Shown here one piece after another: positions 1-64,000 of a DNA stretch of 64,000 nt. The notes under the pieces were generated by a model. It was not told the origin of the DNA and did not search any database. It saw nothing but the letters and a program-made list of their open reading frames with translations. The position numbers were made by a program, and so were the translations under genes. How positions within the stretch are numbered: position 1 is the first letter of the stretch; each line of letters opens with the position of its first letter. The stretch comes from Treponema sp. (GTDB lineage Bacteria > Spirochaetota > Spirochaetia > Treponematales > Treponemataceae): the NCBI GenBank assembly GCA_017963165.1, contig JAGCTZ010000053.1, positions 19,122 to 83,121 on the forward strand. The letters run 5' to 3'.

Positions 1-153
1 GAGCTTGAAAAATCAGGTTATACAGTGCTTTGTCTTGATTATCAGATGGCTGGAGTAGGTTCTAATTCCTGCGGACCTGCGCTTGCGCAAAAATACAGGA
101 TTCAGTTACCATCAGTAAAAGGACAACTTAATGTTACTTTTGTACACAAATAG
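1..153 (+). CDS. C-terminal end of a GH2 beta-galactosidase (partial)
   Basis: The frame open from base 1 ends at TAG 151-153 and encodes 50 residues. The stretch DYQMAGVGSNSCGP resembles the end of the last (domain 5) beta-sandwich of LacZ-type GH2 beta-galactosidases, where a D-Y-x-Q-M-G-V-G motif is usual. The rest of the gene lies outside the window, so the catalytic domain cannot be seen. The assignment rests on this one motif plus its position at the protein terminus. Confidence 0.55.
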   Translation, partial: ELEKSGYTVLCLDYQMAGVGSNSCGPALAQKYRIQLPSVKGQLNVTFVHK

Positions 154-194
154 TTGTTTTATTAATAAAATGCTTTACATCATTGGAGGAGATT

Positions 195-740
195 ATGAAA
201 AACATTGTAAAGAAAATCTTAGCCACAGGAATTTTTGCTATTCTTTGTGCCGGAACAGGAGCCTTTGCTTCGGGACTTGATAACAACAACGCAATCGGTA
301 TTTATGGAATTGGTTCAGAAATAGGTGTCGGCGGAATTCAATACGAACGAAGATTCTCCGATTTATTCAGTACAAAATTTGGAGTTTTTGCATTCTATAA
401 CGAAGATTCTTATTCTGACCCATACAACATGAACGTAACAGTTGAAACAGACTTTACACTTTTTGAAAGTGACTGGAAAGACAAAATCTGTTCACGACTT
501 TTTGCTTATGGTCTTGTTGGATATACAGGAAGGCTGGAACGCTCTTATGAGTACATGGAACCAGAATCAAAGAGAATTGAAAAAATGCATAATAATGCAG
601 TTGCAAGTCTTGGCTTTGGCTTTGACTTTATTTTCTTTGAGCATCTTTCTGTTCCGGTTCAATTTGGATTTATGGGAACCTTCCCCGATGATCCACAGGT
701 AAGCTTCTGTGGCGGTATTGGTATAAGATACAGCTGGTAA
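195..740 (+). CDS. Exported outer-membrane-barrel-like protein
   Basis: 181 residues. The ATG at 195 is chosen because GGAGGA lies at 185-190; an in-frame TTG at 183 would sit on that ribosome site. The N-terminus is a signal peptide (KK, hydrophobic run, then AFASG). The mature part alternates aromatic and glycine residues (for example GIYGIGSEIGVGGIQYERR) and ends GGIGIRYSW, i.e. with an aromatic last residue as in outer-membrane beta-barrels. I recognise no family. It stands alone and is followed by a double hairpin terminator shared with the convergent ligase gene. Probably a small porin or barrel protein (inference). Confidence 0.7.
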   Translation: MKNIVKKILATGIFAILCAGTGAFASGLDNNNAIGIYGIGSEIGVGGIQYERRFSDLFSTKFGVFAFYNEDSYSDPYNMNVTVETDFTLFESDWKDKICSRLFAYGLVGYTGRLERSYEYMEPESKRIEKMHNNAVASLGFGFDFIFFEHLSVPVQFGFMGTFPDDPQVSFCGGIGIRYSW

Positions 741-745
741 AAAAA

Positions 746-798
746 GTCGGGCTTCAAAGCCCGACGATAACTGTCATCCTCGGGTTTGACCCGAGGAT
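746..798. terminator. Two consecutive hairpins between convergent genes
   Basis: The first hairpin (746-765) pairs GTCGGGCTT with AAGCCCGAC around two bases. The second (776-798) pairs ATCCTCGGG with CCCGAGGAT and is followed by a T run (797-805), so it can end plus-strand transcripts; A runs before the first give the minus strand a U tract. The TCCTCGGGTTTGACCCGAGGA form resembles the pair at 24877-24934, so this is also a dispersed repeat family used as terminator. Confidence 0.75.
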
Positions 799-803
799 TT
801 TTT

Positions 804-2543
804 TTATTTCTTATAGATTCGTTTAACCTTTTTTGTTGTTGTCATTTCAAGAGGTTCCGGAAGGATTGTAACCTTTGAAATACGCTGGTAAGTAAGCAGG
901 TTTTTATTTACAACTTCAACTATTGCAGAAACTTCTTTATGAATCTTTTCGGCATTAGCAGGATCATTTCTGTTTACACCAAGTCTTGTCATCATTCCGT
1001 CAGAAGGATAAACAAGTGCTTCTATTTCTTCACCTGCATCCTGACCTTCCGGAATATATCCCTGAACTGTAATCTGCTCAAGTTCATCATAAAGCTGGAA
1101 GGCATTTTCAATTTCTTCCGGATAAACGTTCTTTCCACCGGCAGTTACAATCATATTTTTTGCGCGGCCCGAAAGCATTACATATCCTTCGTTATCAATC
1201 CAGCCAAGGTCACCAGTCTTAAACCATCCGTCACCTGTAAAGGTAGCAGCTGTTTCTTCAGGCATATTGTAATAGCCCTTCATAATCATAGGGCCCCTTA
1301 CACAAAGCTCGCCTACACCGTTTTCGTCGGCATCAATAACTTTAAATTCTACTTCGCGCAGATTTTTTCCGACACTTTCAATCTTAAAGGCATAAACCGG
1401 ATTTAGTGCAATAATTGGAGAAGTTTCTGTAAGACCATAACCCTGAACAAAGTCAATTCCAAGCTCGTTGTAAGCCTTGAAAACACTTGGAGCAAGAGGG
1501 CCACCACCACAAATTGCAATACGAAGAGTATAAATGTTAGCCTTCTTTAGTACAGACTTAAACAGGAATTTTCCAGGATTGCAGTTTGTTGCCTTTTTGA
1601 TTATATAAGAAAGTCCCATAAGGAATTTGATTATTCCATAAACAAAGGCACCCTTTTCTTTGATTCCCTTCATGATTCCTGCAAGCAGCTTGTTGAACAG
1701 GAGAGGAACACCAAGAAGCATTGTAATCGTTCCTTCGCGAAGCTCCTTCATCATGCGGCTTACGGCCATTGTTTTTCCAAAAACAATTTCGGCACCAACA
1801 CCAATTGCTTCAAGGAATACAGCTGTCATTGTATATGCGTGATGAATAGGAAGAAGTGCATAGAAAACATCTGTTGAATAAATGTTCATATTTGTCTGTG
1901 CAAGATAAACATCACTTACAAGATTTTTATGAGTAAGCATTACACCCTTTGGAACACCTGTTGTACCGCTTGTAAACAAAATTGCGGCAAGATCATCTTC
2001 TGTAGGGTATGTAATTTCCGGTGTTTCTGTTGTCGAAAGATTATAAACGTAAGTATCTGCGTGATCAGAAGAAAGTGAATAAACTCCAAAATCACATTTT
2101 TTTTCTTTGAAATAGTTGTATTTTTCTGCATCAACAAAGAAGAATTTTGGCTTTGCTGTATTCAAAAGATTTTCGGTTTCTTCATTATGTAGACCGTAAT
2201 CAATAGGACAAATTGTAGCACCAGCATAGAAAGCAGAAAGATAAACAACTGCCCATTCAGGAGAGTTTTTACCTGAAACAGCAACACGGTCACCATATTT
2301 TACACCATTAGCAGCAAGCCAGTTTGCTAATGCAACAATTTTTTCTTTTGCCTGTGCATAGGTAAGCGTATTTCTTGAGCCACCAGGTCCATCAAAATCG
2401 GTAAAACAATTGTTGTTCGGATATTTTGTCGAAATAATATCGAACACTTCCTTTAATGTCGGCCAAGAACCGTTGAAATCCTTTCCCCTGTGCTCCTCCA
2501 GCCAGGCAGTAGGATCGGTCTGTTTCATGTTAATAGATGCCAT
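804..2543 (-). CDS. AMP-binding long-chain acyl-CoA ligase
   Basis: 579 residues, full length for the ANL superfamily. It adenylates a carboxylate and transfers it to CoA, most likely a fatty acid. Visible motifs: the P-loop ILFTSGTTGVPKGVML (about residue 190), the substrate/ATP motif QGYGLTETSP (about 370), GDLGWID (about 445) and the hinge/A10 region SGRAKNMIVTAGGKNVYPEEIE with K-rich C-terminus carrying the catalytic lysine region. The ATG follows AGGAAGG at a good distance. It is monocistronic on the minus strand, with the EAL gene upstream. The acyl chain length cannot be told from sequence. Confidence 0.88.
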   Translation of the reverse strand: MASINMKQTDPTAWLEEHRGKDFNGSWPTLKEVFDIISTKYPNNNCFTDFDGPGGSRNTLTYAQAKEKIVALANWLAANGVKYGDRVAVSGKNSPEWAVVYLSAFYAGATICPIDYGLHNEETENLLNTAKPKFFFVDAEKYNYFKEKKCDFGVYSLSSDHADTYVYNLSTTETPEITYPTEDDLAAILFTSGTTGVPKGVMLTHKNLVSDVYLAQTNMNIYSTDVFYALLPIHHAYTMTAVFLEAIGVGAEIVFGKTMAVSRMMKELREGTITMLLGVPLLFNKLLAGIMKGIKEKGAFVYGIIKFLMGLSYIIKKATNCNPGKFLFKSVLKKANIYTLRIAICGGGPLAPSVFKAYNELGIDFVQGYGLTETSPIIALNPVYAFKIESVGKNLREVEFKVIDADENGVGELCVRGPMIMKGYYNMPEETAATFTGDGWFKTGDLGWIDNEGYVMLSGRAKNMIVTAGGKNVYPEEIENAFQLYDELEQITVQGYIPEGQDAGEEIEALVYPSDGMMTRLGVNRNDPANAEKIHKEVSAIVEVVNKNLLTYQRISKVTILPEPLEMTTTKKVKRIYKK

Positions 2544-2621
2544 TTTTCCTTCCTAATTTATGAATTTGCTATTTTTTTATATTATTATGACACTATCTGT
2601 GATAATGTCAATGGTAAAATT

Positions 2622-4766
2622 CTATATACCAAATGCCTTTTCTTCAAATTCTTTTATAGGCAGCGGCTTTGCAAAATAGAAGCCCTGAATCAAATCACAA
2701 TGCTGGTCGGCAAGGAAATCTACCTGTTCACGGGTTTCAATTCCTTCGGCAACAATCTGCATTCCAAGCTTTTTGGCCAGTTTAATTGTATCACTTACAA
2801 TAAGGTCGGCACGCTTTTTGTCATCTATTTCGCGGAAGAATTGTGCATCAAGCTTGATGATATCAAGTGGCAACTCTTTAAGGGAATTAAGTGAGGAATA
2901 ACCTGCACCAAAGTCGTCCATTGAAACTTTAAATCCAAAATCCTTTAGTTTTTTAACTGTTCCAAGGAGAGTCTGCTTATCATCAAAGAAGGCACTTTCT
3001 GTAAGTTCAAGCTCAATATAATCGTGCGGAACCTTAAAGCCGTCAACAATTGAACAAATATGCTCGGCAAGATCTGGACGTGAAAAATGGGCTCGCGAAA
3101 CATTTACAGAAATAGGTACAAGATTTTTTCCTTCTCTAAGCCATTTTGCCTGGAGCTTTGAAATTTCTGTGAGCATAAAATCATCAAGCTTAATAATAAA
3201 GCCGTTCTTTTCAAAAATAGGAATAAAACGTCCTGGAGAAATAAAGCCGCATTCAGGATGAATCCAGCGGACAAGTGCTTCGGCTGCAGAAAGCTGTTCT
3301 TTTTTTGTAGAATATTTTGGCTGAAGATAAACCTGGAATTCTTTATTTGCCAAAGCCTTTTCCATATCATCTTCTACACGACGTTCCCAAACCTGTTCTT
3401 CGCGCATTGATTCATCAAACCAGAAAACAGAATTTGTAGGATTTGTATATTTTGAAATTGCAGTTGCGGCATTAGAAATTTTCTCTTCGATATTATCAAC
3501 CTTTGTGATAATACGACACGCACCCACAGAAAAATACAAATGTTGATTTGGACGGCAATCATTAAGAGCCTGGGTAATTGTCTGCATTCGTATATTAAGC
3601 AGCTCTTCGTTATCAAAATGAAGCAGAAGAACAAAATCCGATTTTTCAAGATGTGCAACAAGCTCCTTGCGTTTTCGGGTGAGCGAAATCAAAAGCTTGT
3701 AAAAATCTTCCATAAGATTTTCGCCTTCTTTAATTCCGTAGGCTGTAATGTAGTTACGGTATTTTTCCATTCGCAGATAAACGATAACATTGCGTCTGCG
3801 GCGTCGTTTTATATACTTTGCGGCCTTGAAAAGGAAGTAGTCCTTATTGTTACCACCAGTCACAGGGTCCGTATATATGATTTTTTGTATTTTTCGTTTG
3901 TTGGCAATTGCTACGATAAGCTTGTAATTTTCATAAATTGAAATAAAGATAAAAGTAATGATAATAATCAACAGTATAAACCAGGAACGATCTGAAACAA
4001 GCTGCGGGCGTCCGATTTTTTTCTGGATTGCAACATTTACACCATCGTTTCCGGTTTTGTACATAACCCAAATAGTATTTGTTCCTATTGGAACAGTTGC
4101 CCATGGAAAAATATCTTTATCCACAAGAGAGTCATCAAGGAAAATCAATCTAAGATAATTTTTTACAGAATCCATTCCGTCATTTAAATAAAACGTATTG
4201 GAAGAAGTCATCGAGTTTGCCAATTCATATCTTAAAGAAACCGAAGGCTCTGTATCGTCTTCATCTTCATCTTTATTTTTATTTTCATCCTTTGTAGATG
4301 AGGTCTGATACTCTAAAAGCTCATCTTCGTATTCTGCCCCTAAATAATACGGATGGTAGTAAACTCCGTTTTCGTAAAATTCTTTCTTTGAAAAAAGATC
4401 TAAGAATTTATCTTTGTCCTCTATTTCTGTTCCATACGAAGCAAGAATCGTTTTATTATCATCAATAACGGAAACACCACCAATCGATTCAGAATCATAT
4501 TTTAGGATGTTATTGATTTGTTCTTCTGTTTGTGGGTTGAGCTTGTTTTTAGAAGAATCCCAACCTTCTTCAACATAACTAACAATACGTGCGCAGGTTT
4601 TTGGAGCAACGCCTACTAAGTCTTGATTTGATGCTACAACTTCTACTGCTAAAAACATTAAAGCAATAAAACCAATTGCCGCCTCAACAATAAATGCTTC
4701 AATAATCTGTGGCCAAATTGATTGCTTTCTTAAGCGTTTAATCTTCTTTTCTCTTTTTTTGCTCAT
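2622..4766 (-). CDS. Membrane EAL phosphodiesterase with degenerate GGDEF domain
   Basis: 714 residues from the ATG at 4766; a TTG 18 nt upstream is the longer alternative. Order: cytoplasmic basic tail, TM segment (about 20-45), extracytoplasmic sensor region, second TM (about 265-285), GGDEF-like domain, EAL domain (about 460-710). The GGDEF signature is replaced by EKSDF, so cyclase activity is unlikely. The EAL domain keeps EALVRW, the DDFGAGYSSL loop and AEGIE, so it should hydrolyse c-di-GMP. A perfect TATAAT lies 6 nt before the ATG and no Shine-Dalgarno is visible, suggesting a leaderless transcript starting inside the end of the upstream araC-type gene. Confidence 0.85.
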   Translation of the reverse strand: MSKKREKKIKRLRKQSIWPQIIEAFIVEAAIGFIALMFLAVEVVASNQDLVGVAPKTCARIVSYVEEGWDSSKNKLNPQTEEQINNILKYDSESIGGVSVIDDNKTILASYGTEIEDKDKFLDLFSKKEFYENGVYYHPYYLGAEYEDELLEYQTSSTKDENKNKDEDEDDTEPSVSLRYELANSMTSSNTFYLNDGMDSVKNYLRLIFLDDSLVDKDIFPWATVPIGTNTIWVMYKTGNDGVNVAIQKKIGRPQLVSDRSWFILLIIIITFIFISIYENYKLIVAIANKRKIQKIIYTDPVTGGNNKDYFLFKAAKYIKRRRRRNVIVYLRMEKYRNYITAYGIKEGENLMEDFYKLLISLTRKRKELVAHLEKSDFVLLLHFDNEELLNIRMQTITQALNDCRPNQHLYFSVGACRIITKVDNIEEKISNAATAISKYTNPTNSVFWFDESMREEQVWERRVEDDMEKALANKEFQVYLQPKYSTKKEQLSAAEALVRWIHPECGFISPGRFIPIFEKNGFIIKLDDFMLTEISKLQAKWLREGKNLVPISVNVSRAHFSRPDLAEHICSIVDGFKVPHDYIELELTESAFFDDKQTLLGTVKKLKDFGFKVSMDDFGAGYSSLNSLKELPLDIIKLDAQFFREIDDKKRADLIVSDTIKLAKKLGMQIVAEGIETREQVDFLADQHCDLIQGFYFAKPLPIKEFEEKAFGI

Positions 4767-4773
4767 TACAATA

Positions 4774-5688
4774 TTATATATCAAGGTTTTGTTTTTTTAA
4801 AGATGAATTGTTTATGCGGAAAAGCCTTGGTGAAATTTTGTAATATTTTCTAAAAGCATTGCAAAAGTGTTCTGCAGAAGAATAACCCAGGTCTTCTGCT
4901 ATAGCTGCAACAGAGGTGTTAGTTTCGCATAACAACTGACTTGCAGCAGACATTCTTGCTTCTGTTTTTTTCTGAATAAAGCTCTGACCATAATGTTTTA
5001 CCAGCAGGCGTTCTGTTTGACGTTCGCTTAGACTAACACGACGGGCAAGCTCTGTAAGTGTGATTGTTTTGTAATCATAAAGGAAGGCTTCTTCTATTAT
5101 AAGATACGCCTTTTCGCTGACAGTCTGCCGATTCTGTCCGGAGACAACTTCCTGAGGTGCGGATTTTGTTTTTTGTGTGCCCAGATAATGTCTTGCAACA
5201 GATAAAATTAACTGAGGAAGAATTGTCTGAACCATAAGTTCATAACCGGTATCTTTTGTTTTAAGCTCTTCAAACAATTTTTCGGTAAGGGAATAAATAC
5301 TCTGCTCTGCCTGCCCAAACCAGAAGCTGCATTCAAGAAAGGTTTTTACAAGCGATGGTATTTTTTGTGATTCAGGCGGTATTTTTTGTGACGCTGAATG
5401 TTGAACCTGCAGATATATAGAAAACTCTGTCATAGGATTTTCACGAGCCGAAATCTGTTCATGTGGAACTTCCGGGCCTGTCATAAAAAGCGTGCCTGGA
5501 GTTATATCATATTTTTTATTTTCGATTACAAGAGTTCCCTGACCTTGAGGAACAAAATGAAGCTCGTAACTATTTTTGCTGTGTGCATGCCGCGGATACG
5601 GTTTGATTATTTTTTCGTGAGAAAGGCTGATGACATTAAAGAATATGTCACCTATAGAAAATGATATTTTTAAGTCCCGATATTTCAA
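4774..5688 (-). CDS. AraC-family transcriptional regulator
   Basis: 304 residues. The N-terminal part (about 20-100) is cupin-like with HAHSKNSYELHFVPQGQG, the pattern of AraC sugar-binding domains. The C-terminal ~100 residues hold two helix-turn-helix units ending in SSAEHFCNAFRKYYKISPRLFR, the classic AraC signature. Start is TTG at 5688 with AGAAGG six bases upstream. It is divergent from the sugar-acid operon that begins at 5906, so it is the obvious candidate regulator of that operon (inference). Effector unknown. Confidence 0.87.
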   Translation of the reverse strand: MKYRDLKISFSIGDIFFNVISLSHEKIIKPYPRHAHSKNSYELHFVPQGQGTLVIENKKYDITPGTLFMTGPEVPHEQISARENPMTEFSIYLQVQHSASQKIPPESQKIPSLVKTFLECSFWFGQAEQSIYSLTEKLFEELKTKDTGYELMVQTILPQLILSVARHYLGTQKTKSAPQEVVSGQNRQTVSEKAYLIIEEAFLYDYKTITLTELARRVSLSERQTERLLVKHYGQSFIQKKTEARMSAASQLLCETNTSVAAIAEDLGYSSAEHFCNAFRKYYKISPRLFRINNSSLKKQNLDI

Positions 5689-5797
5689 TTAAAACCTTCT
5701 GTCGTTGCCGTACTCGTACCTAAGGCATGACGTCCAATTATATCACATTTTCTGCGATTTTGCGCCATTTTACTTCATTTTTAGTCACATTTAAGTC

Positions 5798-5825
5798 TTG
5801 TTTTTGCAGTTTTTGGATTTATAAT
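5798..5825 (+). promoter_or_regulatory. Sigma70-type promoter of the sugar-acid operon
   Basis: TTGTTT (5798-5803), 16 bp, TATAAT (5820-5825). It would give a leader of about 75 nt to the ATG at 5906, and that leader contains the dispersed repeat at 5847-5868. Upstream (5740-5795) are T-rich near repeats such as TCACATTTT and CCATTTTAC that could be AraC half-sites; this is not established. Confidence 0.55.
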
Positions 5826-5846
5826 GAAAACATTGATAGGGTCTGC

Positions 5847-5868
5847 GGTCCCTGAGCCTGTCGAAGGG
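5847..5868 (-). repeat. Dispersed CCCTTCGACAGGCTCAGGGACC repeat in the operon leader
   Basis: Minus-strand copy of the family core CTTCGACAGGCTCAGGGACC. Other copies are at 7141-7164, 19173-19190, 22936-22955, 35401-35448 and 36257-36283. Here it lies between promoter and start codon of the 5906 gene. Confidence 0.75.
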
Positions 5869-5905
5869 CGAATGACAAGGATCAACCCAGCATAAAAGGA
5901 ACATT

Positions 5906-7174
5906 ATGACAGTAAAAGGAACTTATTTTCAAAATAATCCACAAAAACCGCTCGTTTACGGCGATGTGGAAATTCACAATGTACCAAGACAGAGGCTTCG
6001 TGGAGAGCCTGTAAAAGAAGGCGTACTTTGCGAGCCTGTAATGGTTGGTTTTTGCGGCACCGATTTTGCCTTTTTGAATATGGCCGAGCAGGGACTTATG
6101 GGACCAAAATTTCCTCAAGGTCAGAACAGGCTTATAAACGGACACGAAGGAATTGTCTGGGTTCCATCCGAAAATCGTTTTGCAATTGTGCTTATTCGTG
6201 GCGGTGACAGCTGGGATCCAACCCGTTATACCGAAGACGAAACTTATTTTGAATATGGCTGTGACAAAGCAGACGGACTTTTTGCAGACAAGCAGTTTTT
6301 TAATCCTGATATGCTGCTGCGTATTCCCGATGGATATGTTCATGACGGCAAGCTTGATTTGTCGTTTGCTAAAAAAATGGTTTTCCCGGATCCTTTTGCC
6401 TGCATGTTGTTCCAACTTGAGCGTATGGAAGATTTAGGGAGCGCGCATTTATTCCGTGTGCTTATGAAAAAATATAAATGTGATGAGCAGCAGGCACGGG
6501 TGCGCGCGAAGGATGAAGTTTTTGACCGCACTGTAATTTTTGGGCTTGGAACAACCGGAATGTTTATAGGCGATTTAATAAGACAGAATCATCCGAATGC
6601 AAAGATTCTTTTTGTTGCCCGAAGCGATGTGTCGTCACAGAAAGTTAGCTTCGCCTTACAGCAGGCAAAAGCAGATTACCTTCAGAACAATTTTTCGAAC
6701 GAAGAAGAGCTTGCTGCCGCATTGATTCAAAAGCTTGGTGGCCGCGCAACAACCTTTATTGGAGTTAGCGGAAATGCTGTAGAAAGCCGCATAGCATTTG
6801 ATCATAAAGTGCTTGGCTGCAACGGACTTTACAACAGCTTCTCGCTTGGACCAAAAATAACCTTTGATACAATGCCGTTTGGTTTTGAAAATCATTTGAT
6901 TATGGGTTCTATAAATTTCCGACAGGATCATATGGAAAAAGCAATTGAGCTCTTAGCAAAAAGCCCATACGACCAGATTGTCGAACTTATTGACCGCAAC
7001 GAATTTACAGCCGATCCTATTGGCGCCTACAAAAATAAAATCTACAGCAAGCAGGCGCCTATGAAAACAGCCGTAATATGGAATCCAAAATATATTATGG
7101 GGTCCCTGAAGCAAGAGTTGGGGTCCATGAAGCAAGAGTTGGGGTCCCTGAGCCTGTCGAAGGGAGATAAATAG
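5906..7174 (+). CDS. Medium-chain dehydrogenase, aldose 1-dehydrogenase-like
   Basis: 422 residues, first gene of the operon, with AAAAGGA before the ATG. Near the N-terminus GFCGTD and NGHEG match the catalytic-zinc region of glucose/galactose 1-dehydrogenase-type MDR proteins; the Rossmann motif is FGLGTTGMFIG (about 212). The usual four-cysteine structural zinc loop is absent. It probably oxidises the anomeric carbon of a sugar to a lactone (inference). Odd feature: residues from about 398 to the end are encoded by a dispersed repeat (7099-7164) and read GSLKQELGSMKQELGSLSLS, which looks like a late in-frame addition rather than part of the fold. Confidence 0.8.
   Translation: MTVKGTYFQNNPQKPLVYGDVEIHNVPRQRLRGEPVKEGVLCEPVMVGFCGTDFAFLNMAEQGLMGPKFPQGQNRLINGHEGIVWVPSENRFAIVLIRGGDSWDPTRYTEDETYFEYGCDKADGLFADKQFFNPDMLLRIPDGYVHDGKLDLSFAKKMVFPDPFACMLFQLERMEDLGSAHLFRVLMKKYKCDEQQARVRAKDEVFDRTVIFGLGTTGMFIGDLIRQNHPNAKILFVARSDVSSQKVSFALQQAKADYLQNNFSNEEELAAALIQKLGGRATTFIGVSGNAVESRIAFDHKVLGCNGLYNSFSLGPKITFDTMPFGFENHLIMGSINFRQDHMEKAIELLAKSPYDQIVELIDRNEFTADPIGAYKNKIYSKQAPMKTAVIWNPKYIMGSLKQELGSMKQELGSLSLSKGDK
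7099..7164 (+). repeat. Dispersed repeat with 21-bp tandem units forming a gene's 3' end
   Basis: Two 21-bp units beginning GGGGTCC(C/A)TGAAGC (7099-7119, 7120-7140) run into GGGGTCCCTGAGCCTGTCGAAG (7141-7164), the family core. The unit length is a multiple of three, so the frame stays open and adds Gly-Ser-Leu/Met-Lys-Gln-Glu-Leu repeats to the dehydrogenase. Confidence 0.85.
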
Positions 7175-7182
7175 GAGTTTTT

Positions 7183-8220
7183 ATGAAAACAGTACTTATA
7201 AACAAACCTTTTGAAATCGGGGTGACAGAAACACAAAAACCTTCTGAACAGGAACTGGGTCAGGGGGAGGCACTTCTTAAGGTGCTTTACGGCGGCATTT
7301 GTGGAGCAGATATCGCAAGCTATACCGGGAACCAGCCTTTTACAACTTATCCGCGTATTCCGGGACACGAGTTCAGCGCACAGATTGTTTCTATAGGACA
7401 GAATGACAAGGGTCTTAAAGCAGGAGATATCATTACAGCAAATCCATACTTTAACTGCGGGCATTGCTATAGCTGTAAGCGTGGTTTTGTAAACTGTTGT
7501 ACTGATAATCAGACAATGGGTGTACAGCGCGATGGTGCCTTCCGTGAATATATTACAATGCCTGTTGAACGCATTTATCCGGGCAAAGGCCTTAGTGCTC
7601 AGGAGCTTGCGCTTGTTGAACCGTTTACAATCAGCTGGCATGCTCTGCATCGAACAAAAATAAATAAGGGCGATAAAGTACTTATCGTTGGCGCAGGGCC
7701 GATTGGACTTTTTGCTTTAATTGCAGCCAAGGCCCAGGACGCTGTTGTTTATGTGACAGATATTCTTGATGGTCGACTTGAAAAGGCAAAGCATTTTGGA
7801 GCGGATGGCGTAATCAATTCCAAAACAAATAATATTCTTGAGGAAGCAATGCGTATTACTGATGGAAACGGATTTGACACTTGTGTAGAAGCGTGCGGTC
7901 AGTCTGTTACATTTATGTCTTGTATTGATTGTGTTGCTTTTGCCGGAAACATAATTTTGATTGGAAACGGAAAAAAAGAAACTACGTTCCTGCATAGTAT
8001 TCTTCTTAAAAAAGAGCTTAATGTTTTTGGAAGCCGTAATTCTTTTGCCCGGGATTTTGAAGCAGTTATTGATTACATTGCAGGAGCAAAAGCTGGTAAC
8101 GGAGGCGTAAATGTACTTGATATGGTAAGCACTGTTTATCCTATTGAAAAAGCAGACGAAGCGTTCAAGGCATTGGCAAACAATGATGGAAGCCTGGCAA
8201 AGGTGCTTATACAAATTTAA
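7183..8220 (+). CDS. Zinc-dependent alcohol/polyol dehydrogenase (MDR)
   Basis: 345 residues, eight bases after the previous gene, with AGGAG before the ATG. It has the full zinc MDR pattern: catalytic GGICGADIASY and PGHEFSA, the structural zinc loop NCGHCYSCKRGFVNCC (about residues 88-103), and the NAD site VGAGPIGLFALIAAKA (about 169). This is the layout of sorbitol, threonine or galactitol dehydrogenases. With its neighbours it probably oxidises a sugar acid or polyol. The substrate is not readable from the sequence. Confidence 0.85.
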   Translation: MKTVLINKPFEIGVTETQKPSEQELGQGEALLKVLYGGICGADIASYTGNQPFTTYPRIPGHEFSAQIVSIGQNDKGLKAGDIITANPYFNCGHCYSCKRGFVNCCTDNQTMGVQRDGAFREYITMPVERIYPGKGLSAQELALVEPFTISWHALHRTKINKGDKVLIVGAGPIGLFALIAAKAQDAVVYVTDILDGRLEKAKHFGADGVINSKTNNILEEAMRITDGNGFDTCVEACGQSVTFMSCIDCVAFAGNIILIGNGKKETTFLHSILLKKELNVFGSRNSFARDFEAVIDYIAGAKAGNGGVNVLDMVSTVYPIEKADEAFKALANNDGSLAKVLIQI

Positions 8221-8232
8221 CTGGAGGGATAT

Positions 8233-9132
8233 TTGAATATTAAAATTGATGCACATGTCCACTTATGGAAGAACATTAATGGTCTGGTGAAAAGCGGCAA
8301 GGTTAGTTCTCTTGGCAACGGCAAGGTTGATTTTGCAGGCGAAGTCCGACAGATGATGCCTCCTTATATGGACGATGGGCAAAACACTGTAGAGCGTCTT
8401 ATTGCAAATATGGATTACGCCTGTGTAAATGCCGCTGTAATTACTCAGGAATATATAGACGGAAATCAGGATGAATACCTGTTAGAGGCTCGTAACAAAT
8501 ATCCGGAACGAATAAAGATTACAACGTTGTATGAAGACTACAATGTGTCGGACTCCACTGAAAAATTTATACAAAACCTCCAGCTTTTTGACGGTGTAAA
8601 AATCTGTGCAGGCAGACTTGCCGACCCTAACCTTAAAAAACTACTTCCACTTTTTAAGAAGATTCAGGAAGTCGGAAAATTTATATCAATCGATATGGCA
8701 GATGGTGCAGCACAAACAGGCGACCTTGCATTTATCATAAAGGAATGTCCTGAACTTAGAATTGCAATAGGTCATTTTGGAATGGTAACAACAGACGGCT
8801 GGCAAAAACAAATTGAACTTGCGAAGGCTCCAAATGTTTATATAGAAAGTGGTGGTCTTACCTGGCTTTTCCACAAAGAGTTTTATCCTTATCCTTCGGC
8901 AATTGATGCAATTTTAGAAGCACGCGACATTTGCGGGATGAACAAGCTTATGTGGGGAAGCGACTACCCGCGAACAATGACAGACATCACTTATATAATG
9001 GCAGTCCGATTTATAGAAGAAACGAATAAACTTACAGATGAAGAAAAGGCTGCATTCCTTGGTAAAAATGCAGAGAAGTTTTATGGGTTCAAAAATCTTG
9101 TGCCCTTAAAACCTATAAAAAACATGCTATAG
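8233..9132 (+). CDS. Amidohydrolase-2 family protein, lactonase-like
   Basis: 299 residues. The start is TTG at 8233, supported by GGAGGG just upstream and by the protein beginning directly with the metal motif DAHVHLW. Other family marks are AIGHFGM (about 178) and MWGSDYPRT (about 240), the last metal aspartate. The COG3618-like amidohydrolases include L-fucono- and rhamnono-lactonases, and the next gene is a FucU-type mutarotase, so sugar-lactone hydrolysis is a reasonable role (inference). Confidence 0.8.
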   Translation: MNIKIDAHVHLWKNINGLVKSGKVSSLGNGKVDFAGEVRQMMPPYMDDGQNTVERLIANMDYACVNAAVITQEYIDGNQDEYLLEARNKYPERIKITTLYEDYNVSDSTEKFIQNLQLFDGVKICAGRLADPNLKKLLPLFKKIQEVGKFISIDMADGAAQTGDLAFIIKECPELRIAIGHFGMVTTDGWQKQIELAKAPNVYIESGGLTWLFHKEFYPYPSAIDAILEARDICGMNKLMWGSDYPRTMTDITYIMAVRFIEETNKLTDEEKAAFLGKNAEKFYGFKNLVPLKPIKNML

Positions 9133-9142
9133 GAGAAACCTT

Positions 9143-9583
9143 ATGTTAAAAAATATTCCACAAATAATTCCGCCGCTGCTTCTTAAAACCTTATGCGAAA
9201 TGGGGCATGGCGATTCAATAGTCATTGCAGATGGAAACTTTCCGGCAGAAAGTGTTGGCAAAAATGCAATTGTCATAAGGATGGATGGCCACGGTGTTCC
9301 CGAAATTCTTGAAGCAATTTTAAAACTTATCCCGCTTGATCAATATGTTGAAAAACCTGTAGCACTTATGGAACGTTGCGAAGGAGACAATGCAGATGTT
9401 TCTATCTGGCAAAAATACGAAGCACTTCTGGAGCAATCAGGAGAAGGTAATAAGGATAGTATCCGCATGCTGGAACGCTTTGCATTTTATGAAGAAGCAA
9501 AAAAAGCATACGCTGTAATTGCAACAACAGAAACAAGTCAGTATGCAAATATAATTTTACAGAAGGGCTGTATAATAAAATAA
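9143..9583 (+). CDS. fucU: RbsD/FucU-family sugar mutarotase
   Basis: 146 residues, close to the 140 typical of FucU. It starts MLKNIPQIIPPLLLKTLCEMGHGDSIVIADGNFP, containing the catalytic-region GHGD and DGNFP of L-fucose mutarotase, and ends with the conserved Tyr/Asn region SQYANIILQKGCI. It interconverts anomers of a free sugar, feeding an enzyme that needs one anomer, here plausibly one of the two upstream dehydrogenases. AGGAG precedes the ATG and spacing to both neighbours is about 10 nt. The exact sugar (fucose, galactose or other) is unknown. Confidence 0.85.
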   Translation: MLKNIPQIIPPLLLKTLCEMGHGDSIVIADGNFPAESVGKNAIVIRMDGHGVPEILEAILKLIPLDQYVEKPVALMERCEGDNADVSIWQKYEALLEQSGEGNKDSIRMLERFAFYEEAKKAYAVIATTETSQYANIILQKGCIIK

Positions 9584-9593
9584 GGATAGCATT

Positions 9594-10961
9594 ATGAAAG
9601 AAACAATAATTCAGTTTGGTGAAGGCGGCTTTTTGCGAAGCTTTGCAGATGTATTTATTCACAAGATGAACGAACAGGATTTGTATGACGGCAAGGTTGT
9701 TGTTGTTCAGCCAATAAGCAAAGGTCTCATTCCTGTAATCAACGAACAGAAAGGTGTATACCATCAATTTTTGCGAGGAGTAGAAAACGGCCGTGTTATA
9801 AATGACTGTATTGAAGTTCATTCAATTTCGCGCGGAGTAGACCCTTACACCGATTACGACGAATTTCTTAGGCTTGCAGAAAATCCAGACATGCGTATCA
9901 TCATTTCAAATACAACAGAAGCGGGAATTGAATATCTTGGAACAGAAAAAATTGATGACCGTCCGCCAAAATCTTTTCCGGCAAAACTCACTGCCCTTCT
10001 TTATCACAGATTTAAAGCAGGTCTCAACGGCTTCATAATCCTTTCCTGTGAATTAATAGATAATAACGGCAAAGAACTTTTAGCCTGCGTTTTAAAATAT
10101 GCTGAACTCTGGAATCTGCCTGCAGAATTTATTGAATGGGTTAAGACACAAAATCATTTCTGTAACACACTTGTAGACAGAATCTGTACTGGTTATCCAA
10201 AAGATGAACAGGAAAAACAGGAACTTGATTCCCGGCTTAAAAAAGAGTTTGGTTTGACTAACAGCGACCGCCTTATGAACACTGCAGAAATATTTCATCT
10301 GTGGGTAATTGAAGGAAACTTTGAAAATGAATTCCCTCTGCAGAAAGCAGGGATAAATGTAATCTGGACAGAAGATGTAAGCCCGTACAAAAAGCGAAAG
10401 GTTCGTATCTTAAACGGGGCGCATACTTCTATGGTGCTTGGTGCAAGATTGTACGGCCTTTCTACAGTAAAAGAATGTCTGGATGACAAAACTGTAAATG
10501 CTTTTTTGAACAAGGTATTGTTTCAGGAAATTGTCCCAGTGCTTTCTGCTGGTCAGGATCAGACAACAGCTTTTGGATATGTTAAGTTTGCACAGGATGT
10601 TCTTGAACGGTTTGCGAATCCTTTTGTAAAACATCAGCTTTTGAGTATTGCTCTTAATTCTGTAAGCAAGTTTAAGGCTCGTGTTCTTCCGACAATTATT
10701 GAATACATGGATTATACAGGACGCTATCCGGAAGCCCTCACCTTTTCACTTGCCGCACTCCTTGCCTTTTATAAAACAGACGAGGCAAACGACGGCGAAG
10801 AAATCATGGCTTTTATGAAAAAGGCTTCGGTTCACGAAATTCTTTTACGCGAAGATTTCTGGGGACAGGATCTTTCGTTTATTCTTGAACCAGTAGAAAA
10901 ATATTTTACAATAATCCAGAATGAAGGAATGGAGCAGGCTTACAAAGAGGTTCTTTCATGA
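9594..10961 (+). CDS. uxaB: Tagaturonate reductase / mannitol dehydrogenase family (UxaB-like)
   Basis: 455 residues (E. coli UxaB is somewhat longer). It begins IIQFGEGGFLRSFADVFI, the nucleotide-binding start of UxaB, with SNTTEAGI (about 103) and the catalytic-helix region KKRKVRILNGAHTSM (about 267) typical of the long-chain mannitol dehydrogenase family. It reversibly reduces tagaturonate to altronate with NADH. It overlaps the next gene, an altronate dehydratase homologue, by four bases (ATGA), so the two are translationally coupled, which supports the UxaB/UxaA reading. Confidence 0.85.
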   Translation: MKETIIQFGEGGFLRSFADVFIHKMNEQDLYDGKVVVVQPISKGLIPVINEQKGVYHQFLRGVENGRVINDCIEVHSISRGVDPYTDYDEFLRLAENPDMRIIISNTTEAGIEYLGTEKIDDRPPKSFPAKLTALLYHRFKAGLNGFIILSCELIDNNGKELLACVLKYAELWNLPAEFIEWVKTQNHFCNTLVDRICTGYPKDEQEKQELDSRLKKEFGLTNSDRLMNTAEIFHLWVIEGNFENEFPLQKAGINVIWTEDVSPYKKRKVRILNGAHTSMVLGARLYGLSTVKECLDDKTVNAFLNKVLFQEIVPVLSAGQDQTTAFGYVKFAQDVLERFANPFVKHQLLSIALNSVSKFKARVLPTIIEYMDYTGRYPEALTFSLAALLAFYKTDEANDGEEIMAFMKKASVHEILLREDFWGQDLSFILEPVEKYFTIIQNEGMEQAYKEVLS

Positions 10962-12355
10962 GTCTTTTGCAGATTAATCCAAATGACACAGTTGCGGTAG
11001 ATACTCAAACAGGTCACAAGGTTGCACTCACAGATATTGCATACGGCCAGAATGTAATTAAATATGGCTTTGCAATCGGGCATGCAACAAAGGATATAAA
11101 AAAAGGTGAACGCGTTCACACAGAAAATCTTGCAACAAATTTAAAAGACAAGCTTGAGTATGAATATAAACCAAACTTCACTGCGGTCACAGCTCAGACA
11201 CAAAAAACCATCCTCGCCTACAAACGCCCAGACGGCAACATAGGAATCCGCAATGACATCTGGATAATCAACACTGTTGGCTGCGTAAACAAACTTGCAG
11301 AAAAACTGGCTGCAGCAACCGGGGCCTTCTGCTTTACTCATCCCTACGGTTGTTCTCAACTTGGAGGCGATCATCTTACAACTCAAAAGATTTTAAAGGG
11401 ACTTGTTTTTCATCCGAATGCAGGGGGCGTACTTGTCCTTGGACTTGGCTGCGAAAACAACAACCTTCAGGAATTCAAAAAAATCCTTACAGATAACGGA
11501 ACAAAAGAGTTTCCACAAAATCTTCGCTTTATGAATGCACAGGATTTCGACGATGATTTTGCACAAGGCATTAAGCTTATAAATGAACTTAAGGAATATG
11601 CTTCACAATTTAAACGCGAACCGGTTCCAATCTCTATGCTTAAGGTGGGACTCAAATGTGGCGGCTCTGATGGTTTTTCCGGTATAACAGCAAATCCTCT
11701 TATCGGACAGTTTTCGGACATGCTTATTGCTGCCGGCGGGACAACAGTTCTTACCGAAGTTCCAGAAATGTTTGGCGCCGAAACAATATTGATGAATCGC
11801 TGTATAAATCAAGAAGTCTTTGATAAAACCGTCAAACTCATAAATGATTTTAAAGATTATTTTATTCGTCATAATCAGGTTGTTTACGAAAATCCTTCTC
11901 CTGGAAACAAAGAAGGAGGAATTACAACGCTCGAAGAAAAATCGCTCGGCTGTGTTCAAAAGGGTGGAACAAGTCCTGTTGTAGATGTGCTTTCTTATGG
12001 CGACACACTCAGCAAAAACGGTTTGAACCTTTTAAATGGTCCTGGCAATGATATTGTTGCTGTAACAAATCTAACTGCTGCCGGCTGCCATTTGATTCTT
12101 TTTTCAACAGGAAGAGGAACTCCGCTTGGCGCACCAGTTCCAACAATAAAAGTTTCGACTAACACACTCCTTGCACAACATAAATCAAACTGGATAGATT
12201 TTAATGCTGGTAGTATAATTGAAAGTGGAAAAAGCGATGAACTTGCACAACAGTTTTTTGATTATGTCTGCAGCGTTGCCCAAGGCGTTCAGACAAAGAA
12301 CGAAATAAACGGCTATAGAGAAATCGCAATTTTCAAAGAAGGAGTTACGCTTTAA
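10958..12355 (+). CDS. uxaA: Altronate dehydratase family (UxaA-like)
   Basis: 465 residues. The N-terminal SAF-like domain (1-90) starts INPNDTVAVDTQTGHKV; the large domain has NTVGCVNKLAEKL, the Fe-S/metal cysteines in HPYGCSQLG and LGLGCENN, and GLKCGGSDGFSGITANPL, all hallmarks of UxaA/GarD dehydratases. The product of altronate would be 2-keto-3-deoxygluconate. Stop and next start overlap (TAATG). Because neighbours include a mutarotase and lactonase, a different six-carbon aldonate or uronate substrate is possible. Confidence 0.87.
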   Translation: MSLLQINPNDTVAVDTQTGHKVALTDIAYGQNVIKYGFAIGHATKDIKKGERVHTENLATNLKDKLEYEYKPNFTAVTAQTQKTILAYKRPDGNIGIRNDIWIINTVGCVNKLAEKLAAATGAFCFTHPYGCSQLGGDHLTTQKILKGLVFHPNAGGVLVLGLGCENNNLQEFKKILTDNGTKEFPQNLRFMNAQDFDDDFAQGIKLINELKEYASQFKREPVPISMLKVGLKCGGSDGFSGITANPLIGQFSDMLIAAGGTTVLTEVPEMFGAETILMNRCINQEVFDKTVKLINDFKDYFIRHNQVVYENPSPGNKEGGITTLEEKSLGCVQKGGTSPVVDVLSYGDTLSKNGLNLLNGPGNDIVAVTNLTAAGCHLILFSTGRGTPLGAPVPTIKVSTNTLLAQHKSNWIDFNAGSIIESGKSDELAQQFFDYVCSVAQGVQTKNEINGYREIAIFKEGVTL

Positions 12356-14482
12356 TGGCCCAGATCGAAAAAGAAATCTTAAGCAAATTTATTTTCAATG
12401 ATATGTGCGCAGTTTACCTTAAAGATAAAAAATCAAACTGCGTTGGCTTAACTCTTCTTCCTGCCGGCATGGAAAAAAATATCAACCTTGAAGGCTGGTG
12501 GAATATTGAACCTGCTGTTCAGCTTAAACTTCTGGCCGACCCTTATAGTGACGGATTTTCAAATGGCCATACAATGAAAAATAACGGCACTACTTCCACA
12601 ATGAAATTTATTGGTCAGCATTGCGAAACAAGTAGAGACAGCAAACAAATAACAAAAGTCGTCACAGAATATCAGATAAGAAGCATTAAAGTTCAACATG
12701 TTCTGCAATACACAGATGGCGACATTCATCTTATAAGTTATTCTATCCTAACAAACCTTGAACAAGAAAATGCCCAGACAGAAACAATAGAAATGCTTTC
12801 GTCCTTTAACTTATGTGCATTCCCGGCAATTGGGACCGGCCTACGCCAGAAGGATTTTATTCTTCACAGGATGCAGTCAAAATGGAGCATGGAAGGCAAA
12901 CTTGAATCGCGCAATTTTCTTGACATGAATCTTGAACCAGCCTGGCTAAGAATTGGTGCAGCAAGTGAACGATTTGGCGAAGTTGGTTCTATGCCTGTAC
13001 GCCGCTATTTTCCATGGATGATTGTGGAAGACACAAAATACCGCTACAGCATAGGCGCTCAACTTGCACATCCAGCTTCCTGGCAGTTAGAGGTGTATAA
13101 CAAAGATGAAAAAAAATTCTATATCAGGCGGACTTGCCGACAGGGAATTTGGTCATTGGACAAAACAGCTTAAACCTTCCGAAACCTTTGAAACACCTCT
13201 CGCAATTCTTACAGTTGCTAAAGAAGATGTTGACGGAATTTCACACAGACTTACTTCTGCACAACAGCAGAATCTTGATTCTCTTCCTGCAAGCGAAAAA
13301 GAGCTGCCTGTAATATTTAATGAATACTGCACAACCTGGGGAAATCCAACTCAGGAAAACATGTTTAAAATTGCAGAAAAACTCAAAGGTCATGGAATCA
13401 CATATTGTGTAATAGATGCAGGCTGGCACGTAAAAGATGGAAATGACTGGTCAGATATAGGAGACTGGATTACAAATTTGACAAGATTCCCGGATGGCTT
13501 GAAAGCAACTGCAGATAAAATAATAGAATGTGGAATGATTCCGGGTATCTGGTTTGAAATGGAAAATTGTGGCGCCGCCAGTCAGATTTTTAATGATACA
13601 AAAATGCTGCTTACAAGAGACGGAATCCCTATTCAATGCGGAAGCAGACGTTTTCTTGATATGCGAAAACCAGAAGTCATAGCTTATCTTACAGAACGTG
13701 TACTCAATACATTACGAAACAACGGCTTTAGTTACCTCAAGGTTGATTATAATGACAATATAGGAATTGGCTGTGACGGAGCAGAATCTCTTGGAGAAGG
13801 ACTTCGCCAGAACATGCTTGCCTCTCAGGGCTTCTTTAAAAAACTTCGTCGCGAACTTCCAAAGCTTGTAATAGAAAATTGTTCTTCGGGCGGCCACAGA
13901 CTTGAACCTTCTATGCAGGCTCTTACAAGCATGTCTTCTTTTTCTGATGCACATGAATGGCAGGCTATTCCTGTTATTGCCGCAAATGTTACTCGTGCAA
14001 TTCTTCCGGCTCAAAGTCAGATTTGGGCAGTACTTCGCAAAACTGATGACGACAAAAGACTTCATTATTCTCTTGCAAATACGTTCCTTGGAAGAATGTG
14101 TCTTTCGGGTGACATTTACGATTTATCAAAAGCTCAATGGAAAATTGTTGATAAGGCAATTTTACTTTATGTACGCTGCAATCATCTTATTTCTCTTGGA
14201 CGAAACTACAGATCAGGGCCTTTCCAGAATTCTTACAACGAACTAAAAGGCTGGCAGGCAGTAACAAGAGTTTCTCTTGGAAAAAGTCAGATGATGACAG
14301 TTGTAAATACTTTTGCAGGATTTAAAGGAACTCTTAAAATTCCATTACCAGAAAACGCAGCAGCATATTCTATAAGCGCAGTGTTTGCTCGTCCTAACAT
14401 AAAGGCTTCAATAAAACAGGATTCTTTAATAATAAAAAATGCTCAGGATTACGAAGGTATTGTTGTCCTGATGGAAAACTAA
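12355..14482 (+). pseudogene. GH36-type alpha-galactosidase split by a frameshift at an A8 tract
   Basis: Two frames together make one ~708-residue protein. Frame one (12355-13173) holds the N-terminal beta-sandwich. Frame two carries ISGGLADREFGHWTK and the TIM barrel, with the nucleophile region YLKVDYNDN, ENCSSGG and the acid/base region SSFSDAHEW, as in clan-D alpha-galactosidases. The break is at eight adenines (13109-13116): with seven, the frames join as DEKNSISGGLADREFGHW. It is either a real inactivating or slippage-prone indel, or a sequence error. An ATG at 13106 could start the second frame independently. Last gene of the sugar-acid operon; it ends 4 bp into the convergent hydrolase gene. 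Confidence 0.85.
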
Positions 14483-15579
14483 TCTGCAAGTAACTTATAA
14501 ATTCCTCTTGCAAAGGTTGCAGCATATTTTTCGTTCTGCGGGCGATTAATCAAAATAATTATAGAAACCTTTGTTTCCGGATGATATGTACTAAAGGAAT
14601 TAAAAACATTTGTTGCACCGCCGTGGAAAATTTCTCCATTCTGAACATTAAGTCCGTAGCCGTAGGATTCTGTATCAATCATTTTCTTAAAAGATTTTTT
14701 ACTTACAACTTTACCGCGCACAAGATTGTCAGTCCATTTATACAAATCAACAACGCTGGAATTAACATCACCATAGCCTGTTGCAAAACCATCGGGAATA
14801 CTGTAGTAACGATTTTTCCAGTCATAACCGCGTGTGTCGGTTTTTTGGAACTCTATATTTGTATTGCGCATATCGCAGGGAGAAAAAATATTTTTCTGCA
14901 TATAATCTTTAAATGAAAGCCCGCTAACCTGCTCTATGATTTTGGCAAGCAGATAATAATTCGTATTGCAGTAAAAATACTCGCTTCCCGGCTCAATAAA
15001 AAGCGGAGCATCATTCAGATATTTTAAAATAATTTCTTCTTCTACAGGTTCATTGCGAACAGTCGCGTTTTCTATTTTTGTTGCAATCTTTGCCGGAAAA
15101 AATTCGTAAGGAGCATTAAGACAATCTGTAAGCCCGGAGTGCATATCCAGAAGCATTTCGATTGTAATATCATCGCCATATTCATAATCAGGAAAATAAA
15201 GAGAAATTTTATCCTGAACATCAAGCTTCTTTTTTTCGGCCAGCTGCATTATTGCCGCAGCAGTCATCTGTTTTGTTATAGAACCAATTTCAAAGGTCGT
15301 GTTTATTTCAATATCCGCAGATTCAGGATTTTTTCTGTCGCACAAGCCGTAGCCTTTTGCAAGAATGATATCTTTGTTTTTGGCAACTAACACAGCACCT
15401 TCAAATTTATTTTCTTCCAGATATTCTTCGATTAAGTCAACTTCTTTCTGGTAGTCAGGATTAACAATCTGGTCACAATCAAACATATCCTTGCTGGAGC
15501 AGGCAGTCTGTAAAAGCAGCACTAACCCAACAAAAACAGCAGCGAAAAGTTTAATTTTAATTCCCAGATTTATTTTCAT
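14479..15579 (-). CDS. Serine beta-lactamase-like lipoprotein (class C / esterase family)
   Basis: 366 residues from the ATG at 15579, which overlaps the preceding stop as ATGA. The signal peptide ends LLLQTACSS, a lipobox. The penicillin-binding/class C fold is shown by SITK (SxxK, about residue 107), YCN (YxN, about 193) and a C-terminal HGGATN in place of KTG. Such proteins hydrolyse D-Ala peptides, beta-lactams or esters; the substrate here is unknown. It is coupled to an alpha/beta hydrolase gene. Confidence 0.85.
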   Translation of the reverse strand: MKINLGIKIKLFAAVFVGLVLLLQTACSSKDMFDCDQIVNPDYQKEVDLIEEYLEENKFEGAVLVAKNKDIILAKGYGLCDRKNPESADIEINTTFEIGSITKQMTAAAIMQLAEKKKLDVQDKISLYFPDYEYGDDITIEMLLDMHSGLTDCLNAPYEFFPAKIATKIENATVRNEPVEEEIILKYLNDAPLFIEPGSEYFYCNTNYYLLAKIIEQVSGLSFKDYMQKNIFSPCDMRNTNIEFQKTDTRGYDWKNRYYSIPDGFATGYGDVNSSVVDLYKWTDNLVRGKVVSKKSFKKMIDTESYGYGLNVQNGEIFHGGATNVFNSFSTYHPETKVSIIILINRPQNEKYAATFARGIYKLLAD

Positions 15580-16421
15580 TTTTCTTCTACCGGCAAATAC
15601 CACTTTCCTGTTTTAATTGCATTCTTTATGAATCTGTCTGCTTCATCACAAGCTTCTTCTATAAGGTCGGTATCTATGTCATGACCGCAGTTTGAATACA
15701 AGATAAGCTTACAATGCGGAAGACATTTTGCAGTGCGCATCATAAGCTCCGGCGTACTGATTGGATCCTCTACCCCGCCAATCATCAACACAGGCAATGT
15801 AATTTTTCTGAGTTCTTCGCAAAGCTTTTCTTCACTACCCAATGCCATTAAAGGGCGCCCATAATCAACCTGTCGTTCAAGCTCTGGTGCGGGCGGCTGC
15901 TTCGAAATATGTTCTGCTCTTCTGTCGCGCCTAAGCTGTCTGGCTTCATCATTATCAATCGGCGGATTAAACGGAGGTATTTCCTTTATAATTCCCTGCG
16001 CAAGCATCTGCCTATATGACATAGTTCCAGCAGCAAGTGAATGAGGTCCACCTACAACAGCAACGAACAAACTCACCCTGTTAGGATTCCTTAACATCAA
16101 ATGCCAGCCAACACCACTACCATGAGATGCGCCCATATAAATAAACCGGCTGATGTTCATTTTGTCCGCAAAAGCAACAACGTCATCGGCAAAAACATCA
16201 TACCAATGCTCACCGTAATCTTCCTCTACAAGTGTTGAAGGATGAAACCCGCGTAATGTAACACAGTAAACATGATACCCAAGCCCAGCCATATACTGCT
16301 GCATTCCTTTTTTATAAAAACCAACCTGAGCCGAAATTATGATTTTATCTGTATTTTTGTTTTCCTGTCCAAACTCTTCATAAAAAAGTGATATAGAATC
16401 ATTTATCTGAATGTGAGGCAT
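15576..16421 (-). CDS. Alpha/beta hydrolase
   Basis: 281 residues from the ATG at 16421 (MPHIQINDSIS), chosen because GGAG lies 11 nt upstream; a TTG at 16469 would add 16 residues. The nucleophile elbow is MGASHGSG (about residue 95), catalytic Asp in GGVEDPIS (about 210) and His in NCGHDID (about 237). It is an alpha/beta hydrolase of the generic epoxide-hydrolase/esterase type. It is translationally coupled to the downstream beta-lactamase-like lipoprotein. No substrate can be assigned. Confidence 0.82.
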   Translation of the reverse strand: MPHIQINDSISLFYEEFGQENKNTDKIIISAQVGFYKKGMQQYMAGLGYHVYCVTLRGFHPSTLVEEDYGEHWYDVFADDVVAFADKMNISRFIYMGASHGSGVGWHLMLRNPNRVSLFVAVVGGPHSLAAGTMSYRQMLAQGIIKEIPPFNPPIDNDEARQLRRDRRAEHISKQPPAPELERQVDYGRPLMALGSEEKLCEELRKITLPVLMIGGVEDPISTPELMMRTAKCLPHCKLILYSNCGHDIDTDLIEEACDEADRFIKNAIKTGKWYLPVEEK

Positions 16422-16542
16422 TTTTTTATTTACTCCGTGTACCTTTAATATTATATTTATAGATGACAAATAAAACTAGTGGGAACGCACATGTCTTTAC
16501 GAACAAATGCAGCTACAAAGCAATCCACACAAGGAGAAACAC

Positions 16543-16854
16543 ATGAAAGAAATAACAATCACAGCACAAAATTACGAAGCTGAAGTTATTAAAAGTGACA
16601 AACCTGTTCTACTTGATTTTTGGGCTCCCTGGTGCGGACCATGTAAAATGCTTGGCCCTGTAGTATCCGAGATTGCCGACGAACACGACGAAATCAAAGT
16701 TGGCAAAGTAAACGTAGATGAAGAATCTGATCTTGCCGAACAGTTCGGTGTTATGAGCATCCCAACTTTGGTAATGATGAAAGAAGGAAAAGTTGTTAAT
16801 TCCTTTACAGGCTTTGCACCTAAAGAAAGTATAGAAGGATTTATTAAAGAATAA
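16543..16854 (+). CDS. trxA: Thioredoxin
   Basis: 103 residues from the ATG at 16543, with AAGGAG eight bases upstream; an earlier in-frame ATG at 16507 lacks such a site. The active site FWAPWCGPCKM is canonical, and the cis-proline loop is MSIPTLVMM. A general cytoplasmic disulfide reductant. The 3' end overlaps the convergent alkyltransferase-like gene by 11 bases. Confidence 0.95.
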   Translation: MKEITITAQNYEAEVIKSDKPVLLDFWAPWCGPCKMLGPVVSEIADEHDEIKVGKVNVDEESDLAEQFGVMSIPTLVMMKEGKVVNSFTGFAPKESIEGFIKE

Positions 16855-17188
16855 GTTCGACCCTCATTCTTTCAAAGTCATCTTCATCTATACAAAACCT
16901 GTTCATATCTACATGCCCATCTACAAATGCAACTCCTTCTGCTTCCAGCTTTTCTTGTTGCACAGATGGGCCACCAAACGCAAAGCTCCCCGAGCAAAAG
17001 CCTTTTGCATTCACAACACGATGGCATGGTATAACCCCAGGCTCCGGATTTTCATGAAGCGCATTCCCCACAAAACGCCTGAGGTTACAGTTTCCCGCCA
17101 GTGCCGCAATTTGGGAATAAGTTGCAACCTTGCCGCGGGGTATGAGTTTTACTGCTTTGTATATTTTTTGAGCTGTTAGGGAAAGCAT
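16844..17188 (-). CDS. MGMT-family DNA alkyltransferase domain protein
   Basis: 114 residues, only the C-terminal DNA-binding/methyltransferase domain of O6-alkylguanine transferases. It retains the alkyl-acceptor motif IPCHRVV (about residue 53), the helix-turn-helix start IPRGKVATYSQIAALAG and the RRFVGNAL arginine-finger region. The cysteine is present, so it is not an ATL protein with Trp. Absence of the N-terminal domain makes it shorter than Ogt. It follows no operon partner; its 3' end overlaps trxA. Confidence 0.85.
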   Translation of the reverse strand: MLSLTAQKIYKAVKLIPRGKVATYSQIAALAGNCNLRRFVGNALHENPEPGVIPCHRVVNAKGFCSGSFAFGGPSVQQEKLEAEGVAFVDGHVDMNRFCIDEDDFERMRVELIL

Positions 17189-17248
17189 GGGGTTATTATA
17201 TCATAGGATTTATTCTTTGTAGTTATTTTTTGGATTTGGAAGCCATAT

Positions 17249-17573
17249 TTCCGACTTAACACCATTTTTATTCAGTTTAGTCGGGAAAAAGAATCTGTCT
17301 ATATTCAATAATCCCGACCAAAACAGCCTTTACGTTCGTTAAGTCGGGAATCCAAGAATAGTCTATTTCACTTTTTTCCGACCAATATGTTGTTTCCGCT
17401 CATTTAGTCGGGAAAAAATTGTATGAAACAGTTTGTTTTTCCTCAAAAATGAACAACAATTTTATAAAATTCCCGACTTAACCTTTTTCCTGTCCTGTTA
17501 AGTCGGGAATTCCCATACAGCGCTCTTATTTTTTCCCCGACCAGACGACCTTTTTCTTTGGTTTTGTCGGGAA
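17249..17573. repeat. Array of five phased TTCCCGACTTAA inverted repeats
   Basis: Five imperfect palindromes of 38-41 bp: 17249-17287, 17312-17349, 17376-17414, 17470-17509, 17533-17573. The best (17470-17509) is a perfect 12-bp inverted repeat TTCCCGACTTAA/TTAAGTCGGGAA around 16 bp. Spacer sequences are unrelated. Unit starts are 63, 64, 94 and 63 bp apart, near 6, 6, 9 and 6 helical turns. The units are not terminators (no consistent T run), not CRISPR (palindromic halves, no constant spacer) and not classical attC sites. They lie between the alkyltransferase gene and a BRO-N gene. Confidence 0.9.
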
Positions 17574-17867
17574 ATTTTGTTTATAGGTCTACCAATTATA
17601 TGATAATATTTTATTTTTCCAACTTGTCCGCTACTTGAGAAAGGAGTTCCTCCTACTCTGGCGGGAGTTTTTCACAATTGTCATTATCCGCAAAAAAGAA
17701 TATAGTTAACTTGTAAAGTCCACTACACATAAAGTAATCTCCAACGATTATCAGCGTTTTTTTATATGTGTGGTAATAGTTCAATTTTCATTTTTTTATT
17801 TTCTTTACCGTAATTCAGGTCTGGTGTTGGACTGGCGCTGAAAATCTAAAATCTTATGAGGAAAGGT
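17574..17867. other. Non-coding stretch before the BRO-N gene
   Basis: No convincing gene. It is AT-rich; an imperfect inverted pair (CCACTACACATA at 17731-17742 and TATGTGTGG at 17765-17773) may form a weak hairpin. GAGG at 17858 serves the ATG at 17868. No clear promoter was recognised. Confidence 0.5.
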
Positions 17868-18707
17868 ATGGAAAATTCTCAAAGCAATCTCAAACTTTTT
17901 GAAAACAAAAAAATTCGTTATGTATGGAATGCTGAAGAAGAGGAATGGTATTTCTCTGTTATTGATGTTGTAGAAGTGTTGACGGAGAGTCAGAATTCAA
18001 GACGCTATTGGAGTGACTTAAAGATCAAACTGAATAAAGAAGGAAGTGAAGTGTACGATAAAATCGTACAGTTGAAATTACTTGCGCCAGATGGAAAAAT
18101 GCGCGAGACAGACGTTCTTTCCACAAAAAATATCCTGCGTCTAATCCAATCAATTCCATCCTCAAAAGCCGAACCTTTCAAAATGTGGTTGGCAGAAGTT
18201 GGCAATGAAATTCTTAATGAATCTGTGGATCCGGAATTATCAATTGAAAGGGCGATTCAGAACTATCGAAGACTAGGTTACAAAGAAGACTGGATTAATC
18301 AGCGCATTAAGGCCATAGAAGTTCGTAAAGCGCTTACTGATGAATGGGATAAATCTGGTGTAAAACAAGGCAAAGAATATGCCATCCTTACAGATTTAAT
18401 GTATAAAACGTGGGCTGGATTTTCGGCAAAAGAGTACAAAGAATATAAGGGATTAAAAAAAGAAAACCTTCGCGACAATATGACAAACCTGGAGCTTATT
18501 CTTAATATGCTTGCCGAAGCTTCTGCGACAGAACTTTCCCAAAATGAAAATCCTAAAGGTTTGTCGGAAAGTGCAAAGGTTGCGGTTTCCGGTGCAGAAG
18601 TTGCCCGTGATGCACGCTCTTCTCTTGAAAAACGAGGTGGAAAGGTTATTTCATCTAAAAACGCTAAGGAACGTGGAATTCAACAGATTTCTGATAATAA
18701 AGAGTAA
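17868..18707 (+). CDS. BRO-N domain protein (DinD/antirepressor-like)
   Basis: 279 residues from the ATG at 17868, which has GAGG six bases upstream (an ATG at 17856 overlaps that site). The N-terminal ~110 residues form a BRO-N domain (IRYVWNAEEEEWYFSVIDVVEVL ... KAEPFKMWLAEVG), found in phage antirepressors, baculovirus BRO proteins and E. coli DinD. The C-terminal part has AKEYKEYKGLKKENLRDNMTNLELIL, the feature shared by DinD-type chromosomal proteins. Role probably DNA binding or damage-linked; function of DinD relatives includes RecA inhibition, not demonstrable here. It directly follows the phased palindrome array. Confidence 0.82.
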   Translation: MENSQSNLKLFENKKIRYVWNAEEEEWYFSVIDVVEVLTESQNSRRYWSDLKIKLNKEGSEVYDKIVQLKLLAPDGKMRETDVLSTKNILRLIQSIPSSKAEPFKMWLAEVGNEILNESVDPELSIERAIQNYRRLGYKEDWINQRIKAIEVRKALTDEWDKSGVKQGKEYAILTDLMYKTWAGFSAKEYKEYKGLKKENLRDNMTNLELILNMLAEASATELSQNENPKGLSESAKVAVSGAEVARDARSSLEKRGGKVISSKNAKERGIQQISDNKE

Positions 18708-18779
18708 TTTTTCAATATTTTCCCCACAATCCGCGCTTTATGGTGTATAATAATTAAACTATTATAAGGAGTAATGTCT

Positions 18780-19157
18780 ATGGAATTAAAATTTTATCGC
18801 TGTAAAGTTTGCGGCAAAATTATTGCTATTGTAAAAGATACCGGCGTACCTACAATCTGCTGTGGTGAAGAAATGGAACAGATTATCCCGGGAACAACAG
18901 ATGCTGCTGTAGAAAAGCATGTTCCTGTTATCTCTGTAAATGGAAATATTGTTGAAGTAAAGGTTGGATCTGTTGATCATCCAATGCTCCCGGAACACTT
19001 TATAGAATGGATTGCTCTTAGCACAAAGCAGGGAAATCAGCGTAAAATACTTAAACCTGGCGACGCTCCAAAAGCAACTTTTGCAATTACAGAAGGTGAT
19101 GAAGTTGTTGCAGCTTATGCATATTGCAACCTTCACAGTCTTTGGAAAAACAATTAA
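18780..19157 (+). CDS. Superoxide reductase (desulfoferrodoxin, two-iron type)
   Basis: 125 residues from the ATG at 18780 (AAGGAG eight bases before; an ATG at 18774 is too close to it). It reduces superoxide to peroxide in the cytoplasm. The N-terminal desulforedoxin domain keeps CKVCG and CCGEEM, four cysteines for centre I. The catalytic centre II ligands appear as EKHVPV, DHPMLPEHFIEWI and CNLHSLW. A TATAAT is present at 18746-18751. It precedes two rubrerythrin genes, which would remove the peroxide it makes. Confidence 0.93.
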   Translation: MELKFYRCKVCGKIIAIVKDTGVPTICCGEEMEQIIPGTTDAAVEKHVPVISVNGNIVEVKVGSVDHPMLPEHFIEWIALSTKQGNQRKILKPGDAPKATFAITEGDEVVAAYAYCNLHSLWKNN

Positions 19158-19168
19158 TTAAATTTTAA

Positions 19169-19264
19169 GTGGTCCTTCGACTGGCTCAGGAACCGCATTA
19201 AGTCAGGAACCGCATTAAGTCAGGAACCGCATTAAGTCAGGAATCGCATTAAGTCAGGGACCAC
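19169..19264 (+). repeat. Dispersed repeat expanded to four 17-bp units between sor and rubrerythrin
   Basis: Starts GTGGTCCTTCGACTGGCTCAGG, then four copies of AACCGCATTAAGTCAGG (19191-19258; the fourth has AATCG), and ends GGACCAC, the reverse complement of its first seven bases. So a family core has gained an internal tandem array but kept matching ends. It lies in the leader of the rubrerythrin gene. Confidence 0.9.
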
Positions 19265-19283
19265 ATTAAAAAGGAGAAACTAT

Positions 19284-19844
19284 ATGTCAAAATACACAGG
19301 AACAAAAACAGAAAAGAACCTGCTTGCAGCATTTGCAGGCGAAAGTCAGGCTAGAAACAAATATACATATTTTTCGCAGATTGCAAAGAACGAAGGCAAA
19401 GATAAAATTGCCGAAATCTTTACAAAAACTGCCAACAACGAAGAAAACCATGCAAAAATGTGGTTCCGTGAGATGGGCGGTCTTAACGAAACAACAGACA
19501 ATCTTAAAGCTGCTGCCGACGGAGAAAACTACGAATGGACAGATATGTACGTTCAGTTTGCAAAAGAAGCAGAAGAAGAAGGCTTTGCAGATCTTGCAGC
19601 AAAATTCCGTGCAGTTGCAGAAATTGAGAAGCGACACGAAGAACGCTACCGTTCTTTGTTCAAGGACGAAGATTCTAAAAAGCAGCTGGCAGATTCAACT
19701 GTAAAGGTTTGGGAATGTCTTAAATGCGGTCACATTGTAGTAGGACCTCAGGCTCCTGAATATTGTCCTACCTGTGGTGAATACAACCAGTATTTTGAAG
19801 TACGCGAAGACAACTACGATATGATTATGACCTGGGGAAGATAA
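19284..19844 (+). CDS. Rubrerythrin
   Basis: 186 residues with AAGGAG before the ATG. The ferritin-like diiron domain (1-140) has [26 protein letters not shown] and [11 protein letters not shown], and the C-terminal rubredoxin domain has [10 protein letters not shown] and [12 protein letters not shown]. It is an NADH-linked peroxidase of anaerobes that needs a rubredoxin or flavoprotein donor. Its stop overlaps the next start (TAATG), coupling it to the fusion protein whose last domain is a paralogue of it. Confidence 0.95.
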
Positions 19845-21088
19845 TGGATAATAAAGCGCTATTTTCTTTACAATACGGCGTTTTCATCTTAGGTACTCAA
19901 AGCAACGGAAAAATAAATGCCTGCGTTACAAACACTTGTATGCAGGTTGCGGCAGACCCGGTTAGAATTGCAATTTCTGTAATTAATTCTAACCTTACCT
20001 GCCAGATGATTAAGGATTCTGGAGTTTTCACACTCAGTATTCTGGATAAAAAAACAACCTTCGAAACAATCAAACGCTTTGGATATCAGAGCGGAAAGAA
20101 TGTTGATAAATTCCAGGACTTTACTGATTACTCCATGGATCAAAACGGCTGCCCTTACCTTTCATCACAGATTTGTGCGCTTTTTAGTGCAAAGGTAATT
20201 GCAGCACAAAACCTTGGTTCACATACGCTCTTTACTGCAGAAGTTACCGATGCAAAAATAATGAGCCGCGAAGAACCTATCACTTATGCTTATTATCAAA
20301 GCTACATCAAACCAAAACCGGCCGCCCCGACTACAGGAAAAATTGTCGGCTGGCGTTGTAAAATCTGCGGCTATGTACACAATAGTCCGGAACTCCCTTC
20401 AGATTTTACATGTCCGCTTTGTGGACATCCGGCAGAAGATTTTGAACCGATTTATGAAGAGGCTGGCGCACCAGAAAAAACTGTGCCGACCCCACCAATA
20501 ATTGAAACTTCACCAACCAATACAACCGTAAAAAGTTCACAGGAGGAAAAAATGAACAAATACGCAGGAACACAAACAGAAAAAAACTTACAGGCAGCTT
20601 TTGCTGGAGAAAGTCAGGCTAGAAACAAATACACCTATTTTGCATCAACTGCAAAGAAAGAAGGCTTCGAGCAGATTGCTGCAATTTTTGAAGCAACTGC
20701 AAACAACGAAAAAGAACACGCAAAAATGTGGTTCAAGGAACTTGAAGGAATTGGAACAACAGCGCAGAATCTGGAAGCTGCTGCAGACGGCGAAAATCAC
20801 GAATGGACAGAAATGTACGAAGATTTTGCAAAAACTGCAGAAGCAGAAGGTTTCCCTGCTCTTGCTGCAAAATTCCGTGCTGTAGGTGCAATCGAAAAAC
20901 ATCACGAAGAACGCTACCGTGCACTTCTTAAGAACGTAGAAACAGCTGCTGTTTTTGAAAAGAGTGAAGTAAAAGTTTGGGAATGCCGAAACTGCGGACA
21001 CATCATCGTTGGAACAAAAGCCCCGGAAGTTTGTCCTGTTTGTGCACATCCAAAGAGTTACTTCGAAATCAGCGCACAGAACTACTAG
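19844..21088 (+). CDS. Flavin reductase-rubredoxin-rubrerythrin fusion
   Basis: 414 residues. Residues 1-160 are a flavin-reductase-like split barrel (FMN binding), as in high-molecular-weight rubredoxins; about 168-212 is a rubredoxin ([23 protein letters not shown]); after a Pro/Thr linker, 237-414 is a complete rubrerythrin ([15 protein letters not shown] ... [23 protein letters not shown]). This would put an NAD(P)H-to-peroxide electron path in one chain (inference). Residue 237 is a Met preceded by AGGAGG, so the rubrerythrin part may also be made alone. The rubrerythrin part is a close paralogue of the upstream gene. Confidence 0.92.
20541..20554 (+). promoter_or_regulatory. Internal ribosome site and ATG inside the fusion gene
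   Basis: AGGAGG (20541-20546) stands six bases before an in-frame ATG (20552-20554) exactly where the rubrerythrin domain begins. It looks like the leader of a once separate gene retained inside the reading frame, encoding Gln-Glu-Glu-Lys in the linker. Confidence 0.75.
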
Positions 21089-21091
21089 AAA

Positions 21092-21197
21092 ATCGCTTTG
21101 TCGCAACGCTCCTCACAATTCATTATTGCAAGGAGCGCAGCGTCACGGCAATCCACATAAAAACCAGATGGATTGCCCCGCTTCGCTCACAATGACA
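21092..21197. repeat. Dispersed palindromic intergenic repeat (GGCAATCC type)
   Basis: Contains GGCAATCCA (21147-21155) and TGGATTGCC (21169-21177), a perfect 9-bp stem with a 13-nt loop, flanked by GTCGCAACGCTCCTCACAAT-like and CGCTTCGCTCACAATGAC sequences. This pattern (rATTGCCrCGCTTCGCTCrCAATGACA) is a well known style of dispersed intergenic repeat in many bacteria. It probably also ends the sor-rubrerythrin transcript. Confidence 0.75.
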
Positions 21198-21204
21198 ATT
21201 CATT

Positions 21205-21516
21205 ATGAAATACCGACACTTTTTTATCCTTTCATTATTTATTTCACTTCTTTTTACTTCTTGCCTTGCAGATTCCTTAAATAAAAAATTTGGTTATAGC
21301 ACTCCGGTATATATAACCTACCATTCCGAATATGGAACCGAACCAGCACGAATAAAAATTTCTACAGGCTCAAATCTTACAAGCGCCGAATTACCTTCCC
21401 TCACTGCTGAAAACAAAGAATTTGACGGCTGGTTTTTAGAGGAATCTTTTCAAACCCGAATTAATACAGGCTACACAATTAACAAAAACATAGATCTTTA
21501 TGCAAAATGGAGATAA
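21205..21516 (+). CDS. Small lipoprotein with an InlB B-repeat-like domain
   Basis: 103 residues. The signal peptide ends LLFTSCLAD, a lipobox. Residues 35-103 match the Listeria-Bacteroides (InlB B) repeat: a short beta-grasp unit ending EFDGWFLEESFQTRI...NIDLYAKWR, with the GW-F and LYAKW marks. Such repeats occur on bacterial surface proteins and may mediate adhesion. No strong ribosome site is seen before the ATG. Length fits a single repeat on a lipid anchor. Confidence 0.75.
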   Translation: MKYRHFFILSLFISLLFTSCLADSLNKKFGYSTPVYITYHSEYGTEPARIKISTGSNLTSAELPSLTAENKEFDGWFLEESFQTRINTGYTINKNIDLYAKWR

Positions 21517-21610
21517 TCAATAGACGTGGCTCTTTTGAGCTGTTTTTCTGAAGTGTGATAGACTTTTATTATAACACACCTTCTTCCAAAAAGATATAGA
21601 CAAATTTTCA

Positions 21611-21639
21611 TTGCAATCATTTTTTTTTATGCTAATATT
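21611..21639 (+). promoter_or_regulatory. Promoter of a candidate small RNA
   Basis: TTGCAA (21611-21616), then 16-17 bp, then TAATAT/AATATT (21633-21639). Transcription would begin near 21645, at the start of the structured region. Confidence 0.5.
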
Positions 21640-21644
21640 ATAAC

Positions 21645-21853
21645 TGTAAACAGGAACGAGATGAGGACGTACACCGTTTACTTGAGAGGAGGCAATTTGC
21701 AGATTCCGACAAAAATACATAACCTGGTCGAGGTTATAATACGTTAGCTAATATAAGCCACCAGTTGCTTAGAAACTGGACAAAAAATATAGTGCCAGTA
21801 CTTAGTCTACTGAAAGCACATTACGAGCCGGGCAAGACCCGGCCTTTTTTTTT
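21645..21853 (+). ncRNA. Candidate structured small RNA, class not recognised
   Basis: A ~210-nt interval with no plausible reading frame, bounded by a promoter and an intrinsic terminator. Possible stems in order: GTAAAC/GTTTAC (21646-51 with 21676-81), AACCT/AGGTT (21721-25 with 21731-35), CCAGTT/AACTGG (21761-66 with 21774-79), GTGC-CAGTA/TACTG-GCAC (21792-800 with 21808-19), then the terminator hairpin. It does not show the motifs of TPP, SAM, cobalamin, lysine or GEMM riboswitches, tmRNA, SRP RNA or RNase P RNA that I could check by eye. A 6S-like RNA or a new small RNA are both possible. The next gene appears to have its own promoter, so it is probably not an attenuating leader. Confidence 0.5.
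21827..21853 (+). terminator. Intrinsic terminator of the candidate small RNA
   Basis: GCCGGG (21827-21832), loop CAAGA, CCCGGC (21838-21843), followed by a nine-T run. A textbook rho-independent terminator. Confidence 0.9.
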
Positions 21854-21860
21854 AACAACA

Positions 21861-21889
21861 ATGACATTTCTTAATCAAATCGATATACT
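21861..21889 (+). promoter_or_regulatory. Promoter for the SGNH lipoprotein gene
   Basis: ATGACA (21861-21866), 17 bp, TATACT (21884-21889), ending eight bases before the ATG at 21898. With no Shine-Dalgarno, the transcript is probably leaderless. Confidence 0.5.
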
Positions 21890-21897
21890 ATTTTTCT

Positions 21898-23334
21898 ATG
21901 AGCAAAAAACTTTTACTTTTACTAACAGCAACGCTTTTCCTTTCGGGATGCACAAAAAAGGAGAATAAAAAAGTGGAAAACGAAAATCCAGTTTTTACAC
22001 CAAGATTTCAAGTTACAAAAACAAATGATTCAGTTGAAAATGACACAGATAAACCAAAGGAACCTTCAACAAACGGTCTGCAGATTCCAGATTCAAAATA
22101 CGAAGAAATAATAAAAAAAAGCCTTGTGACAAAAGGAAACAATTATCTTGTAAAACAGGTGCTTTCAAAAATGCGCGCAGGTGAAGAAGTTATTGTTTCG
22201 ACAATCGGTGGTTCTGTTACAGAAGGCGCAGGCCCATCGGATTTTCATCAGGGATATGCGTATCAGTTTAAAGATTTGTTTATCGAAAAATATGCTACCG
22301 ACAAAGACCGGGTAAAATTCATTCCTGCGGGAATTGGTGGGACTCCTTCTCCAATGGGACTTGTTCGTTACCAGAAAGATGTCGTTGTCCCTGGCGGCCG
22401 TAATCCAGATCTGCTTATCATAGAATTTGCAGCAAATGACTGGCTTGAATGCTCCAACACACGAGCAATGGAATATCTTGTGCGCAATGCACTTGAACAT
22501 GACACAGCTGTAATTATCCTTTATGCCGCAGCAACTTATACAAACCAGCAGGGCCAGATTTCGCCTGTTGCAAACTTTTACAATCTTCCACAGGTAAGCA
22601 TAAGCGATGGACTTTTTAATTCTGGTGTAAATCAGGAAAAGGATTCTAAGATTTATTATTCTGATTATGTTCATCCAACACGTTATGGTCACACTTATAT
22701 GGCAAAATGTATTATGAATCTTATTGACGAAATTGATGCTTCCCAGACAGACGCAAAATATGAAATTCCTGCAACCTATAAAAATGAAAATGCGTTCAAA
22801 ACTTTTGCAACAGTTTATTCAAACACAGATGATAAAAATGTTTCTATAAAAGCCGGAGCTTTTTCTAAAAAAGATGATGCTATTCAGGGTTATATGCACG
22901 GAGGAAAATGTTTCCCGGAAAATTGGTATAAAGAAGGTCCTTCGACAGGCTCAGGAACCGCGGGGACATCTTCAGGAACCGTGGGGACATCTTCAGAAAC
23001 CGCGGGAGCCCCTACAGAAGCGTCTGGTACCGCAGGAGAAGCAACTGTCACATCAGCCCCAAACAATGAACCATTTACAATGACTCTCAACTGCAAAAGC
23101 CTGATTATGATTTACAAGAACGCAAACAACGATTCTTTTGGCAAAGCAGACGTTTTTGTTGATGGAAAACTTCAGAAAACTTATGCGGGTCACGAAGATG
23201 GCGGCTGGAACAACTGTATGATTGTTATGATAATTGATGAACAAAAATCAGCACCTCACACCGTTGAAATCAAAATGGCACAGGGAGACGAAGATAAAGC
23301 CTTTACCATCCTGGCTTTTGGTTATGCCCAATAA
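21898..23334 (+). CDS. SGNH/GDSL-type hydrolase lipoprotein
   Basis: 478 residues. Lipobox LFLSGCTKK. The SGNH catalytic blocks are visible: Ser in TIGGSVTEGAG (about 100), Gly in GIGGTPS, Asn in EFAANDW (about 180) and Asp-His in YSDYVHPTRYGH (about 265). A C-terminal beta-rich domain (about 300-478) may bind carbohydrate. Such enzymes deacetylate glycans, for example xylan. Residues 346-381 are a Gly/Thr/Ser/Ala-rich low-complexity insert encoded by the dispersed repeat at 22936-23040, splitting the C-terminal domain. No Shine-Dalgarno is visible. Confidence 0.85.
   Translation: MSKKLLLLLTATLFLSGCTKKENKKVENENPVFTPRFQVTKTNDSVENDTDKPKEPSTNGLQIPDSKYEEIIKKSLVTKGNNYLVKQVLSKMRAGEEVIVSTIGGSVTEGAGPSDFHQGYAYQFKDLFIEKYATDKDRVKFIPAGIGGTPSPMGLVRYQKDVVVPGGRNPDLLIIEFAANDWLECSNTRAMEYLVRNALEHDTAVIILYAAATYTNQQGQISPVANFYNLPQVSISDGLFNSGVNQEKDSKIYYSDYVHPTRYGHTYMAKCIMNLIDEIDASQTDAKYEIPATYKNENAFKTFATVYSNTDDKNVSIKAGAFSKKDDAIQGYMHGGKCFPENWYKEGPSTGSGTAGTSSGTVGTSSETAGAPTEASGTAGEATVTSAPNNEPFTMTLNCKSLIMIYKNANNDSFGKADVFVDGKLQKTYAGHEDGGWNNCMIVMIIDEQKSAPHTVEIKMAQGDEDKAFTILAFGYAQ
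22936..23040 (+). repeat. Dispersed repeat inserted in frame in the SGNH gene
   Basis: Begins GGTCCTTCGACAGGCTCAGG, the family core, then 21-bp units of the form TCAGGAACCGCGGGGACATC that decay towards the 3' side. All units are multiples of three and encode a degenerate seven-residue repeat such as GTAGTSS/GTVGTSS. A second coding-region copy is at 7099-7164. Confidence 0.88.
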
Positions 23335-23383
23335 AGTTGTGAAAGTTGCACCCTATAAAGTCCTGCCCCAACAAAGTTTTTTT

Positions 23384-23412
23384 TTGACAACTGCCATTTA
23401 GTGCCTTAAAAT
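23384..23412 (+). promoter_or_regulatory. Strong sigma70-type promoter of glnA
   Basis: TTGACA (23384-23389), 17 bp, TAAAAT (23407-23412). The start would give a leader of about 28 nt containing GAGGT before the ATG at 23448. Confidence 0.8.
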
Positions 23413-23447
23413 AAAAGTTACAAAAAAAAAGCTTTGAGGTAACTAAA

Positions 23448-24872
23448 ATGGCAAAAACAGCAAAAGATGTCATGCAGATGATTAAAGACAATGACATCAA
23501 AATGGTTGATTTTAAGATGGTAGACATTAACGGACAATTTCGTCACGTTACAATTCCAGCTCAAAATTTCAATGAAGACACAATGAAGGATGGTGTTGGG
23601 TTTGACGCCTCTAACTATGGCTATGCCGTAGTTGAAAAATCGGACATGGTATTTATTCCAGATCCGGATACCGCGCTTATAGACCCATTCTGCGAAATTC
23701 CGACTCTTTCTATGACCGGAAACGCAATGATTATTGACTACCCGAACAACAGACCTTTGGCTCAGTATCCGCGCAACATTGTTCTGGCTGCAGAGCAATA
23801 TATGAAAGACACTGGCATTGCAGACGAAATGCTTATTCTTCCGGAATTTGAATTCTATCTGTTTGATGATGTTGCATGGGATGTAAGTCATAATCGCATT
23901 GCAGCAGAAATTGATGCAAGCCAGGCTCCATGGAACACCTACAACGAAGGCTATGGAAACGTAATCGGCTCTCAAAAGGCATACCATGTAGCAAAGCCGC
24001 TTGATACAAGCTTTGAATGCCGCAGCGAAATGTGTATGGAAATTGAAAAAGCAGGTATTCCTGTAAAATATCATCACCCGGAAGTTGGTGCTGCCGGTCA
24101 GTTTGAAATTGAACCAAAGCTTGGTAAAATGAGCAAAATGGCAGACGGCACAATGATGATTAAATATATTATCCGTAACGTTGCCGCTAAATACGGAAAA
24201 ACTGCAACCTTTATGCCAAAGCCTGTTTACAACGAAGCAGGAAGCGGTATGCACGTACATATGCTTTTGCTCAAGAACGGAGAACCTGTTTTCAGCGATG
24301 ACAACGGCTATTCTCACCTTAGCGAAGCAGCTCATTTCTTTATGGGCGGACTCTTAAAGCATATCAGCGCATTGTGTGCCCTTACAAATCCAAGTACAAA
24401 CTCTTTCAAGAGACTTGTTCCTGGTTTTGAAGCACCTGTTACAGTTGGATACGCAACTTCTAACCGCTCTGCTGTAATCCGTATTCCGGCTTATGCTAAG
24501 ACACCTAAAATGCGCCGCTTTGAACTTCGCAACCCTGACGCAACCTGTAACCCATACTTTGCATATGCTGCAATTTTGATGGCTGGTCTTGATGGAATTA
24601 AAAACAAGATTGACCCTCACAAAAACGGCTGGGGTCCATACGATGTAAATCTTTATACCCTTAGTGATAAGGAAAAGAAAAAGCTTAAGCAGCTGCCAAC
24701 TCGTCTAGATGACGCTCTGGATGCTCTGGAAAAAGATCATGCATTCTTAACAGAAGGCGGAGTATTCCCGGAAGAACTGCTCAAGAACTTTATAAAAACA
24801 AAACGTGCGGAGCTTGCACAATTCAATGCAATTCCACACCCTGCAGAGTTTGATAAATATTTCAACTGCTAG
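23448..24872 (+). CDS. glnA: Glutamine synthetase type I
   Basis: 474 residues, the normal GSI length. It makes glutamine from glutamate, ammonia and ATP as a dodecamer. Visible: LPEFEFYLFD (metal glutamates), EVGAAGQFEIE, NEAGSGMHVHMLLL, NPSTNSFKRLVPG and RIPAYAKTPKMRRFELRNPD. The region of the adenylylation loop reads NLYTLS, so a tyrosine is present at about 403 and regulation by adenylylation cannot be excluded. It is preceded by a strong promoter and followed by a double hairpin terminator. A type III enzyme is encoded 3 kb away. Confidence 0.96.
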   Translation: MAKTAKDVMQMIKDNDIKMVDFKMVDINGQFRHVTIPAQNFNEDTMKDGVGFDASNYGYAVVEKSDMVFIPDPDTALIDPFCEIPTLSMTGNAMIIDYPNNRPLAQYPRNIVLAAEQYMKDTGIADEMLILPEFEFYLFDDVAWDVSHNRIAAEIDASQAPWNTYNEGYGNVIGSQKAYHVAKPLDTSFECRSEMCMEIEKAGIPVKYHHPEVGAAGQFEIEPKLGKMSKMADGTMMIKYIIRNVAAKYGKTATFMPKPVYNEAGSGMHVHMLLLKNGEPVFSDDNGYSHLSEAAHFFMGGLLKHISALCALTNPSTNSFKRLVPGFEAPVTVGYATSNRSAVIRIPAYAKTPKMRRFELRNPDATCNPYFAYAAILMAGLDGIKNKIDPHKNGWGPYDVNLYTLSDKEKKKLKQLPTRLDDALDALEKDHAFLTEGGVFPEELLKNFIKTKRAELAQFNAIPHPAEFDKYFNC

Positions 24873-24876
24873 GAGA

Positions 24877-24934
24877 TTGTCGGGTCAAACCCGACAATGA
24901 CAGAGTATGTCATTCCCCGGCTTGACCGGGGAAT
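24877..24934. terminator. Double hairpin between convergent glnA and chemoreceptor genes
   Basis: TTGTCGGGT/ACCCGACAA (24877-24897) followed by ATTCCCCGG/CCGGGGAAT (24912-24934) and TCTCTTTTAT. The same two-hairpin architecture occurs at 746-798, also between convergent genes. Confidence 0.75.
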
Positions 24935-24939
24935 CTCTT

Positions 24940-27048
24940 TTATACCTTAAACAAATCTACGTCGTTACTAATCTTTGTAATTGCAACACCAAGCTTTGTA
25001 GAAATCTCACGCAGATTCTTAGTACTTTCATTTACATAGTGAGTTCCATCATTAATATCAGAAACAGCTGAACTAATACTGTCCATACTGTTGCGAAGTT
25101 CAGAAACATCACCCTTAATACTTTCGCCACCGCGAGTCATTTCGTTTCCAGCATCACGAACCTTGCTTGTACTATCATTCATAGCCTGCAAAGCTTCCAA
25201 AATCTGCTGAGAACCAGACTGCTGCTCTTCCATGGCACCACGAATCTGAGTAATAAGTTCACTTGTAAGATTAATGCGTTCAGATACAGACTGGAAAGAT
25301 TTTTCCGATTCAGAAGAAGCAGAAACAACCTGCTGAATACCGTTCTGAATCTTGGAAAGTTCTTCTGTAATTTTGTTTGACTGTTCTGCCGAAGTTTCTG
25401 CAAGCTTACGGATTTCGTCAGCAACTACAGAGAAGCCCTTTCCTGCTTCGCCAGCATGTGCAGCTTCGATTGCAGCGTTCATGGCAAGAAGGTTTGTCTG
25501 TTCTGCAATACTTTGAATTGTTGTGTTGGCATCCATCATCGAAACAGACTGATCTGAAATCTTCTGGATAAGTCCGTTTACAGAAGAGTTCTGTTCAATT
25601 CCATTCTTTGTATCAAGTTCAAGAACAGTAAATTCTTCTACCATCTTGATAACCGATTTATCTACAGAATTAATGTTTCCAATCATTTCTTCTACTGCAG
25701 CCGAAGCCTGAACAACAGAAGAAGCCTGACCCTGAATCATATTATCAAGATATTCAATATTCTGAGAAATATCTGTAATAGCGGTTGTTGTATTTCCTAC
25801 AACAGTAGCCTGTGTTCCAACCTGATTATTTACAAGACCAATATTTCCGGACATCTGAGCAATTGTCGAAGTAGTATTTTCAATTTCACTTGTAAGAACC
25901 TGACCGGCATCCTTTAATTCGACCTCTGACTGCTTGATGTTTGTCATAATCTGATGGAATTTTTCAAGGAACTTATTAACACCCATTACAAGTTCACCAA
26001 TTTCATCGGCATTATGAACCTGTAATCGAACAGTAAGGTCTGCATCACCGGTAGAAAGCTCCTGAATAAGCTTATTAATTTTCTTAAGTCGGGCAAGCAC
26101 GCGGTTCAAAGACAAAACAAAGAATATGAAAAGAACAAGTGCAACAATAATACCAACAATCAGAATTACCTTTTGAGCTTTTGTAGTTGCTGTATGAACT
26201 TCGGCAAGAGAAACAATGTAGCCTATTGAATAACCTGTATCTGCAACAGGTGCAACAAAAGCTACACATTTATCGCCATCAAGAACAAGTTCCGCATAAG
26301 AATCTTTGCCTGTTCCTGAATAAACAAGATTTGCAACCTCTGGAATTACTTCAATCTGCTGAAGAAGATAATCAGGATTACGATGTGCTACAATCTGACC
26401 ATTTTTATCGATAAGAAGGAAGTAGCCTGTTTCACCAATCTGGAACTGCTCAACTTCTTGCTTAAGCTGATTAATACCAAGCATACCAATAAAGAAACCA
26501 AAGGTTTTTCCCTGGGCATTCTTTGCGGCACGGGCAATAGGCATTACATACTGACCAGAAGTTTTAGAAAGAACGACATTTCCTACAAAAGTATTCAATC
26601 CCTGCTGCATCATTGCCTTATAATAATCACGTTCAACAAGAGCGCCAGTTCCACCAACAAGTCCTGTATCACGGAAAGAAGTTCCGACACTATCACAGAA
26701 GAACATATAGTCGTAATCGGGGTTCCTAAGCTGCTGATGATTATGAAGCCATTCAATTACCTGCTCATCATCACCCGAAGCAATAACATCAGCGTCGGAA
26801 TAAACTTTAAGGTCATTAATATATACTTCAATCCATTTGTTAATTTCATCTGCACGTCCATTAACAATTTCATGAGCCATCTCGTAATAAGATTCAGTTG
26901 TCTGGGAACGAATTACTGTAGAAGTAATAATAAGCAGAATCGAAAAAAGGAAAAGAACTACAACCAGAAGCATAAGACCCATTCTTCTTCCTATGCTTGA
27001 TTTTCTAAGGCGCAATTCCTCTACTGCGGTTGAATTATTATCTGACAC
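24940..27048 (-). CDS. Methyl-accepting chemotaxis protein (dCACHE type)
   Basis: 702 residues. Start is GTG at 27048 with GGAGGG upstream. TM1 at about 23-46, an extracytoplasmic double CACHE-like sensor (about 47-290, with RDYYKAMM and [19 protein letters not shown]), TM2 about 292-315, a HAMP domain, and a signalling domain with the hairpin tip [29 protein letters not shown] (motif given in part: [15 protein letters not shown]). It should relay small-molecule binding to CheA. The ligand is unknown. Confidence 0.93.
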
Positions 27049-27086
27049 AAAACCCTCCTATGTAGTTTTTTATCGTCATTTTACCA

Positions 27087-27674
27087 TTATAACACAGTTT
27101 TTCGCATACTGACAGAAATTCCATCACCAAAATCAAAAAACTGAGTTTCAAAGTCAATATTACTGCGTAAGAACTCTATATATTTTCGGATTTTTTTCAC
27201 TAATTTTATAGTACTATAATTGTGAGTAAGCGTAAGATCTTCTACCATACCATGAAAAGAAAGATTATCGCTTATAAAAACTCCTTGCGGTGCCAGATTT
27301 TTTGTATATTTTTCGAAAAAATTGATATATTGCCCTTTTGCGGCATCAATAAAAATCATATCAAAGGTGTCGTCCAGTTCAAGTTTAAGCGCATCTGCAT
27401 GAATTGCATTAATGCGGTCATCAAGCCCGCTATCGTGAATATTCTGCTTTGCCTTTATGTGCCGGTCTATATCCAGCTCTATGGTAGTAACGGTGATATC
27501 TGGCGCCACCTGTGCAAATTCAATTGCCGAAAAACCGATTGCCGTACCAATTTCCAGAATGCGTTTGATGTTATGTTCTTTTATATAATTACAGATAAAA
27601 TCTACGCCACCATCCCGCATGATTGGTATGGAATTTTTTGCCGCATAGAGCTTGATGTCATTGATGTCTTGCAT
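27087..27674 (-). CDS. SAM-dependent O-methyltransferase (family 3, TrmR-like)
   Basis: 195 residues. Class I Rossmann fold with motif I ILEIGTAIGFSAIEFA (about 40), acidic loop TTIELD, DMIFIDAAKGQYINFF (metal/catalytic Asp, about 110) and SDNLSFHG. Relatives include catechol/caffeoyl-CoA O-methyltransferases and TrmR, which methylates tRNA 5-hydroxyuridine; the small size favours the bacterial TrmR-like group. It is divergent from glnN with overlapping promoters, and its own TAAAAT ends six bases before the ATG. Confidence 0.82.
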   Translation of the reverse strand: MQDINDIKLYAAKNSIPIMRDGGVDFICNYIKEHNIKRILEIGTAIGFSAIEFAQVAPDITVTTIELDIDRHIKAKQNIHDSGLDDRINAIHADALKLELDDTFDMIFIDAAKGQYINFFEKYTKNLAPQGVFISDNLSFHGMVEDLTLTHNYSTIKLVKKIRKYIEFLRSNIDFETQFFDFGDGISVSMRKTVL

Positions 27675-27680
27675 AAGCTG

Positions 27681-27720
27681 ATTTTAACAGATTGCTAGCC
27701 CCCATTCAATTCACTATAAT
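27681..27720. promoter_or_regulatory. Interlocked divergent promoters of glnN and the O-methyltransferase
   Basis: Plus strand: TTGCTA (27692-27697), 17 bp, TATAAT (27715-27720). Minus strand: TTGAAT (27709-27704), 17 bp, TAAAAT (27686-27681). Both -10 boxes end exactly six bases before the respective start codon (27727 and 27674), and the two promoters overlap, so polymerases cannot occupy both at once. Confidence 0.7.
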
Positions 27721-27726
27721 AGGCGT

Positions 27727-29811
27727 ATGGAAAATTTACCTGAACTGTTTGGAAGTCTTGTTTTTAATCAGAGTGTCATGAAGGAAATGCTTCCTTCTCA
27801 AACCTTTAAAGCGCTTAAGCACACTATGGACGAGGGAACTCCCCTTGATTTAGAGGCAGCAAATCAGATTGCAGAAGCAATGAAAACCTGGGCCATTTCT
27901 AAAGGAGCAACACACTACTCTCACTGGTTCCAGCCACTTTCCGGAATTACTGCCGAAAAGCACGATTCTTTCCTTACACCAGCCGATGAAGGAAAAATCA
28001 TAATGAGCTTTAGCGGTAAAGAGCTTATTAAAGGTGAACCGGATGCCTCAAGCTTTCCAAATGGTGGAAAACGCTCTACCTTCGAAGCACGCGGCTACAC
28101 AGTTTGGGATCCAACATCTTATCCTTTTGTAAAAGATCATACACTTTGTATTCCAACAGCCTTCTGTTCTTATAACGGCGAAGCTCTTGATAAAAAAACT
28201 CCACTCCTCCGTTCTATGGAAGCATTGAATGAACAAAGTCTTCGTATTCTTAATCTATTCGGAAAAAAACCAAAGCATATTACAACAACAATGGGCCCGG
28301 AACAGGAATACTTTTTAATAGACGAAAAGCTTTACCAGAAACGTAAAGACCTTAAAATGTGCGGACGAACACTTTTTGGTGCGCGCCCCGTAAAAGGTCA
28401 GGAAATGGATGACCAGTATTTTGCAGCAATCAAGCCTCGTGTAATCAAATATATGGAAGATTTGAACATCGAACTGTGGAAGCTTGGAATCTACTGTAAA
28501 ACAGAACATAACGAAGCTGCTCCTGCCCAGCACGAAATGGCACCTATTTTTACAACAAGCAATCTTGCTGCGGACCAGAATCAGCTTACAATGGAAATAA
28601 TGAAAAAGGTTGCACGCCGCCATGGGCTTCTTTGTCTGCTCCATGAAAAGCCTTTCGAAGGAGTAAACGGAAGCGGCAAGCATAACAACTGGTCCATTGC
28701 AACAGATGATGGCGAAAATCTTTTTGCACCGGGAAAAACGCCACGCGACAATGCTCAGTTCCTTCTGTTTTTGACAGCTGTAATCAAAGCTGTAGACGAA
28801 AATCAGGATTTGCTGCGCTATTCTGTTGCCAGTGCCGGAAATGATCATCGTCTTGGAGCAAACGAAGCTCCTCCAGCAATTATGTCTATTTACGTAGGCG
28901 ATGAGCTTCAGGCTGTTCTTGAATCAATTAAATCCGGCAAAACCTACGACGGTAAAAAACGCAGCAAAATGTCTATCGGTGTAGATGTTCTTCCACCAAT
29001 TCCAAAAGACTCCACCGACCGCAACAGAACTTCTCCTTTTGCCTTTACAGGAAACCGCTTTGAATTCCGTTCTGTAGGAAGTGCTCTTTCTATAAGCGGC
29101 CCAAATACAATCTTAAATGCAATTCTTGCCAATACTTTATGTGATTTTGCAGATGAACTTGAAAAATCAAAGGCTTTTGATTCTGATTTGCAGAAACTCA
29201 TCAAACGCGAAATTACAGCTCACTGGAGAATCCTCTTTAACGGTAATGGTTACGGCAAAGAATGGATTGCAGAAGCAGAACAGCGCGGTCTTAAAAACTA
29301 CCGCACAACTCCAAAAGCAATTGAACACTATCTTGATGAAAAAAATGTAAAGCTCTTTACAAGAATGGGAATCTACACTCCTGAAGAAATGAAGAGCCAC
29401 TATGACATCAAGCTCGAAAAATATTGCCAGGTTTTGAACATAGAAGTAAACACCATGCTCGAAATGGTTCACAAAGACATAATTCCAGCCGCCTTTAAGT
29501 ACATGAACGTACTTGCAGACACAGAATTTAAAATGCAGCGGGTTTTCAGCCTTTGCGATGCAGGCATTAAGCTTATTGGCCGATTGAATACTCTTATAAA
29601 CGACCTTTCGAACAAAGCAGATAAACTTTCGCAGGAGCACGACAAAACTAATAAGATTGCAGATCTTATGAAACGCGCACACTCTTACGCAAAGGTTATT
29701 CTGCCGGCAATGGAACAGGTCCGTACCGTAGCCGACCAGATAGAACCTTTATTAGGCGAAGAATACAAACCATTCCCAACCTACGAAGATTTGCTTTACA
29801 GCGTGCAATAA
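27727..29811 (+). CDS. glnN: Glutamine synthetase type III
   Basis: 694 residues, the length of GSIII, far longer than GSI. Characteristic parts: [14 protein letters not shown] (about 60), [11 protein letters not shown] (about 195), [14 protein letters not shown] (about 260), [12 protein letters not shown] (about 315) and the extended C-terminal helical region. It makes glutamine from ammonia and glutamate; GSIII is common in Bacteroidetes, cyanobacteria and gut anaerobes. Only AGG stands close to the ATG, and the -10 box is six bases away, so translation may be leaderless. Confidence 0.95.
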
Positions 29812-29855
29812 CAGGAATTGTTTAATATCATTCGTAATGCCTCCTAAACTTTTCA

Positions 29856-29884
29856 TTGAAAGATAGCATTTTATGGCTTATAAT
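29856..29884 (+). promoter_or_regulatory. Promoter of the repeat lipoprotein gene
   Basis: TTGAAA (29856-29861), 17 bp, TATAAT (29879-29884). A leader of about 55 nt follows, with TGGAGTG before the ATG at 29945. Confidence 0.75.
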
Positions 29885-29944
29885 TATATTAACTGCCTTT
29901 CTCGTTTCACTTGTCTTTAATCATATCTAAATTGGAGTGACATT

Positions 29945-31885
29945 ATGAAAATGTTTAAATCATTCTCCCTGCTTATTGGCTTTGCATTATGTGCAATGTT
30001 TATTTCCTGCGACAAACTGACCGAAACTGATGCCTCGGAAATTCTTCCCGACAAAGTAATCTGGGAACCGGCAACCACGGCAGAAGGAACATTTATTACT
30101 GTTTCTGCAGATGCTTGGGAAAATGACGGGCATTTAAAAAGTGATTTTTCTGGAACTGCTCCAATAATCTATTTTGAAAATGGAATTGATTTGACAGGCT
30201 ATAAATACCTGAATATTGAAGCGTATTGTCCTGATGATGGTTATCATTTGCTTGGTTTTACAGGTTTTTCTGAAGAGCCTCATGAAAAAGTTGCAAGACT
30301 TCAGGCTATGGGTTCTAAGGAAGCTACAGTTTATCAGACAGATTTTGGTGTAAATAATAAAGAATGGCCTGATATGTCCCAAGGTACCTTTGCAATGCGT
30401 CCAAGCACATCAAATAAAATCAATTATATTTTGACTTATTCATTTGACCCATTAAATCCTGTTGGTGATATTCCTGATGTAAAAATTTGTATAAAAAAAA
30501 TTTATGCAACAAATAAAAAGCTTACTAATGATACATCAAAGGATAAAATCGTTTTTAAGGCTATTGAACCAGAGGGACATAAATTTACAACAGTAGAGCA
30601 AGAGAGTGACTGGGATTCAAATGTTATTTTTTTAGGCAACAACTTTAATTTGGAAGGTTATAAATATTTAAATTTGGAGATTTCCAGCCCTAACTGTAAT
30701 AATTACTCGGTCAATATTTAAAGCTGGACAGACGTTACAAAGACAGATTATGAAAGTGCAAGAAAATTAGAGTTTAGCAGAATCCTTACAAACGAAATGA
30801 CTGTTTATCAAATTCCATTTGGTGTGTTCAAGGAATACTGGTTTGACTGGCGTGAATCTGAAAACTATAAAAAGCCAATAACAGATAATATTTTGACTTA
30901 TTTGTATATAAGTACACAGGATACTGAAAATGATTGGAGTTGGCACGCAGGCGTTGATGTTTATATAAAAAGCATAACAGCAACAAATACTTTGCTTGAA
31001 ACTCCTGATACATCAAAAGACAAGGTTGTTTATTCAGCAATTGAACCGGAAGGACGCAGAATTACAACAAAAGATGACGACTGGGTATATTTGGATACAG
31101 GTTATTATAATCTGGAAGGTTATGATTATCTTAATTTCGAAATTGCAAGTCCAAATAGTAATTTTAATGTTGTAAATATATATGCGCGAGATTATTGTAA
31201 TGATGCAGTTGGACACCTGGAGTCAATATTAACACGTGGTTACAATGTCATTCAAATTCCTTTTGGTAAAGATAAAGGAACTTGGGAAAAATGGATTGGA
31301 AACACTAGTTCAACTGTATCTTTTGCTACAAATGAATTGCGAAGTCTTGCAATTTGGGCAACAGACCAGAGTGCACAAAACTGGCCTAATGTAAAGAATG
31401 TTGATATTTATATAAAAAGCATAACTGCTACTAACAAAAAACTGGAAGAAAGAGTTGTTTATGAAGCTCCTTCGTCATCTGAAGGATATAAAATTACAAC
31501 AGAAAAAAATTGGGTAGCTTTTTATCTCGGCTATTCAAATCTAAAAGGATTTAAATATCTAAATATAGAACTTTACAGTCCAAACAATAATAATTATGCA
31601 ATTGAAATTGATGGTTGGGGTGGAAGTCCAAGAGAAGATGTTGCAGATTTTGAATACGTAAACTTAAATGAAAATCCTAGGATTATTCAGGTTGGTTTTG
31701 GAACTAGTAGAGAATACTGGAATGCCTGGGTTGCAGACAAAAATGATTTTGAACAAAGGCCAACCAATTCCGATGATCTTAACCATTTTGCTATTGGTGC
31801 ACGTGACTCTAATGGACAACTGGTAGAAGGAATAGATATTTACATCAAACGCATCTGGGCAACTAATACCGAATTACAGCAATAA
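29945..31885 (+). pseudogene. Four-repeat lipoprotein interrupted by one in-frame TAA
   Basis: One frame runs from 29945 to 31885 with a single TAA at 30719-30721. Signal peptide with lipobox MFISCDK. The mature protein has four repeats of about 150 residues, each with an E-x-x-G-x-x-(I/F)-T-T start, an L-x-G-(Y/F)-x-Y-L-N-(I/L/F)-E strand, an (I/V)-x-F-G turn followed by W, and an end of the form D(I/V)YIK-I-ATN. The repeats look like beta-sandwich, carbohydrate-binding-type units, but I do not recognise a named family. The stop falls in repeat 2 where repeat 3 has Tyr (NIY), so a one-base TAT/TAC-to-TAA change would explain it. An ATG at 30797 follows the stop. Confidence 0.8.
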
Positions 31886-31908
31886 TTGCCCAAAATGATT
31901 TTATAAAA

Positions 31909-32520
31909 TTATTCAGAAGCTTCTTCAGAAAGCTTTGATTTTCTCTTTGAAGATACAAAAAGGCCAACGAAAACTGCTGCACAAATAATTGTTGCGGCAG
32001 CGGCTTCGATTGCAGCCTGTGGAGCAAGAACAGCAATAACAGCAAAATAGCCCATACCACCCATGCCTTCGCGTACAGCAGTACCTGCAAAAAGGTAAAG
32101 ACATCCAATTACCAAGAGTGTATGACATGCTGTAGAAACAAATGCTGTAATTCCAGCGCTTACCGATTTTGGAAGTTTAGGAAGCTTGCTGAATGCAAAC
32201 CACAAAGCCCAGGCAATTAAACCTGTAAGCATACGTGGCAAAACTGAACAAAGTGGGTTTACAAAAAGAGGATCAAGAACACCGCTTGGGCTCATTGCAG
32301 CCTGAATAAGAGACATAATTCCAAAAACTGCGCCTGTAAAAAGTGCAGAAGGAAGTCCTACAAGGCATGCAGCAAGAATGATAGGTACATGAAGAATTGT
32401 AATTGATGCAGCAGGTCCAATAGGAATAAGTCCTAGCTTTGTAATTCCTAAAACTATAATAAGAGCGCTCAAAGCGCCTGTAAGAACAAGTTTGCGTGTA
32501 AGTGAAACATTTTTTTCCAT
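31909..32520 (-). CDS. ECF transporter substrate-binding (S) component
   Basis: 203 residues with about six hydrophobic helices, the S-component size. The start SLTRKLVLTGALSALIIVLG followed by GPAASITILHVPIILAACLVGL and GAVFGIMSLIQA is the usual ECF S-component pattern (helix 1 AxxxA region and the L1 loop). It would bind a vitamin or cofactor precursor and work with EcfT/EcfA encoded elsewhere. GGAGTC lies before the ATG. The vitamin cannot be inferred; no riboswitch was recognised upstream. Confidence 0.78.
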   Translation of the reverse strand: MEKNVSLTRKLVLTGALSALIIVLGITKLGLIPIGPAASITILHVPIILAACLVGLPSALFTGAVFGIMSLIQAAMSPSGVLDPLFVNPLCSVLPRMLTGLIAWALWFAFSKLPKLPKSVSAGITAFVSTACHTLLVIGCLYLFAGTAVREGMGGMGYFAVIAVLAPQAAIEAAAATIICAAVFVGLFVSSKRKSKLSEEASE

Positions 32521-32554
32521 AAAGAGACTCCTTAAATAAATTAAAAGCGATTAT

Positions 32555-32576
32555 GACAAAACAAGTATGTTTTGTC
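32555..32576 (-). terminator. Hairpin between DUF1846 gene and ECF gene
   Basis: GACAAAAC (32555-32562), loop of six, GTTTTGTC (32569-32576). It lies after the DUF1846 stop on the minus strand. No strong U run follows, so it may be a weak terminator or an mRNA end-protecting stem. Confidence 0.45.
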
Positions 32577-32610
32577 AATTAAAATTATCAATCAAAATTA
32601 TCAAACCAGA

Positions 32611-34092
32611 TTATCCGATAAGAGACTTCTGCTTCTTGCTTACAGGTTCACAGGTAAGGTCAACACCAAGCTTTTTAAAGATTTTTCGGTCAACTTCGCT
32701 AAGCATAACACTTGTATGAACCTGGCAGCCGCGCAGATTAGGCAGTTGTGCAATTGCTCTACGGCAGTTTTCATCATCCTTTGAAAGCATTGCAAGAGCA
32801 ACAAGAACTTCGTCTGTATGAAGGCGTGGATTGTTTCCGCTCAGGTATGTTACTTTCATTTCCTGAATCGGCTCAATCATCTCTTTTGGAATAAGTTTAA
32901 GCTTGTGGTCAAGGCCTGCAAGATGCTTTGTGGCATTAAGAATAAGAGCAGCACTTGTACCAAGCAACTCTGTAGTTTCAGATGTAATAATTGTTCCATC
33001 GGCAAGTTCAATAGCTGCACAAATAGATTTTGATTTTGCGGCACGTTCCTTTGCGGCAACTGTAACACGGCGTTCGTCTGTAGAAATCTTTTCCTGCTGC
33101 ATCAAAAGTTCAATCTTGTTGATTTCTTCTTCTGTTGCATCACCATCCATGTAGCGGTTAAGTGTAACATAGTAACGGCGGATTATTTCCTGACGGCTTG
33201 CTTCGCGGCAGGCTTCATCATCATAAATACAATAACCGGCCATGTTAACGCCCATATCTGTAGGCGATTTATATGGATTTTCACCGTAAATTCCTTTAAA
33301 AATAGCATCAAGAACAGGGAATATTTCGATATCACGATTGTAATTTACAGTTGTTTTGCCGTAAGCCTCAAGATGCCACGGATCAATCATGTTTACGTCG
33401 TTCAAATCGGCAGTTGCAGCTTCGTAAGCAAGATTTACAGGATGTTTTAACGGCAGATTCCAGATAGGAAATGTTTCGAACTTTGCATAACCGGCTTTTA
33501 TTCCGCGTTTATTTTCATGATAAAGCTGACTAAGACAAGTTGCCATTTTACCGCTTCCGGGACCAGGGGCTGTAACAACAACAAGCGGGCGGGTTGTTTC
33601 TATATAATCATTCTTTCCATAACCTTCATCACTGTCTATAAGTGCAACATTTGAAGGATAGCCTGGAATTGTATAATGATAGTAAGCTTTTATACCCATT
33701 TTTTTAAGCTTACTGCGGAAAAGCTTTGCTGCTTCCTGTCCTGTATAATGGGTTATGACAACACTTCCAACCATAAGGCCACGGTTTTGGAATTCATCGC
33801 GAAGACGAAGAACGTCTTTATCGTAGGTAATGCCAAGATCGCTTCTGATTTTATTTTTTTCGATATCGACAGCACTAATTACAATTACAATTTCTGCAAC
33901 ATCTGCAAGCTGCATAAGCATTCGTAATTTACTGTCTGGTTGAAATCCTGGTAAAACGCGGGCTGCATGGTAGTCATCAAACAGCTTTCCGCCGAATTCC
34001 AGATAGAGTTTATCGCCAAATTTGGCAATCCTTTCTTTGATGTGCTCTGATTGAATCTTTAGATACTTTTCGTTGTCAAAACCGTTTTTCAT
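32611..34092 (-). CDS. DUF1846 family protein
   Basis: 493 residues, the full family length. Typical marks: GFDNEKYLKIQSEHIKERI at the start, KLYLEFGGKLFDDYHAARVLPGF, the nucleotide-loop-like TAPGPGSGKMATCLSQLYHE (about 172-191) and WNLPLKHPVNLAYEAATADLND. Structures of the family exist but no biochemical role is established. A TATAAT lies ten bases before the ATG with no Shine-Dalgarno, implying a leader of only a few bases. Confidence 0.9.
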   Translation of the reverse strand: MKNGFDNEKYLKIQSEHIKERIAKFGDKLYLEFGGKLFDDYHAARVLPGFQPDSKLRMLMQLADVAEIVIVISAVDIEKNKIRSDLGITYDKDVLRLRDEFQNRGLMVGSVVITHYTGQEAAKLFRSKLKKMGIKAYYHYTIPGYPSNVALIDSDEGYGKNDYIETTRPLVVVTAPGPGSGKMATCLSQLYHENKRGIKAGYAKFETFPIWNLPLKHPVNLAYEAATADLNDVNMIDPWHLEAYGKTTVNYNRDIEIFPVLDAIFKGIYGENPYKSPTDMGVNMAGYCIYDDEACREASRQEIIRRYYVTLNRYMDGDATEEEINKIELLMQQEKISTDERRVTVAAKERAAKSKSICAAIELADGTIITSETTELLGTSAALILNATKHLAGLDHKLKLIPKEMIEPIQEMKVTYLSGNNPRLHTDEVLVALAMLSKDDENCRRAIAQLPNLRGCQVHTSVMLSEVDRKIFKKLGVDLTCEPVSKKQKSLIG

Positions 34093-34245
34093 ACGGTATT
34101 GAATTATAACATATCATGAAAAAATCTACAATTAAAAAGTTATTCGGACAATCCGGAGATGATGTACTAATTTCTTTATTATAAAGAATCAAAAAATATT
34201 CAAAGGTTCTGGAACCCTTGTAATCCACAAACCAAAAATTTATAC

Positions 34246-34274
34246 TTGTTATAACTGCATTTTGAGTTTATAAT
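34246..34274 (+). promoter_or_regulatory. Promoter of rsmI
   Basis: TTGTTA (34246-34251), 17 bp, TATAAT (34269-34274), then six bases to the GTG at 34281. Confidence 0.7.
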
Positions 34275-34280
34275 ATAATT

Positions 34281-35003
34281 GTGTCGGTACTATATGTTGT
34301 GGGAACGCCTATAGGAAATCTTGGGGATATCACCCTGCGGGCAATAGAAACGTTTAAAAGCGTAGATTTTATAGCAGCAGAGGATACACGCCATACACTT
34401 CAGTTGTTGAACCATCTGGAGATAAAAAAACCGCTGATTTCCTGTCGGGCACAGAATGAAAAGGCTGCTGGAAGCAAAATTGTTGAACTTTTGGCACAGG
34501 GACATTCTGTAGCATATGCAAGCGATGCCGGAACTCCTGGAATTAGTGATCCTGGGGCGGTGCTTGTTGATGTTGTTCGCGAAGCTGGCTATGAAGTTGT
34601 ACCGATTCCTGGTGCGTCGGCATTTGCAACCTTAATAAGTGTTGCCGGCAGCGGCGGAAAGACATTGATTTTCGAAGGTTTTCTTTCTCCCAAACCGGGC
34701 AGAAGACGAAGCCGCCTGCGGGAATTGATGCAGACAGGAGATGCTGTAATTATTTACGAATCTCCTTACAGAATTACTAAACTTCTTTCTGACATTGCCG
34801 ATATAGATAGTACAAGGCGCATCGTTGTTGGACGGGAACTGACCAAGCTCCACGAAGAGATTTTGAGCGGTTCTGCTGGCGATTTAAGAGATGACTATGC
34901 AAACAGGCCTTCTATTAAAGGTGAGTTCGCAATTTTCATTTCGGGCACGAAAAATATTCAACTTTCTGAAGAATCTACCGATAATTTAAAGGTAGAGGGG
35001 TAG
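34281..35003 (+). CDS. rsmI: 16S rRNA (cytidine1402-2'-O)-methyltransferase
   Basis: 240 residues starting with GTG. Tetrapyrrole-methylase fold: LYVVGTPIGNLGDITLRA at the N-terminus, AEDTRHT, SDAGTPGISDPG (about 80-91), PGASAFATLISVAG and FEGFLSPKPGRRRSRL, all diagnostic of RsmI. It methylates C1402 in the ribosomal P site. No ribosome site is visible and the promoter abuts the start, so the message should be leaderless. flgM follows after six bases. Confidence 0.95.
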   Translation: MSVLYVVGTPIGNLGDITLRAIETFKSVDFIAAEDTRHTLQLLNHLEIKKPLISCRAQNEKAAGSKIVELLAQGHSVAYASDAGTPGISDPGAVLVDVVREAGYEVVPIPGASAFATLISVAGSGGKTLIFEGFLSPKPGRRRSRLRELMQTGDAVIIYESPYRITKLLSDIADIDSTRRIVVGRELTKLHEEILSGSAGDLRDDYANRPSIKGEFAIFISGTKNIQLSEESTDNLKVEG

Positions 35004-35009
35004 GACGTT

Positions 35010-35297
35010 ATGATGATAAATAGTGTAAACAATGTTTCTCAGTTGAACAATGTTCAGAACATCCGCAAGACAGATAACTCTGCTAAGGTAAGCAAAGAAA
35101 CTGATTCAATTTCTGTTTCTAAAGAAGCCGTACAGATGGCCGAAGCTTATTACCTTGACAAGGTTGCTTCTGAAACTCCTGATGTAAGGGCTGATCGCAT
35201 TGCAGAAGTTAAAGCTAAGATTAAGGATCCATCTTACCTGAGTGATGCTGTAATTCAGTCTGCTGCTGAAAAATTTATGACAAGCGTAGGACTTTAA
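35010..35297 (+). CDS. flgM: Anti-sigma-28 factor FlgM
   Basis: 95 residues. The N-terminal half is polar and probably disordered; the C-terminal half, ETPDVRADRIAEVKAKIKDP then YLSDAVIQSAAEKFM, is the sigma-28-binding FlgM motif. It holds back late flagellar gene expression until the hook-basal body is complete. It starts ATGATG with AGG a few bases before, and shares the rsmI transcript, which ends at the hairpin at 35345-35380. Confidence 0.88.
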   Translation: MMINSVNNVSQLNNVQNIRKTDNSAKVSKETDSISVSKEAVQMAEAYYLDKVASETPDVRADRIAEVKAKIKDPSYLSDAVIQSAAEKFMTSVGL

Positions 35298-35344
35298 TCC
35301 GTTTTGATTTCTTGTTGATTTTCAGCACAACAATCGGTTGTAAA

Positions 35345-35380
35345 AAAGGTTGTCCATTAAAGGGCAACCTTTTCTTTTTT
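35345..35380 (+). terminator. Intrinsic terminator after rsmI-flgM
   Basis: AAAGGTTGTCC (35345-35355), six-base loop, GGGCAACCTTT (35362-35372), then CTTTTTT. Eleven pairs, one of them G-T. Confidence 0.92.
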
Positions 35381-35400
35381 AACGAAAAAATCATTGAAAA

Positions 35401-35448
35401 GGGGTCCTTTGCTTCGACAAGCTCAGTACAAGCTGGCTCAGGGACCCC
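35401..35448. repeat. Dispersed repeat copy with palindromic ends
   Basis: GGGGTCC at 35401 and GGACCCC at 35448 enclose TTCGACAAGCTCAG and CTGGCTCAG. A family member with both ends intact, between the flgM terminator and the esterase gene's end. Confidence 0.82.
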
Positions 35449-35455
35449 ATTCTTT

Positions 35456-36238
35456 CTAGAACATCATAGGAATAAACTTTTCGGCGTATTCCTGCCAGAA
35501 TTTCATATCGTGAATGCCCTTGCTTTCGCAGTAGGTGTGTGGAACCTTCTGTTCCTCCAGGAACTTGTGGAAAGCACGGTTCGGTTCAAGCAGGAAATCT
35601 TCTGTTCCGCAGGCCATAAAAATTTCAGGAAGCTTTTTACCGGCTGCAAGCTGCTTTTTAAGAAGATATTCCGGATTATTGTCACTTTCGGCTAATTTTG
35701 CAGGATCACCAAAGCACATATAATAATAATCATAATTTGCAACATTGTTTCCGGTTCCCGGCTTCATCTGGGCTACTTCATTATGAATAAGTGCCGAAGA
35801 AAGCGCTGCTGTTTTACCAAAAGTTTCGGGATATGCAAAAGCTGTATGAAGGGCTCCAAAACCACCCATAGAAAAGCCCATCAGATATGTATCATCTGCA
35901 GTCATTGCAAGATGAAAGGTTTTTCGAACATATTCTACAAGTTCTTCGCCTACAAAAGACGCAAACTGTCTACCTGTAGCAGGACCATCAAGCCAGAAGC
36001 CGTTTTCGCCGCTTGGAATTACAACTGCAAAGTTATATTGCTCTGCAAGATTTCCCGGAACCCAGTTAAAAGCAGCTCCTGTATATCCATGAAGTAAAAA
36101 TAGTGTTTTCATAGGACGGTCTTTACGTTTAAGGTCGTCGCGTGGATAATCCATTCGGATATCGTTAGGAATTACCATAAGGAAAGAAACGTCTCGGCGT
36201 AAAACCTTTGAATAAAATCTGATGCTAAAATCTGCCAT
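35456..36238 (-). CDS. Esterase D-like alpha/beta hydrolase (acetyl/feruloyl esterase type)
   Basis: 260 residues. The oxyanion region is FLLHGYTGAAFNW (about 48), the nucleophile GFSMGGFGA (about 120), Asp in CGTEDFLLEPNR (about 210) and His in KGIHDMKFW (about 243). This matches the small tributyrin/acetyl esterases and feruloyl esterases. Cytoplasmic, as no signal peptide is visible; AGGA stands upstream of the ATG. The dispersed repeat at 36257-36283 lies in its leader. Confidence 0.85.
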   Translation of the reverse strand: MADFSIRFYSKVLRRDVSFLMVIPNDIRMDYPRDDLKRKDRPMKTLFLLHGYTGAAFNWVPGNLAEQYNFAVVIPSGENGFWLDGPATGRQFASFVGEELVEYVRKTFHLAMTADDTYLMGFSMGGFGALHTAFAYPETFGKTAALSSALIHNEVAQMKPGTGNNVANYDYYYMCFGDPAKLAESDNNPEYLLKKQLAAGKKLPEIFMACGTEDFLLEPNRAFHKFLEEQKVPHTYCESKGIHDMKFWQEYAEKFIPMMF

Positions 36239-36256
36239 AAAAGGACTCCTTTTTTT

Positions 36257-36283
36257 GGCCCCTTCGACAGGCTCTGGGACCCC
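36257..36283. repeat. Dispersed repeat copy upstream of the esterase gene
   Basis: GGCCCCTTCGACAGGCTC then TGGGACCCC. It fills most of the gap between the trkH stop and the esterase start. Confidence 0.8.
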
Positions 36284-36299
36284 ATTATTTGATAACTGC

Positions 36300-37745
36300 T
36301 TATTTTTTCCAGTAACTTGGCATAAAGAAAATTATCATTGTATAAAGTTCAAGACGGCCGGCAAGCATTGCAAAGCAGTACCAGAGTTTTACAAAAGCAG
36401 GAAGCGCCCCGTAATTTGCTGTAGGCCCAAGAATTCCAAACGCAGGACCTACATTGCCAACCATAGATAAAGCACCTGTAGCAGAACTCAAAATATCAAG
36501 TTTTCCAAGACAGCCTATAAATACAGAAATAGCAATCATCACAAAATAAAGGAACATAAATGATGTTACGCTAAGAACTATATCCTTACTGCTGACCTTG
36601 CCGTTAAGTCTTATTGTAAAAATTCCGTGTGGATGAAGCATCCTCTTTGTTTCATTATTAAGCTGCTTTGTAAGAACAACCCATCGCACAACCTTAATTC
36701 CACCCGAAGTAGAACCGGAACAACCGCCTACAAAGAAAAGCATAAACAGGAAGAATTGCGCTATCACAGGCCATTGAAGGTAATCTGCGGTTCCAAAACC
36801 AGTTGTCGTCATAATAGAAACGGCCTGGAACGAAGAATATCGCAGACTTTTACCAAATCCGCCGTAATAAGGTATTACAGAAATGGTAATTCCTATAAAT
36901 GATACCAGAAGAATACCTAAATATGCCTTAAATTCAGCGTTACTAAAGATATCTTTAACCTTTCCCTGGAATAAATACACAAAAAGACTGAAGTTTATAC
37001 CCGCAAGGAACATAAACACTGTAATGATTATTTCTACAGCCAGCGAATTGTAGGTACCGATAGAAGCGTTTCTTGTAGAAAATCCGCCGGTACCAAGTGT
37101 TGCAAAAGCATGCGAAAGAGCATCTACAAAATCCATACCGGCAAGCTTAAGTGCTATTGTTTCTGCAACTGTAAAACCAAGATAGATAATCCAAAGAACC
37201 TTTGCAGTTGTGGTAATTCTTGCCGTAACCTTGCCTTTTTCGGGGCCTGTAGTTTCTGCCTTAATAAGCTGAAAGCCTCCAACTCCAAGCAGCGGCATAA
37301 GTGCTACAGTAAGAGTAACAATTCCCATACCGCCAATCCAGTGTGTAAGACAACGAAGCATATTTACAGAACGAGGAAGATTTTCTACCTCCGAAAGGAT
37401 TGTTGCTCCTGTTGTTGTAAAACCACTTACACTTTCGAAAAGCGCATCCATGTAGCTTGCAAAGTATCCGCTCATAAACAAAGGAACGGAACCAAGGAAA
37501 GACATTACAACCCAGCTCATTGCTACAATTACAAACGTCTGCTTTATAGACATTGAAAACTTAATTTTCCTTGTAGAAAGTGTTACAACAAAACAGAAAA
37601 CAAAGCTTACAAGCATTGGAATTACAAAAGGCAGAATCATCTGTGTTTCGCCATTAAATATTGCAACCAAAAGAGGTATAGAAAACAGACCGCCGACTAT
37701 TGCCAGAAGAATTGAACTGATTTTAAGAAAGCTTATAAAAAACAT
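36300..37745 (-). CDS. trkH: TrkH/KtrB-type potassium uptake channel subunit
   Basis: 481 residues from the ATG at 37745 (MFFISFLKI); an ATG at 37772 would run 17 bases into trkA. About ten hydrophobic segments with K+ filter loops SGFTTTGATIL, HAFATLGTGGFSTRN, MTTTGFGTADY and GGCSGSTSGGIKV. It imports K+ together with the TrkA subunit encoded immediately upstream. Cell-membrane protein; closely spaced minus-strand pair. Confidence 0.92.
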   Translation of the reverse strand: MFFISFLKISSILLAIVGGLFSIPLLVAIFNGETQMILPFVIPMLVSFVFCFVVTLSTRKIKFSMSIKQTFVIVAMSWVVMSFLGSVPLFMSGYFASYMDALFESVSGFTTTGATILSEVENLPRSVNMLRCLTHWIGGMGIVTLTVALMPLLGVGGFQLIKAETTGPEKGKVTARITTTAKVLWIIYLGFTVAETIALKLAGMDFVDALSHAFATLGTGGFSTRNASIGTYNSLAVEIIITVFMFLAGINFSLFVYLFQGKVKDIFSNAEFKAYLGILLVSFIGITISVIPYYGGFGKSLRYSSFQAVSIMTTTGFGTADYLQWPVIAQFFLFMLFFVGGCSGSTSGGIKVVRWVVLTKQLNNETKRMLHPHGIFTIRLNGKVSSKDIVLSVTSFMFLYFVMIAISVFIGCLGKLDILSSATGALSMVGNVGPAFGILGPTANYGALPAFVKLWYCFAMLAGRLELYTMIIFFMPSYWKK

Positions 37746-37755
37746 AATGCCGCAC

Positions 37756-39198
37756 CTACTGCTTTCCTGCAAAATAAGACAGAACCTTCTTACTGTTTTC
37801 GGATTTAGTAATAAGAACTACATGATCCCCTGCAGTAATCTGAGTATCGCCTATTGGAATTGTATATTCCTGCGTACCTAACTTTTTATCAAGCAGCAAA
37901 AGGAAAGAACCAGGATCTGCAATTTCGCGTACAGGCTTTCCTGTTACTTTTGAAGTAGAACTGATTTCGCATTCTACAATTTCGAGCTCACCTGTTGTTA
38001 CAGTATGAATCTCTTTTACAGATTTTCCGCGAAGATGACTCATAATTGAATCTACAACACTGTCGCGCAAAGGAACGGCAACATCTACACCAAGGTGCTT
38101 TTCCGAAATTTCTACAAAATCGTGGCTTCGTACAAGACTGATTGACTGCCCTACTCCAAGCGATTCAAGATATGCCGCAAGAATCATATTCAATTCATGA
38201 TTATGAGTAGCACAAATTGCAAGATCAAAGCTTGTAAGGCCTTCTTCGCGCAGAAAATTTTCATCAGAAGCATCGGCACACAAAACACGTGCATCAGGAA
38301 AGCGTTCTGCCGCTGCTTTTGCAAGTTCATCATCGCTGTCAATAATTACAAATTCCTGTGAATGACGCGATTTTGCACCGCCAAAAAGTCTTGCAAAGGC
38401 CGAAGTTTTCTTTTGAATCAGTTTTTCGGCAATAATATTACCAATACGGCCTGCGCCAATTAAAACTACCTTTTTAAGCTCCCTTTGAACAGAACCGCAA
38501 AGCTCAAGAACTGCATTAATCTGATTTTTGTCTACAAGAACACCAAGCGTATCACCGGCATTGATGACAGTATCACCAGTTGGGAGCGAAGTTCCTCCGT
38601 TATGCTCTACATAACTTACAAGGAAGCGTACATCAGTTTTTCCACGGATTTCCTTAAGCGTTATGCCATCAAAAACACTGTCTTTATTTACAAGAATGCG
38701 GGCAATTTCCAGATCCGAATTATCAAAGGTGATTACGTTTCCAACAGCACCATTTTCTACAGCCTGAACAATTGCATCAGCTGCTTCTACGTCCGGATGA
38801 ATCATGTAATTAATGCCATAAAGCGGACGATGCTTACCACCAAATTCTCCGGAATGCTTTTTTTCGGCTTTTGTAGTATTTACGTAATATGCATAATTGC
38901 GGACACGGGCTATTTTAAGTACGTTTGGATAAACTGCATCTACAAGCGAGCAGGTTATCATATTTACTTCGTCCGAAGAAGTTACGCACACAAGAGCATC
39001 GGCTTTTGCAATGCCTACGTCTTCCAGCGTTTCAAGATTGTTTCCGTCGGCACAAACAACAGTACAATCAAGAATGTTCTGCGCATGGCGAATTGTCTCT
39101 TCATTATTGTCTACAATTGCAACTTCGTTTTTTTCATTAATAAGGAGCTTTGCAAGCTGAACACCGGTAAAACCAGCTCCTACAATAACAATTCTCAT
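37756..39198 (-). CDS. trkA: TrkA potassium uptake regulatory subunit (double RCK)
   Basis: 480 residues with two RCK-N/RCK-C modules. First Rossmann motif IVGAGFTGVQLAKLL (1-20), second VLIGAGRIGNIIAEKL (about 242). It binds NAD(H)/ATP and gates TrkH. GAGGGA before the ATG; a TATAAT lies further upstream. It is followed by trkH within about ten bases. Confidence 0.93.
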   Translation of the reverse strand: MRIVIVGAGFTGVQLAKLLINEKNEVAIVDNNEETIRHAQNILDCTVVCADGNNLETLEDVGIAKADALVCVTSSDEVNMITCSLVDAVYPNVLKIARVRNYAYYVNTTKAEKKHSGEFGGKHRPLYGINYMIHPDVEAADAIVQAVENGAVGNVITFDNSDLEIARILVNKDSVFDGITLKEIRGKTDVRFLVSYVEHNGGTSLPTGDTVINAGDTLGVLVDKNQINAVLELCGSVQRELKKVVLIGAGRIGNIIAEKLIQKKTSAFARLFGGAKSRHSQEFVIIDSDDELAKAAAERFPDARVLCADASDENFLREEGLTSFDLAICATHNHELNMILAAYLESLGVGQSISLVRSHDFVEISEKHLGVDVAVPLRDSVVDSIMSHLRGKSVKEIHTVTTGELEIVECEISSTSKVTGKPVREIADPGSFLLLLDKKLGTQEYTIPIGDTQITAGDHVVLITKSENSKKVLSYFAGKQ

Positions 39199-39318
39199 GG
39201 GGATCCCTCTATAACTATTATTATACCATTGTTTTGAAAATATTGGAAATAGTTAGTAATTAAGCATTGATAATTACCAGGACTTATGCATTATAAAAAA
39301 ATTGAATTTTCAAGAATG

Positions 39319-39533
39319 AAAAAATGCTCCCGCGGGGAACGTCGGTTACTTCGTAACCTTACCAAGTTTTCTTCGAAAACTTGCAGTTTTGCTCCGCCGA
39401 GAACGCGGATAGGAAATTATTCCGAAGTACAGACCTGCCTGCAGCGGCCATGTATATAATTACAAGGCACGCCAGCGTGTAGCAAGCGAGCTTGCGGTTT
39501 TGAAATCCGTAAGGCGACTGGGAGCCATTTTTT
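39319..39533. repeat. ~215-bp intergenic element with nested hairpins and inverted ends
   Basis: Bounded by AAAAATGCTCCC (39320-39331) and GGGAGCCATTTTT (39520-39532), imperfect inverse copies. Inside are perfect short hairpins: GGTTACTTCGTAACC (39344-39358), AAGTTTTCTTCGAAAACTT (39364-39382), CACGCCAGCGTG (39468-39479) and GCAAGCGAGCTTGC (39482-39495). No reading frame. GC is higher than the flanks. The form suggests a MITE-like or dispersed structured element; no second copy lies in this window. Confidence 0.6.
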
Positions 39534-39642
39534 CTATTAGATTATTCACATAATTGATTTTCATGCTTAATTACAGAAAGAATGACAGATTTTACAAACT
39601 ATGTTATAATAATTTTTATCTTTAAAAGGGAGTTTTAAAAAG

Positions 39643-40791
39643 ATGCAGGATTTTATTTTTAGAATTTCGCCAAATATCGTTCTGGGTTCTTATACTGTAA
39701 GCAGACTTGGTATTCAGGCCTTGGAATGGGGTTCGCGCTATATGGTAATTATGGACCCTATTTTGAACGAAGTAAAAATGCAGGAAAAAATCGTTTCTGC
39801 CTTGAATGACCGCAAGCTTGACCACTTTTTATTTACAGAACTTACAGATGGTACATCAACAAAGACAATTCAGCGCGCCCTTGCACTTGCAAAAGAAGGT
39901 CATGTCCATGGAATTATTGCTGTAGGTGGAGCAAAAGCGCTTAACATTGGACGCTGCGTTGCTGCCCTTTACAACGAAATTCATGATTTTTACACTTTTG
40001 TGGACGGAGCACTACCAACAACTTCACCAATTTCCTGTATCTGTGTTCCAACAACTTTCCGTACTCCTTTTGTTTATACAAACATTATTCCTGTTACAGA
40101 TTCCCGCAATCATCAGCTTAAGCTTATGAGAGTTCAGAATAATCTTACAAAGCTTGTTCTTATTGACCCTAACCTTATGCTTACCCTTACAGATAATCAG
40201 AAATCTTCAATTTCTATGGAAGTTTTAAGCATGGGTATAGAAGCATATCTTTCGCAAAAGGCAAATTTCTTTAGCGATATGTTTGTAGAAAAAGGTCTGG
40301 AGCTGCTTTCTTATGCGCTCGACGGTTCTCCATCGCTTGATATTACAACTCCAGAAGAAATCCTTCTTGCTCAGGCAGGTTCAATGATTTCGCTGGCTAC
40401 TTCTTCCAGCTCTCTTGGACTTTGTTCTTTGCTTGGACTTACAATTAATTCCCGCTATAAGATTGATAAATCGCTTGTTTCTTCTATTCTGCTTTCTTAT
40501 GCGGTAGAAGACGCTGCACAGTTTAAGGCTGCAAGACTCGAAAAATTGGCACACATCATGAGGGCTGTTCCGGAAGATACTTCGGGAGAAGCCGCAATCA
40601 AGATGTTTGTTGATTATATCCGCCAGAAAATTGCAAAATATAATCTTCCGGCACGTCTTAAAGATCTTCAGCTTTCGATTGAACAGCTTTCGCTTGCAGT
40701 AGAAGATGTACGCCCTGTAGATATAATCAACAATCTTCCGCGCAGCATGACAACAGACGATATTTTTGACTTTGTTAAGAATGCATTCTAA
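39643..40791 (+). CDS. Iron-alcohol-dehydrogenase fold protein lacking metal ligands
   Basis: 382 residues, the family length. N-terminal nucleotide-binding half with GIIAVGGAKALNIGRCVA (about 88-105) and PTTFRTPF. In family III ADHs the metal is held by Asp and three His (M-D-A-L-x-H-A-I-E-A-Y and later HG motifs); here the first motif reads MEVLSMGIEAY, and the later histidines are absent from SSLGLCSLLGLTIN and following residues. It is therefore unlikely to be a classical metal dehydrogenase. ATGACA-17-TATAAT (39582-39610) and AGGGAG precede it. Three bases separate it from the SpoU gene. Confidence 0.8.
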   Translation: MQDFIFRISPNIVLGSYTVSRLGIQALEWGSRYMVIMDPILNEVKMQEKIVSALNDRKLDHFLFTELTDGTSTKTIQRALALAKEGHVHGIIAVGGAKALNIGRCVAALYNEIHDFYTFVDGALPTTSPISCICVPTTFRTPFVYTNIIPVTDSRNHQLKLMRVQNNLTKLVLIDPNLMLTLTDNQKSSISMEVLSMGIEAYLSQKANFFSDMFVEKGLELLSYALDGSPSLDITTPEEILLAQAGSMISLATSSSSLGLCSLLGLTINSRYKIDKSLVSSILLSYAVEDAAQFKAARLEKLAHIMRAVPEDTSGEAAIKMFVDYIRQKIAKYNLPARLKDLQLSIEQLSLAVEDVRPVDIINNLPRSMTTDDIFDFVKNAF

Positions 40792-40794
40792 ATT

Positions 40795-41634
40795 ATGATA
40801 GAACCAGGAAAACTTTTTCAACTTAAAGGAGGCCAGAAACGGCGCAAGCTTGCCCTTACTTATGGTGCGCTTGAACGCGATATTCTTGGCATTGCCGAAA
40901 AAGGCACTGAATACTCTTTTACAACAATTCCACGCGCAGAATATATAAAGGAAATCACAAAAATTCTTCTTAGTGACCCAAAGCTTGCCCCGGAAGCAGC
41001 GCAGGAGCTTAATATGCTTCTGGCAGCCCAACCAATTGATGAGCTTAGAGTCTGCAACTGTGCCCGAAATCACCTGCTTGCAATAATCGGGACATTTCCT
41101 GCAGAATGGGACCTTGTTATTGCCCCACATGCCGCCCCGACAAACGAAGATGGAACTGTACGCCAGCGCGATTTTTTTCCGGGAGTTGCTGTTTATGCCG
41201 AAGACATACGTTCTCCTTTTAATATGGGTTCAATTTTCCGAACCGCCGAAGCAATGGGAGCCGAAAAGGTTTATATTTCGCCGTGCTGTGTAGACCCGGA
41301 ACAGCCTAGAGCCGTAAGAAGTGGAATGGGCTGTATAGAAACAATGGGCTGGACACGAACTCCTTTGGACGAGCTTCCAAAAGATATTCCTGTTTTTGCG
41401 CTTGAAACAGGCGGCACAGATATAAATGAATTTAAGTTTCCAAAGCAGGGAATCTGCATTATAGGTTCCGAAGAGCTTGGTGTAAGTCCCGAGGCCCTTA
41501 AAAAAGCAGATTATGGTCGTGTAACAATTCCTATGAAAGGATTAAAAGCGTCTCTTAATGTAGGCGTTGCGTTTGGAATCTTAATGCAAAAATGGGTAGA
41601 AAGCCTTTATTTTAATTGTTCAGAAAGAATCTGA
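40795..41634 (+). CDS. SpoU/TrmH-family RNA 2'-O-methyltransferase
   Basis: 279 residues. An N-terminal extension of about 120 residues precedes the SPOUT domain, which has motif 1 SPFNMGSIFRTAEAMG (about 144), motif 2 CIIGSEELGVSPEAL (about 220) and motif 3 IPMKGLKASLNVGVAFGI (about 246). It methylates a ribose in rRNA or tRNA. Target unknown; the N-terminal part is not the usual L30e-like substrate domain that I can recognise. Its end overlaps the convergent HDOD gene by 28 bases. Confidence 0.87.
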   Translation: MIEPGKLFQLKGGQKRRKLALTYGALERDILGIAEKGTEYSFTTIPRAEYIKEITKILLSDPKLAPEAAQELNMLLAAQPIDELRVCNCARNHLLAIIGTFPAEWDLVIAPHAAPTNEDGTVRQRDFFPGVAVYAEDIRSPFNMGSIFRTAEAMGAEKVYISPCCVDPEQPRAVRSGMGCIETMGWTRTPLDELPKDIPVFALETGGTDINEFKFPKQGICIIGSEELGVSPEALKKADYGRVTIPMKGLKASLNVGVAFGILMQKWVESLYFNCSERI

Positions 41635-43085
41635 GATACCATATCATCAAGTTTGTCCTTTGAATCAATTCCAAAGAATTCTAGAACATCCTGATTAAGC
41701 TGGAAGAACTCTACTTTTCCTACCTGATAGTATTGAAGAATATCTGCAAGATAAACTACATAAACAATATCGCGAATAGCAGCAGGAGCATAAGCAGGAT
41801 TATTGTGATAGTGAATTACCTGTGAAACAGATTCCGGGAGTCCCCATTTCTGGGCAATCATATAACATCCGCGGCTATGACCAAAATCTTTTTCAAAAAG
41901 CTCATAAAGCTTACCTTCCGGATCTATTGAAGCAGCAAGCTTTTTTACGGCTTCTTTCTGTTCATCTGTTGCAACTTCCAGTAAAAGACATTCTATATCA
42001 TGGAAAAGCGCACAGACATAAACTTCTTCCAGATCAACCACAAGGTTTTTCTGATTTCTTGCAATGTTATAGGCAAAGAAAGCAACATCATATTCATGCT
42101 TCCAGAAATTACGAACGTCTTCTCCTCTCTTTATAAGCCTGATATTAGGATTTTGGGGTGTCAGCAGCTCCTGCACGGCGGCACGACCAAGCAGTTCAAA
42201 TGCCATTGTAATTTTTGAACAGCCGTGACCTTTTGCAGCAACATCCTTAAGCAAAACTGATGCAAGCGAAACATCCTTTGCAATAAAATCAACAAGCGTA
42301 TTATCGTCTACGCTGGAATCGGAAATCAGCTTTGTAAATTCGGACATGGTATCTTCAAAAACAGGAATTATATTGAGCCCTGCAACAAATTCCTCGTAAA
42401 GGGAATCCATATCCTTGTTCAACTGGGTACTGAGCGGCAAAAGCATCTGCGTAACAGTTTCTGTGTCTGTTGAATAAACCTTGTAACTGTCGCGGGGAAG
42501 ACCAATTTTTCGCAGCATAAGAATGATGATGATAATACCAAGGCCCGCACCTTCTGTCTGGTCGATAACTCTGGCTACAACCTGCTGTGGATCCTCGTAT
42601 TTTTTTGCAACCCTAAGCTTTTCGTTTATTCGTTTTCGTTCAAAAATTGTAAGGACTGAATTATTTCGGATTTCGATTTTTATGCCTTCATCATACAACT
42701 GAAGGATAAGCTTAATATAAAGTCCGGCTTCCTTTTGCAGTTCAAGATAATGCTCAAGATCATCAAGCATATCATCCTTAAAGCTTACCATTCCCTGGTG
42801 ATAGTCCATTTCATCGTTGATATTAAGATTTTGTTCCTTAAAATAAACGCGTTTTGTATTTGCTTTTTTTGCGTTAGTAAGAAGTTCGCCAAGACAAAAA
42901 TCAAGATTATCTGTCATGTGCTCCTGATGGCATTTCTGAAGAAAATAGACAAGAACTTCGTGGATATAAATTTCCTTTTGCCTTGGTAAAGTAAAAGAAA
43001 CTATCTCCAAAGGTGTATGCAGCTGTACTGCGAGGCTGATTTTCTCTTTATCCTGATCTGACAGATACTTAAATGGACGATCCAT
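41607..43085 (-). CDS. HATPase-like plus HDOD signalling protein
   Basis: 492 residues. Residues about 45-215 look like a GHKL ATPase: N box CLGELLTNAKKAN and a G-rich box TEGAGLGIIII. Residues about 240-430 are an HDOD domain, a degenerate HD phosphohydrolase relative that has ALFHDIECLLLEVA and IHYHNNP. HDOD proteins act as signalling scaffolds, often with c-di-GMP systems; the diguanylate cyclase gene is divergent and adjacent. TTTACA-17-TAAAAT ends eight bases before the ATG and no Shine-Dalgarno is seen. Confidence 0.75.
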   Translation of the reverse strand: MDRPFKYLSDQDKEKISLAVQLHTPLEIVSFTLPRQKEIYIHEVLVYFLQKCHQEHMTDNLDFCLGELLTNAKKANTKRVYFKEQNLNINDEMDYHQGMVSFKDDMLDDLEHYLELQKEAGLYIKLILQLYDEGIKIEIRNNSVLTIFERKRINEKLRVAKKYEDPQQVVARVIDQTEGAGLGIIIIILMLRKIGLPRDSYKVYSTDTETVTQMLLPLSTQLNKDMDSLYEEFVAGLNIIPVFEDTMSEFTKLISDSSVDDNTLVDFIAKDVSLASVLLKDVAAKGHGCSKITMAFELLGRAAVQELLTPQNPNIRLIKRGEDVRNFWKHEYDVAFFAYNIARNQKNLVVDLEEVYVCALFHDIECLLLEVATDEQKEAVKKLAASIDPEGKLYELFEKDFGHSRGCYMIAQKWGLPESVSQVIHYHNNPAYAPAAIRDIVYVVYLADILQYYQVGKVEFFQLNQDVLEFFGIDSKDKLDDMVSQILSEQLK

Positions 43086-43181
43086 GTCTTTTTATTTTAT
43101 TGCATAATTTCGATATTGTAAAACTATTTTTGACATCTTTTTTTTCCTATTTTTTAATTTTTCATGCTATAATAGTACATT

Positions 43182-44618
43182 ATGCGTCGGAATTTAATAT
43201 TATTGATAACTTCGGTTATTCTTATATTAAGCTTTGGATTTTCAACGACAATTTCATTAAAATCTCTTGATACGCTTATAAAAGCAAATGATAAGGATAA
43301 TTCCGTTATATACGCAAATGAAGTAAATAATGCTGTAGTCGACGTATTTTCAGAAGCAGTTGCTGTTTCGCAGATGATGAATAACACTCTTATCCGAAAA
43401 ATCCTTAAAAACGCCGAAACTTATTCTCCGGAACAGAAGGAAACAATCATAAAAAATTATCTTTCGGATATTGTTGCCACCTTTGGCTTTTCTACAGCGT
43501 TTCTTGCAGATGACAGAACAATGTCTTATTATGCAGAACGTGGCTTTACAAAAATAATAGATCCTTCCAATCCCGATGACGACTGGTATATTCCGTTTAA
43601 GGAATCTGGAAAATTATATGAATTAAATGTAGACAATGATCAGGCAAACAACAACCGCATGACAATCTACATAAACGCAAGAATGAAAGATAATCAGGGA
43701 AATTTCCTGGGTGTCTGCGGAGTCGGAGTTCCTATAAAACAGGTTATGCTTTTGCTGCAGTCGCTCGAAGCTCAGAATGATATTTCATTAAAGCTTGTTT
43801 CATCAGACGGTATTGTTCGCGTTGCAAGAAGCGGCCAGCTTGTTTTCCAAAGAACAGAACAAGAGCTTAAAGAAATGCTCAAAGACTATAATCATTCGGA
43901 ACCATATACATATATTCCAAGAGATGGTGGCGGATATACAATCATTAAATATATTGTCGAATGCGACTGGTATGCTGTTATTGACCATTCCGGCGAAAAA
44001 TCATCAACTTTTTCAACATTATTGTTTAAGAACCTTATGACTTGTCTTGCAATAATGCTGGCAGTTATTTTAATCATCAATTTTGTTTTGAATAATCTTA
44101 CAAAGCATACAGAACGCGTTGTCGAAGAATCTATGGAAGATGAACTTACTGGCCTTAAGAACAGACGTGCCTATTCTATGGAAATAGAAAAATTGAATAA
44201 GCTTCCGTCTCTTAATGAAGTTTCAGTTGCAACAATGGATATAAACGGCCTTAAGCTTACAAACGATTCTTTTGGTCATACAGCAGGCGACGATTTACTG
44301 CGTGGTGCAGCCGAAATCATGAAAAATTTCTTTGCAAACGACGGATGGAAGCTGTTCCGAACAGGTGGCGATGAATTTATTGCCATTACGACACAGCCTG
44401 TTCCAGATAATGCAGAAATAACAAAAGAGTTTAAGAATCGGTTGGGACAATTTCATCATGAATTAATAAAAGAACTTTCTATTTCTGTAGGAATTGCCAA
44501 GGGTGATGAAGCAGAAATCACAAGCATAGAAGATCTTATTAAAATTGCAGACAAAAAAATGTACGCAGACAAAGAAGTTTTCTACAGCGACGACACCCAC
44601 GAGCGCCGAAAGCACTAA
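43182..44618 (+). CDS. Membrane diguanylate cyclase with extracytoplasmic sensor
   Basis: 478 residues. TM1 about 5-25, a CACHE-like sensor (about 30-285, with DDDWYIPFKESG and GVCGVGVPIKQV), TM2 about 290-308, GGDEF domain (about 320-470) with MDINGLKLTNDSFGH and the active RTGGDEFIAI. No RxxD inhibitory site precedes GGDEF. It should make c-di-GMP in response to an outside ligand. An extended -10 box (TGCTATAAT, 43165-43173) ends eight bases before the ATG and no ribosome site is visible. Confidence 0.93.
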   Translation: MRRNLILLITSVILILSFGFSTTISLKSLDTLIKANDKDNSVIYANEVNNAVVDVFSEAVAVSQMMNNTLIRKILKNAETYSPEQKETIIKNYLSDIVATFGFSTAFLADDRTMSYYAERGFTKIIDPSNPDDDWYIPFKESGKLYELNVDNDQANNNRMTIYINARMKDNQGNFLGVCGVGVPIKQVMLLLQSLEAQNDISLKLVSSDGIVRVARSGQLVFQRTEQELKEMLKDYNHSEPYTYIPRDGGGYTIIKYIVECDWYAVIDHSGEKSSTFSTLLFKNLMTCLAIMLAVILIINFVLNNLTKHTERVVEESMEDELTGLKNRRAYSMEIEKLNKLPSLNEVSVATMDINGLKLTNDSFGHTAGDDLLRGAAEIMKNFFANDGWKLFRTGGDEFIAITTQPVPDNAEITKEFKNRLGQFHHELIKELSISVGIAKGDEAEITSIEDLIKIADKKMYADKEVFYSDDTHERRKH

Positions 44619-44709
44619 AAATACCGTTTTTCACGTTAATAAATTGATTTTTCTCTTCAAATGCATTTTCTTGTTGTTTTTCTATTAAAATTTTGTTATA
44701 TTTATGGGG

Positions 44710-45816
44710 ATGCTAACGATGGGTTTATTTATCGTTCTTTCTATAGTCCTTTCTCTTATCTCAATGCCTTTGATTATTCATTTTTGTAATAAGCATAACA
44801 TTTATGATTATCATGATGCCAGAAAGGTTCATAGCGGAAACATTTCCCGATTAGGCGGCGTTGGAATCTTCTTTTCATTTATTCTTTCTGCTGCCCTTTA
44901 TCTTATCATTTCTACACAGCTCAGCGTTTTTTCAAGCCTTCCAATTCTTATTGCGGCTTTAATAATCTTTTCTTTTGGTTTTCTTGATGATATCCTTACA
45001 CTTCCTGCCTGGCTTAAGCTTATTGTTCAGCTTATAGCAGCTGGTCTTGTTACCTTTAACGGCTACAGATTCACACAGATTTTTGGATGGATTCTTCCTA
45101 CACCAATAAGCTACATTCTTACTTTTGGCTGGATTGTAGGAGTTATTAATGCTTACAACCTGATTGATGGTCTTGACGGCTTGTGCGGCTCCCTTTCTTT
45201 TACAGCCGTAATTACACTTGGTATTCTTTATTCACTTTCAAATAACATGGAAGCAGGACTTTGTTTCATCCTCGCCGGCGCAATCTTTGGATTCCTGTGC
45301 TTTAACTGGCCGCCTGCAAAGCTCTTTATGGGTGATGATGGAAGCCAGTTCCTTGGCTTTATGATGGCAACAATTCCTTTGTATTCTTCAAGCGATATTT
45401 TTGAATACAATAAGTTCCTTATCATGCTTATCATTACGGCCTTCCCTGTTTTTGATACAGTTGCAGCAATCTGGCGTCGTTTAAGAGACAGACGACCAAT
45501 TATGTCTCCTGATAAATCACACCTGCACCATAAGCTTTTGAATATGGGCTACACAAAACAGCAGGTTCTTCACCTTATTGTATTTATTCAGACTTTGCTT
45601 TGTACAATGGTAATCCTTTCGTTCTTTATTGGAAAACTTAAGGGTACTGCAATGCTTCTTGAAGGCTTTATCTTTATGATAATCTTCTTTAGCGTAATTC
45701 ATTATACAAACAGAGCTGTAGTACGCAAAAAGGAAGCAGAAGAGCTTGCCAAAGCAGAAGGTAAATCTCTTCCATCAGAAGAAGAAGCTCAATTTAACGA
45801 AGTTACTTCAGATTAA
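44710..45816 (+). CDS. MraY/WecA-family glycosyl-1-phosphate transferase
   Basis: 368 residues from the ATG at 44710; in-frame ATGs at 44704 and 44719 are alternatives. About ten TM helices. Family marks: DYHDARKVHSGNISRLGG (about 35), FLDDILTLP, NAYNLIDGLDGL (about 152) and the HH-like KSHLHHKLLNMG (about 270). It transfers a sugar-1-phosphate to undecaprenyl phosphate, starting polysaccharide or wall polymer synthesis; WecA/TagO/Rgp-like rather than MraY by the motifs. TTGTTT-17-TATATT ends seven bases before 44710. Its end overlaps the convergent gene by 14 bases. Confidence 0.88.
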   Translation: MLTMGLFIVLSIVLSLISMPLIIHFCNKHNIYDYHDARKVHSGNISRLGGVGIFFSFILSAALYLIISTQLSVFSSLPILIAALIIFSFGFLDDILTLPAWLKLIVQLIAAGLVTFNGYRFTQIFGWILPTPISYILTFGWIVGVINAYNLIDGLDGLCGSLSFTAVITLGILYSLSNNMEAGLCFILAGAIFGFLCFNWPPAKLFMGDDGSQFLGFMMATIPLYSSSDIFEYNKFLIMLIITAFPVFDTVAAIWRRLRDRRPIMSPDKSHLHHKLLNMGYTKQQVLHLIVFIQTLLCTMVILSFFIGKLKGTAMLLEGFIFMIIFFSVIHYTNRAVVRKKEAEELAKAEGKSLPSEEEAQFNEVTSD

Positions 45817-46564
45817 AGATTTCTTCTTTATGTAAATGTCCAAGATATTTTAATTGTTCCTCAAGAGTCAAATCATCACGCGACTTATTTGCCAGATCAA
45901 TTGTAAAGCGATTCATTGAAAAATGCTGATATACAAAAACGCGTTCCCAGGAAGCAAGCATTTTGTTATTTTCACCGGTGGTATAAGCCTTTTTAAGTTC
46001 ATCTCTATACGGACAGAAAAAATGCTTTTCAACCAATTCCGAATAACCTACAAGCCAGAGCCCTACTCCATCAAGCTTCTGATGAAGAGCTGCTGTCTGT
46101 TCTGCCATCCAAAGCTGACTTTCAAGAATCAAATCGGCAACAGGTTTTCCACCAAGCTTTATCATTGTTTTAAGCTGGGCTGTTTTTGCACTGTGAACAG
46201 GAGTTTTATTAAGTATGATTACGTTTTTTCTGAAATCAATTCCAAGCTCCGGATTTTTCCTAAAAAAACCGTCTGCAAGCTTTCCTGCCTGACCACAAAG
46301 ATATCTTAGATTCTGGCTTCGCTGTTCGTCCTTGCCGGGATTATCGCCAATCACAATAAGTTTGATTTCATCTTTGTCTGTTATTTTATCAAGGTCGGTA
46401 TTATATACAACAGGATTTTCAAAAGGATATTCGGGAGTTCCTGCCAAAGCTGCAGCCTTTTTCTGAAGCTCCATAAGATTGGGTACGAGTGAGCTCCATT
46501 CAACTGTTTTCTGCTTAAAATCGCTGCGAAATTTACAAAATGAATCCCATTGATTTGTATTCAA
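45803..46564 (-). CDS. Uracil-DNA glycosylase superfamily-like protein
   Basis: 253 residues. TTG start at 46564 with GGGAG upstream. The core motif LIVIGDNPGKDEQ (about 88-100) resembles motif 1 of UDG families 4-6 (GExPGxxED), and VFVYQHFSMNRF (about 210) stands where the family has a conserved His (HPS-type motif). Catalytic identity is uncertain, as the usual motif residues vary. No operon partner. Confidence 0.6.
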   Translation of the reverse strand: MNTNQWDSFCKFRSDFKQKTVEWSSLVPNLMELQKKAAALAGTPEYPFENPVVYNTDLDKITDKDEIKLIVIGDNPGKDEQRSQNLRYLCGQAGKLADGFFRKNPELGIDFRKNVIILNKTPVHSAKTAQLKTMIKLGGKPVADLILESQLWMAEQTAALHQKLDGVGLWLVGYSELVEKHFFCPYRDELKKAYTTGENNKMLASWERVFVYQHFSMNRFTIDLANKSRDDLTLEEQLKYLGHLHKEEIFNLK

Positions 46565-46658
46565 AAAAATACTCCCATTTTTTTATAATATGTGGTAAAA
46601 TAGTAGCATATAATGTTCTAATTTTAAAGAAACTTTTTTCACTTATTATGGAGGAGCT

Positions 46659-47486
46659 ATGAAAAAGATTCTTACCTTCGTTGCAGTGGCTGCAATGAGT
46701 TTTTCACTTTTTGGTCTGGATATTTTTAACTATGTTCAGATTAACGGTAATGTTAAAAACTATACCCAGACTGATTACGATATCGGTTCTAAATTTGGAA
46801 ACCTTACACGAACACCAATCTTAAAGACTTTGACAGTTCTTGATAACACTGGTCGTGCAGTTGAAGTTACAGAGCTTTCGGCAAGAGATGCAGTGCTTAA
46901 CAAGACAGCAAATAAATATGATATTTACGGTAATCTTACAGAACAGATTGCTTATGATGCAGATTCTAAAGTAATGTGGCGCAATTCAATCACATATAAC
47001 AACGGACTTAAAACAGAAGCTTCTGAATATGATAAGAATGGTCTTCTTAGAGCAAGAACAATCTATCAGTATACAGACGGCAAGCTTGCTGATGAATCTG
47101 GTTATGATGGAGACGGCGCTCTTATTTGGAAAATCATCTATAAATATAATGCAGCAGGAAAAGCACAGGAAGTTTCTGAATATTCTGCAGACGGTTCCCT
47201 CGACATTCAGGAAACATATACTTATACAGAAGACGGAAAAATCGAAAGCCTTACAACTTATGATACTTATGCAGAAAAATCAGAAAAGAAGATTTTCCGC
47301 TATGCTTCTAACGGAACTTTGTCAGAAATTACAACTTATGATGATACTAAGCAGGTAACAAACCGTATTATTATTAAATATGATGCAGGTTCAAATGTTT
47401 CTAAAGTTTCTGAATACAATATTGCTCAGAAGTTTGGAACAACAGTGAACGAGCTTATTTCTATGTCAGAATACGCTTATCAGTAA
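46659..47486 (+). CDS. Exported YD-repeat-like protein
   Basis: 275 residues with a signal peptide (KKILTFVAVAAMSFSLFG). The rest is six to eight imperfect repeats of about 22 residues of the form YDxxGxL-x-E-x-x-Y-x-x-x-G, for example YDKNGLLRARTIYQY and YSADGSLDIQETYTY, a YD/Rhs-like or antitoxin-like beta-repeat. Periplasmic or surface role unknown. GGAGGAG precedes the ATG. A hairpin at 47500-47533 follows. Confidence 0.75.
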   Translation: MKKILTFVAVAAMSFSLFGLDIFNYVQINGNVKNYTQTDYDIGSKFGNLTRTPILKTLTVLDNTGRAVEVTELSARDAVLNKTANKYDIYGNLTEQIAYDADSKVMWRNSITYNNGLKTEASEYDKNGLLRARTIYQYTDGKLADESGYDGDGALIWKIIYKYNAAGKAQEVSEYSADGSLDIQETYTYTEDGKIESLTTYDTYAEKSEKKIFRYASNGTLSEITTYDDTKQVTNRIIIKYDAGSNVSKVSEYNIAQKFGTTVNELISMSEYAYQ

Positions 47487-47499
47487 AAATCTTTCTTTG

Positions 47500-47533
47500 G
47501 GGAATCTCTAATTTCTTGATTCTGGAGATTCCC
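47500..47533 (+). terminator. Hairpin after the YD-repeat gene
   Basis: GGGAATCTC (47500-47508) pairs with GAGATTCCC (47525-47533) around 16 bases. No T run follows, so termination strength is uncertain. Confidence 0.5.
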
Positions 47534-47581
47534 TGTAATTATTCTGTTTCTGCTTAATAAATTAAAAAATGAGGTTTATCT

Positions 47582-49336
47582 ATGAAAACAGTCGGTATCA
47601 AACTTGCGGATGGTTCATTCTATCCTATTATGGAAGAAGGAACCGCACAAAAAAAGACTCTGGAATTGACAACTGCGCACAATAATCAGACCTGCGTAAT
47701 GGTTGATTTATACCGCTCAAAAACCTGCTCTATGGAAGATGCAGAATATATTGATACTCTCAAAATTGAAAACCTTAAAGAACATCCTAACGGAGAGCCT
47801 AGCATTTCTTTTGATGTAGGCCTTGATGAAGACGGCGAACTGTCGGCTTCGATTGCAGATCCAGAAACTGGTGCAACAAGTAATTCGCAGATTACGCTTG
47901 TTTCACGAACAGCAGAAGAACGTTTACAAGCTGATGATTATTCCATTGCAGATGACTCTGGCTCCGAGGATTCTGGTAATGGTGCAGCAATTGCCGCTGG
48001 TGCAGTTGCAGGCGCAGGTCTTCTTGCAGCCGCAGCAGCAATGGCAGCAAAAAATAAAAATGAAGATGAGGCAGAGGAAGCTCCTGCAGAGGAAGTGTCT
48101 GCTGAAGAAGACGCTTTTGCTGAGGAAGTGCCGGCAGAAGAGACATTCGATTTGCCGGATGATACTGATGCAACAATTGTAGAGGAAGCTCCTGCAGAAG
48201 ATGCGTCAACTGATGATGATTTCTCTCTGCCGGATGACTCAAACACTACAATTTCCGAAAGCTCCGGTTTTGCTGATGATTTTGCTATGTCGGATGACTC
48301 TGTCGCAACAATTTCAGAAGAGACATTTGATTTACCAGATGATGCAGATGCCACAATTGCAGAAGAATCGCCTGCAGATGATGATTTTTCTTTGCCGGAT
48401 GATTCGAACACAACAATTTCCGAAAGCTCTGGCTTTGCCGATGATTTTACAATGTCGGATGATGCTGACGCAACAATTGCAGAAGAAACTCCAGCAGATG
48501 ATTCATTTGACTTACCAGATGACGCAGATGCCACAATCGCAGAGGAAACTCCAGCAGATGATTCATTTGACTTACCAGATGACGCAGATGTCACAATCGC
48601 ACAGGAAACTCCGGCAGATGATTCGTTTGACTTACCAGATGACACAGACGCAACAATTTCTGATGACACAACAGACAGTTTTGAAACCGACACCGACAGC
48701 CTTGAAGAAGAAGATTTTTCTGTTCCAGATTTCTCGAACAACTCAGATTCTACAGAAACAACAGACGACTTTTTTGATTCATCATATACCGAACCAACAC
48801 CTTCACCTGCAGATGGTTTAAACTTTTCTGGACTTTACGACAAAGAAACAGAAATGGGAGAATCTGCAGCACACGAAGAAGAAGATATAAAGAAAAAGAC
48901 AAAGGCTCCTGTCATCATTTGTATAACTTGTGCAATTATCTGTATTATTGCAACCTTGCTTGTACTGCTTGTACTTCCAACAAAGTTCAATTTGCGCCAG
49001 CGCCATGCAGATAAAAAAGCCGCAGCAGCAGTTGAAAAAACTGTCGAAGCTCCAGCTCCTGTAGAAGAAAAGAAGCCGGAACCTGTACCTCAGGCAAAAG
49101 AAGACGAGGTTGTTGTTATAGAAAAAGCCGAAGAAGTAAAACCAGTGCCACCTCCAGCTACAGAAAAAAAATCAAACAATGTAACATATAAAATCAAGTG
49201 GGGCGACACTCTTTGGGATATTGCCGATACTTACTATAAAAATCCTTGGCGTTACAAAAAAATCGCCAGTTACAATAACATCAAAAATCCAGATTACATT
49301 ATTTCGGGAACTATAATTACAATTCCGGCAGAATAA
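47582..49336 (+). CDS. LysM protein with acidic repeats and one TM segment
   Basis: 584 residues. The N-terminal ~120 residues are a compact domain of unknown type; then an Ala-rich segment; then about 190-390 a strongly acidic region of near-repeated 18-20 residue units such as DDSFDLPDDADATIAEETPA; a TM helix (about 440-463); a Pro/Glu/Lys linker; and a C-terminal LysM domain (about 535-584, IKWGDTLWDIADTYYKNPWR). LysM binds peptidoglycan, so the tail is periplasmic and the acidic part cytoplasmic. The D-A-T-I core with flanking acids resembles sites recognised by FHA domains (inference). GAGG before the ATG. Confidence 0.83.
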   Translation: MKTVGIKLADGSFYPIMEEGTAQKKTLELTTAHNNQTCVMVDLYRSKTCSMEDAEYIDTLKIENLKEHPNGEPSISFDVGLDEDGELSASIADPETGATSNSQITLVSRTAEERLQADDYSIADDSGSEDSGNGAAIAAGAVAGAGLLAAAAAMAAKNKNEDEAEEAPAEEVSAEEDAFAEEVPAEETFDLPDDTDATIVEEAPAEDASTDDDFSLPDDSNTTISESSGFADDFAMSDDSVATISEETFDLPDDADATIAEESPADDDFSLPDDSNTTISESSGFADDFTMSDDADATIAEETPADDSFDLPDDADATIAEETPADDSFDLPDDADVTIAQETPADDSFDLPDDTDATISDDTTDSFETDTDSLEEEDFSVPDFSNNSDSTETTDDFFDSSYTEPTPSPADGLNFSGLYDKETEMGESAAHEEEDIKKKTKAPVIICITCAIICIIATLLVLLVLPTKFNLRQRHADKKAAAAVEKTVEAPAPVEEKKPEPVPQAKEDEVVVIEKAEEVKPVPPPATEKKSNNVTYKIKWGDTLWDIADTYYKNPWRYKKIASYNNIKNPDYIISGTIITIPAE

Positions 49337-49355
49337 ATCATAGGATTTTTGAACC

Positions 49356-51503
49356 GTGTGTAGAAAACGCAAACTCTTTTTCATAAGTTCTCTTTTTGCA
49401 ATAAGTATTCTTTTAACTTCGTGTCCAAACAATGAAAAATTTGGCGCCGACACAGATTTTTTTATAGGAATGCAAAAGCTTCAGGAAAATAATCAAAAAG
49501 AAGCAAAACAAAAATTCAATAACTGTATAAAAAAAGGAACTTATTACTGCGCAAAGGAAAGTGCAATTCAGCTTACAAAAATGGGCAACATTCAGGAAAA
49601 AAACGAAGCCGCCCAATCGCTGTATGCAAATTTTCCGGACGAAGATTCCCTGCTTATTCTTGCACAAAGATATTATGAATCAAACGAAATAAGAAAGCTT
49701 ATAGACCTGACCAACAACCTTGATTATGAAACAGCTGACAGCAGCCTTGTAAAAATACGACTCGATGCCCTTACCAAACTGAATCAGACAGAACGTTTTA
49801 AAGAAGAAGCATATAAGTGGTTTACAAGCCGCGCAATAACACAGGAACACTATCAATTCTATCGTGATGTTTATGCACCGATGTTTCTTTTACAAGACCT
49901 ATATAATATAGACCTGGAAGATCTTCAGGAATTAATTGATACAAAAGAATTATCTACACAAGACCTTGCAATTCAATATCGAATAATTGTTTATCGCCGC
50001 GATTATCTTTTGGGTTCTTCGTATGCCATTGAATTAATTAAATATTTTAAGGAAGGCTCTCTTGAACCTGTTTCAATGCTTGCTTCTGATATAGGAAAAT
50101 CCTTTTTATATGGTTCGGAACAGATTGTTCAGGATGCTGTTTATTTGCGTAAACAGGCCGAAGAACTCAAAGGCACCGAAGCAGAATTTTATTTCTGGTT
50201 TTATGCCGCCCGCCTTTATGATGGTGCAAATCTTTATTACACACAGGCAAGTACCTGCTATGAAAATGCAATTGCTGCCACAGATGACCCTTCTAAAAAA
50301 GACAATGCCCTGTGGTATCTCATGAAAACAAAGCTCAAGCTTTCGCTCGATAAAACCCTTGCTTCTATAGGAGATTATGCCCGAAGCTGGAGCGATCCGG
50401 AATATTTTGATGATTTTTTTGATGCACTTATTCCTTCACTCATAGTAAACAGCAAATGGTCTGCCTTTAAGCCTCTGCTTGATAATGTAGACGGTTATGC
50501 AACAAAAGAAATAACCGCGCAGATTTCATATCTTTATGGAAGACTTGTAGAAGAAGGTTTTATAGAAGTCCCGGAAGAACAACGGGCACAAATCATTAAT
50601 CAGGCATATACAAAGGCTCTGGACAGCGGAACTTCTGTATATTACAGGATTCTTGCCGCTTACAGACTTGGCCTTAAAGGAAAAGAGCTTGAACAGGTGC
50701 TTAGACTTGATGCTTCGGCTGAAACAGAATTTACATCTGTTACAGAAACAACTCCCGCCGATAACCTTTTAAATGGTTATGCCTGTTTTGGATATCCTGA
50801 AAAAATCTACGATACCTGGCTGGAGCTTTATAAAAAAGACGTAACTCCTGCAACAGGCTTTTATCTTGCTGATTTTCTGAATAAATGTGCCGCCGAAGAT
50901 GATTCGTATTATGTTCAGGCACTAAGAATTGCAGCCCGGGCAGGAAATATGAGCACACAACTGCTTACAAAACAGGAATTAATGTGTGTTTATCCGCAGA
51001 ATTTTTCAAAACTTATAGACACTTATGCTAAAAAGTACGATATTAATACATCAGTAATTTATGCATTAATACGCAGCGAAAGCTTCTTTGATAAAGAAAT
51101 TGTAAGCTCTGCCGGAGCAGTTGGTCTTACTCAGCTTATGAGTCCTACTGCAGGAGAAATTGCACAGAAGCTCAAGATTAAGGAATATTCGCTTACTGAT
51201 CCGGAAACAAATATTATGTTTGGAACATTTTACCTTTCGGAGCTTATCCGCAGAGGAGAAGGTTCTCTTTTAAGAGCTTTCTTTTCTTATAATGCAGGCT
51301 TTAGAAAGGTAACAACCTGGCTCAACAGCTCCATGCTTGAATTTGGCAGAAGCGGCAGCCTTGATATGGATTTATTCCTCGAAACTGTACCTGTTTCTGA
51401 AACACGCGAATATGGCCGAAAGCTTGTAGGCGCAACAGTAATGTATGAATATCTTTATGGAGACACAGATTTTCCTCAGATTGTGGAAAATCTTTTAAAA
51501 TAG
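49356..51503 (+). CDS. Lytic transglycosylase lipoprotein (SLT domain)
   Basis: 715 residues, GTG start with AGGA ten bases before. Lipobox ILLTSCPNN. The long N-terminal part (30-560) is alpha-helical and TPR-like, as in Slt70 (U-domain). The C-terminal SLT domain (about 565-690) has catalytic Glu in ALIRSESFFD, then SAGAVGLTQLMSPTAGE and FFSYNAGFRKVTTW. It cleaves peptidoglycan in the periplasm. It follows the LysM gene by 19 bases, forming a cell-wall pair. Confidence 0.92.
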   Translation: MCRKRKLFFISSLFAISILLTSCPNNEKFGADTDFFIGMQKLQENNQKEAKQKFNNCIKKGTYYCAKESAIQLTKMGNIQEKNEAAQSLYANFPDEDSLLILAQRYYESNEIRKLIDLTNNLDYETADSSLVKIRLDALTKLNQTERFKEEAYKWFTSRAITQEHYQFYRDVYAPMFLLQDLYNIDLEDLQELIDTKELSTQDLAIQYRIIVYRRDYLLGSSYAIELIKYFKEGSLEPVSMLASDIGKSFLYGSEQIVQDAVYLRKQAEELKGTEAEFYFWFYAARLYDGANLYYTQASTCYENAIAATDDPSKKDNALWYLMKTKLKLSLDKTLASIGDYARSWSDPEYFDDFFDALIPSLIVNSKWSAFKPLLDNVDGYATKEITAQISYLYGRLVEEGFIEVPEEQRAQIINQAYTKALDSGTSVYYRILAAYRLGLKGKELEQVLRLDASAETEFTSVTETTPADNLLNGYACFGYPEKIYDTWLELYKKDVTPATGFYLADFLNKCAAEDDSYYVQALRIAARAGNMSTQLLTKQELMCVYPQNFSKLIDTYAKKYDINTSVIYALIRSESFFDKEIVSSAGAVGLTQLMSPTAGEIAQKLKIKEYSLTDPETNIMFGTFYLSELIRRGEGSLLRAFFSYNAGFRKVTTWLNSSMLEFGRSGSLDMDLFLETVPVSETREYGRKLVGATVMYEYLYGDTDFPQIVENLLK

Positions 51504-51527
51504 GATACAAATAAACAGGACAAAACT

Positions 51528-53258
51528 ATGGACGCACCTTTAGCACATTTGTTACCACCACTTTTTCACTTTACAAAGATTCAGGCAACTCAGCTTGTTC
51601 TTTTGCTCGGTATTATTCTTTTTGTCGGAGCAGCAGGTGGGTGGCTATTTCAAAAATTAAAAATCCCTCAGGTAGTCGGGTATATCGTAATGGGAATCTT
51701 AATCGGTTCATCTGGTTTTCACATTCTTGAACCAAATGTAATTTCGGCACTTGATCCAATAAGCACCGTTGCTCTTTCGCTTATCGGCTTTTTAATTGGT
51801 GGCGAGCTAAAACTAAATGTCATAAAAAAATATGGCAAACAGTTTATAAGTATTCTTCTGTTCGAAGCAATTACTCCTGCAATTGTCGTTGGAGGAGCAG
51901 TAACTCTTATTGTATGGCTCATCACAAAGGATATCACACAGGCAGTTTCTCTTGGACTTATTCTTGGAGCAATCTGTTCTGCCACAGCTCCAGCCGCAAC
52001 AACAGATGTTCTTGCCGAATACAGAACCCGCGGACCGCTTACAACTACAGTTTACGGAATTGTTGCAATGGACGATGCCGTTGCGCTTATTCTGTATACA
52101 ATTGCTTCTACAATCGTAACTCCGCTTATCGGCGGAAGTGCACTTGGCTTCTGGCCACAGATGCTTAATATTGCCCGAGACATTTTCGGTTCCCTTTTGA
52201 TTGGTGGCGCTTTTGGCTTTATTCTAAGCTTTATTAGCCGTTGGATTATTACTAAGGAAGGCCGAGTTCTTACATTTGCACTGGGCTGTCTTTTCCTTTG
52301 TACAGGCGTTTGCGAAACCTTTAATTTTGATAATATTCTTGCAGCCATGAGTCTTGGTTTTGTAATGGTAAACTTTGCTCCTGCAAAAACCCGTACTGTT
52401 TTTCCGCTTGTAGATAAATATACTCCACCTATTTATGTACTTTTCTTTGTTCTTGTAGGTGCCAAGCTTAATATCTGGATAATAACACCTTTCCTTGGTC
52501 TTATTGCTATTATTTATGTTTTAGGAAGAACACTCGGAAAATCAATAGGTTCAATTTTTGGTGCATGGCTTACAAAAGCTCCAAAAACAGTTCAAAAATA
52601 TCTGCCATATTGTCTGCTTAGTCAGGCTGGCGTTGCAATAGGACTTTCAATTGCTGCCGGAAATGATTTTGCAGATTCAATAGGTCCACAGATTCTTCTC
52701 ATAATCACAGCGACAACGTTTATAGTTCAGCTTGTTGGACCTGTATTTGTAAAAATTGGAGTTACAAAAGCTGGTGAATGCGGACTTAATGTTACAGTTG
52801 AAGATATTAAGAAGAATTCCCGCGTTACAGACGTTATGTGGGGCCAGGAAAAAATCTGTAATTATGATTCGCCGGCGATAGTCTTTGAAAATGACAGTTT
52901 ATTTACGATTCTTAATTCTTTCAGTCGTAATCAGAATCTTAATTATGCAGTAAAAAATCACCAGGGCAAGCTTATCGGCGTTATCAGCCTTGAACATCTA
53001 AAAGAAGTTATGCAGATTGGGGATTTTGCAGAAAGTATGCTTGCCATGGACGTTATGGATATGGTAAAAGTAACTGTAAAGCCGTCTACAACTTTACCAG
53101 ATGCCTATTCGCTTTTTGATGAACATGATATTGATGCAATACCTATTGTAGATACAGACGGTGAAGCTCTTGGAATTCTTGAAAAAACAACTGTTGATCA
53201 TTATCTGCACACAAGAATCATCGAATTAAACAGAAAATTAGACGAACTTGATAATTAA
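51528..53258 (+). CDS. CPA2-family cation/proton antiporter with CBS domains
   Basis: 576 residues. About 12 TM helices (20-420), with IPQVVGYIVMGILIGSSG near the start and the AMDDAVALILY motif that holds the ion-binding Asp pair. After the membrane part come two CBS domains (about 440-565, DVMDMVKVTVKPSTTLPDA and IDAIPIVDTDG), which usually bind adenine nucleotides. It exchanges K+ or Na+ for protons (inference from family). 24 bases after the transglycosylase gene. Confidence 0.88.
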   Translation: MDAPLAHLLPPLFHFTKIQATQLVLLLGIILFVGAAGGWLFQKLKIPQVVGYIVMGILIGSSGFHILEPNVISALDPISTVALSLIGFLIGGELKLNVIKKYGKQFISILLFEAITPAIVVGGAVTLIVWLITKDITQAVSLGLILGAICSATAPAATTDVLAEYRTRGPLTTTVYGIVAMDDAVALILYTIASTIVTPLIGGSALGFWPQMLNIARDIFGSLLIGGAFGFILSFISRWIITKEGRVLTFALGCLFLCTGVCETFNFDNILAAMSLGFVMVNFAPAKTRTVFPLVDKYTPPIYVLFFVLVGAKLNIWIITPFLGLIAIIYVLGRTLGKSIGSIFGAWLTKAPKTVQKYLPYCLLSQAGVAIGLSIAAGNDFADSIGPQILLIITATTFIVQLVGPVFVKIGVTKAGECGLNVTVEDIKKNSRVTDVMWGQEKICNYDSPAIVFENDSLFTILNSFSRNQNLNYAVKNHQGKLIGVISLEHLKEVMQIGDFAESMLAMDVMDMVKVTVKPSTTLPDAYSLFDEHDIDAIPIVDTDGEALGILEKTTVDHYLHTRIIELNRKLDELDN

Positions 53259-53344
53259 AACTGACTTTTTTTGAATTTTATATTATCTTTATTAGAGAGA
53301 ACTTAAAGATCTTATAGAACTTATAAAATGGAGGAACCAGAATT

Positions 53345-53605
53345 ATGGAAGACTTGGAAGCAACAGTAAAAGAAGCGCTCGAAATGTTCAGACCACAGCT
53401 TCAGGCAGATGGCGGCGACATGGAATTTGTTTGTATTGACGATGAAAAACGCGTTCATTTAAATCTTACTGGTGCATGTGGAAGCTGCCCTATGGCTCTT
53501 ATGACTCTTAAAATGGGAATTGAACGATATTTAAAGGATGCCTGCCCCGAAATAAAAGAAGTTGTACAGGATAATGCCCAAAATCTTGAAGAAATGGGAT
53601 TTTAA
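53345..53605 (+). CDS. NifU C-terminal (Nfu) iron-sulfur carrier
   Basis: 86 residues, a stand-alone Nfu domain. The cluster motif is TGACGSCPMALMTLK (CxxC, about 43-46). It carries Fe-S clusters to apoproteins. GGAGG precedes the ATG. It is followed after 15 bases by slyD, a metal-linked folding factor, so an operon is likely. Confidence 0.92.
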   Translation: MEDLEATVKEALEMFRPQLQADGGDMEFVCIDDEKRVHLNLTGACGSCPMALMTLKMGIERYLKDACPEIKEVVQDNAQNLEEMGF

Positions 53606-53620
53606 TTTAAGGAATATTTG

Positions 53621-54184
53621 ATGAAAATTACAAAGGATAAATTCGTTGCAATTCACTACACTTTAAAGGACAAGGACGGAGTTCAGATTGATTCTTCCGA
53701 AGGTCTTGAGCCGCTTGGCTACGTACAGGGAAGAGGCTATCTTATTCCTGGACTGGAAGCTCAACTCGAAGGTAAAGCCCCTGGTGATAAATTTTCATGC
53801 ACAATTCAGCCAAAAGACGGTTATGGCGAACGTGATGAACGTCTTGTAGCAGAATTGCCACGCGACCGCTTTGATTTTGAAGCAGAAATTGAAGTTGGAA
53901 TGCATTTTCAGGTAGAAACACCTGCCGGTCCAACAGTTGTAACAGTAACCGAAGTAAACGGCGACCGTGTAAAAATTGACGGAAACCACGAAATGGCCGG
54001 AAAAGTCCTGAATTTTGATATTGAAGTTGTAGAAGTTCGCGACACAACCCCAGAAGAGTTAGCCCAGCTCGAAGCAAACAGTGGCTGTGGCGGTTGCGGA
54101 GGTTGCGGTGGAGGAAACTGTGACCCAACTTCTTGCGGTGGCTGCGGCGAAGGTGGTTGTGGAGAAGGCAGCTGCGGACAATAA
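53621..54184 (+). CDS. slyD: FKBP-type peptidyl-prolyl isomerase SlyD
   Basis: 187 residues from the ATG at 53621 (AAGGA upstream; a TTG at 53618 is less likely). Split FKBP domain with an insert-in-flap chaperone domain: YTLKDKDGVQIDSSEG, GYLIPGLEAQLEG, PKDGYGERDERLV. The C-terminal tail (about 155-187) is a Cys/Gly-rich metal-binding stretch in place of the His-rich tail of E. coli. It isomerises proline bonds and may supply or buffer nickel or other metals. Confidence 0.93.
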   Translation: MKITKDKFVAIHYTLKDKDGVQIDSSEGLEPLGYVQGRGYLIPGLEAQLEGKAPGDKFSCTIQPKDGYGERDERLVAELPRDRFDFEAEIEVGMHFQVETPAGPTVVTVTEVNGDRVKIDGNHEMAGKVLNFDIEVVEVRDTTPEELAQLEANSGCGGCGGCGGGNCDPTSCGGCGEGGCGEGSCGQ

Positions 54185-54200
54185 TACGGACAATAAATAG

Positions 54201-54872
54201 ATGAGTATCGTTCTTCCGATTATTTTATGTTTTATTCCTCTTATTGCAGCTTTTTTTATTTTTGTATTTGCCCTTAAAGCAAATGCTGCTCATCTTTGTT
54301 CAGCAATTTTGTTAGGTCTTGCAGCAGTATTACCAATTTCTGTAATTCAATTTTTTCTGCCATCGCTTAACATACTTACATCAATGCCAATTCTGCGCGA
54401 AATCTTAAAATCTCTTTTGCTTTATGGTCTTGTAGAAGAAATTTTAAAATGCATTTTTGTACTCCCACTCCCCAAAAAAGATAAAACAGCTCTGGATTTT
54501 CTTCTTTTAGCCTTTACAATGGGTCTTGCCCTGGGCTGTTTCGAATCAATAGTTTACTATCTTGATCACCTGCAGATGGCCAACAATCGTAACGCAACCC
54601 TTTTATACGGTTCTATTTTTGCAAGAATCTTTAGCTCTGATATAATCCACATGACCTGTACAGGCCTTTGCGGACTTTTCATTTACAGCATAAGAAACAA
54701 ACGTCCATGTGTTACAGCTCTTTTATCAGCAGTTTTCCTCCATGGTCTTTATGACTTTTTCGCCGGCTTCCAGAATGGCCTGCGCTGGTTTGCCATAGCC
54801 GCCATTCTTCTGGCCATAGCCGAATGTCGCCTGAAATATTCTACAATCGCCCACCCCGACACCCAAAATTAA
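54201..54872 (+). CDS. PrsW-like intramembrane protease family protein
   Basis: 223 residues with about seven hydrophobic helices. PrsW-family marks: YGLVEEILKC (EE motif, about 77), GCFESIVYY (FE motif, about 112) and HMTCTGLCGLF, HGLYDFFAG (HxxxD, about 184). Such glutamic intramembrane proteases cleave anti-sigma factors or are of unknown role. It starts 16 bases after slyD and ends before the tRNA promoter. Confidence 0.8.
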   Translation: MSIVLPIILCFIPLIAAFFIFVFALKANAAHLCSAILLGLAAVLPISVIQFFLPSLNILTSMPILREILKSLLLYGLVEEILKCIFVLPLPKKDKTALDFLLLAFTMGLALGCFESIVYYLDHLQMANNRNATLLYGSIFARIFSSDIIHMTCTGLCGLFIYSIRNKRPCVTALLSAVFLHGLYDFFAGFQNGLRWFAIAAILLAIAECRLKYSTIAHPDTQN

Positions 54873-54905
54873 AACAATTTTTTATAAATTTTCCCTCCCC
54901 TTCTC

Positions 54906-54934
54906 TTGACAACATCCCCACAATCCTATAATAT
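54906..54934 (+). promoter_or_regulatory. tRNA promoter
   Basis: TTGACA (54906-54911) followed by TATAAT (54927-54932, 15-bp gap) or TAATAT (54929-54934, 17-bp gap). Initiation a few bases before the tRNA. Confidence 0.7.
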
Positions 54935-54949
54935 ATGCCACACATACGA

Positions 54950-55022
54950 CGCGGGGTAGAGCAGTTGGCAGCTCGTCGGGCTCATAACCCGGAGGCCGCA
55001 GGTTCGAGTCCTGCCCCCGCTA
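54950..55022 (+). tRNA. Initiator tRNA-fMet (CAU)
   Basis: Full cloverleaf. Anticodon CAT in loop CTCATAA; the anticodon stem has the three G-C pairs (GGG/CCC) diagnostic of initiator tRNAs; the acceptor starts CGCGGGG and ends CCCCGCT, leaving C1-U72 unpaired where C1-A72 is usual. Discriminator A at 55022; CCA is not encoded. The 3' part (from 54984) is duplicated at 63773-63811 by the integrative element. Confidence 0.95.
54984..55022 (+). other. attL core (tRNA 3' end)
   Basis: 39 bp beginning ATAACCCGGAGGCCGC, identical to attR. It starts inside the anticodon loop and runs to the discriminator base, so the tRNA stays intact after integration. Confidence 0.92.
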
Positions 55023-55029
55023 TAAGTTA

Positions 55030-55057
55030 GGCTTGTTCAGTTGAACAGGCCTTTTTT
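55030..55057 (+). terminator. Terminator brought by the element for the tRNA
   Basis: GGCTTGTTC (55030-55038), loop AGTT, GAACAGGCC (55043-55051), then T6. It replaces the original downstream terminator that now lies beyond attR. Confidence 0.85.
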
Positions 55058-55143
55058 ATTTCCTTACAGTATATAGAATAAAAGACTTCATAGTTTTGAC
55101 TAAAATTGTCTTGTTTTTTGGAATGCATATATTTGGTGCCACC
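55058..55143. repeat. Left arm repeats of the element
   Basis: ATTTCCTTACAGTATA (55058-55073) recurs inverted next to attR (63757-63772). CATATATTTGGTGCCACC (55126-55143) recurs directly at 63700-63717. They look like integrase or excisionase arm sites; the second overlaps the region before the integrase ribosome site, allowing autoregulation. Confidence 0.8.
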
Positions 55144-55157
55144 TAGGAGTTGCCATT

Positions 55158-56153
55158 ATGCAAGACAAAAGATGTAAATACAAGATAAGAGAATGTAAGG
55201 ACTTTTACCTTTTCATCAAACACAAACAATCGCATATATATTATGCACGGTTTCCAGAATACAATAGAATTGTTTCTACGGGGCAGACCAACATTAAGCA
55301 AGCATATCAAGAGGCCTATAGAATTTATGGCTCGCTCGGAATTGCAACTACTCCATTTCATGAGCTGCTGCTTAATACTTATAAAGACAGTTTCTACAAA
55401 ACTTATAACATGGCTAAAAAGTTGTCGGCGTTCTTATCTGATATTAAAACTATTGAACAAGTAACACTCCCGCGACTCGTTAAACTTCAAGAACAATTAG
55501 CAGCTACGGGAATTACAGGTAAGTCCGTAAATAACTATATGTCTTTACTCAGAAAACTGTGGAAGAATAAAGAGTACAACCCTTTCCAGAATTTAAGTCC
55601 AATGGAACACACAAAAACTATTCGTCAGTGCTTCCCAGTTGAAAGCTTCAATGCATATGGTAACTATATTTCCCAACATAAATATTTACTTCTGCCCTAT
55701 ATTGCAATTACTACAGGCATGAGAGCAGGCGAATTCAAAACGGCGGAACCTATAACAATTCATAATAGACTATATCTACAAATAAATGGAACTAAAACAG
55801 AAAACGCTGTTCGCCGTGTTCCAATAACTCAAAAAGTTGCTGATGCGTTTCTTGAATACAAAAAGAATGGTTTCGCAAAAGCATCTTGGAAAGAGTCTGT
55901 ATATATGTCTGGAGCCCTTGTCGGTTATGACAAAGAATACATTGAGCAGCATAATATCGTTTTTCACTCTTTTCGCAAAATGTACAAAACAATTCTTGAA
56001 AGCAATAATATAAATAACCTCTGGATAGAATACTATATGGGTCACTCAATTTTACAAAGTACTGACGTGAACAAACTTTATTTTGACCCACTCAGTGCTG
56101 ACGATAGTCTTATATATGAGCAGGTTATAAGAGCATTAGAATTTTTATCATAA
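55158..56153 (+). CDS. Tyrosine-type phage integrase
   Basis: 331 residues. N-terminal DNA-binding part, core-binding SAM-like region (about 70-150, YNMAKKLSAFLSDI) and catalytic domain with Arg in TTGMRAGEF (about 189), Lys in INGTKTENAVRR, HSFR (about 275), GHS (about 296) and the nucleophile Tyr in NKLYFDP (about 308). All catalytic residues are present, so it is probably active. AGGAG lies eight bases before the ATG. It sits next to attL as usual. Confidence 0.95.
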   Translation: MQDKRCKYKIRECKDFYLFIKHKQSHIYYARFPEYNRIVSTGQTNIKQAYQEAYRIYGSLGIATTPFHELLLNTYKDSFYKTYNMAKKLSAFLSDIKTIEQVTLPRLVKLQEQLAATGITGKSVNNYMSLLRKLWKNKEYNPFQNLSPMEHTKTIRQCFPVESFNAYGNYISQHKYLLLPYIAITTGMRAGEFKTAEPITIHNRLYLQINGTKTENAVRRVPITQKVADAFLEYKKNGFAKASWKESVYMSGALVGYDKEYIEQHNIVFHSFRKMYKTILESNNINNLWIEYYMGHSILQSTDVNKLYFDPLSADDSLIYEQVIRALEFLS

Positions 56154-56204
56154 GCAAGTTATTAACGGCAGAAAAGAACTAAATAAATATGAGAGGATAT
56201 TATT

Positions 56205-56504
56205 ATGGAGAATTATTATTACATTTTCGAGTTTATTTATAAATATTCGAAGTATTCTGAGTTAATACACAGTTTAGAAGAATTAGGTATAGACTGGATG
56301 AAAATAACTCCAGATAAAAACAATGAGATACTAACTATTATTTATTCTAAGGACAATAATAACTGTATAAGAACGAAATTTGCCATAGATGATAAAACAC
56401 TGGAACCCCTTGGACTTAGTTTTCACAATATGATATATCTTGCCTTAGAAAAAGCAGGAGCAAATATTAATCATTCCGTTTTAGAACAATTTCAGCATCA
56501 ATAA
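56205..56504 (+). CDS. Small protein of unknown function in the element
   Basis: 99 residues. GAGAGGA lies before the ATG. Acidic, mostly helical, rich in Tyr, Asn and Ile; no signal peptide or known motif. It follows the integrase by 51 bases and may be cotranscribed. An excisionase-like role cannot be excluded but nothing shows a helix-turn-helix. Confidence 0.65.
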   Translation: MENYYYIFEFIYKYSKYSELIHSLEELGIDWMKITPDKNNEILTIIYSKDNNNCIRTKFAIDDKTLEPLGLSFHNMIYLALEKAGANINHSVLEQFQHQ

Positions 56505-56579
56505 AAACATAAAAAAAAATCTTGCTAATATATACATAGATAAGAAAGTTGCATTTTTATTATTACAACTAATTATCAG

Positions 56580-57160
56580 AGTGGAAAACTAAATAGTTCA
56601 GAGCTCTCTAAACGCAAGTCTGTTGAGGATAATGTGGAAAATTATCATACCAAACAAAAGTACAGACATCTTAAGGGGCAAGGTTATGCCAAAAAATAGC
56701 CCGACCGACAGTGGCTCTCGGATAAGAACACTTTCGGGGATATGCTGTACTGGTCAAGTCCAAGGACCCAAGGCACAATAGTAAAAAGGTTCAGGTGAAA
56801 GTTTCAAACAAGAACATATACGACCTGAACACATTTATTTTCAGATAACAAATGAGACCCTGATAATAAACTATTTCCGACCTGTACCAACTGACACCGT
56901 TATTGTGAGGTGTTTCGCTTGCAACGAGCCTTGTATGGTGACATACATGGGGGCAGTCCGTTAGGAATAGGAATTTCTATATTTAAAATATATTTGATAT
57001 AAGGGGTTTTATTCCTGACGGAATAAAAACTTCCCTCAGTCCACCAGATAAGAACATTATTTATAAAAGCTTTTTGAATTCAAAAAAGGACACTGCTTAG
57101 AAAAGTTCGGAAGTGTGTTTTAATAATATTTGAAGAGACTGCTCTGAGTCCATGTCATAT
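56580..57160 (+). ncRNA. Large structured RNA candidate (~580 nt), ROOL/GOLLD-like by size and context
   Basis: Non-coding interval full of complementary segments. Long-range closure: TCAGAGC (56598-56604) with GCTCTGA (57141-57147). Others: GTCTGT/ACAGAC (56618-23, 56662-67), AGTACAG/CTGTACT (56659-65, 56745-51, exclusive with the former), GATAAT/ATTATC (56628-46), CCCGA..AGTG/CACT..TCGGG (56700-13, 56729-38), GTTCAGGT/ACCTGAAC (56789-96, 56823-30), ACACC/GGTGT (56894-98, 56909-13), GTATG-GTGA-CATAC (56933-46) and TTTTATTCC-TGAC-GGAATAAAA (57007-28). A TTGCAT (56549) and AATTAT (56571) may be its promoter. Strand is inferred. Size and the tRNA-element setting recall ROOL and GOLLD RNAs; membership in either is not proven. 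Confidence 0.65.
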
Positions 57161-57167
57161 ATTTGAA

Positions 57168-57503
57168 TTAATTTATTTTGTCTAAGGCTTTATTTAATAT
57201 CTTTCTAATATCATCTACAACTTCTTCTGTAATTTGGTTTCTTATCTTTTCATTCTCTGGAGTATCTTCAATTATTACTGGAGTCTTATCTTTTGGAATA
57301 AACAACTGATACACTTCTACTCCAAGAGCTTCAGCAATTTTTATTAGATTTTCTGTTCTGGGAAAACGACGTTTGCCTTCGATATTATTTATATTATGGG
57401 CAGAGACTCCAACTTTTTCAGCTAGCGTTTCTTGAGTGAATTTGCCTTTTCGATAAAACTTTATATTTTGAGATAAAGTTTCTAGAAGTTCTTTTTCTGT
57501 CAT
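57168..57503 (-). CDS. XRE-family helix-turn-helix regulator
   Basis: 111 residues. HTH (about 20-70): FTQETLAEKVGVSAHNINNIEGKRRFPR, with recognition helix SAHNINNIE and the LIKIAEALGV end. The C-terminal part is short and helical, probably for dimerisation. It is divergent from the gene at 57622 across two pairs of inverted 8-bp sites, so it likely represses both, in the manner of a small phage repressor. Confidence 0.85.
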   Translation of the reverse strand: MTEKELLETLSQNIKFYRKGKFTQETLAEKVGVSAHNINNIEGKRRFPRTENLIKIAEALGVEVYQLFIPKDKTPVIIEDTPENEKIRNQITEEVVDDIRKILNKALDKIN

Positions 57504-57513
57504 TTCTTACTCT

Positions 57514-57611
57514 CATTTTGGTAGTATTTTGGTTATATTTTAAACTTCCAAAATGGGCTTTTTCATGTTATGCTGCCATATTGGAAGTATTATAAAATGC
57601 CTACAATATGG
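57514..57611. promoter_or_regulatory. Candidate operators of the XRE regulator
   Basis: Two perfect 8-bp inverted pairs: CATTTTGG (57514-57521) with CCAAAATG (57548-57555), and CCATATTG (57576-57583) with CAATATGG (57604-57611). They share a C-C-A-(A/T)-A-T-(T/G)-type half. The first pair abuts the regulator's own start; the second ends just before the ribosome site of the 57622 gene. Confidence 0.6.
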
Positions 57612-57621
57612 GGGATTCACA

Positions 57622-57969
57622 ATGGAAAAGGAAACGCTAGGAATTGAAAATGTATTCAAGAAATATACAGAGTTAAAAAAACAAAATGCTTCATACGTTG
57701 TTATAAAAGCAGAAAAAAATCAGTTAGGAATTATTTTTTCAACAAATGCCTTTAACAGCGAGCAAGAAGCAAGAGAAAGTGCTTCTCAAATTGCTAGTAA
57801 TTATACTCGACCACTTAACAAAGAAGATTTTGTAGGATATGTAAAACATCCTTTTTTTCCAGTTCCACAATTACTACTAAAAGCAGAAAAGACAGTAATA
57901 GCTTATATGAAAATTACAGAATTTCCAGTCTATACATTAAGTTTAGATATCATAATGAATGACTGTTGA
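57622..57969 (+). CDS. Small protein of unknown function under XRE control
   Basis: 115 residues from the ATG at 57622 (GGGGGA upstream); an earlier in-frame ATG at 57553 would cover the operators. Mixed alpha/beta composition: KNVFKKYTELKKQ-like helix near the N-terminus, SYVVIKAEKNQLGIIFST strand region. No recognised motif. Placement opposite the regulator is typical of phage cro-side or accessory genes. Confidence 0.65.
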   Translation: MEKETLGIENVFKKYTELKKQNASYVVIKAEKNQLGIIFSTNAFNSEQEARESASQIASNYTRPLNKEDFVGYVKHPFFPVPQLLLKAEKTVIAYMKITEFPVYTLSLDIIMNDC

Positions 57970-58008
57970 TACAATATAACACACAATATTCTAATAGGAG
58001 AAAAGAAT

Positions 58009-58575
58009 ATGAAACACACAACAAAACTTTTAACAGTACTTGCAACAGTAATTGCAGTATTCAGTCTGACAGGATGTCCAAAACCTGTAGGAGAAATTGA
58101 CGACGAACCTATTGAAGTAGTACACGAACACTCTTGGGGTGAAGGTGTAATTACTACAGAACCTACTTGCAGAAAAAAAGGTGTAAGAACTTTTACTTGT
58201 GAATGTGGTGCAAAAAGAACTGAAGAAATTGCCCCTCTCGGACACGACTTTCAAGGTGGTTATTGTGAAAGATGTGGGGAGTATGAATTTGAAAACCATA
58301 TCGAAATTAAAGTGTTTACTGATTTTGAAAACTTCTGTAATTTTGTTAATGGTAAATCTATTAAAAGAGGTACAGAACAGTTATATGAAAAATGTTGTTT
58401 CTCTTTTGCAGATAAAGAAGGAACAATAACACCAAATGAATTATTACATACAAAAACAAGATATTCAAATTGGACTGTATGTTATGATTGGAGGGGTGAC
58501 GAAATTGATGATTCAACTATATGGGAAATAGAAGAACTTAATGATACTTCTATTTTCATAGAACTAGTTAAATAA
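58009..58575 (+). CDS. Lipoprotein of the element with cysteine-rich repeats
   Basis: 188 residues; AGGAG before the ATG. Lipobox FSLTGCPKP. Residues 40-90 contain HSWGEGVITTEPTCRKKGV, then TCECGAKRTEEIAPLGHDF and CERCGEYE, the kind of His/Cys-rich repeat found in clostridial and spirochaetal surface proteins. The C-terminal half (about 95-188) is a novel alpha/beta region. Cargo lipoproteins on prophages can alter the host surface, for example against superinfection (inference). Confidence 0.78.
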   Translation: MKHTTKLLTVLATVIAVFSLTGCPKPVGEIDDEPIEVVHEHSWGEGVITTEPTCRKKGVRTFTCECGAKRTEEIAPLGHDFQGGYCERCGEYEFENHIEIKVFTDFENFCNFVNGKSIKRGTEQLYEKCCFSFADKEGTITPNELLHTKTRYSNWTVCYDWRGDEIDDSTIWEIEELNDTSIFIELVK

Positions 58576-58598
58576 CAGTTGTGTGTTATATAAACTTG

Positions 58599-58631
58599 CC
58601 CACTTGGTACTGTCAGTATCGAGTGGGTTTT
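58599..58631 (+). terminator. Terminator after the element lipoprotein
   Basis: CCCACT (58599-58604) pairs with AGTGGG (58622-58627), with inner TAC/GTA pairs, followed by TTTTCTGT. Confidence 0.8.
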
Positions 58632-58678
58632 CTGTCTTTATGCACCTGTTTGACCCTTCGGGATTTTAGGTTCAAGTT

Positions 58679-58707
58679 TTGCTATATTGTATAAAAAGTG
58701 CTAATAT
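58679..58707 (+). promoter_or_regulatory. Element promoter with extended -10
   Basis: TTGCTA (58679-58684), 17 bp, TAATAT (58702-58707) preceded by TGC. It serves the 58744 gene. The motif GTGCTAATATA recurs at 62916-62927 and, as GTGCTATTATA, at 59502-59512. Confidence 0.7.
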
Positions 58708-58743
58708 AATAATTGAAGATTATAAATAAGGATAAACATAATT

Positions 58744-59301
58744 ATGGAACAGACTGAATTATTTGAAAAAATATATAACGAAAGTAATATTTTAAGGGAA
58801 ACTACTGAAATTGCTAATTTAAGTAAGTTGGACGCTCAGCTAAAAACAGACATTGAGTTAAAAAATTTATTATATACACCAGCTAAAGACTTACCAGAAA
58901 AATACAAATTTTTAGTTGATGAAATTTATGAAGAATACGAAAATAAAACTTTGTATTATGTAATAAAAGAGTCTTGCAGAAGATTAAAAACTACATCATT
59001 CTTTTCTATGGCTGGAGACAAAATTGTAGGTTTCTTTGCATATATAATTGGAGAAGGAAATGTAATTGATGAAATAAAAATGTTCTCTTTTGATATAGAA
59101 CGAAATAACCCTGTTTTGGCAGCCGATTTAATAAGGCTATTAAATAAATTGAGAGAGTCTTATATAGAGATTAGATGGGATGCCATTAAAGAAAACCCTG
59201 CTAATGAACAATATAAGAAAATAATAGAAAAACTTAACGGCACTGTTAAAGAAGTGTCTGGTAAATACTATCATTATACTATTCCAGGGAAAATAAATTA
59301 A
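58744..59301 (+). CDS. Element protein of unknown function, possibly GNAT-like
   Basis: 185 residues. AAGGATAAAC before the ATG. A helical N-terminal half is followed by FFSMAGDKIVGFFAYIIGEGNVIDEIKMFSFD and a helix LAADLIRLLNKLRE, an order of strands and helices resembling the acetyltransferase (GNAT) fold, but the pyrophosphate loop is not convincing. No other family recognised. Own promoter at 58679-58707. Confidence 0.6.
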   Translation: MEQTELFEKIYNESNILRETTEIANLSKLDAQLKTDIELKNLLYTPAKDLPEKYKFLVDEIYEEYENKTLYYVIKESCRRLKTTSFFSMAGDKIVGFFAYIIGEGNVIDEIKMFSFDIERNNPVLAADLIRLLNKLRESYIEIRWDAIKENPANEQYKKIIEKLNGTVKEVSGKYYHYTIPGKIN

Positions 59302-59672
59302 AACAGAATGTTAGATACTGTGCAAACTTGGATGAAGAAGCTAGGAAGAAAGTTTGTGCCAACTGTCTAAACCATTTTTACAAGACAGAGCAATCTTAAT
59401 CTGAAAACGCCTCATATTGAATTAACACCCGTTTTCTAAATGCAAAAGCTGTTCGGGATTTTAGGTCTAATTTGTACTATATTTTATAAGAAAACCAAAA
59501 GAGTGCTATTATATTAATAGAGGAGAATAAGTTGTATGACATTAATGGTTACTGATTAACATTTACTTTAAATCTAAAAGCTGTTTGCAATAAAATAAAT
59601 ATATGATATAATAAAATGCTTATAACGGAACTAATTAAACTAGAACTTTATTTATTTGGAGGAGAAATTTGT
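59302..59672. other. Non-coding stretch with a degenerate copy of the upstream promoter region
   Basis: TTCGGGATTTTAGGT at 59453 onward repeats the sequence at 58657 onward, and both continue into a CTATATT segment and a GTGCTA(A/T)TATA box (59502-59512). It is therefore a second copy of the element promoter, probably for the Panacea gene at 59673. Nothing else recognised. Confidence 0.6.
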
Positions 59673-60095
59673 ATGAATGTATCAGATGTTGCAAAATACA
59701 TTATTAATTACCCAGACATTTATGTTGATAATTTAAAATTACAAAAACTTCTCTTTTATTCACAAGCTGTTTCTTTAGTAATAAATAAAAAGGAATTATT
59801 TGAAGAACCAATTGAAGCCTGGGACTATGGTCCAGTTGTACGAAGTATTTATAATTCATATAAGAATATTGACCAGCAAATACCAAAAACAAATGAAGTA
59901 ATTAACATTGATATAAAAGACGTTGAAATGATAGATATTGCCCTTGGTTATTACGGAGATATGACTGGCCCACAATTAATAACTCTTACACATTCTGAGA
60001 AACCTTGGAAAGATGCATATTCAAAGGGAAGAAATACAATTATAACGACAGCCGCTATAAAGAGCTTTTATTCAAAGATTTATCATTATGCCTAG
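59673..60095 (+). CDS. Panacea-domain (DUF4065/SocA-like) antitoxin
   Basis: 140 residues from the ATG at 59673, with GGAGGAG upstream; an ATG at 59616 is less likely. The Panacea core is clear: DNLKLQKLLFYSQAVSLV (about 19-36), then EEPIEAWDYGPVVRSIYNSYK (given in part: AWDYGPVV), and a C-terminal GDMTGPQLITLTHSEKPWKDA segment. Panacea proteins are antitoxins in PanAT modules paired with varied toxins. Here the next gene overlaps by eight bases, as expected for such a module. Confidence 0.88.
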   Translation: MNVSDVAKYIINYPDIYVDNLKLQKLLFYSQAVSLVINKKELFEEPIEAWDYGPVVRSIYNSYKNIDQQIPKTNEVINIDIKDVEMIDIALGYYGDMTGPQLITLTHSEKPWKDAYSKGRNTIITTAAIKSFYSKIYHYA

Positions 60096-60489
60096 TTTTA
60101 GTGTTGAAAAAACAAAAGGATTTTCTTCTGATAGCACACCTGAAAAGAAGTCTCTCTCAGTAGAAGGCAAAATTTACCTTGACTTTTCAGAATGTACAAT
60201 AAAAGACAGCCCTAGTGAAAAACGTGACTTTAAAGAAATAGTTTCTGCATTAAGCAGTTTCCAGAGTCAAGACACATTAAAAGCAAGAACAAATCATAAA
60301 TTAACAAAGAAAGACATAGGAGCTAATTCTGAACGAATAGAGCAATTTATAGACCAATATAAAAATGTATGGAGTATAGACGTATATCATAGAAATAGTT
60401 CAAAAGGAAATTATCGTCTTTTATACTATCCAGACTTTGATAATATAAGAATTGCTCATGTATTAGACTGTTTTATTGATACTCATTAA
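60088..60489 (+). CDS. Probable toxin paired with the Panacea antitoxin
   Basis: 133 residues, starting eight bases inside the antitoxin gene. Length and coupling fit a PanT toxin. Residues 50-133 contain a helical part and a beta-rich end, SIDVYHRNSSKGNYRLLYYP then DFDNIRIAHVLDCFIDTH, which faintly resembles RelE/HigB-type folds (RLLYYP, ALDCF). No (p)ppGpp synthetase or other named toxin motif is seen, so the activity is open. Confidence 0.65.
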   Translation: MPSFSVEKTKGFSSDSTPEKKSLSVEGKIYLDFSECTIKDSPSEKRDFKEIVSALSSFQSQDTLKARTNHKLTKKDIGANSERIEQFIDQYKNVWSIDVYHRNSSKGNYRLLYYPDFDNIRIAHVLDCFIDTH

Positions 60490-60634
60490 AATTTCTAAAA
60501 CAGTGATAAATGTTTTAAAAGGTTTACCATCCCTTCTCATTTATTATTATTCTCCATCGTGGGCTTGCCAGTCTATGTTTCTTTATTCATAATATATAAT
60601 TATATGTTAATATAACAGAATAGGAGAATATCTA

Positions 60635-61063
60635 ATGATAAATTTATTTAACTGGCTGCTAGAATTGAACTTCTGTAAACTTTTCAAGTTATTCAGTATT
60701 TTTTGCTGTTTTTGTTTATGTATTTATGTTTTAGTAAAATTTATTGGAATAGGTAAAATTTCAAAAGAAGGCTTTGAATGTAATAGCACAAATCAACAAT
60801 TTTCTGGATATAAAGGCTGGGCCTTCGGTATAGAACCCTATTTTCGAGACTTACTTGAACTTACTTTGGCTGATATCGGAGAGACAACAAAAAGGTCTCC
60901 AGAAATGTTTGAAAAGCTTAAACAATATCATAAAGCTGAGTGTCTTACATATAATGCTTTATTAAAACGATATAGGTTACATCATTTCTTCCCTTTCATA
61001 AGTGCAGATAGCCTTTCTAAAAGGGATATTAAAAAAATAGAAAAAGAAGTTATGGGAAAATAA
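60635..61063 (+). CDS. Small membrane-anchored protein of unknown function
   Basis: 142 residues; TAGGAG before the ATG. One strongly hydrophobic segment (about 13-36, cysteine-rich: FSIFCCFCLCIYVLVKF) followed by a soluble helical domain (about 45-142). N-terminal anchor without a signal cleavage site. No recognised family. Position next to a toxin-antitoxin pair suggests accessory cargo. Confidence 0.65.
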   Translation: MINLFNWLLELNFCKLFKLFSIFCCFCLCIYVLVKFIGIGKISKEGFECNSTNQQFSGYKGWAFGIEPYFRDLLELTLADIGETTKRSPEMFEKLKQYHKAECLTYNALLKRYRLHHFFPFISADSLSKRDIKKIEKEVMGK

Positions 61064-61090
61064 ATCACATGTTAGTTTCCTGTATTTTTT

Positions 61091-61300
61091 TAGTCTAAAA
61101 AATATCGGCTGCCAGCGGAAAACCACGGCAGCCTTAGTGCAGTATATGTTACTGACGAGCTTGACCAGGTTAAAAGGGCTACAATATATTATGAACAATA
61201 AGCTAAGCATATTCTGGTGTTGGTATGGAATAAAAAAGAGATGGAAAGAATATTTGGGAAAGTACCTAAAGGGTTAAGAGGCCTGGAAGATAAAAAATAA
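61091..61300 (+). pseudogene. Possible remnant of a small gene
   Basis: One frame reads KYRLPAENHGSLSAVYVTDEL onward, meets TAA at 61199-61201, and continues KHILVLVWNKKEMERIFGKV to TAA at 61298-61300. No good start codon or ribosome site. Charge pattern looks protein-like, but no family was recognised and the case is weak. The rest of 61064-61377 shows nothing else. Confidence 0.25.
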
Positions 61301-61377
61301 CTGTGAGTGTTTCCTACAATTTTTTAAAAATAGCTGGGATTTTGCAACTAAACTACACTATATTTACCATAAAAAAT

Positions 61378-61407
61378 AAACCCACAGACTTTTATCTGTG
61401 GGTTTTT
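61378..61407. terminator. Bidirectional terminator
   Basis: AAACCCACAGA (61378-61388), loop CTTTTA, TCTGTGGGTTT (61395-61405) and T run, with an A run on the left. It separates plus-strand genes from the minus-strand tail-fibre-like gene. Confidence 0.9.
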
Positions 61408-61469
61408 CATTTTATAACTGTACCCAAGGACGCTGTGTCTGTGGGGGTAGATATTACTGCGGTATAATA

Positions 61470-62837
61470 TTATCCCCAATATAAGTTTCCATTATTATCA
61501 CATTTTAAAGTTTTGCCATAGTCGCCTGTTCCTGGTTTTGGAACTAATATACCTGTTACCCAAGAACCATTTCCTGCCAAGAAATTTGAGGTATTAGCTT
61601 TTGAAGAGCCTGGGCCAAATACAAGGTATTTTTCAGATGTTGAATAATTTTGGTATACTGCGTTATTTTTTAATGGGGCTCGACTTTTCCACTCTATACC
61701 ATTTCCATCACTGTTTACACGAAGAACACTGTCAGCATCTCCCGCTCCAAAAGTTGGAATACCCGCCTGTCCTTTAATAGTTATTACATTGTTAGCATCA
61801 CTCTCTACTGTAATATTATCACCGTCCGCAATTTGGAAAGAGTGTAGAGAACTATTTACAAGACTATCATTGTCTTTTTCAAATATTGCTACTATTGGAT
61901 TATCCTGGGCTCTTTTTGTTGTATCACCATTACCTACAGCAACGTCTGTTTTGTAATGGGTATCAGTGTTTTCTTGCCACGGAACATTTACAACAAGTTT
62001 ATTATCTTTATCTGCTGTTACTGGATAATACTTATTAATATTACCAGTACCTTGAAGTGTTAAAATATTCTTATCCTTTTTACTATCACCAAGGCAAACA
62101 CCACCTAGAGAGTCTGTTGTTGCAGCAGGCATAGTATTAAACATACTAAAAGTAAATTTAGTTGCACCCCATTGTATGCTATTAAGTTTAGCTTTATCAT
62201 ATGCAGACATAAGACCTGCCTTTCCTTGTGGTATTGAGTCAGGGTCTCCACTAGTATCATTGGCTCCTGTTGAAGTTGCTTCCTGTAATTTATTCAAAAG
62301 TATCCAGCGACCTGCATTACTATCATCTTTACTGTATACAAGAAGATACTTTACAGCTTGACCAGCCAAGTCTTTAACTTGAACAGAAATACCAGAAGTA
62401 TAATATACCAGACTTGAAACATTATTGCCGTCATGTATTCTAAGTTCTGTAGCATTAATTGACGAATAGGCAGGTAAACTTAAACAAACCATTGTTCCTA
62501 TTACAGGTTTTACTGTAATTTTTATACTAGGGTTAGTACCTGTTGCATTAAGTTTAATTGTATTATCTGTTAAAGAGTTATTACCGACAGAAGTAATACC
62601 TATAATTTCTGTATTACACTCTTTTACCTCTCCATCTTTATTAACATATACTGGTATATATTCACTGCCGATAGCTTTAGAAGTATCCCTGGTAACGGCA
62701 AGGTTTAATTTGGCTCTAAGTTTCACCCAGAAACTTATCAATGAATTTATTACATTTCCCTGGGTTGCTAGTGTTTCGGAAGTACTGTCTGTTATCCCCA
62801 AGTTTTGGTCATCTTTAATAATTGAGTTGTCTGCCAT
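61470..62837 (-). CDS. Phage tail-fibre-like / receptor-binding-like protein
   Basis: 455 residues; AGGAG about 12 bases before the ATG. Low-complexity beta-rich protein, Asn/Ser/Thr/Gly-rich. The phage fibre signature QGKAGLMSAYDKAKLNSI (about 208) resembles the G-L-M-S-x-x-D-K-x-K-L motif common in tail fibres and baseplate proteins. N-terminal MADNSIIKDDQNLGITDSTSE may be the attachment part. No other virion gene is near, and the C-terminus ends GNLYWG without a chaperone domain. Function in the element is unknown. Confidence 0.7.
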   Translation of the reverse strand: MADNSIIKDDQNLGITDSTSETLATQGNVINSLISFWVKLRAKLNLAVTRDTSKAIGSEYIPVYVNKDGEVKECNTEIIGITSVGNNSLTDNTIKLNATGTNPSIKITVKPVIGTMVCLSLPAYSSINATELRIHDGNNVSSLVYYTSGISVQVKDLAGQAVKYLLVYSKDDSNAGRWILLNKLQEATSTGANDTSGDPDSIPQGKAGLMSAYDKAKLNSIQWGATKFTFSMFNTMPAATTDSLGGVCLGDSKKDKNILTLQGTGNINKYYPVTADKDNKLVVNVPWQENTDTHYKTDVAVGNGDTTKRAQDNPIVAIFEKDNDSLVNSSLHSFQIADGDNITVESDANNVITIKGQAGIPTFGAGDADSVLRVNSDGNGIEWKSRAPLKNNAVYQNYSTSEKYLVFGPGSSKANTSNFLAGNGSWVTGILVPKPGTGDYGKTLKCDNNGNLYWG

Positions 62838-62915
62838 TTATTTATATTCTCCTGTGGCTTAATAAGTTATATTAAATTAGTTAAGACCCTCAGGTTCTTA
62901 ATTTTATCATCCGGG

Positions 62916-62932
62916 GTGCTAATATATAAATT
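62916..62932 (+). promoter_or_regulatory. Element-type -10 box before a small frame
   Basis: GTGCTAATATA (62916-62926) with TAATAT at 62920-62925, seven bases before an ATG at 62933. Third copy of the element promoter motif; no clear -35. Confidence 0.45.
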
Positions 62933-63043
62933 ATGGATACAAATAGTTCAGACTGCACTCAATACAGCAGCTTCATTACTTCCGACGAGGTACGCCTGGA
63001 AAAAGAATATGTTCAGATGAAGAGCGATTTTATTAGGCAGTAA
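62933..63043 (+). CDS. Possible 36-residue leaderless peptide gene
   Basis: Encodes MDTNSSDCTQYSSFITSDEV and 16 more residues, ending DFIRQ. It is placed like the leaderless genes elsewhere in the window and is between divergent minus-strand genes. No homologue recognised. Low confidence because such frames arise by chance. Confidence 0.3.
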   Translation: MDTNSSDCTQYSSFITSDEVRLEKEYVQMKSDFIRQ

Positions 63044-63045
63044 TA

Positions 63046-63348
63046 TTACTTATTTTTTTTGCTTTTCTTTATATCAAATATTTTGGTATGAGAACTTATG
63101 CGATAAAGGGTTAGAATATAAAGTTTTCCATCGTTGCTTTTTTTATATACAAGAAATAAATCTGGGCGAATATGACATTCTCGAAAACCAATATAATTTC
63201 CAAGTAAGTCATGGTCACGATATTTTGTATCAAGAGGTTCATCTTTTAAGAGTTTTTTAACAACTGTATCGGTTTCTACAATTTCATCATTGTTGAGTTT
63301 CTTGTAGTCTTTACGAAAAGATTTTGTAGTACGGAGCTGTCTTGTCAT
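63046..63348 (-). CDS. yafQ: YafQ/RelE-family mRNA interferase toxin
   Basis: 100 residues. The family motifs are clear: RTTKSFRKDYKKL at the start, KYRDHDLLGNYIGFRECHIRPDLFLVYK in the middle (catalytic His in RECHIRPD) and LTLYRISSHTKIF with a C-terminal His as in YafQ (H..xxF). It cleaves mRNA in the ribosome A site. It overlaps the antitoxin by four bases (ATGA). Confidence 0.9.
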   Translation of the reverse strand: MTRQLRTTKSFRKDYKKLNNDEIVETDTVVKKLLKDEPLDTKYRDHDLLGNYIGFRECHIRPDLFLVYKKSNDGKLYILTLYRISSHTKIFDIKKSKKNK

Positions 63349-63590
63349 CTAGCCATTGCCACCTTAAAGTCATCGAAAGAATTGAAAACTTCAATGTCTC
63401 CACGTTCTACTTCTGCAATAGCTTCGTCTAAACCATTCTTGGCTTGTGCATCTGTATTAAATATATTATCAGAGAATTCAGACTGTCTTTTTTTCATCAG
63501 TTTCAAAAGATATTCCATAATGGTTATCTGTTCTGCAAATGTGAGTAAACTTAACTGATTTTCAAAATTTTTTAATTCCTTTGCCGACAT
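63345..63590 (-). CDS. Antitoxin of the YafQ pair (RelB/DinJ-like)
   Basis: 81 residues; GGAGG before the ATG. N-terminal helices (KELKNFENQLSLLTFAEQIT) would form the dimer/DNA-binding part, and the C-terminal DEAIAEVERGDIEVFNSFDDF is the acid-rich toxin-binding tail seen in many relBE-type antitoxins. Overlap with the toxin gene supports the pairing; the ribbon-helix-helix is not distinctive enough to name. Confidence 0.82.
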   Translation of the reverse strand: MSAKELKNFENQLSLLTFAEQITIMEYLLKLMKKRQSEFSDNIFNTDAQAKNGLDEAIAEVERGDIEVFNSFDDFKVAMAR

Positions 63591-63699
63591 TTTGAACCTC
63601 CTGTTTGCTATTTATATAATATAACATGGTTTTGTTCTTTTGTGAATTTCTTTTATTGCAGAAGCTGCTGACAAAACAAAAAATATAAACTAAAATACA

Positions 63700-63772
63700 C
63701 ATATATTTGGTGCCACCAACTTGTTGCCACCACTAACAAGACAAAGCCTAATTGCTTATACTGTAAGGAAAT
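63700..63772. repeat. Right arm repeats of the element
   Basis: CATATATTTGGTGCCACC (63700-63717) matches 55126-55143 directly. TATACTGTAAGGAAAT (63757-63772) is the reverse complement of 55058-55073 and abuts the attR core. Confidence 0.8.
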
Positions 63773-63811
63773 ATAACCCGGAGGCCGCAGGTTCGAGTCC
63801 TGCCCCCGCTA
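63773..63811 (+). other. attR core, displaced tRNA 3' fragment
   Basis: 39 bp identical to 54984-55022. It lacks a tRNA 5' half and is followed by a hairpin terminator (63818-63846), probably the original tRNA terminator. Confidence 0.92.
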
Positions 63812-63817
63812 AAAAGC

Positions 63818-63846
63818 ACGCTTCCTAATCAAGGAAGCGTTTTTTA
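63818..63846 (+). terminator. Terminator after attR
   Basis: ACGCTTCCT (63818-63826), loop of five, AGGAAGCGT (63832-63840), then TTTTTT. Confidence 0.88.
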
Positions 63847-63862
63847 TTTTAAATTAAATTGG

Positions 63863-63911
63863 GGCTGTCCTGGAAGTTATTAAAAAGACTTCAAAAAGGG
63901 CAGCCTTTTTT
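63863..63911. terminator. Second hairpin past the element
   Basis: GGCTG (63863-63867) pairs with CAGCC (63901-63905), inner GAAGT/ACTTC adds to the stem, and a T run follows. Confidence 0.6.
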
Positions 63912-63956
63912 ATGTTTAAATGAATTTTGTAGATTTTCGTTTATTGTTTTTTTTTC

Positions 63957-64000
63957 TTAGGTGTTCATTAATCGAATCAGCTGCTTGAAATCATATCCCA
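63957..64000 (-). CDS. Possible C-terminal end of a minus-strand gene (partial)
   Basis: Minus-strand frame ending at TAA (63957-63959) reads GYDFKQLIRLMNT. Too short to assign; it is reported because the convergent hairpin at 63863-63911 would suit a gene end here. Confidence 0.25.
   Translation of the reverse strand, partial: GYDFKQLIRLMNT

Follow-up and report, generated by a model that had tools for sequence, protein, structure and literature searches.

We describe here an interval, positions 56583 to about 57155 on the plus strand of a 64,000-nt stretch of Treponema sp. DNA (the window), that in our judgment has an even chance of being the gene of a structured noncoding RNA of about 570 nt, carried by an 8.8-kb phage-satellite-like element and fired by a phage program. 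That the interval encodes a functional noncoding RNA at all we consider slightly more probable, while a trans-acting role for this RNA, as a scaffold or other structural component, is a tentative and somewhat doubtful proposal. The interpretation draws on a sequence block shared with a phage contig, the absence of a coding signal, a strand-biased fold, relatives of the element's integrase in phage contigs, and a protein with head-fiber-type relatives. A large noncoding RNA in a tRNA-borne element was the core of the original prediction; such an RNA in a phage-related element of a Treponema-type host is still the best reading, now supported by a phage-type block directly upstream, but membership in an Rfam family is not supported.

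A phage-related element in a tRNA-Met gene

The element of about 8.8 kb is inserted in a tRNA-Met(CAT) gene (54950 to 55022, plus strand; identified by ARAGORN and by Rfam RF00005 with 62.6 bits), and both of its ends are a 39-bp exact repeat of the 3′ part of this tRNA gene, at 54984 to 55022 on the left and at 63773 to 63811 on the right, which bears out the predicted tRNA-borne element. The integration-site tRNA is the only tRNA gene in the window, and there is no tRNA island. Next to it lies a gene for a 331-aa tyrosine integrase (55158 to 56153, plus strand), which matches the PHROG 1 integrase family (E value of 8e-19) and, below the cutoff of 27.1 bits, the Pfam Phage_integrase family (25 bits; E value of 1.9e-5). 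Relatives of this integrase are present in viral and phage contigs. We also searched 274 genomes from the family of a related Treponema (G001), and 3 of these had a match at an E value of 1e-20 or lower. The following gene (56205 to 56504, plus strand) encodes a 99-aa protein that scores 21.2 bits against Pfam Lipocalin, below the cutoff of 23; a protein search found four relatives, and the sole match of its profile among the 274 genomes was G001.

Beyond the interval, and convergent with it, a gene for a Cro/CI-type repressor of 111 aa is located at 57168 to 57503 on the minus strand (HTH_19, 44.6 bits, with a cutoff of 30.2). A search with this repressor matched two distant viral contigs, neither of which gave a match to the interval with nhmmer or covariance models. 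A 138-aa gene is divergent from the repressor gene, and the region between the two (57500 to 57640) holds inverted repeats, such as ACTTCCAAAATGG/CCATATTGGAAGT, which are possibly repressor operators and do not resemble the GTTG/CAAC site that precedes the proposed RNA. The remaining content consists of small proteins, a SocA/Panacea-domain gene recognized by Pfam (59616 to 60095), a 455-aa protein (61470 to 62837, minus strand), and, near the right end, a YafQ-type toxin gene with a small neighbor (63046 to 63590, minus strand), which probably encodes the partner of the toxin. The 455-aa protein itself has no Pfam or PHROG match, and its profile matched none of the 274 genomes. Among its 92 database relatives, a precomputed match to PF11133 (Head fiber protein) is present in 71 and absent from the 6 closest; in our own scan, one of four relatives (P0078, 34% identical) matched PF11133 with an E value of 1.1e-7, so that the window protein is distantly related to proteins with a phage head-fiber domain. 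No viral contigs carrying the 99-aa or the 455-aa protein were found.

With an integrase and a repressor in a tRNA gene and no full set of virion genes, the element has the makeup of a phage satellite, a description that fits a decayed prophage as well. A replication gene was not recognized among 11 of its 12 open reading frames (ORFs), 10 of which were scanned by Pfam and PHROGs and the eleventh by Pfam alone. The element looks satellite-like, or like a remnant derived from a phage, with the promoter language of a phage.

A related element occupies the same integration site in L002, a contig of the G001 genome, which is a Treponema metagenome-assembled genome from a water deer omasum and the basis of our assignment of the element to a probable gut Treponema host. 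The integrase and repressor of this element are 90% and 89% identical to those described above, and the attachment core bounds it too, at L002 positions 7827 to 7865 (97% identity) and 13934 to 13974 (100% identity). The proposed RNA is absent from it, and other genes occupy the slot between integrase and repressor (9001 to 12103): a replicase-like gene (its match to PF03090 has 23.7 bits, short of the cutoff of 26), a relative of the 99-aa protein (51% identity), and a second tyrosine recombinase. This slot may be exchanged among elements.

The interval shows no coding signal

The gap between the 99-aa gene and the repressor gene (56505 to 57167) is 663 nt long and the second longest of the window by a simple ORF-based gene call. 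Its longest stop-free stretch in any of the six frames is 62 codons. It contains 11 stop-free stretches of at least 35 codons, and the 9 that were scanned gave no Pfam match at an E value of up to 10; likewise, tblastn with the read-through frames of the interval gave no match at an E value of up to 1 in 53 fetched loci. The original description of a gap without coding signal is therefore confirmed. Within it, we place the proposed RNA at 56583 to 57155 on the plus strand, with both ends deduced from two features described below, the block that precedes it and the helix that closes it. As an aside, the longest gap of the window (17189 to 17855, 667 nt) has no Rfam match, and a 571-nt segment overlapping its start has a fold z score of −3.6 on the minus strand, about equal to that of the interval studied here.

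A promoter-like block is shared with a phage contig

Immediately upstream of the interval, at 56522 to 56576 on the plus strand, lies a block resembling a phage-type promoter (TTGCTAATATATA ... GTTGCA-N12-CAACTAATTAT), which was recognized by its similarity to L040 (IMGVR_UViG_3300028591_004907), a 32.9-kb IMG/VR viral contig of which 16.9 kb was examined. This contig was retrieved in a viral search for related integrases; its integrase is 44% identical to that of the element, and a major head protein is weakly matched by PHROG (E value of 1.6e-4). The block aligns to positions 11065 to 11014 of L040 with 83.6% identity over 55 bp (E value of 5.5e-8), and its alignment score is 62, while 500 mononucleotide shuffles scored no higher than 31; with nhmmer, which corrects for biased composition, the match reaches an E value of just 0.21. 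The L040 copy of the block has a site at its end, and a 399-aa ORF begins 58 nt farther on.

The core of the site, ACTAATTA, is found 14 times in the 16.9 kb of L040, compared with 2.3 occurrences expected from base composition; 200 Markov simulations yielded 1.9 on average and never more than 10. For ten of the 14 sites, an ORF of 40 codons or more on the same strand starts within 100 nt (25% for random positions), and for 13, one starts within 250 nt (56% for random positions). Only 4 of the 14 fall within ORFs of 100 aa or more, although such ORFs make up 75% of the sequence, and 7 are followed within 90 nt by a word resembling a ribosome binding site (RBS) and a start codon. This recurrent AAAATAACTAATTATATGTAAG-like signal looks like a phage-specific promoter class. 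In L039, a contig whose integrase is 49% identical, there are 4 ACTAATTA sites where 2.0 would be expected, and two of these immediately precede an RBS-like word and a start codon. L038, with a closer integrase (67%), has none versus 1.5 expected, and hence the signal is not common to all contigs with related integrases.

The longer pattern GTTG-N14-CAACTAATTA occurs once in the window, at the 5′ edge of the proposed RNA, three times in L040, and in none of the 274 genomes of the G001 family. A variant, GTTGCA-N12-CAACTAATTA, matches 12 viral stretches, and the L040 contig alone has more than one copy; judged from their sequence context, the 11 single-copy stretches were taken to be chance matches. 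When a matrix trained on L040 alone was run over the window, the site ahead of the RNA ranked first with a score of 20.8, followed by one of 17.5, and maxima in five shuffles ranged from 7.3 to 12.7. The top eight also include a site preceding the 99-aa gene, in third place with 14.2, and one preceding the 455-aa gene, in eighth place at 62867; the latter is weak, its score of 8.4 lying inside the shuffle range. Since a score of 17.6 occurs within a gene of L002, single scores of about this size are not proof.

On the plus strand at the block, no sigma-70 consensus promoter was found, and our proposal that the block is a promoter is based on its resemblance to L040 and on the position of the L040 sites. 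An intrinsic terminator was likewise not found in positions 56400 to 57700, a result that carries little weight because shuffled sequences average only 0.7 terminators. As the RNA-like interval is the first thing downstream of the best phage-type site of the element, a plus-strand transcript is likely, independently of any folding energies.

Folding of the interval

As RNA, the plus strand of 56590 to 57160 folds with a z score of −3.64, and none of 100 shuffles was as stable; the minus strand has a z score of −1.69, with 6 of 100 shuffles as stable, and with DNA energies 56583 to 57160 reaches −1.50. When the window was scored alike, the interval ranked 5th of 224 segment-strands (4 of the other 223 being better), a rough rank as most segments were compared with 8 shuffles. 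Helices of at least 8 bp number 60, compared with 45.7 ± 9.7 in 60 shuffles. We regard the stability as moderate and folding alone as weak evidence.

The stems named in the original prediction are borne out by the sequence. The 8-bp stem GTTCAGGT/ACCTGAAC (arms at 56789 to 56796 and 56823 to 56830) does exist as proposed, with a pair probability of 0.99. The closure of the 5′ and 3′ ends by TCAGAGC (56598 to 56604) and GCTCTGA (57141 to 57147) is also present, as part of a closing helix in which 56597 to 56604 pair with 57141 to 57148 (pair probability of 0.95) and then 56605 to 56609 with 57134 to 57138 (0.80), but it is not rare: an end-to-end duplex as good as this was obtained in 110 of 2,000 shuffles (5.5%). 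The two alternative stems at 56618 to 56751 can be traced in the sequence, GTCTGT/ACAGAC having a pair probability of 0.40. The hairpin capped by GTGA is likewise in the sequence; it appears if its domain is folded in isolation, but in the ensemble of the full-length interval it gives way to other pairings. The longest helix, absent from the original prediction, is a 16-bp stem with G-U pairs between 56957 to 56972 and 57007 to 57022 (pair probability of 0.89), a length reached in 1 of 60 shuffles; its 3′ arm can alternatively form a 9-bp hairpin (57007 to 57028). A further helix spans 56948 to 57038 with a pair probability of 0.99.

Searches for known RNA families and homologues

The original prediction had raised the possibility of a spirochete ROOL or GOLLD RNA and suggested a comparison with Rfam covariance models. 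With all 4,227 Rfam families, cmscan at the gathering score detected nothing in the window besides the tRNA, and neither ROOL nor GOLLD was matched in 56400 to 57300 with permissive filters and E values of up to 10, which speaks against either assignment. Four weak matches in 56400 to 57300 (E values of 0.49 to 9.9; two microRNA families, a streptococcal small RNA, and a pestivirus element) are far below their gathering scores and were dismissed as chance. In L002, L038, L039, and L040, Rfam found nothing apart from tRNAs. The ROOL model also had no match in the 274 genomes, a null result that shows little since 14 control genomes equally gave none.

A homologue of the interval was not found by blastn in the 274 genomes, two candidates per genome being scored: 247 genomes had a match with an E value of up to 1 and 2 had one of up to 1e-3, and both of the latter correspond to an AT-rich hairpin near query positions 495 to 528. 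In phage and plasmid collections, blastn matched 73 records of phages and 1 of a plasmid, but in no case did the match extend over 80% of the query; the matches listed span 36 to 42 nt, and the best 20 of the 73 phage matches share one AT-rich piece of 41 nt. Matches of 49 and 35 nt in two loci, L005 and L020, are located in apparently protein-coding sequence, presumably of an Rpn-type transposase, and were judged to be chance. We also built two covariance models, R1 (the 5′ domain) and R2, each from one sequence given twice and thus carrying no covariation. R1 matched none of the 274 genomes, with at most 11 candidates scored per genome among the matches listed. When both models were run on 22 sources, made up of 21 of the 53 loci and the window, they matched the window alone, with an additional match of R2 to its own hairpin on the other strand. 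As these searches produced no second copy, neither covariation nor a new RNA class can be demonstrated. In the open-license literature, the titles and opening lines of abstracts of the matches listed revealed no RNA of this kind in Treponema.

Discussion

The interval resembles ROOL and GOLLD RNAs in size, setting, and absence of coding, and by the covariance model test it is neither one. The ROOL model (RF03087) has 574 positions, and PMC12286853 describes a 659-nt member (env-120), a phage or prophage setting, a member from cow rumen, and no known protein product. The setting near a tRNA is found here as well (tRNA-Met, integrase, fiber-type relative, and block) and is common to many elements. 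In contrast to ROOL, the interval gave no cmscan match at an E value of up to 10, is not in a tRNA island, and lies behind a block that also occurs in a phage contig. GOLLD is likewise a large RNA borne by phages and prophages, and env-38 was found downstream of a Met-tRNA (PMC12286853); the interval differs from it by the lack of an Rfam match and by being shorter, many GOLLD members exceeding 800 nt. In the same paper, GOLLD expression is described to rise during lysis, and the functions of both RNAs are given as still unknown. A likeness by description, in another host and element, exists to the PLE satellites and phage ICP1, whose most abundant transcripts are predicted to be noncoding, according to PMC7567579; the PLE transcript between inverted repeats and the ICP1 noncoding RNA of about 800 nt are abundant, have no predicted coding, and were seen in phage infection. 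The same paper places the PLE RNA between inverted repeats and attributes to it antisense homology to the leaders of PLE ORFs, such homology not being convincingly seen for our interval. By analogy, the interval RNA may work like ROOL and GOLLD or like the PLE satellite RNAs.

Our first choice is an RNA that acts in trans as a structural component during the lytic phase; the second choice and main rival, as no terminator was found between the RNA and the repressor, is regulatory read-through. Here, transcription from the phage-type promoter would continue past the interval and enter the convergent repressor gene at its 3′ end. The block points toward this gene, whose stop codon follows the closing helix after about 20 nt. 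Transcriptional interference or antisense pairing would lower repressor levels, and the structured part would be a long stabilizing leader or spacer. The missing terminator in 56400 to 57700 agrees with this, as weakly as the shuffle average allows, and RNAs complementary to gene leaders have been reported in phages P1, P7, and N15 and in satellites P4 and PhiR73 (PMC7567579). Yet a pairing-rich spacer of 570 nt exceeds what interference needs, and no clear antisense pattern was seen for 12 gene leaders of the element and 20 of L040: for 3 of these 32, none of 40 shuffles was as good, with about 0.8 expected, the best being the L040 integrase leader (z score of −3.97). We consider read-through unlikely, if less so than the other alternatives.

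These concern a DNA site and decayed or chance sequence, both of which we regard as quite improbable. Mobile elements need replication origins or packaging sites, and one of these could be located in the interval, its inverted repeats acting as DNA, all the more so as no replication gene was recognized in the 11 ORFs scanned. Against such a site are the fold signal, which is stronger for the plus strand as RNA than for the other strand or with DNA energies, and a promoter-like block that reads into the interval; moreover, the direct repeats found are two-copy only, and there is no iteron-like array. If the interval were instead what remains of a gene now lost, with its promoter still recognizable, its stems would be due to chance, in line with the fold rank, the frequency of the closure among shuffles, and the short matches to apparently coding stretches in L020 and L005, themselves judged to be chance. 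This is countered by the 9 of 11 stop-free stretches that were scanned and did not match Pfam, by the read-through frames, which did not match the 53 fetched loci, by an upstream block that is well kept, and by the longest helix, which shuffling rarely reproduced.

A structured RNA fired by a phage program thus remains our preferred reading. Against it stand the single sequence, the rank of its fold, the share of shuffles that reach the closure, and the L002 element without the interval, as well as the missing terminator and sigma-70 promoter, the nhmmer E value, and the few or no ACTAATTA sites in L039 and L038. We propose that, during growth of a related phage or once repression of the element is relieved, the transcription program of the phage would fire the block as a promoter, that the transcript would fold with its two ends paired, and that the RNA would then act in trans as an abundant structural RNA in the lytic phase, as has been proposed for phage RNAs of the ROOL and GOLLD type. 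A far bolder version, to which we assign only a slim chance, is that the interval represents a hitherto undescribed class of large, ornate RNAs, limited to a rare family of phage satellites in Treponema, fired by the promoter type of the helper and forming a multimeric particle or scaffold that serves the satellite during helper growth.

In summary, if the preferred reading is correct, a large RNA behind a phage-shared block would tie such RNAs to the conflict between phages and their satellites, in an element short enough to be dissected, and the RNA would be predicted to appear only while the phage program runs. If the interval instead controls the repressor by read-through, it would still constitute a simple helper-sensing switch.
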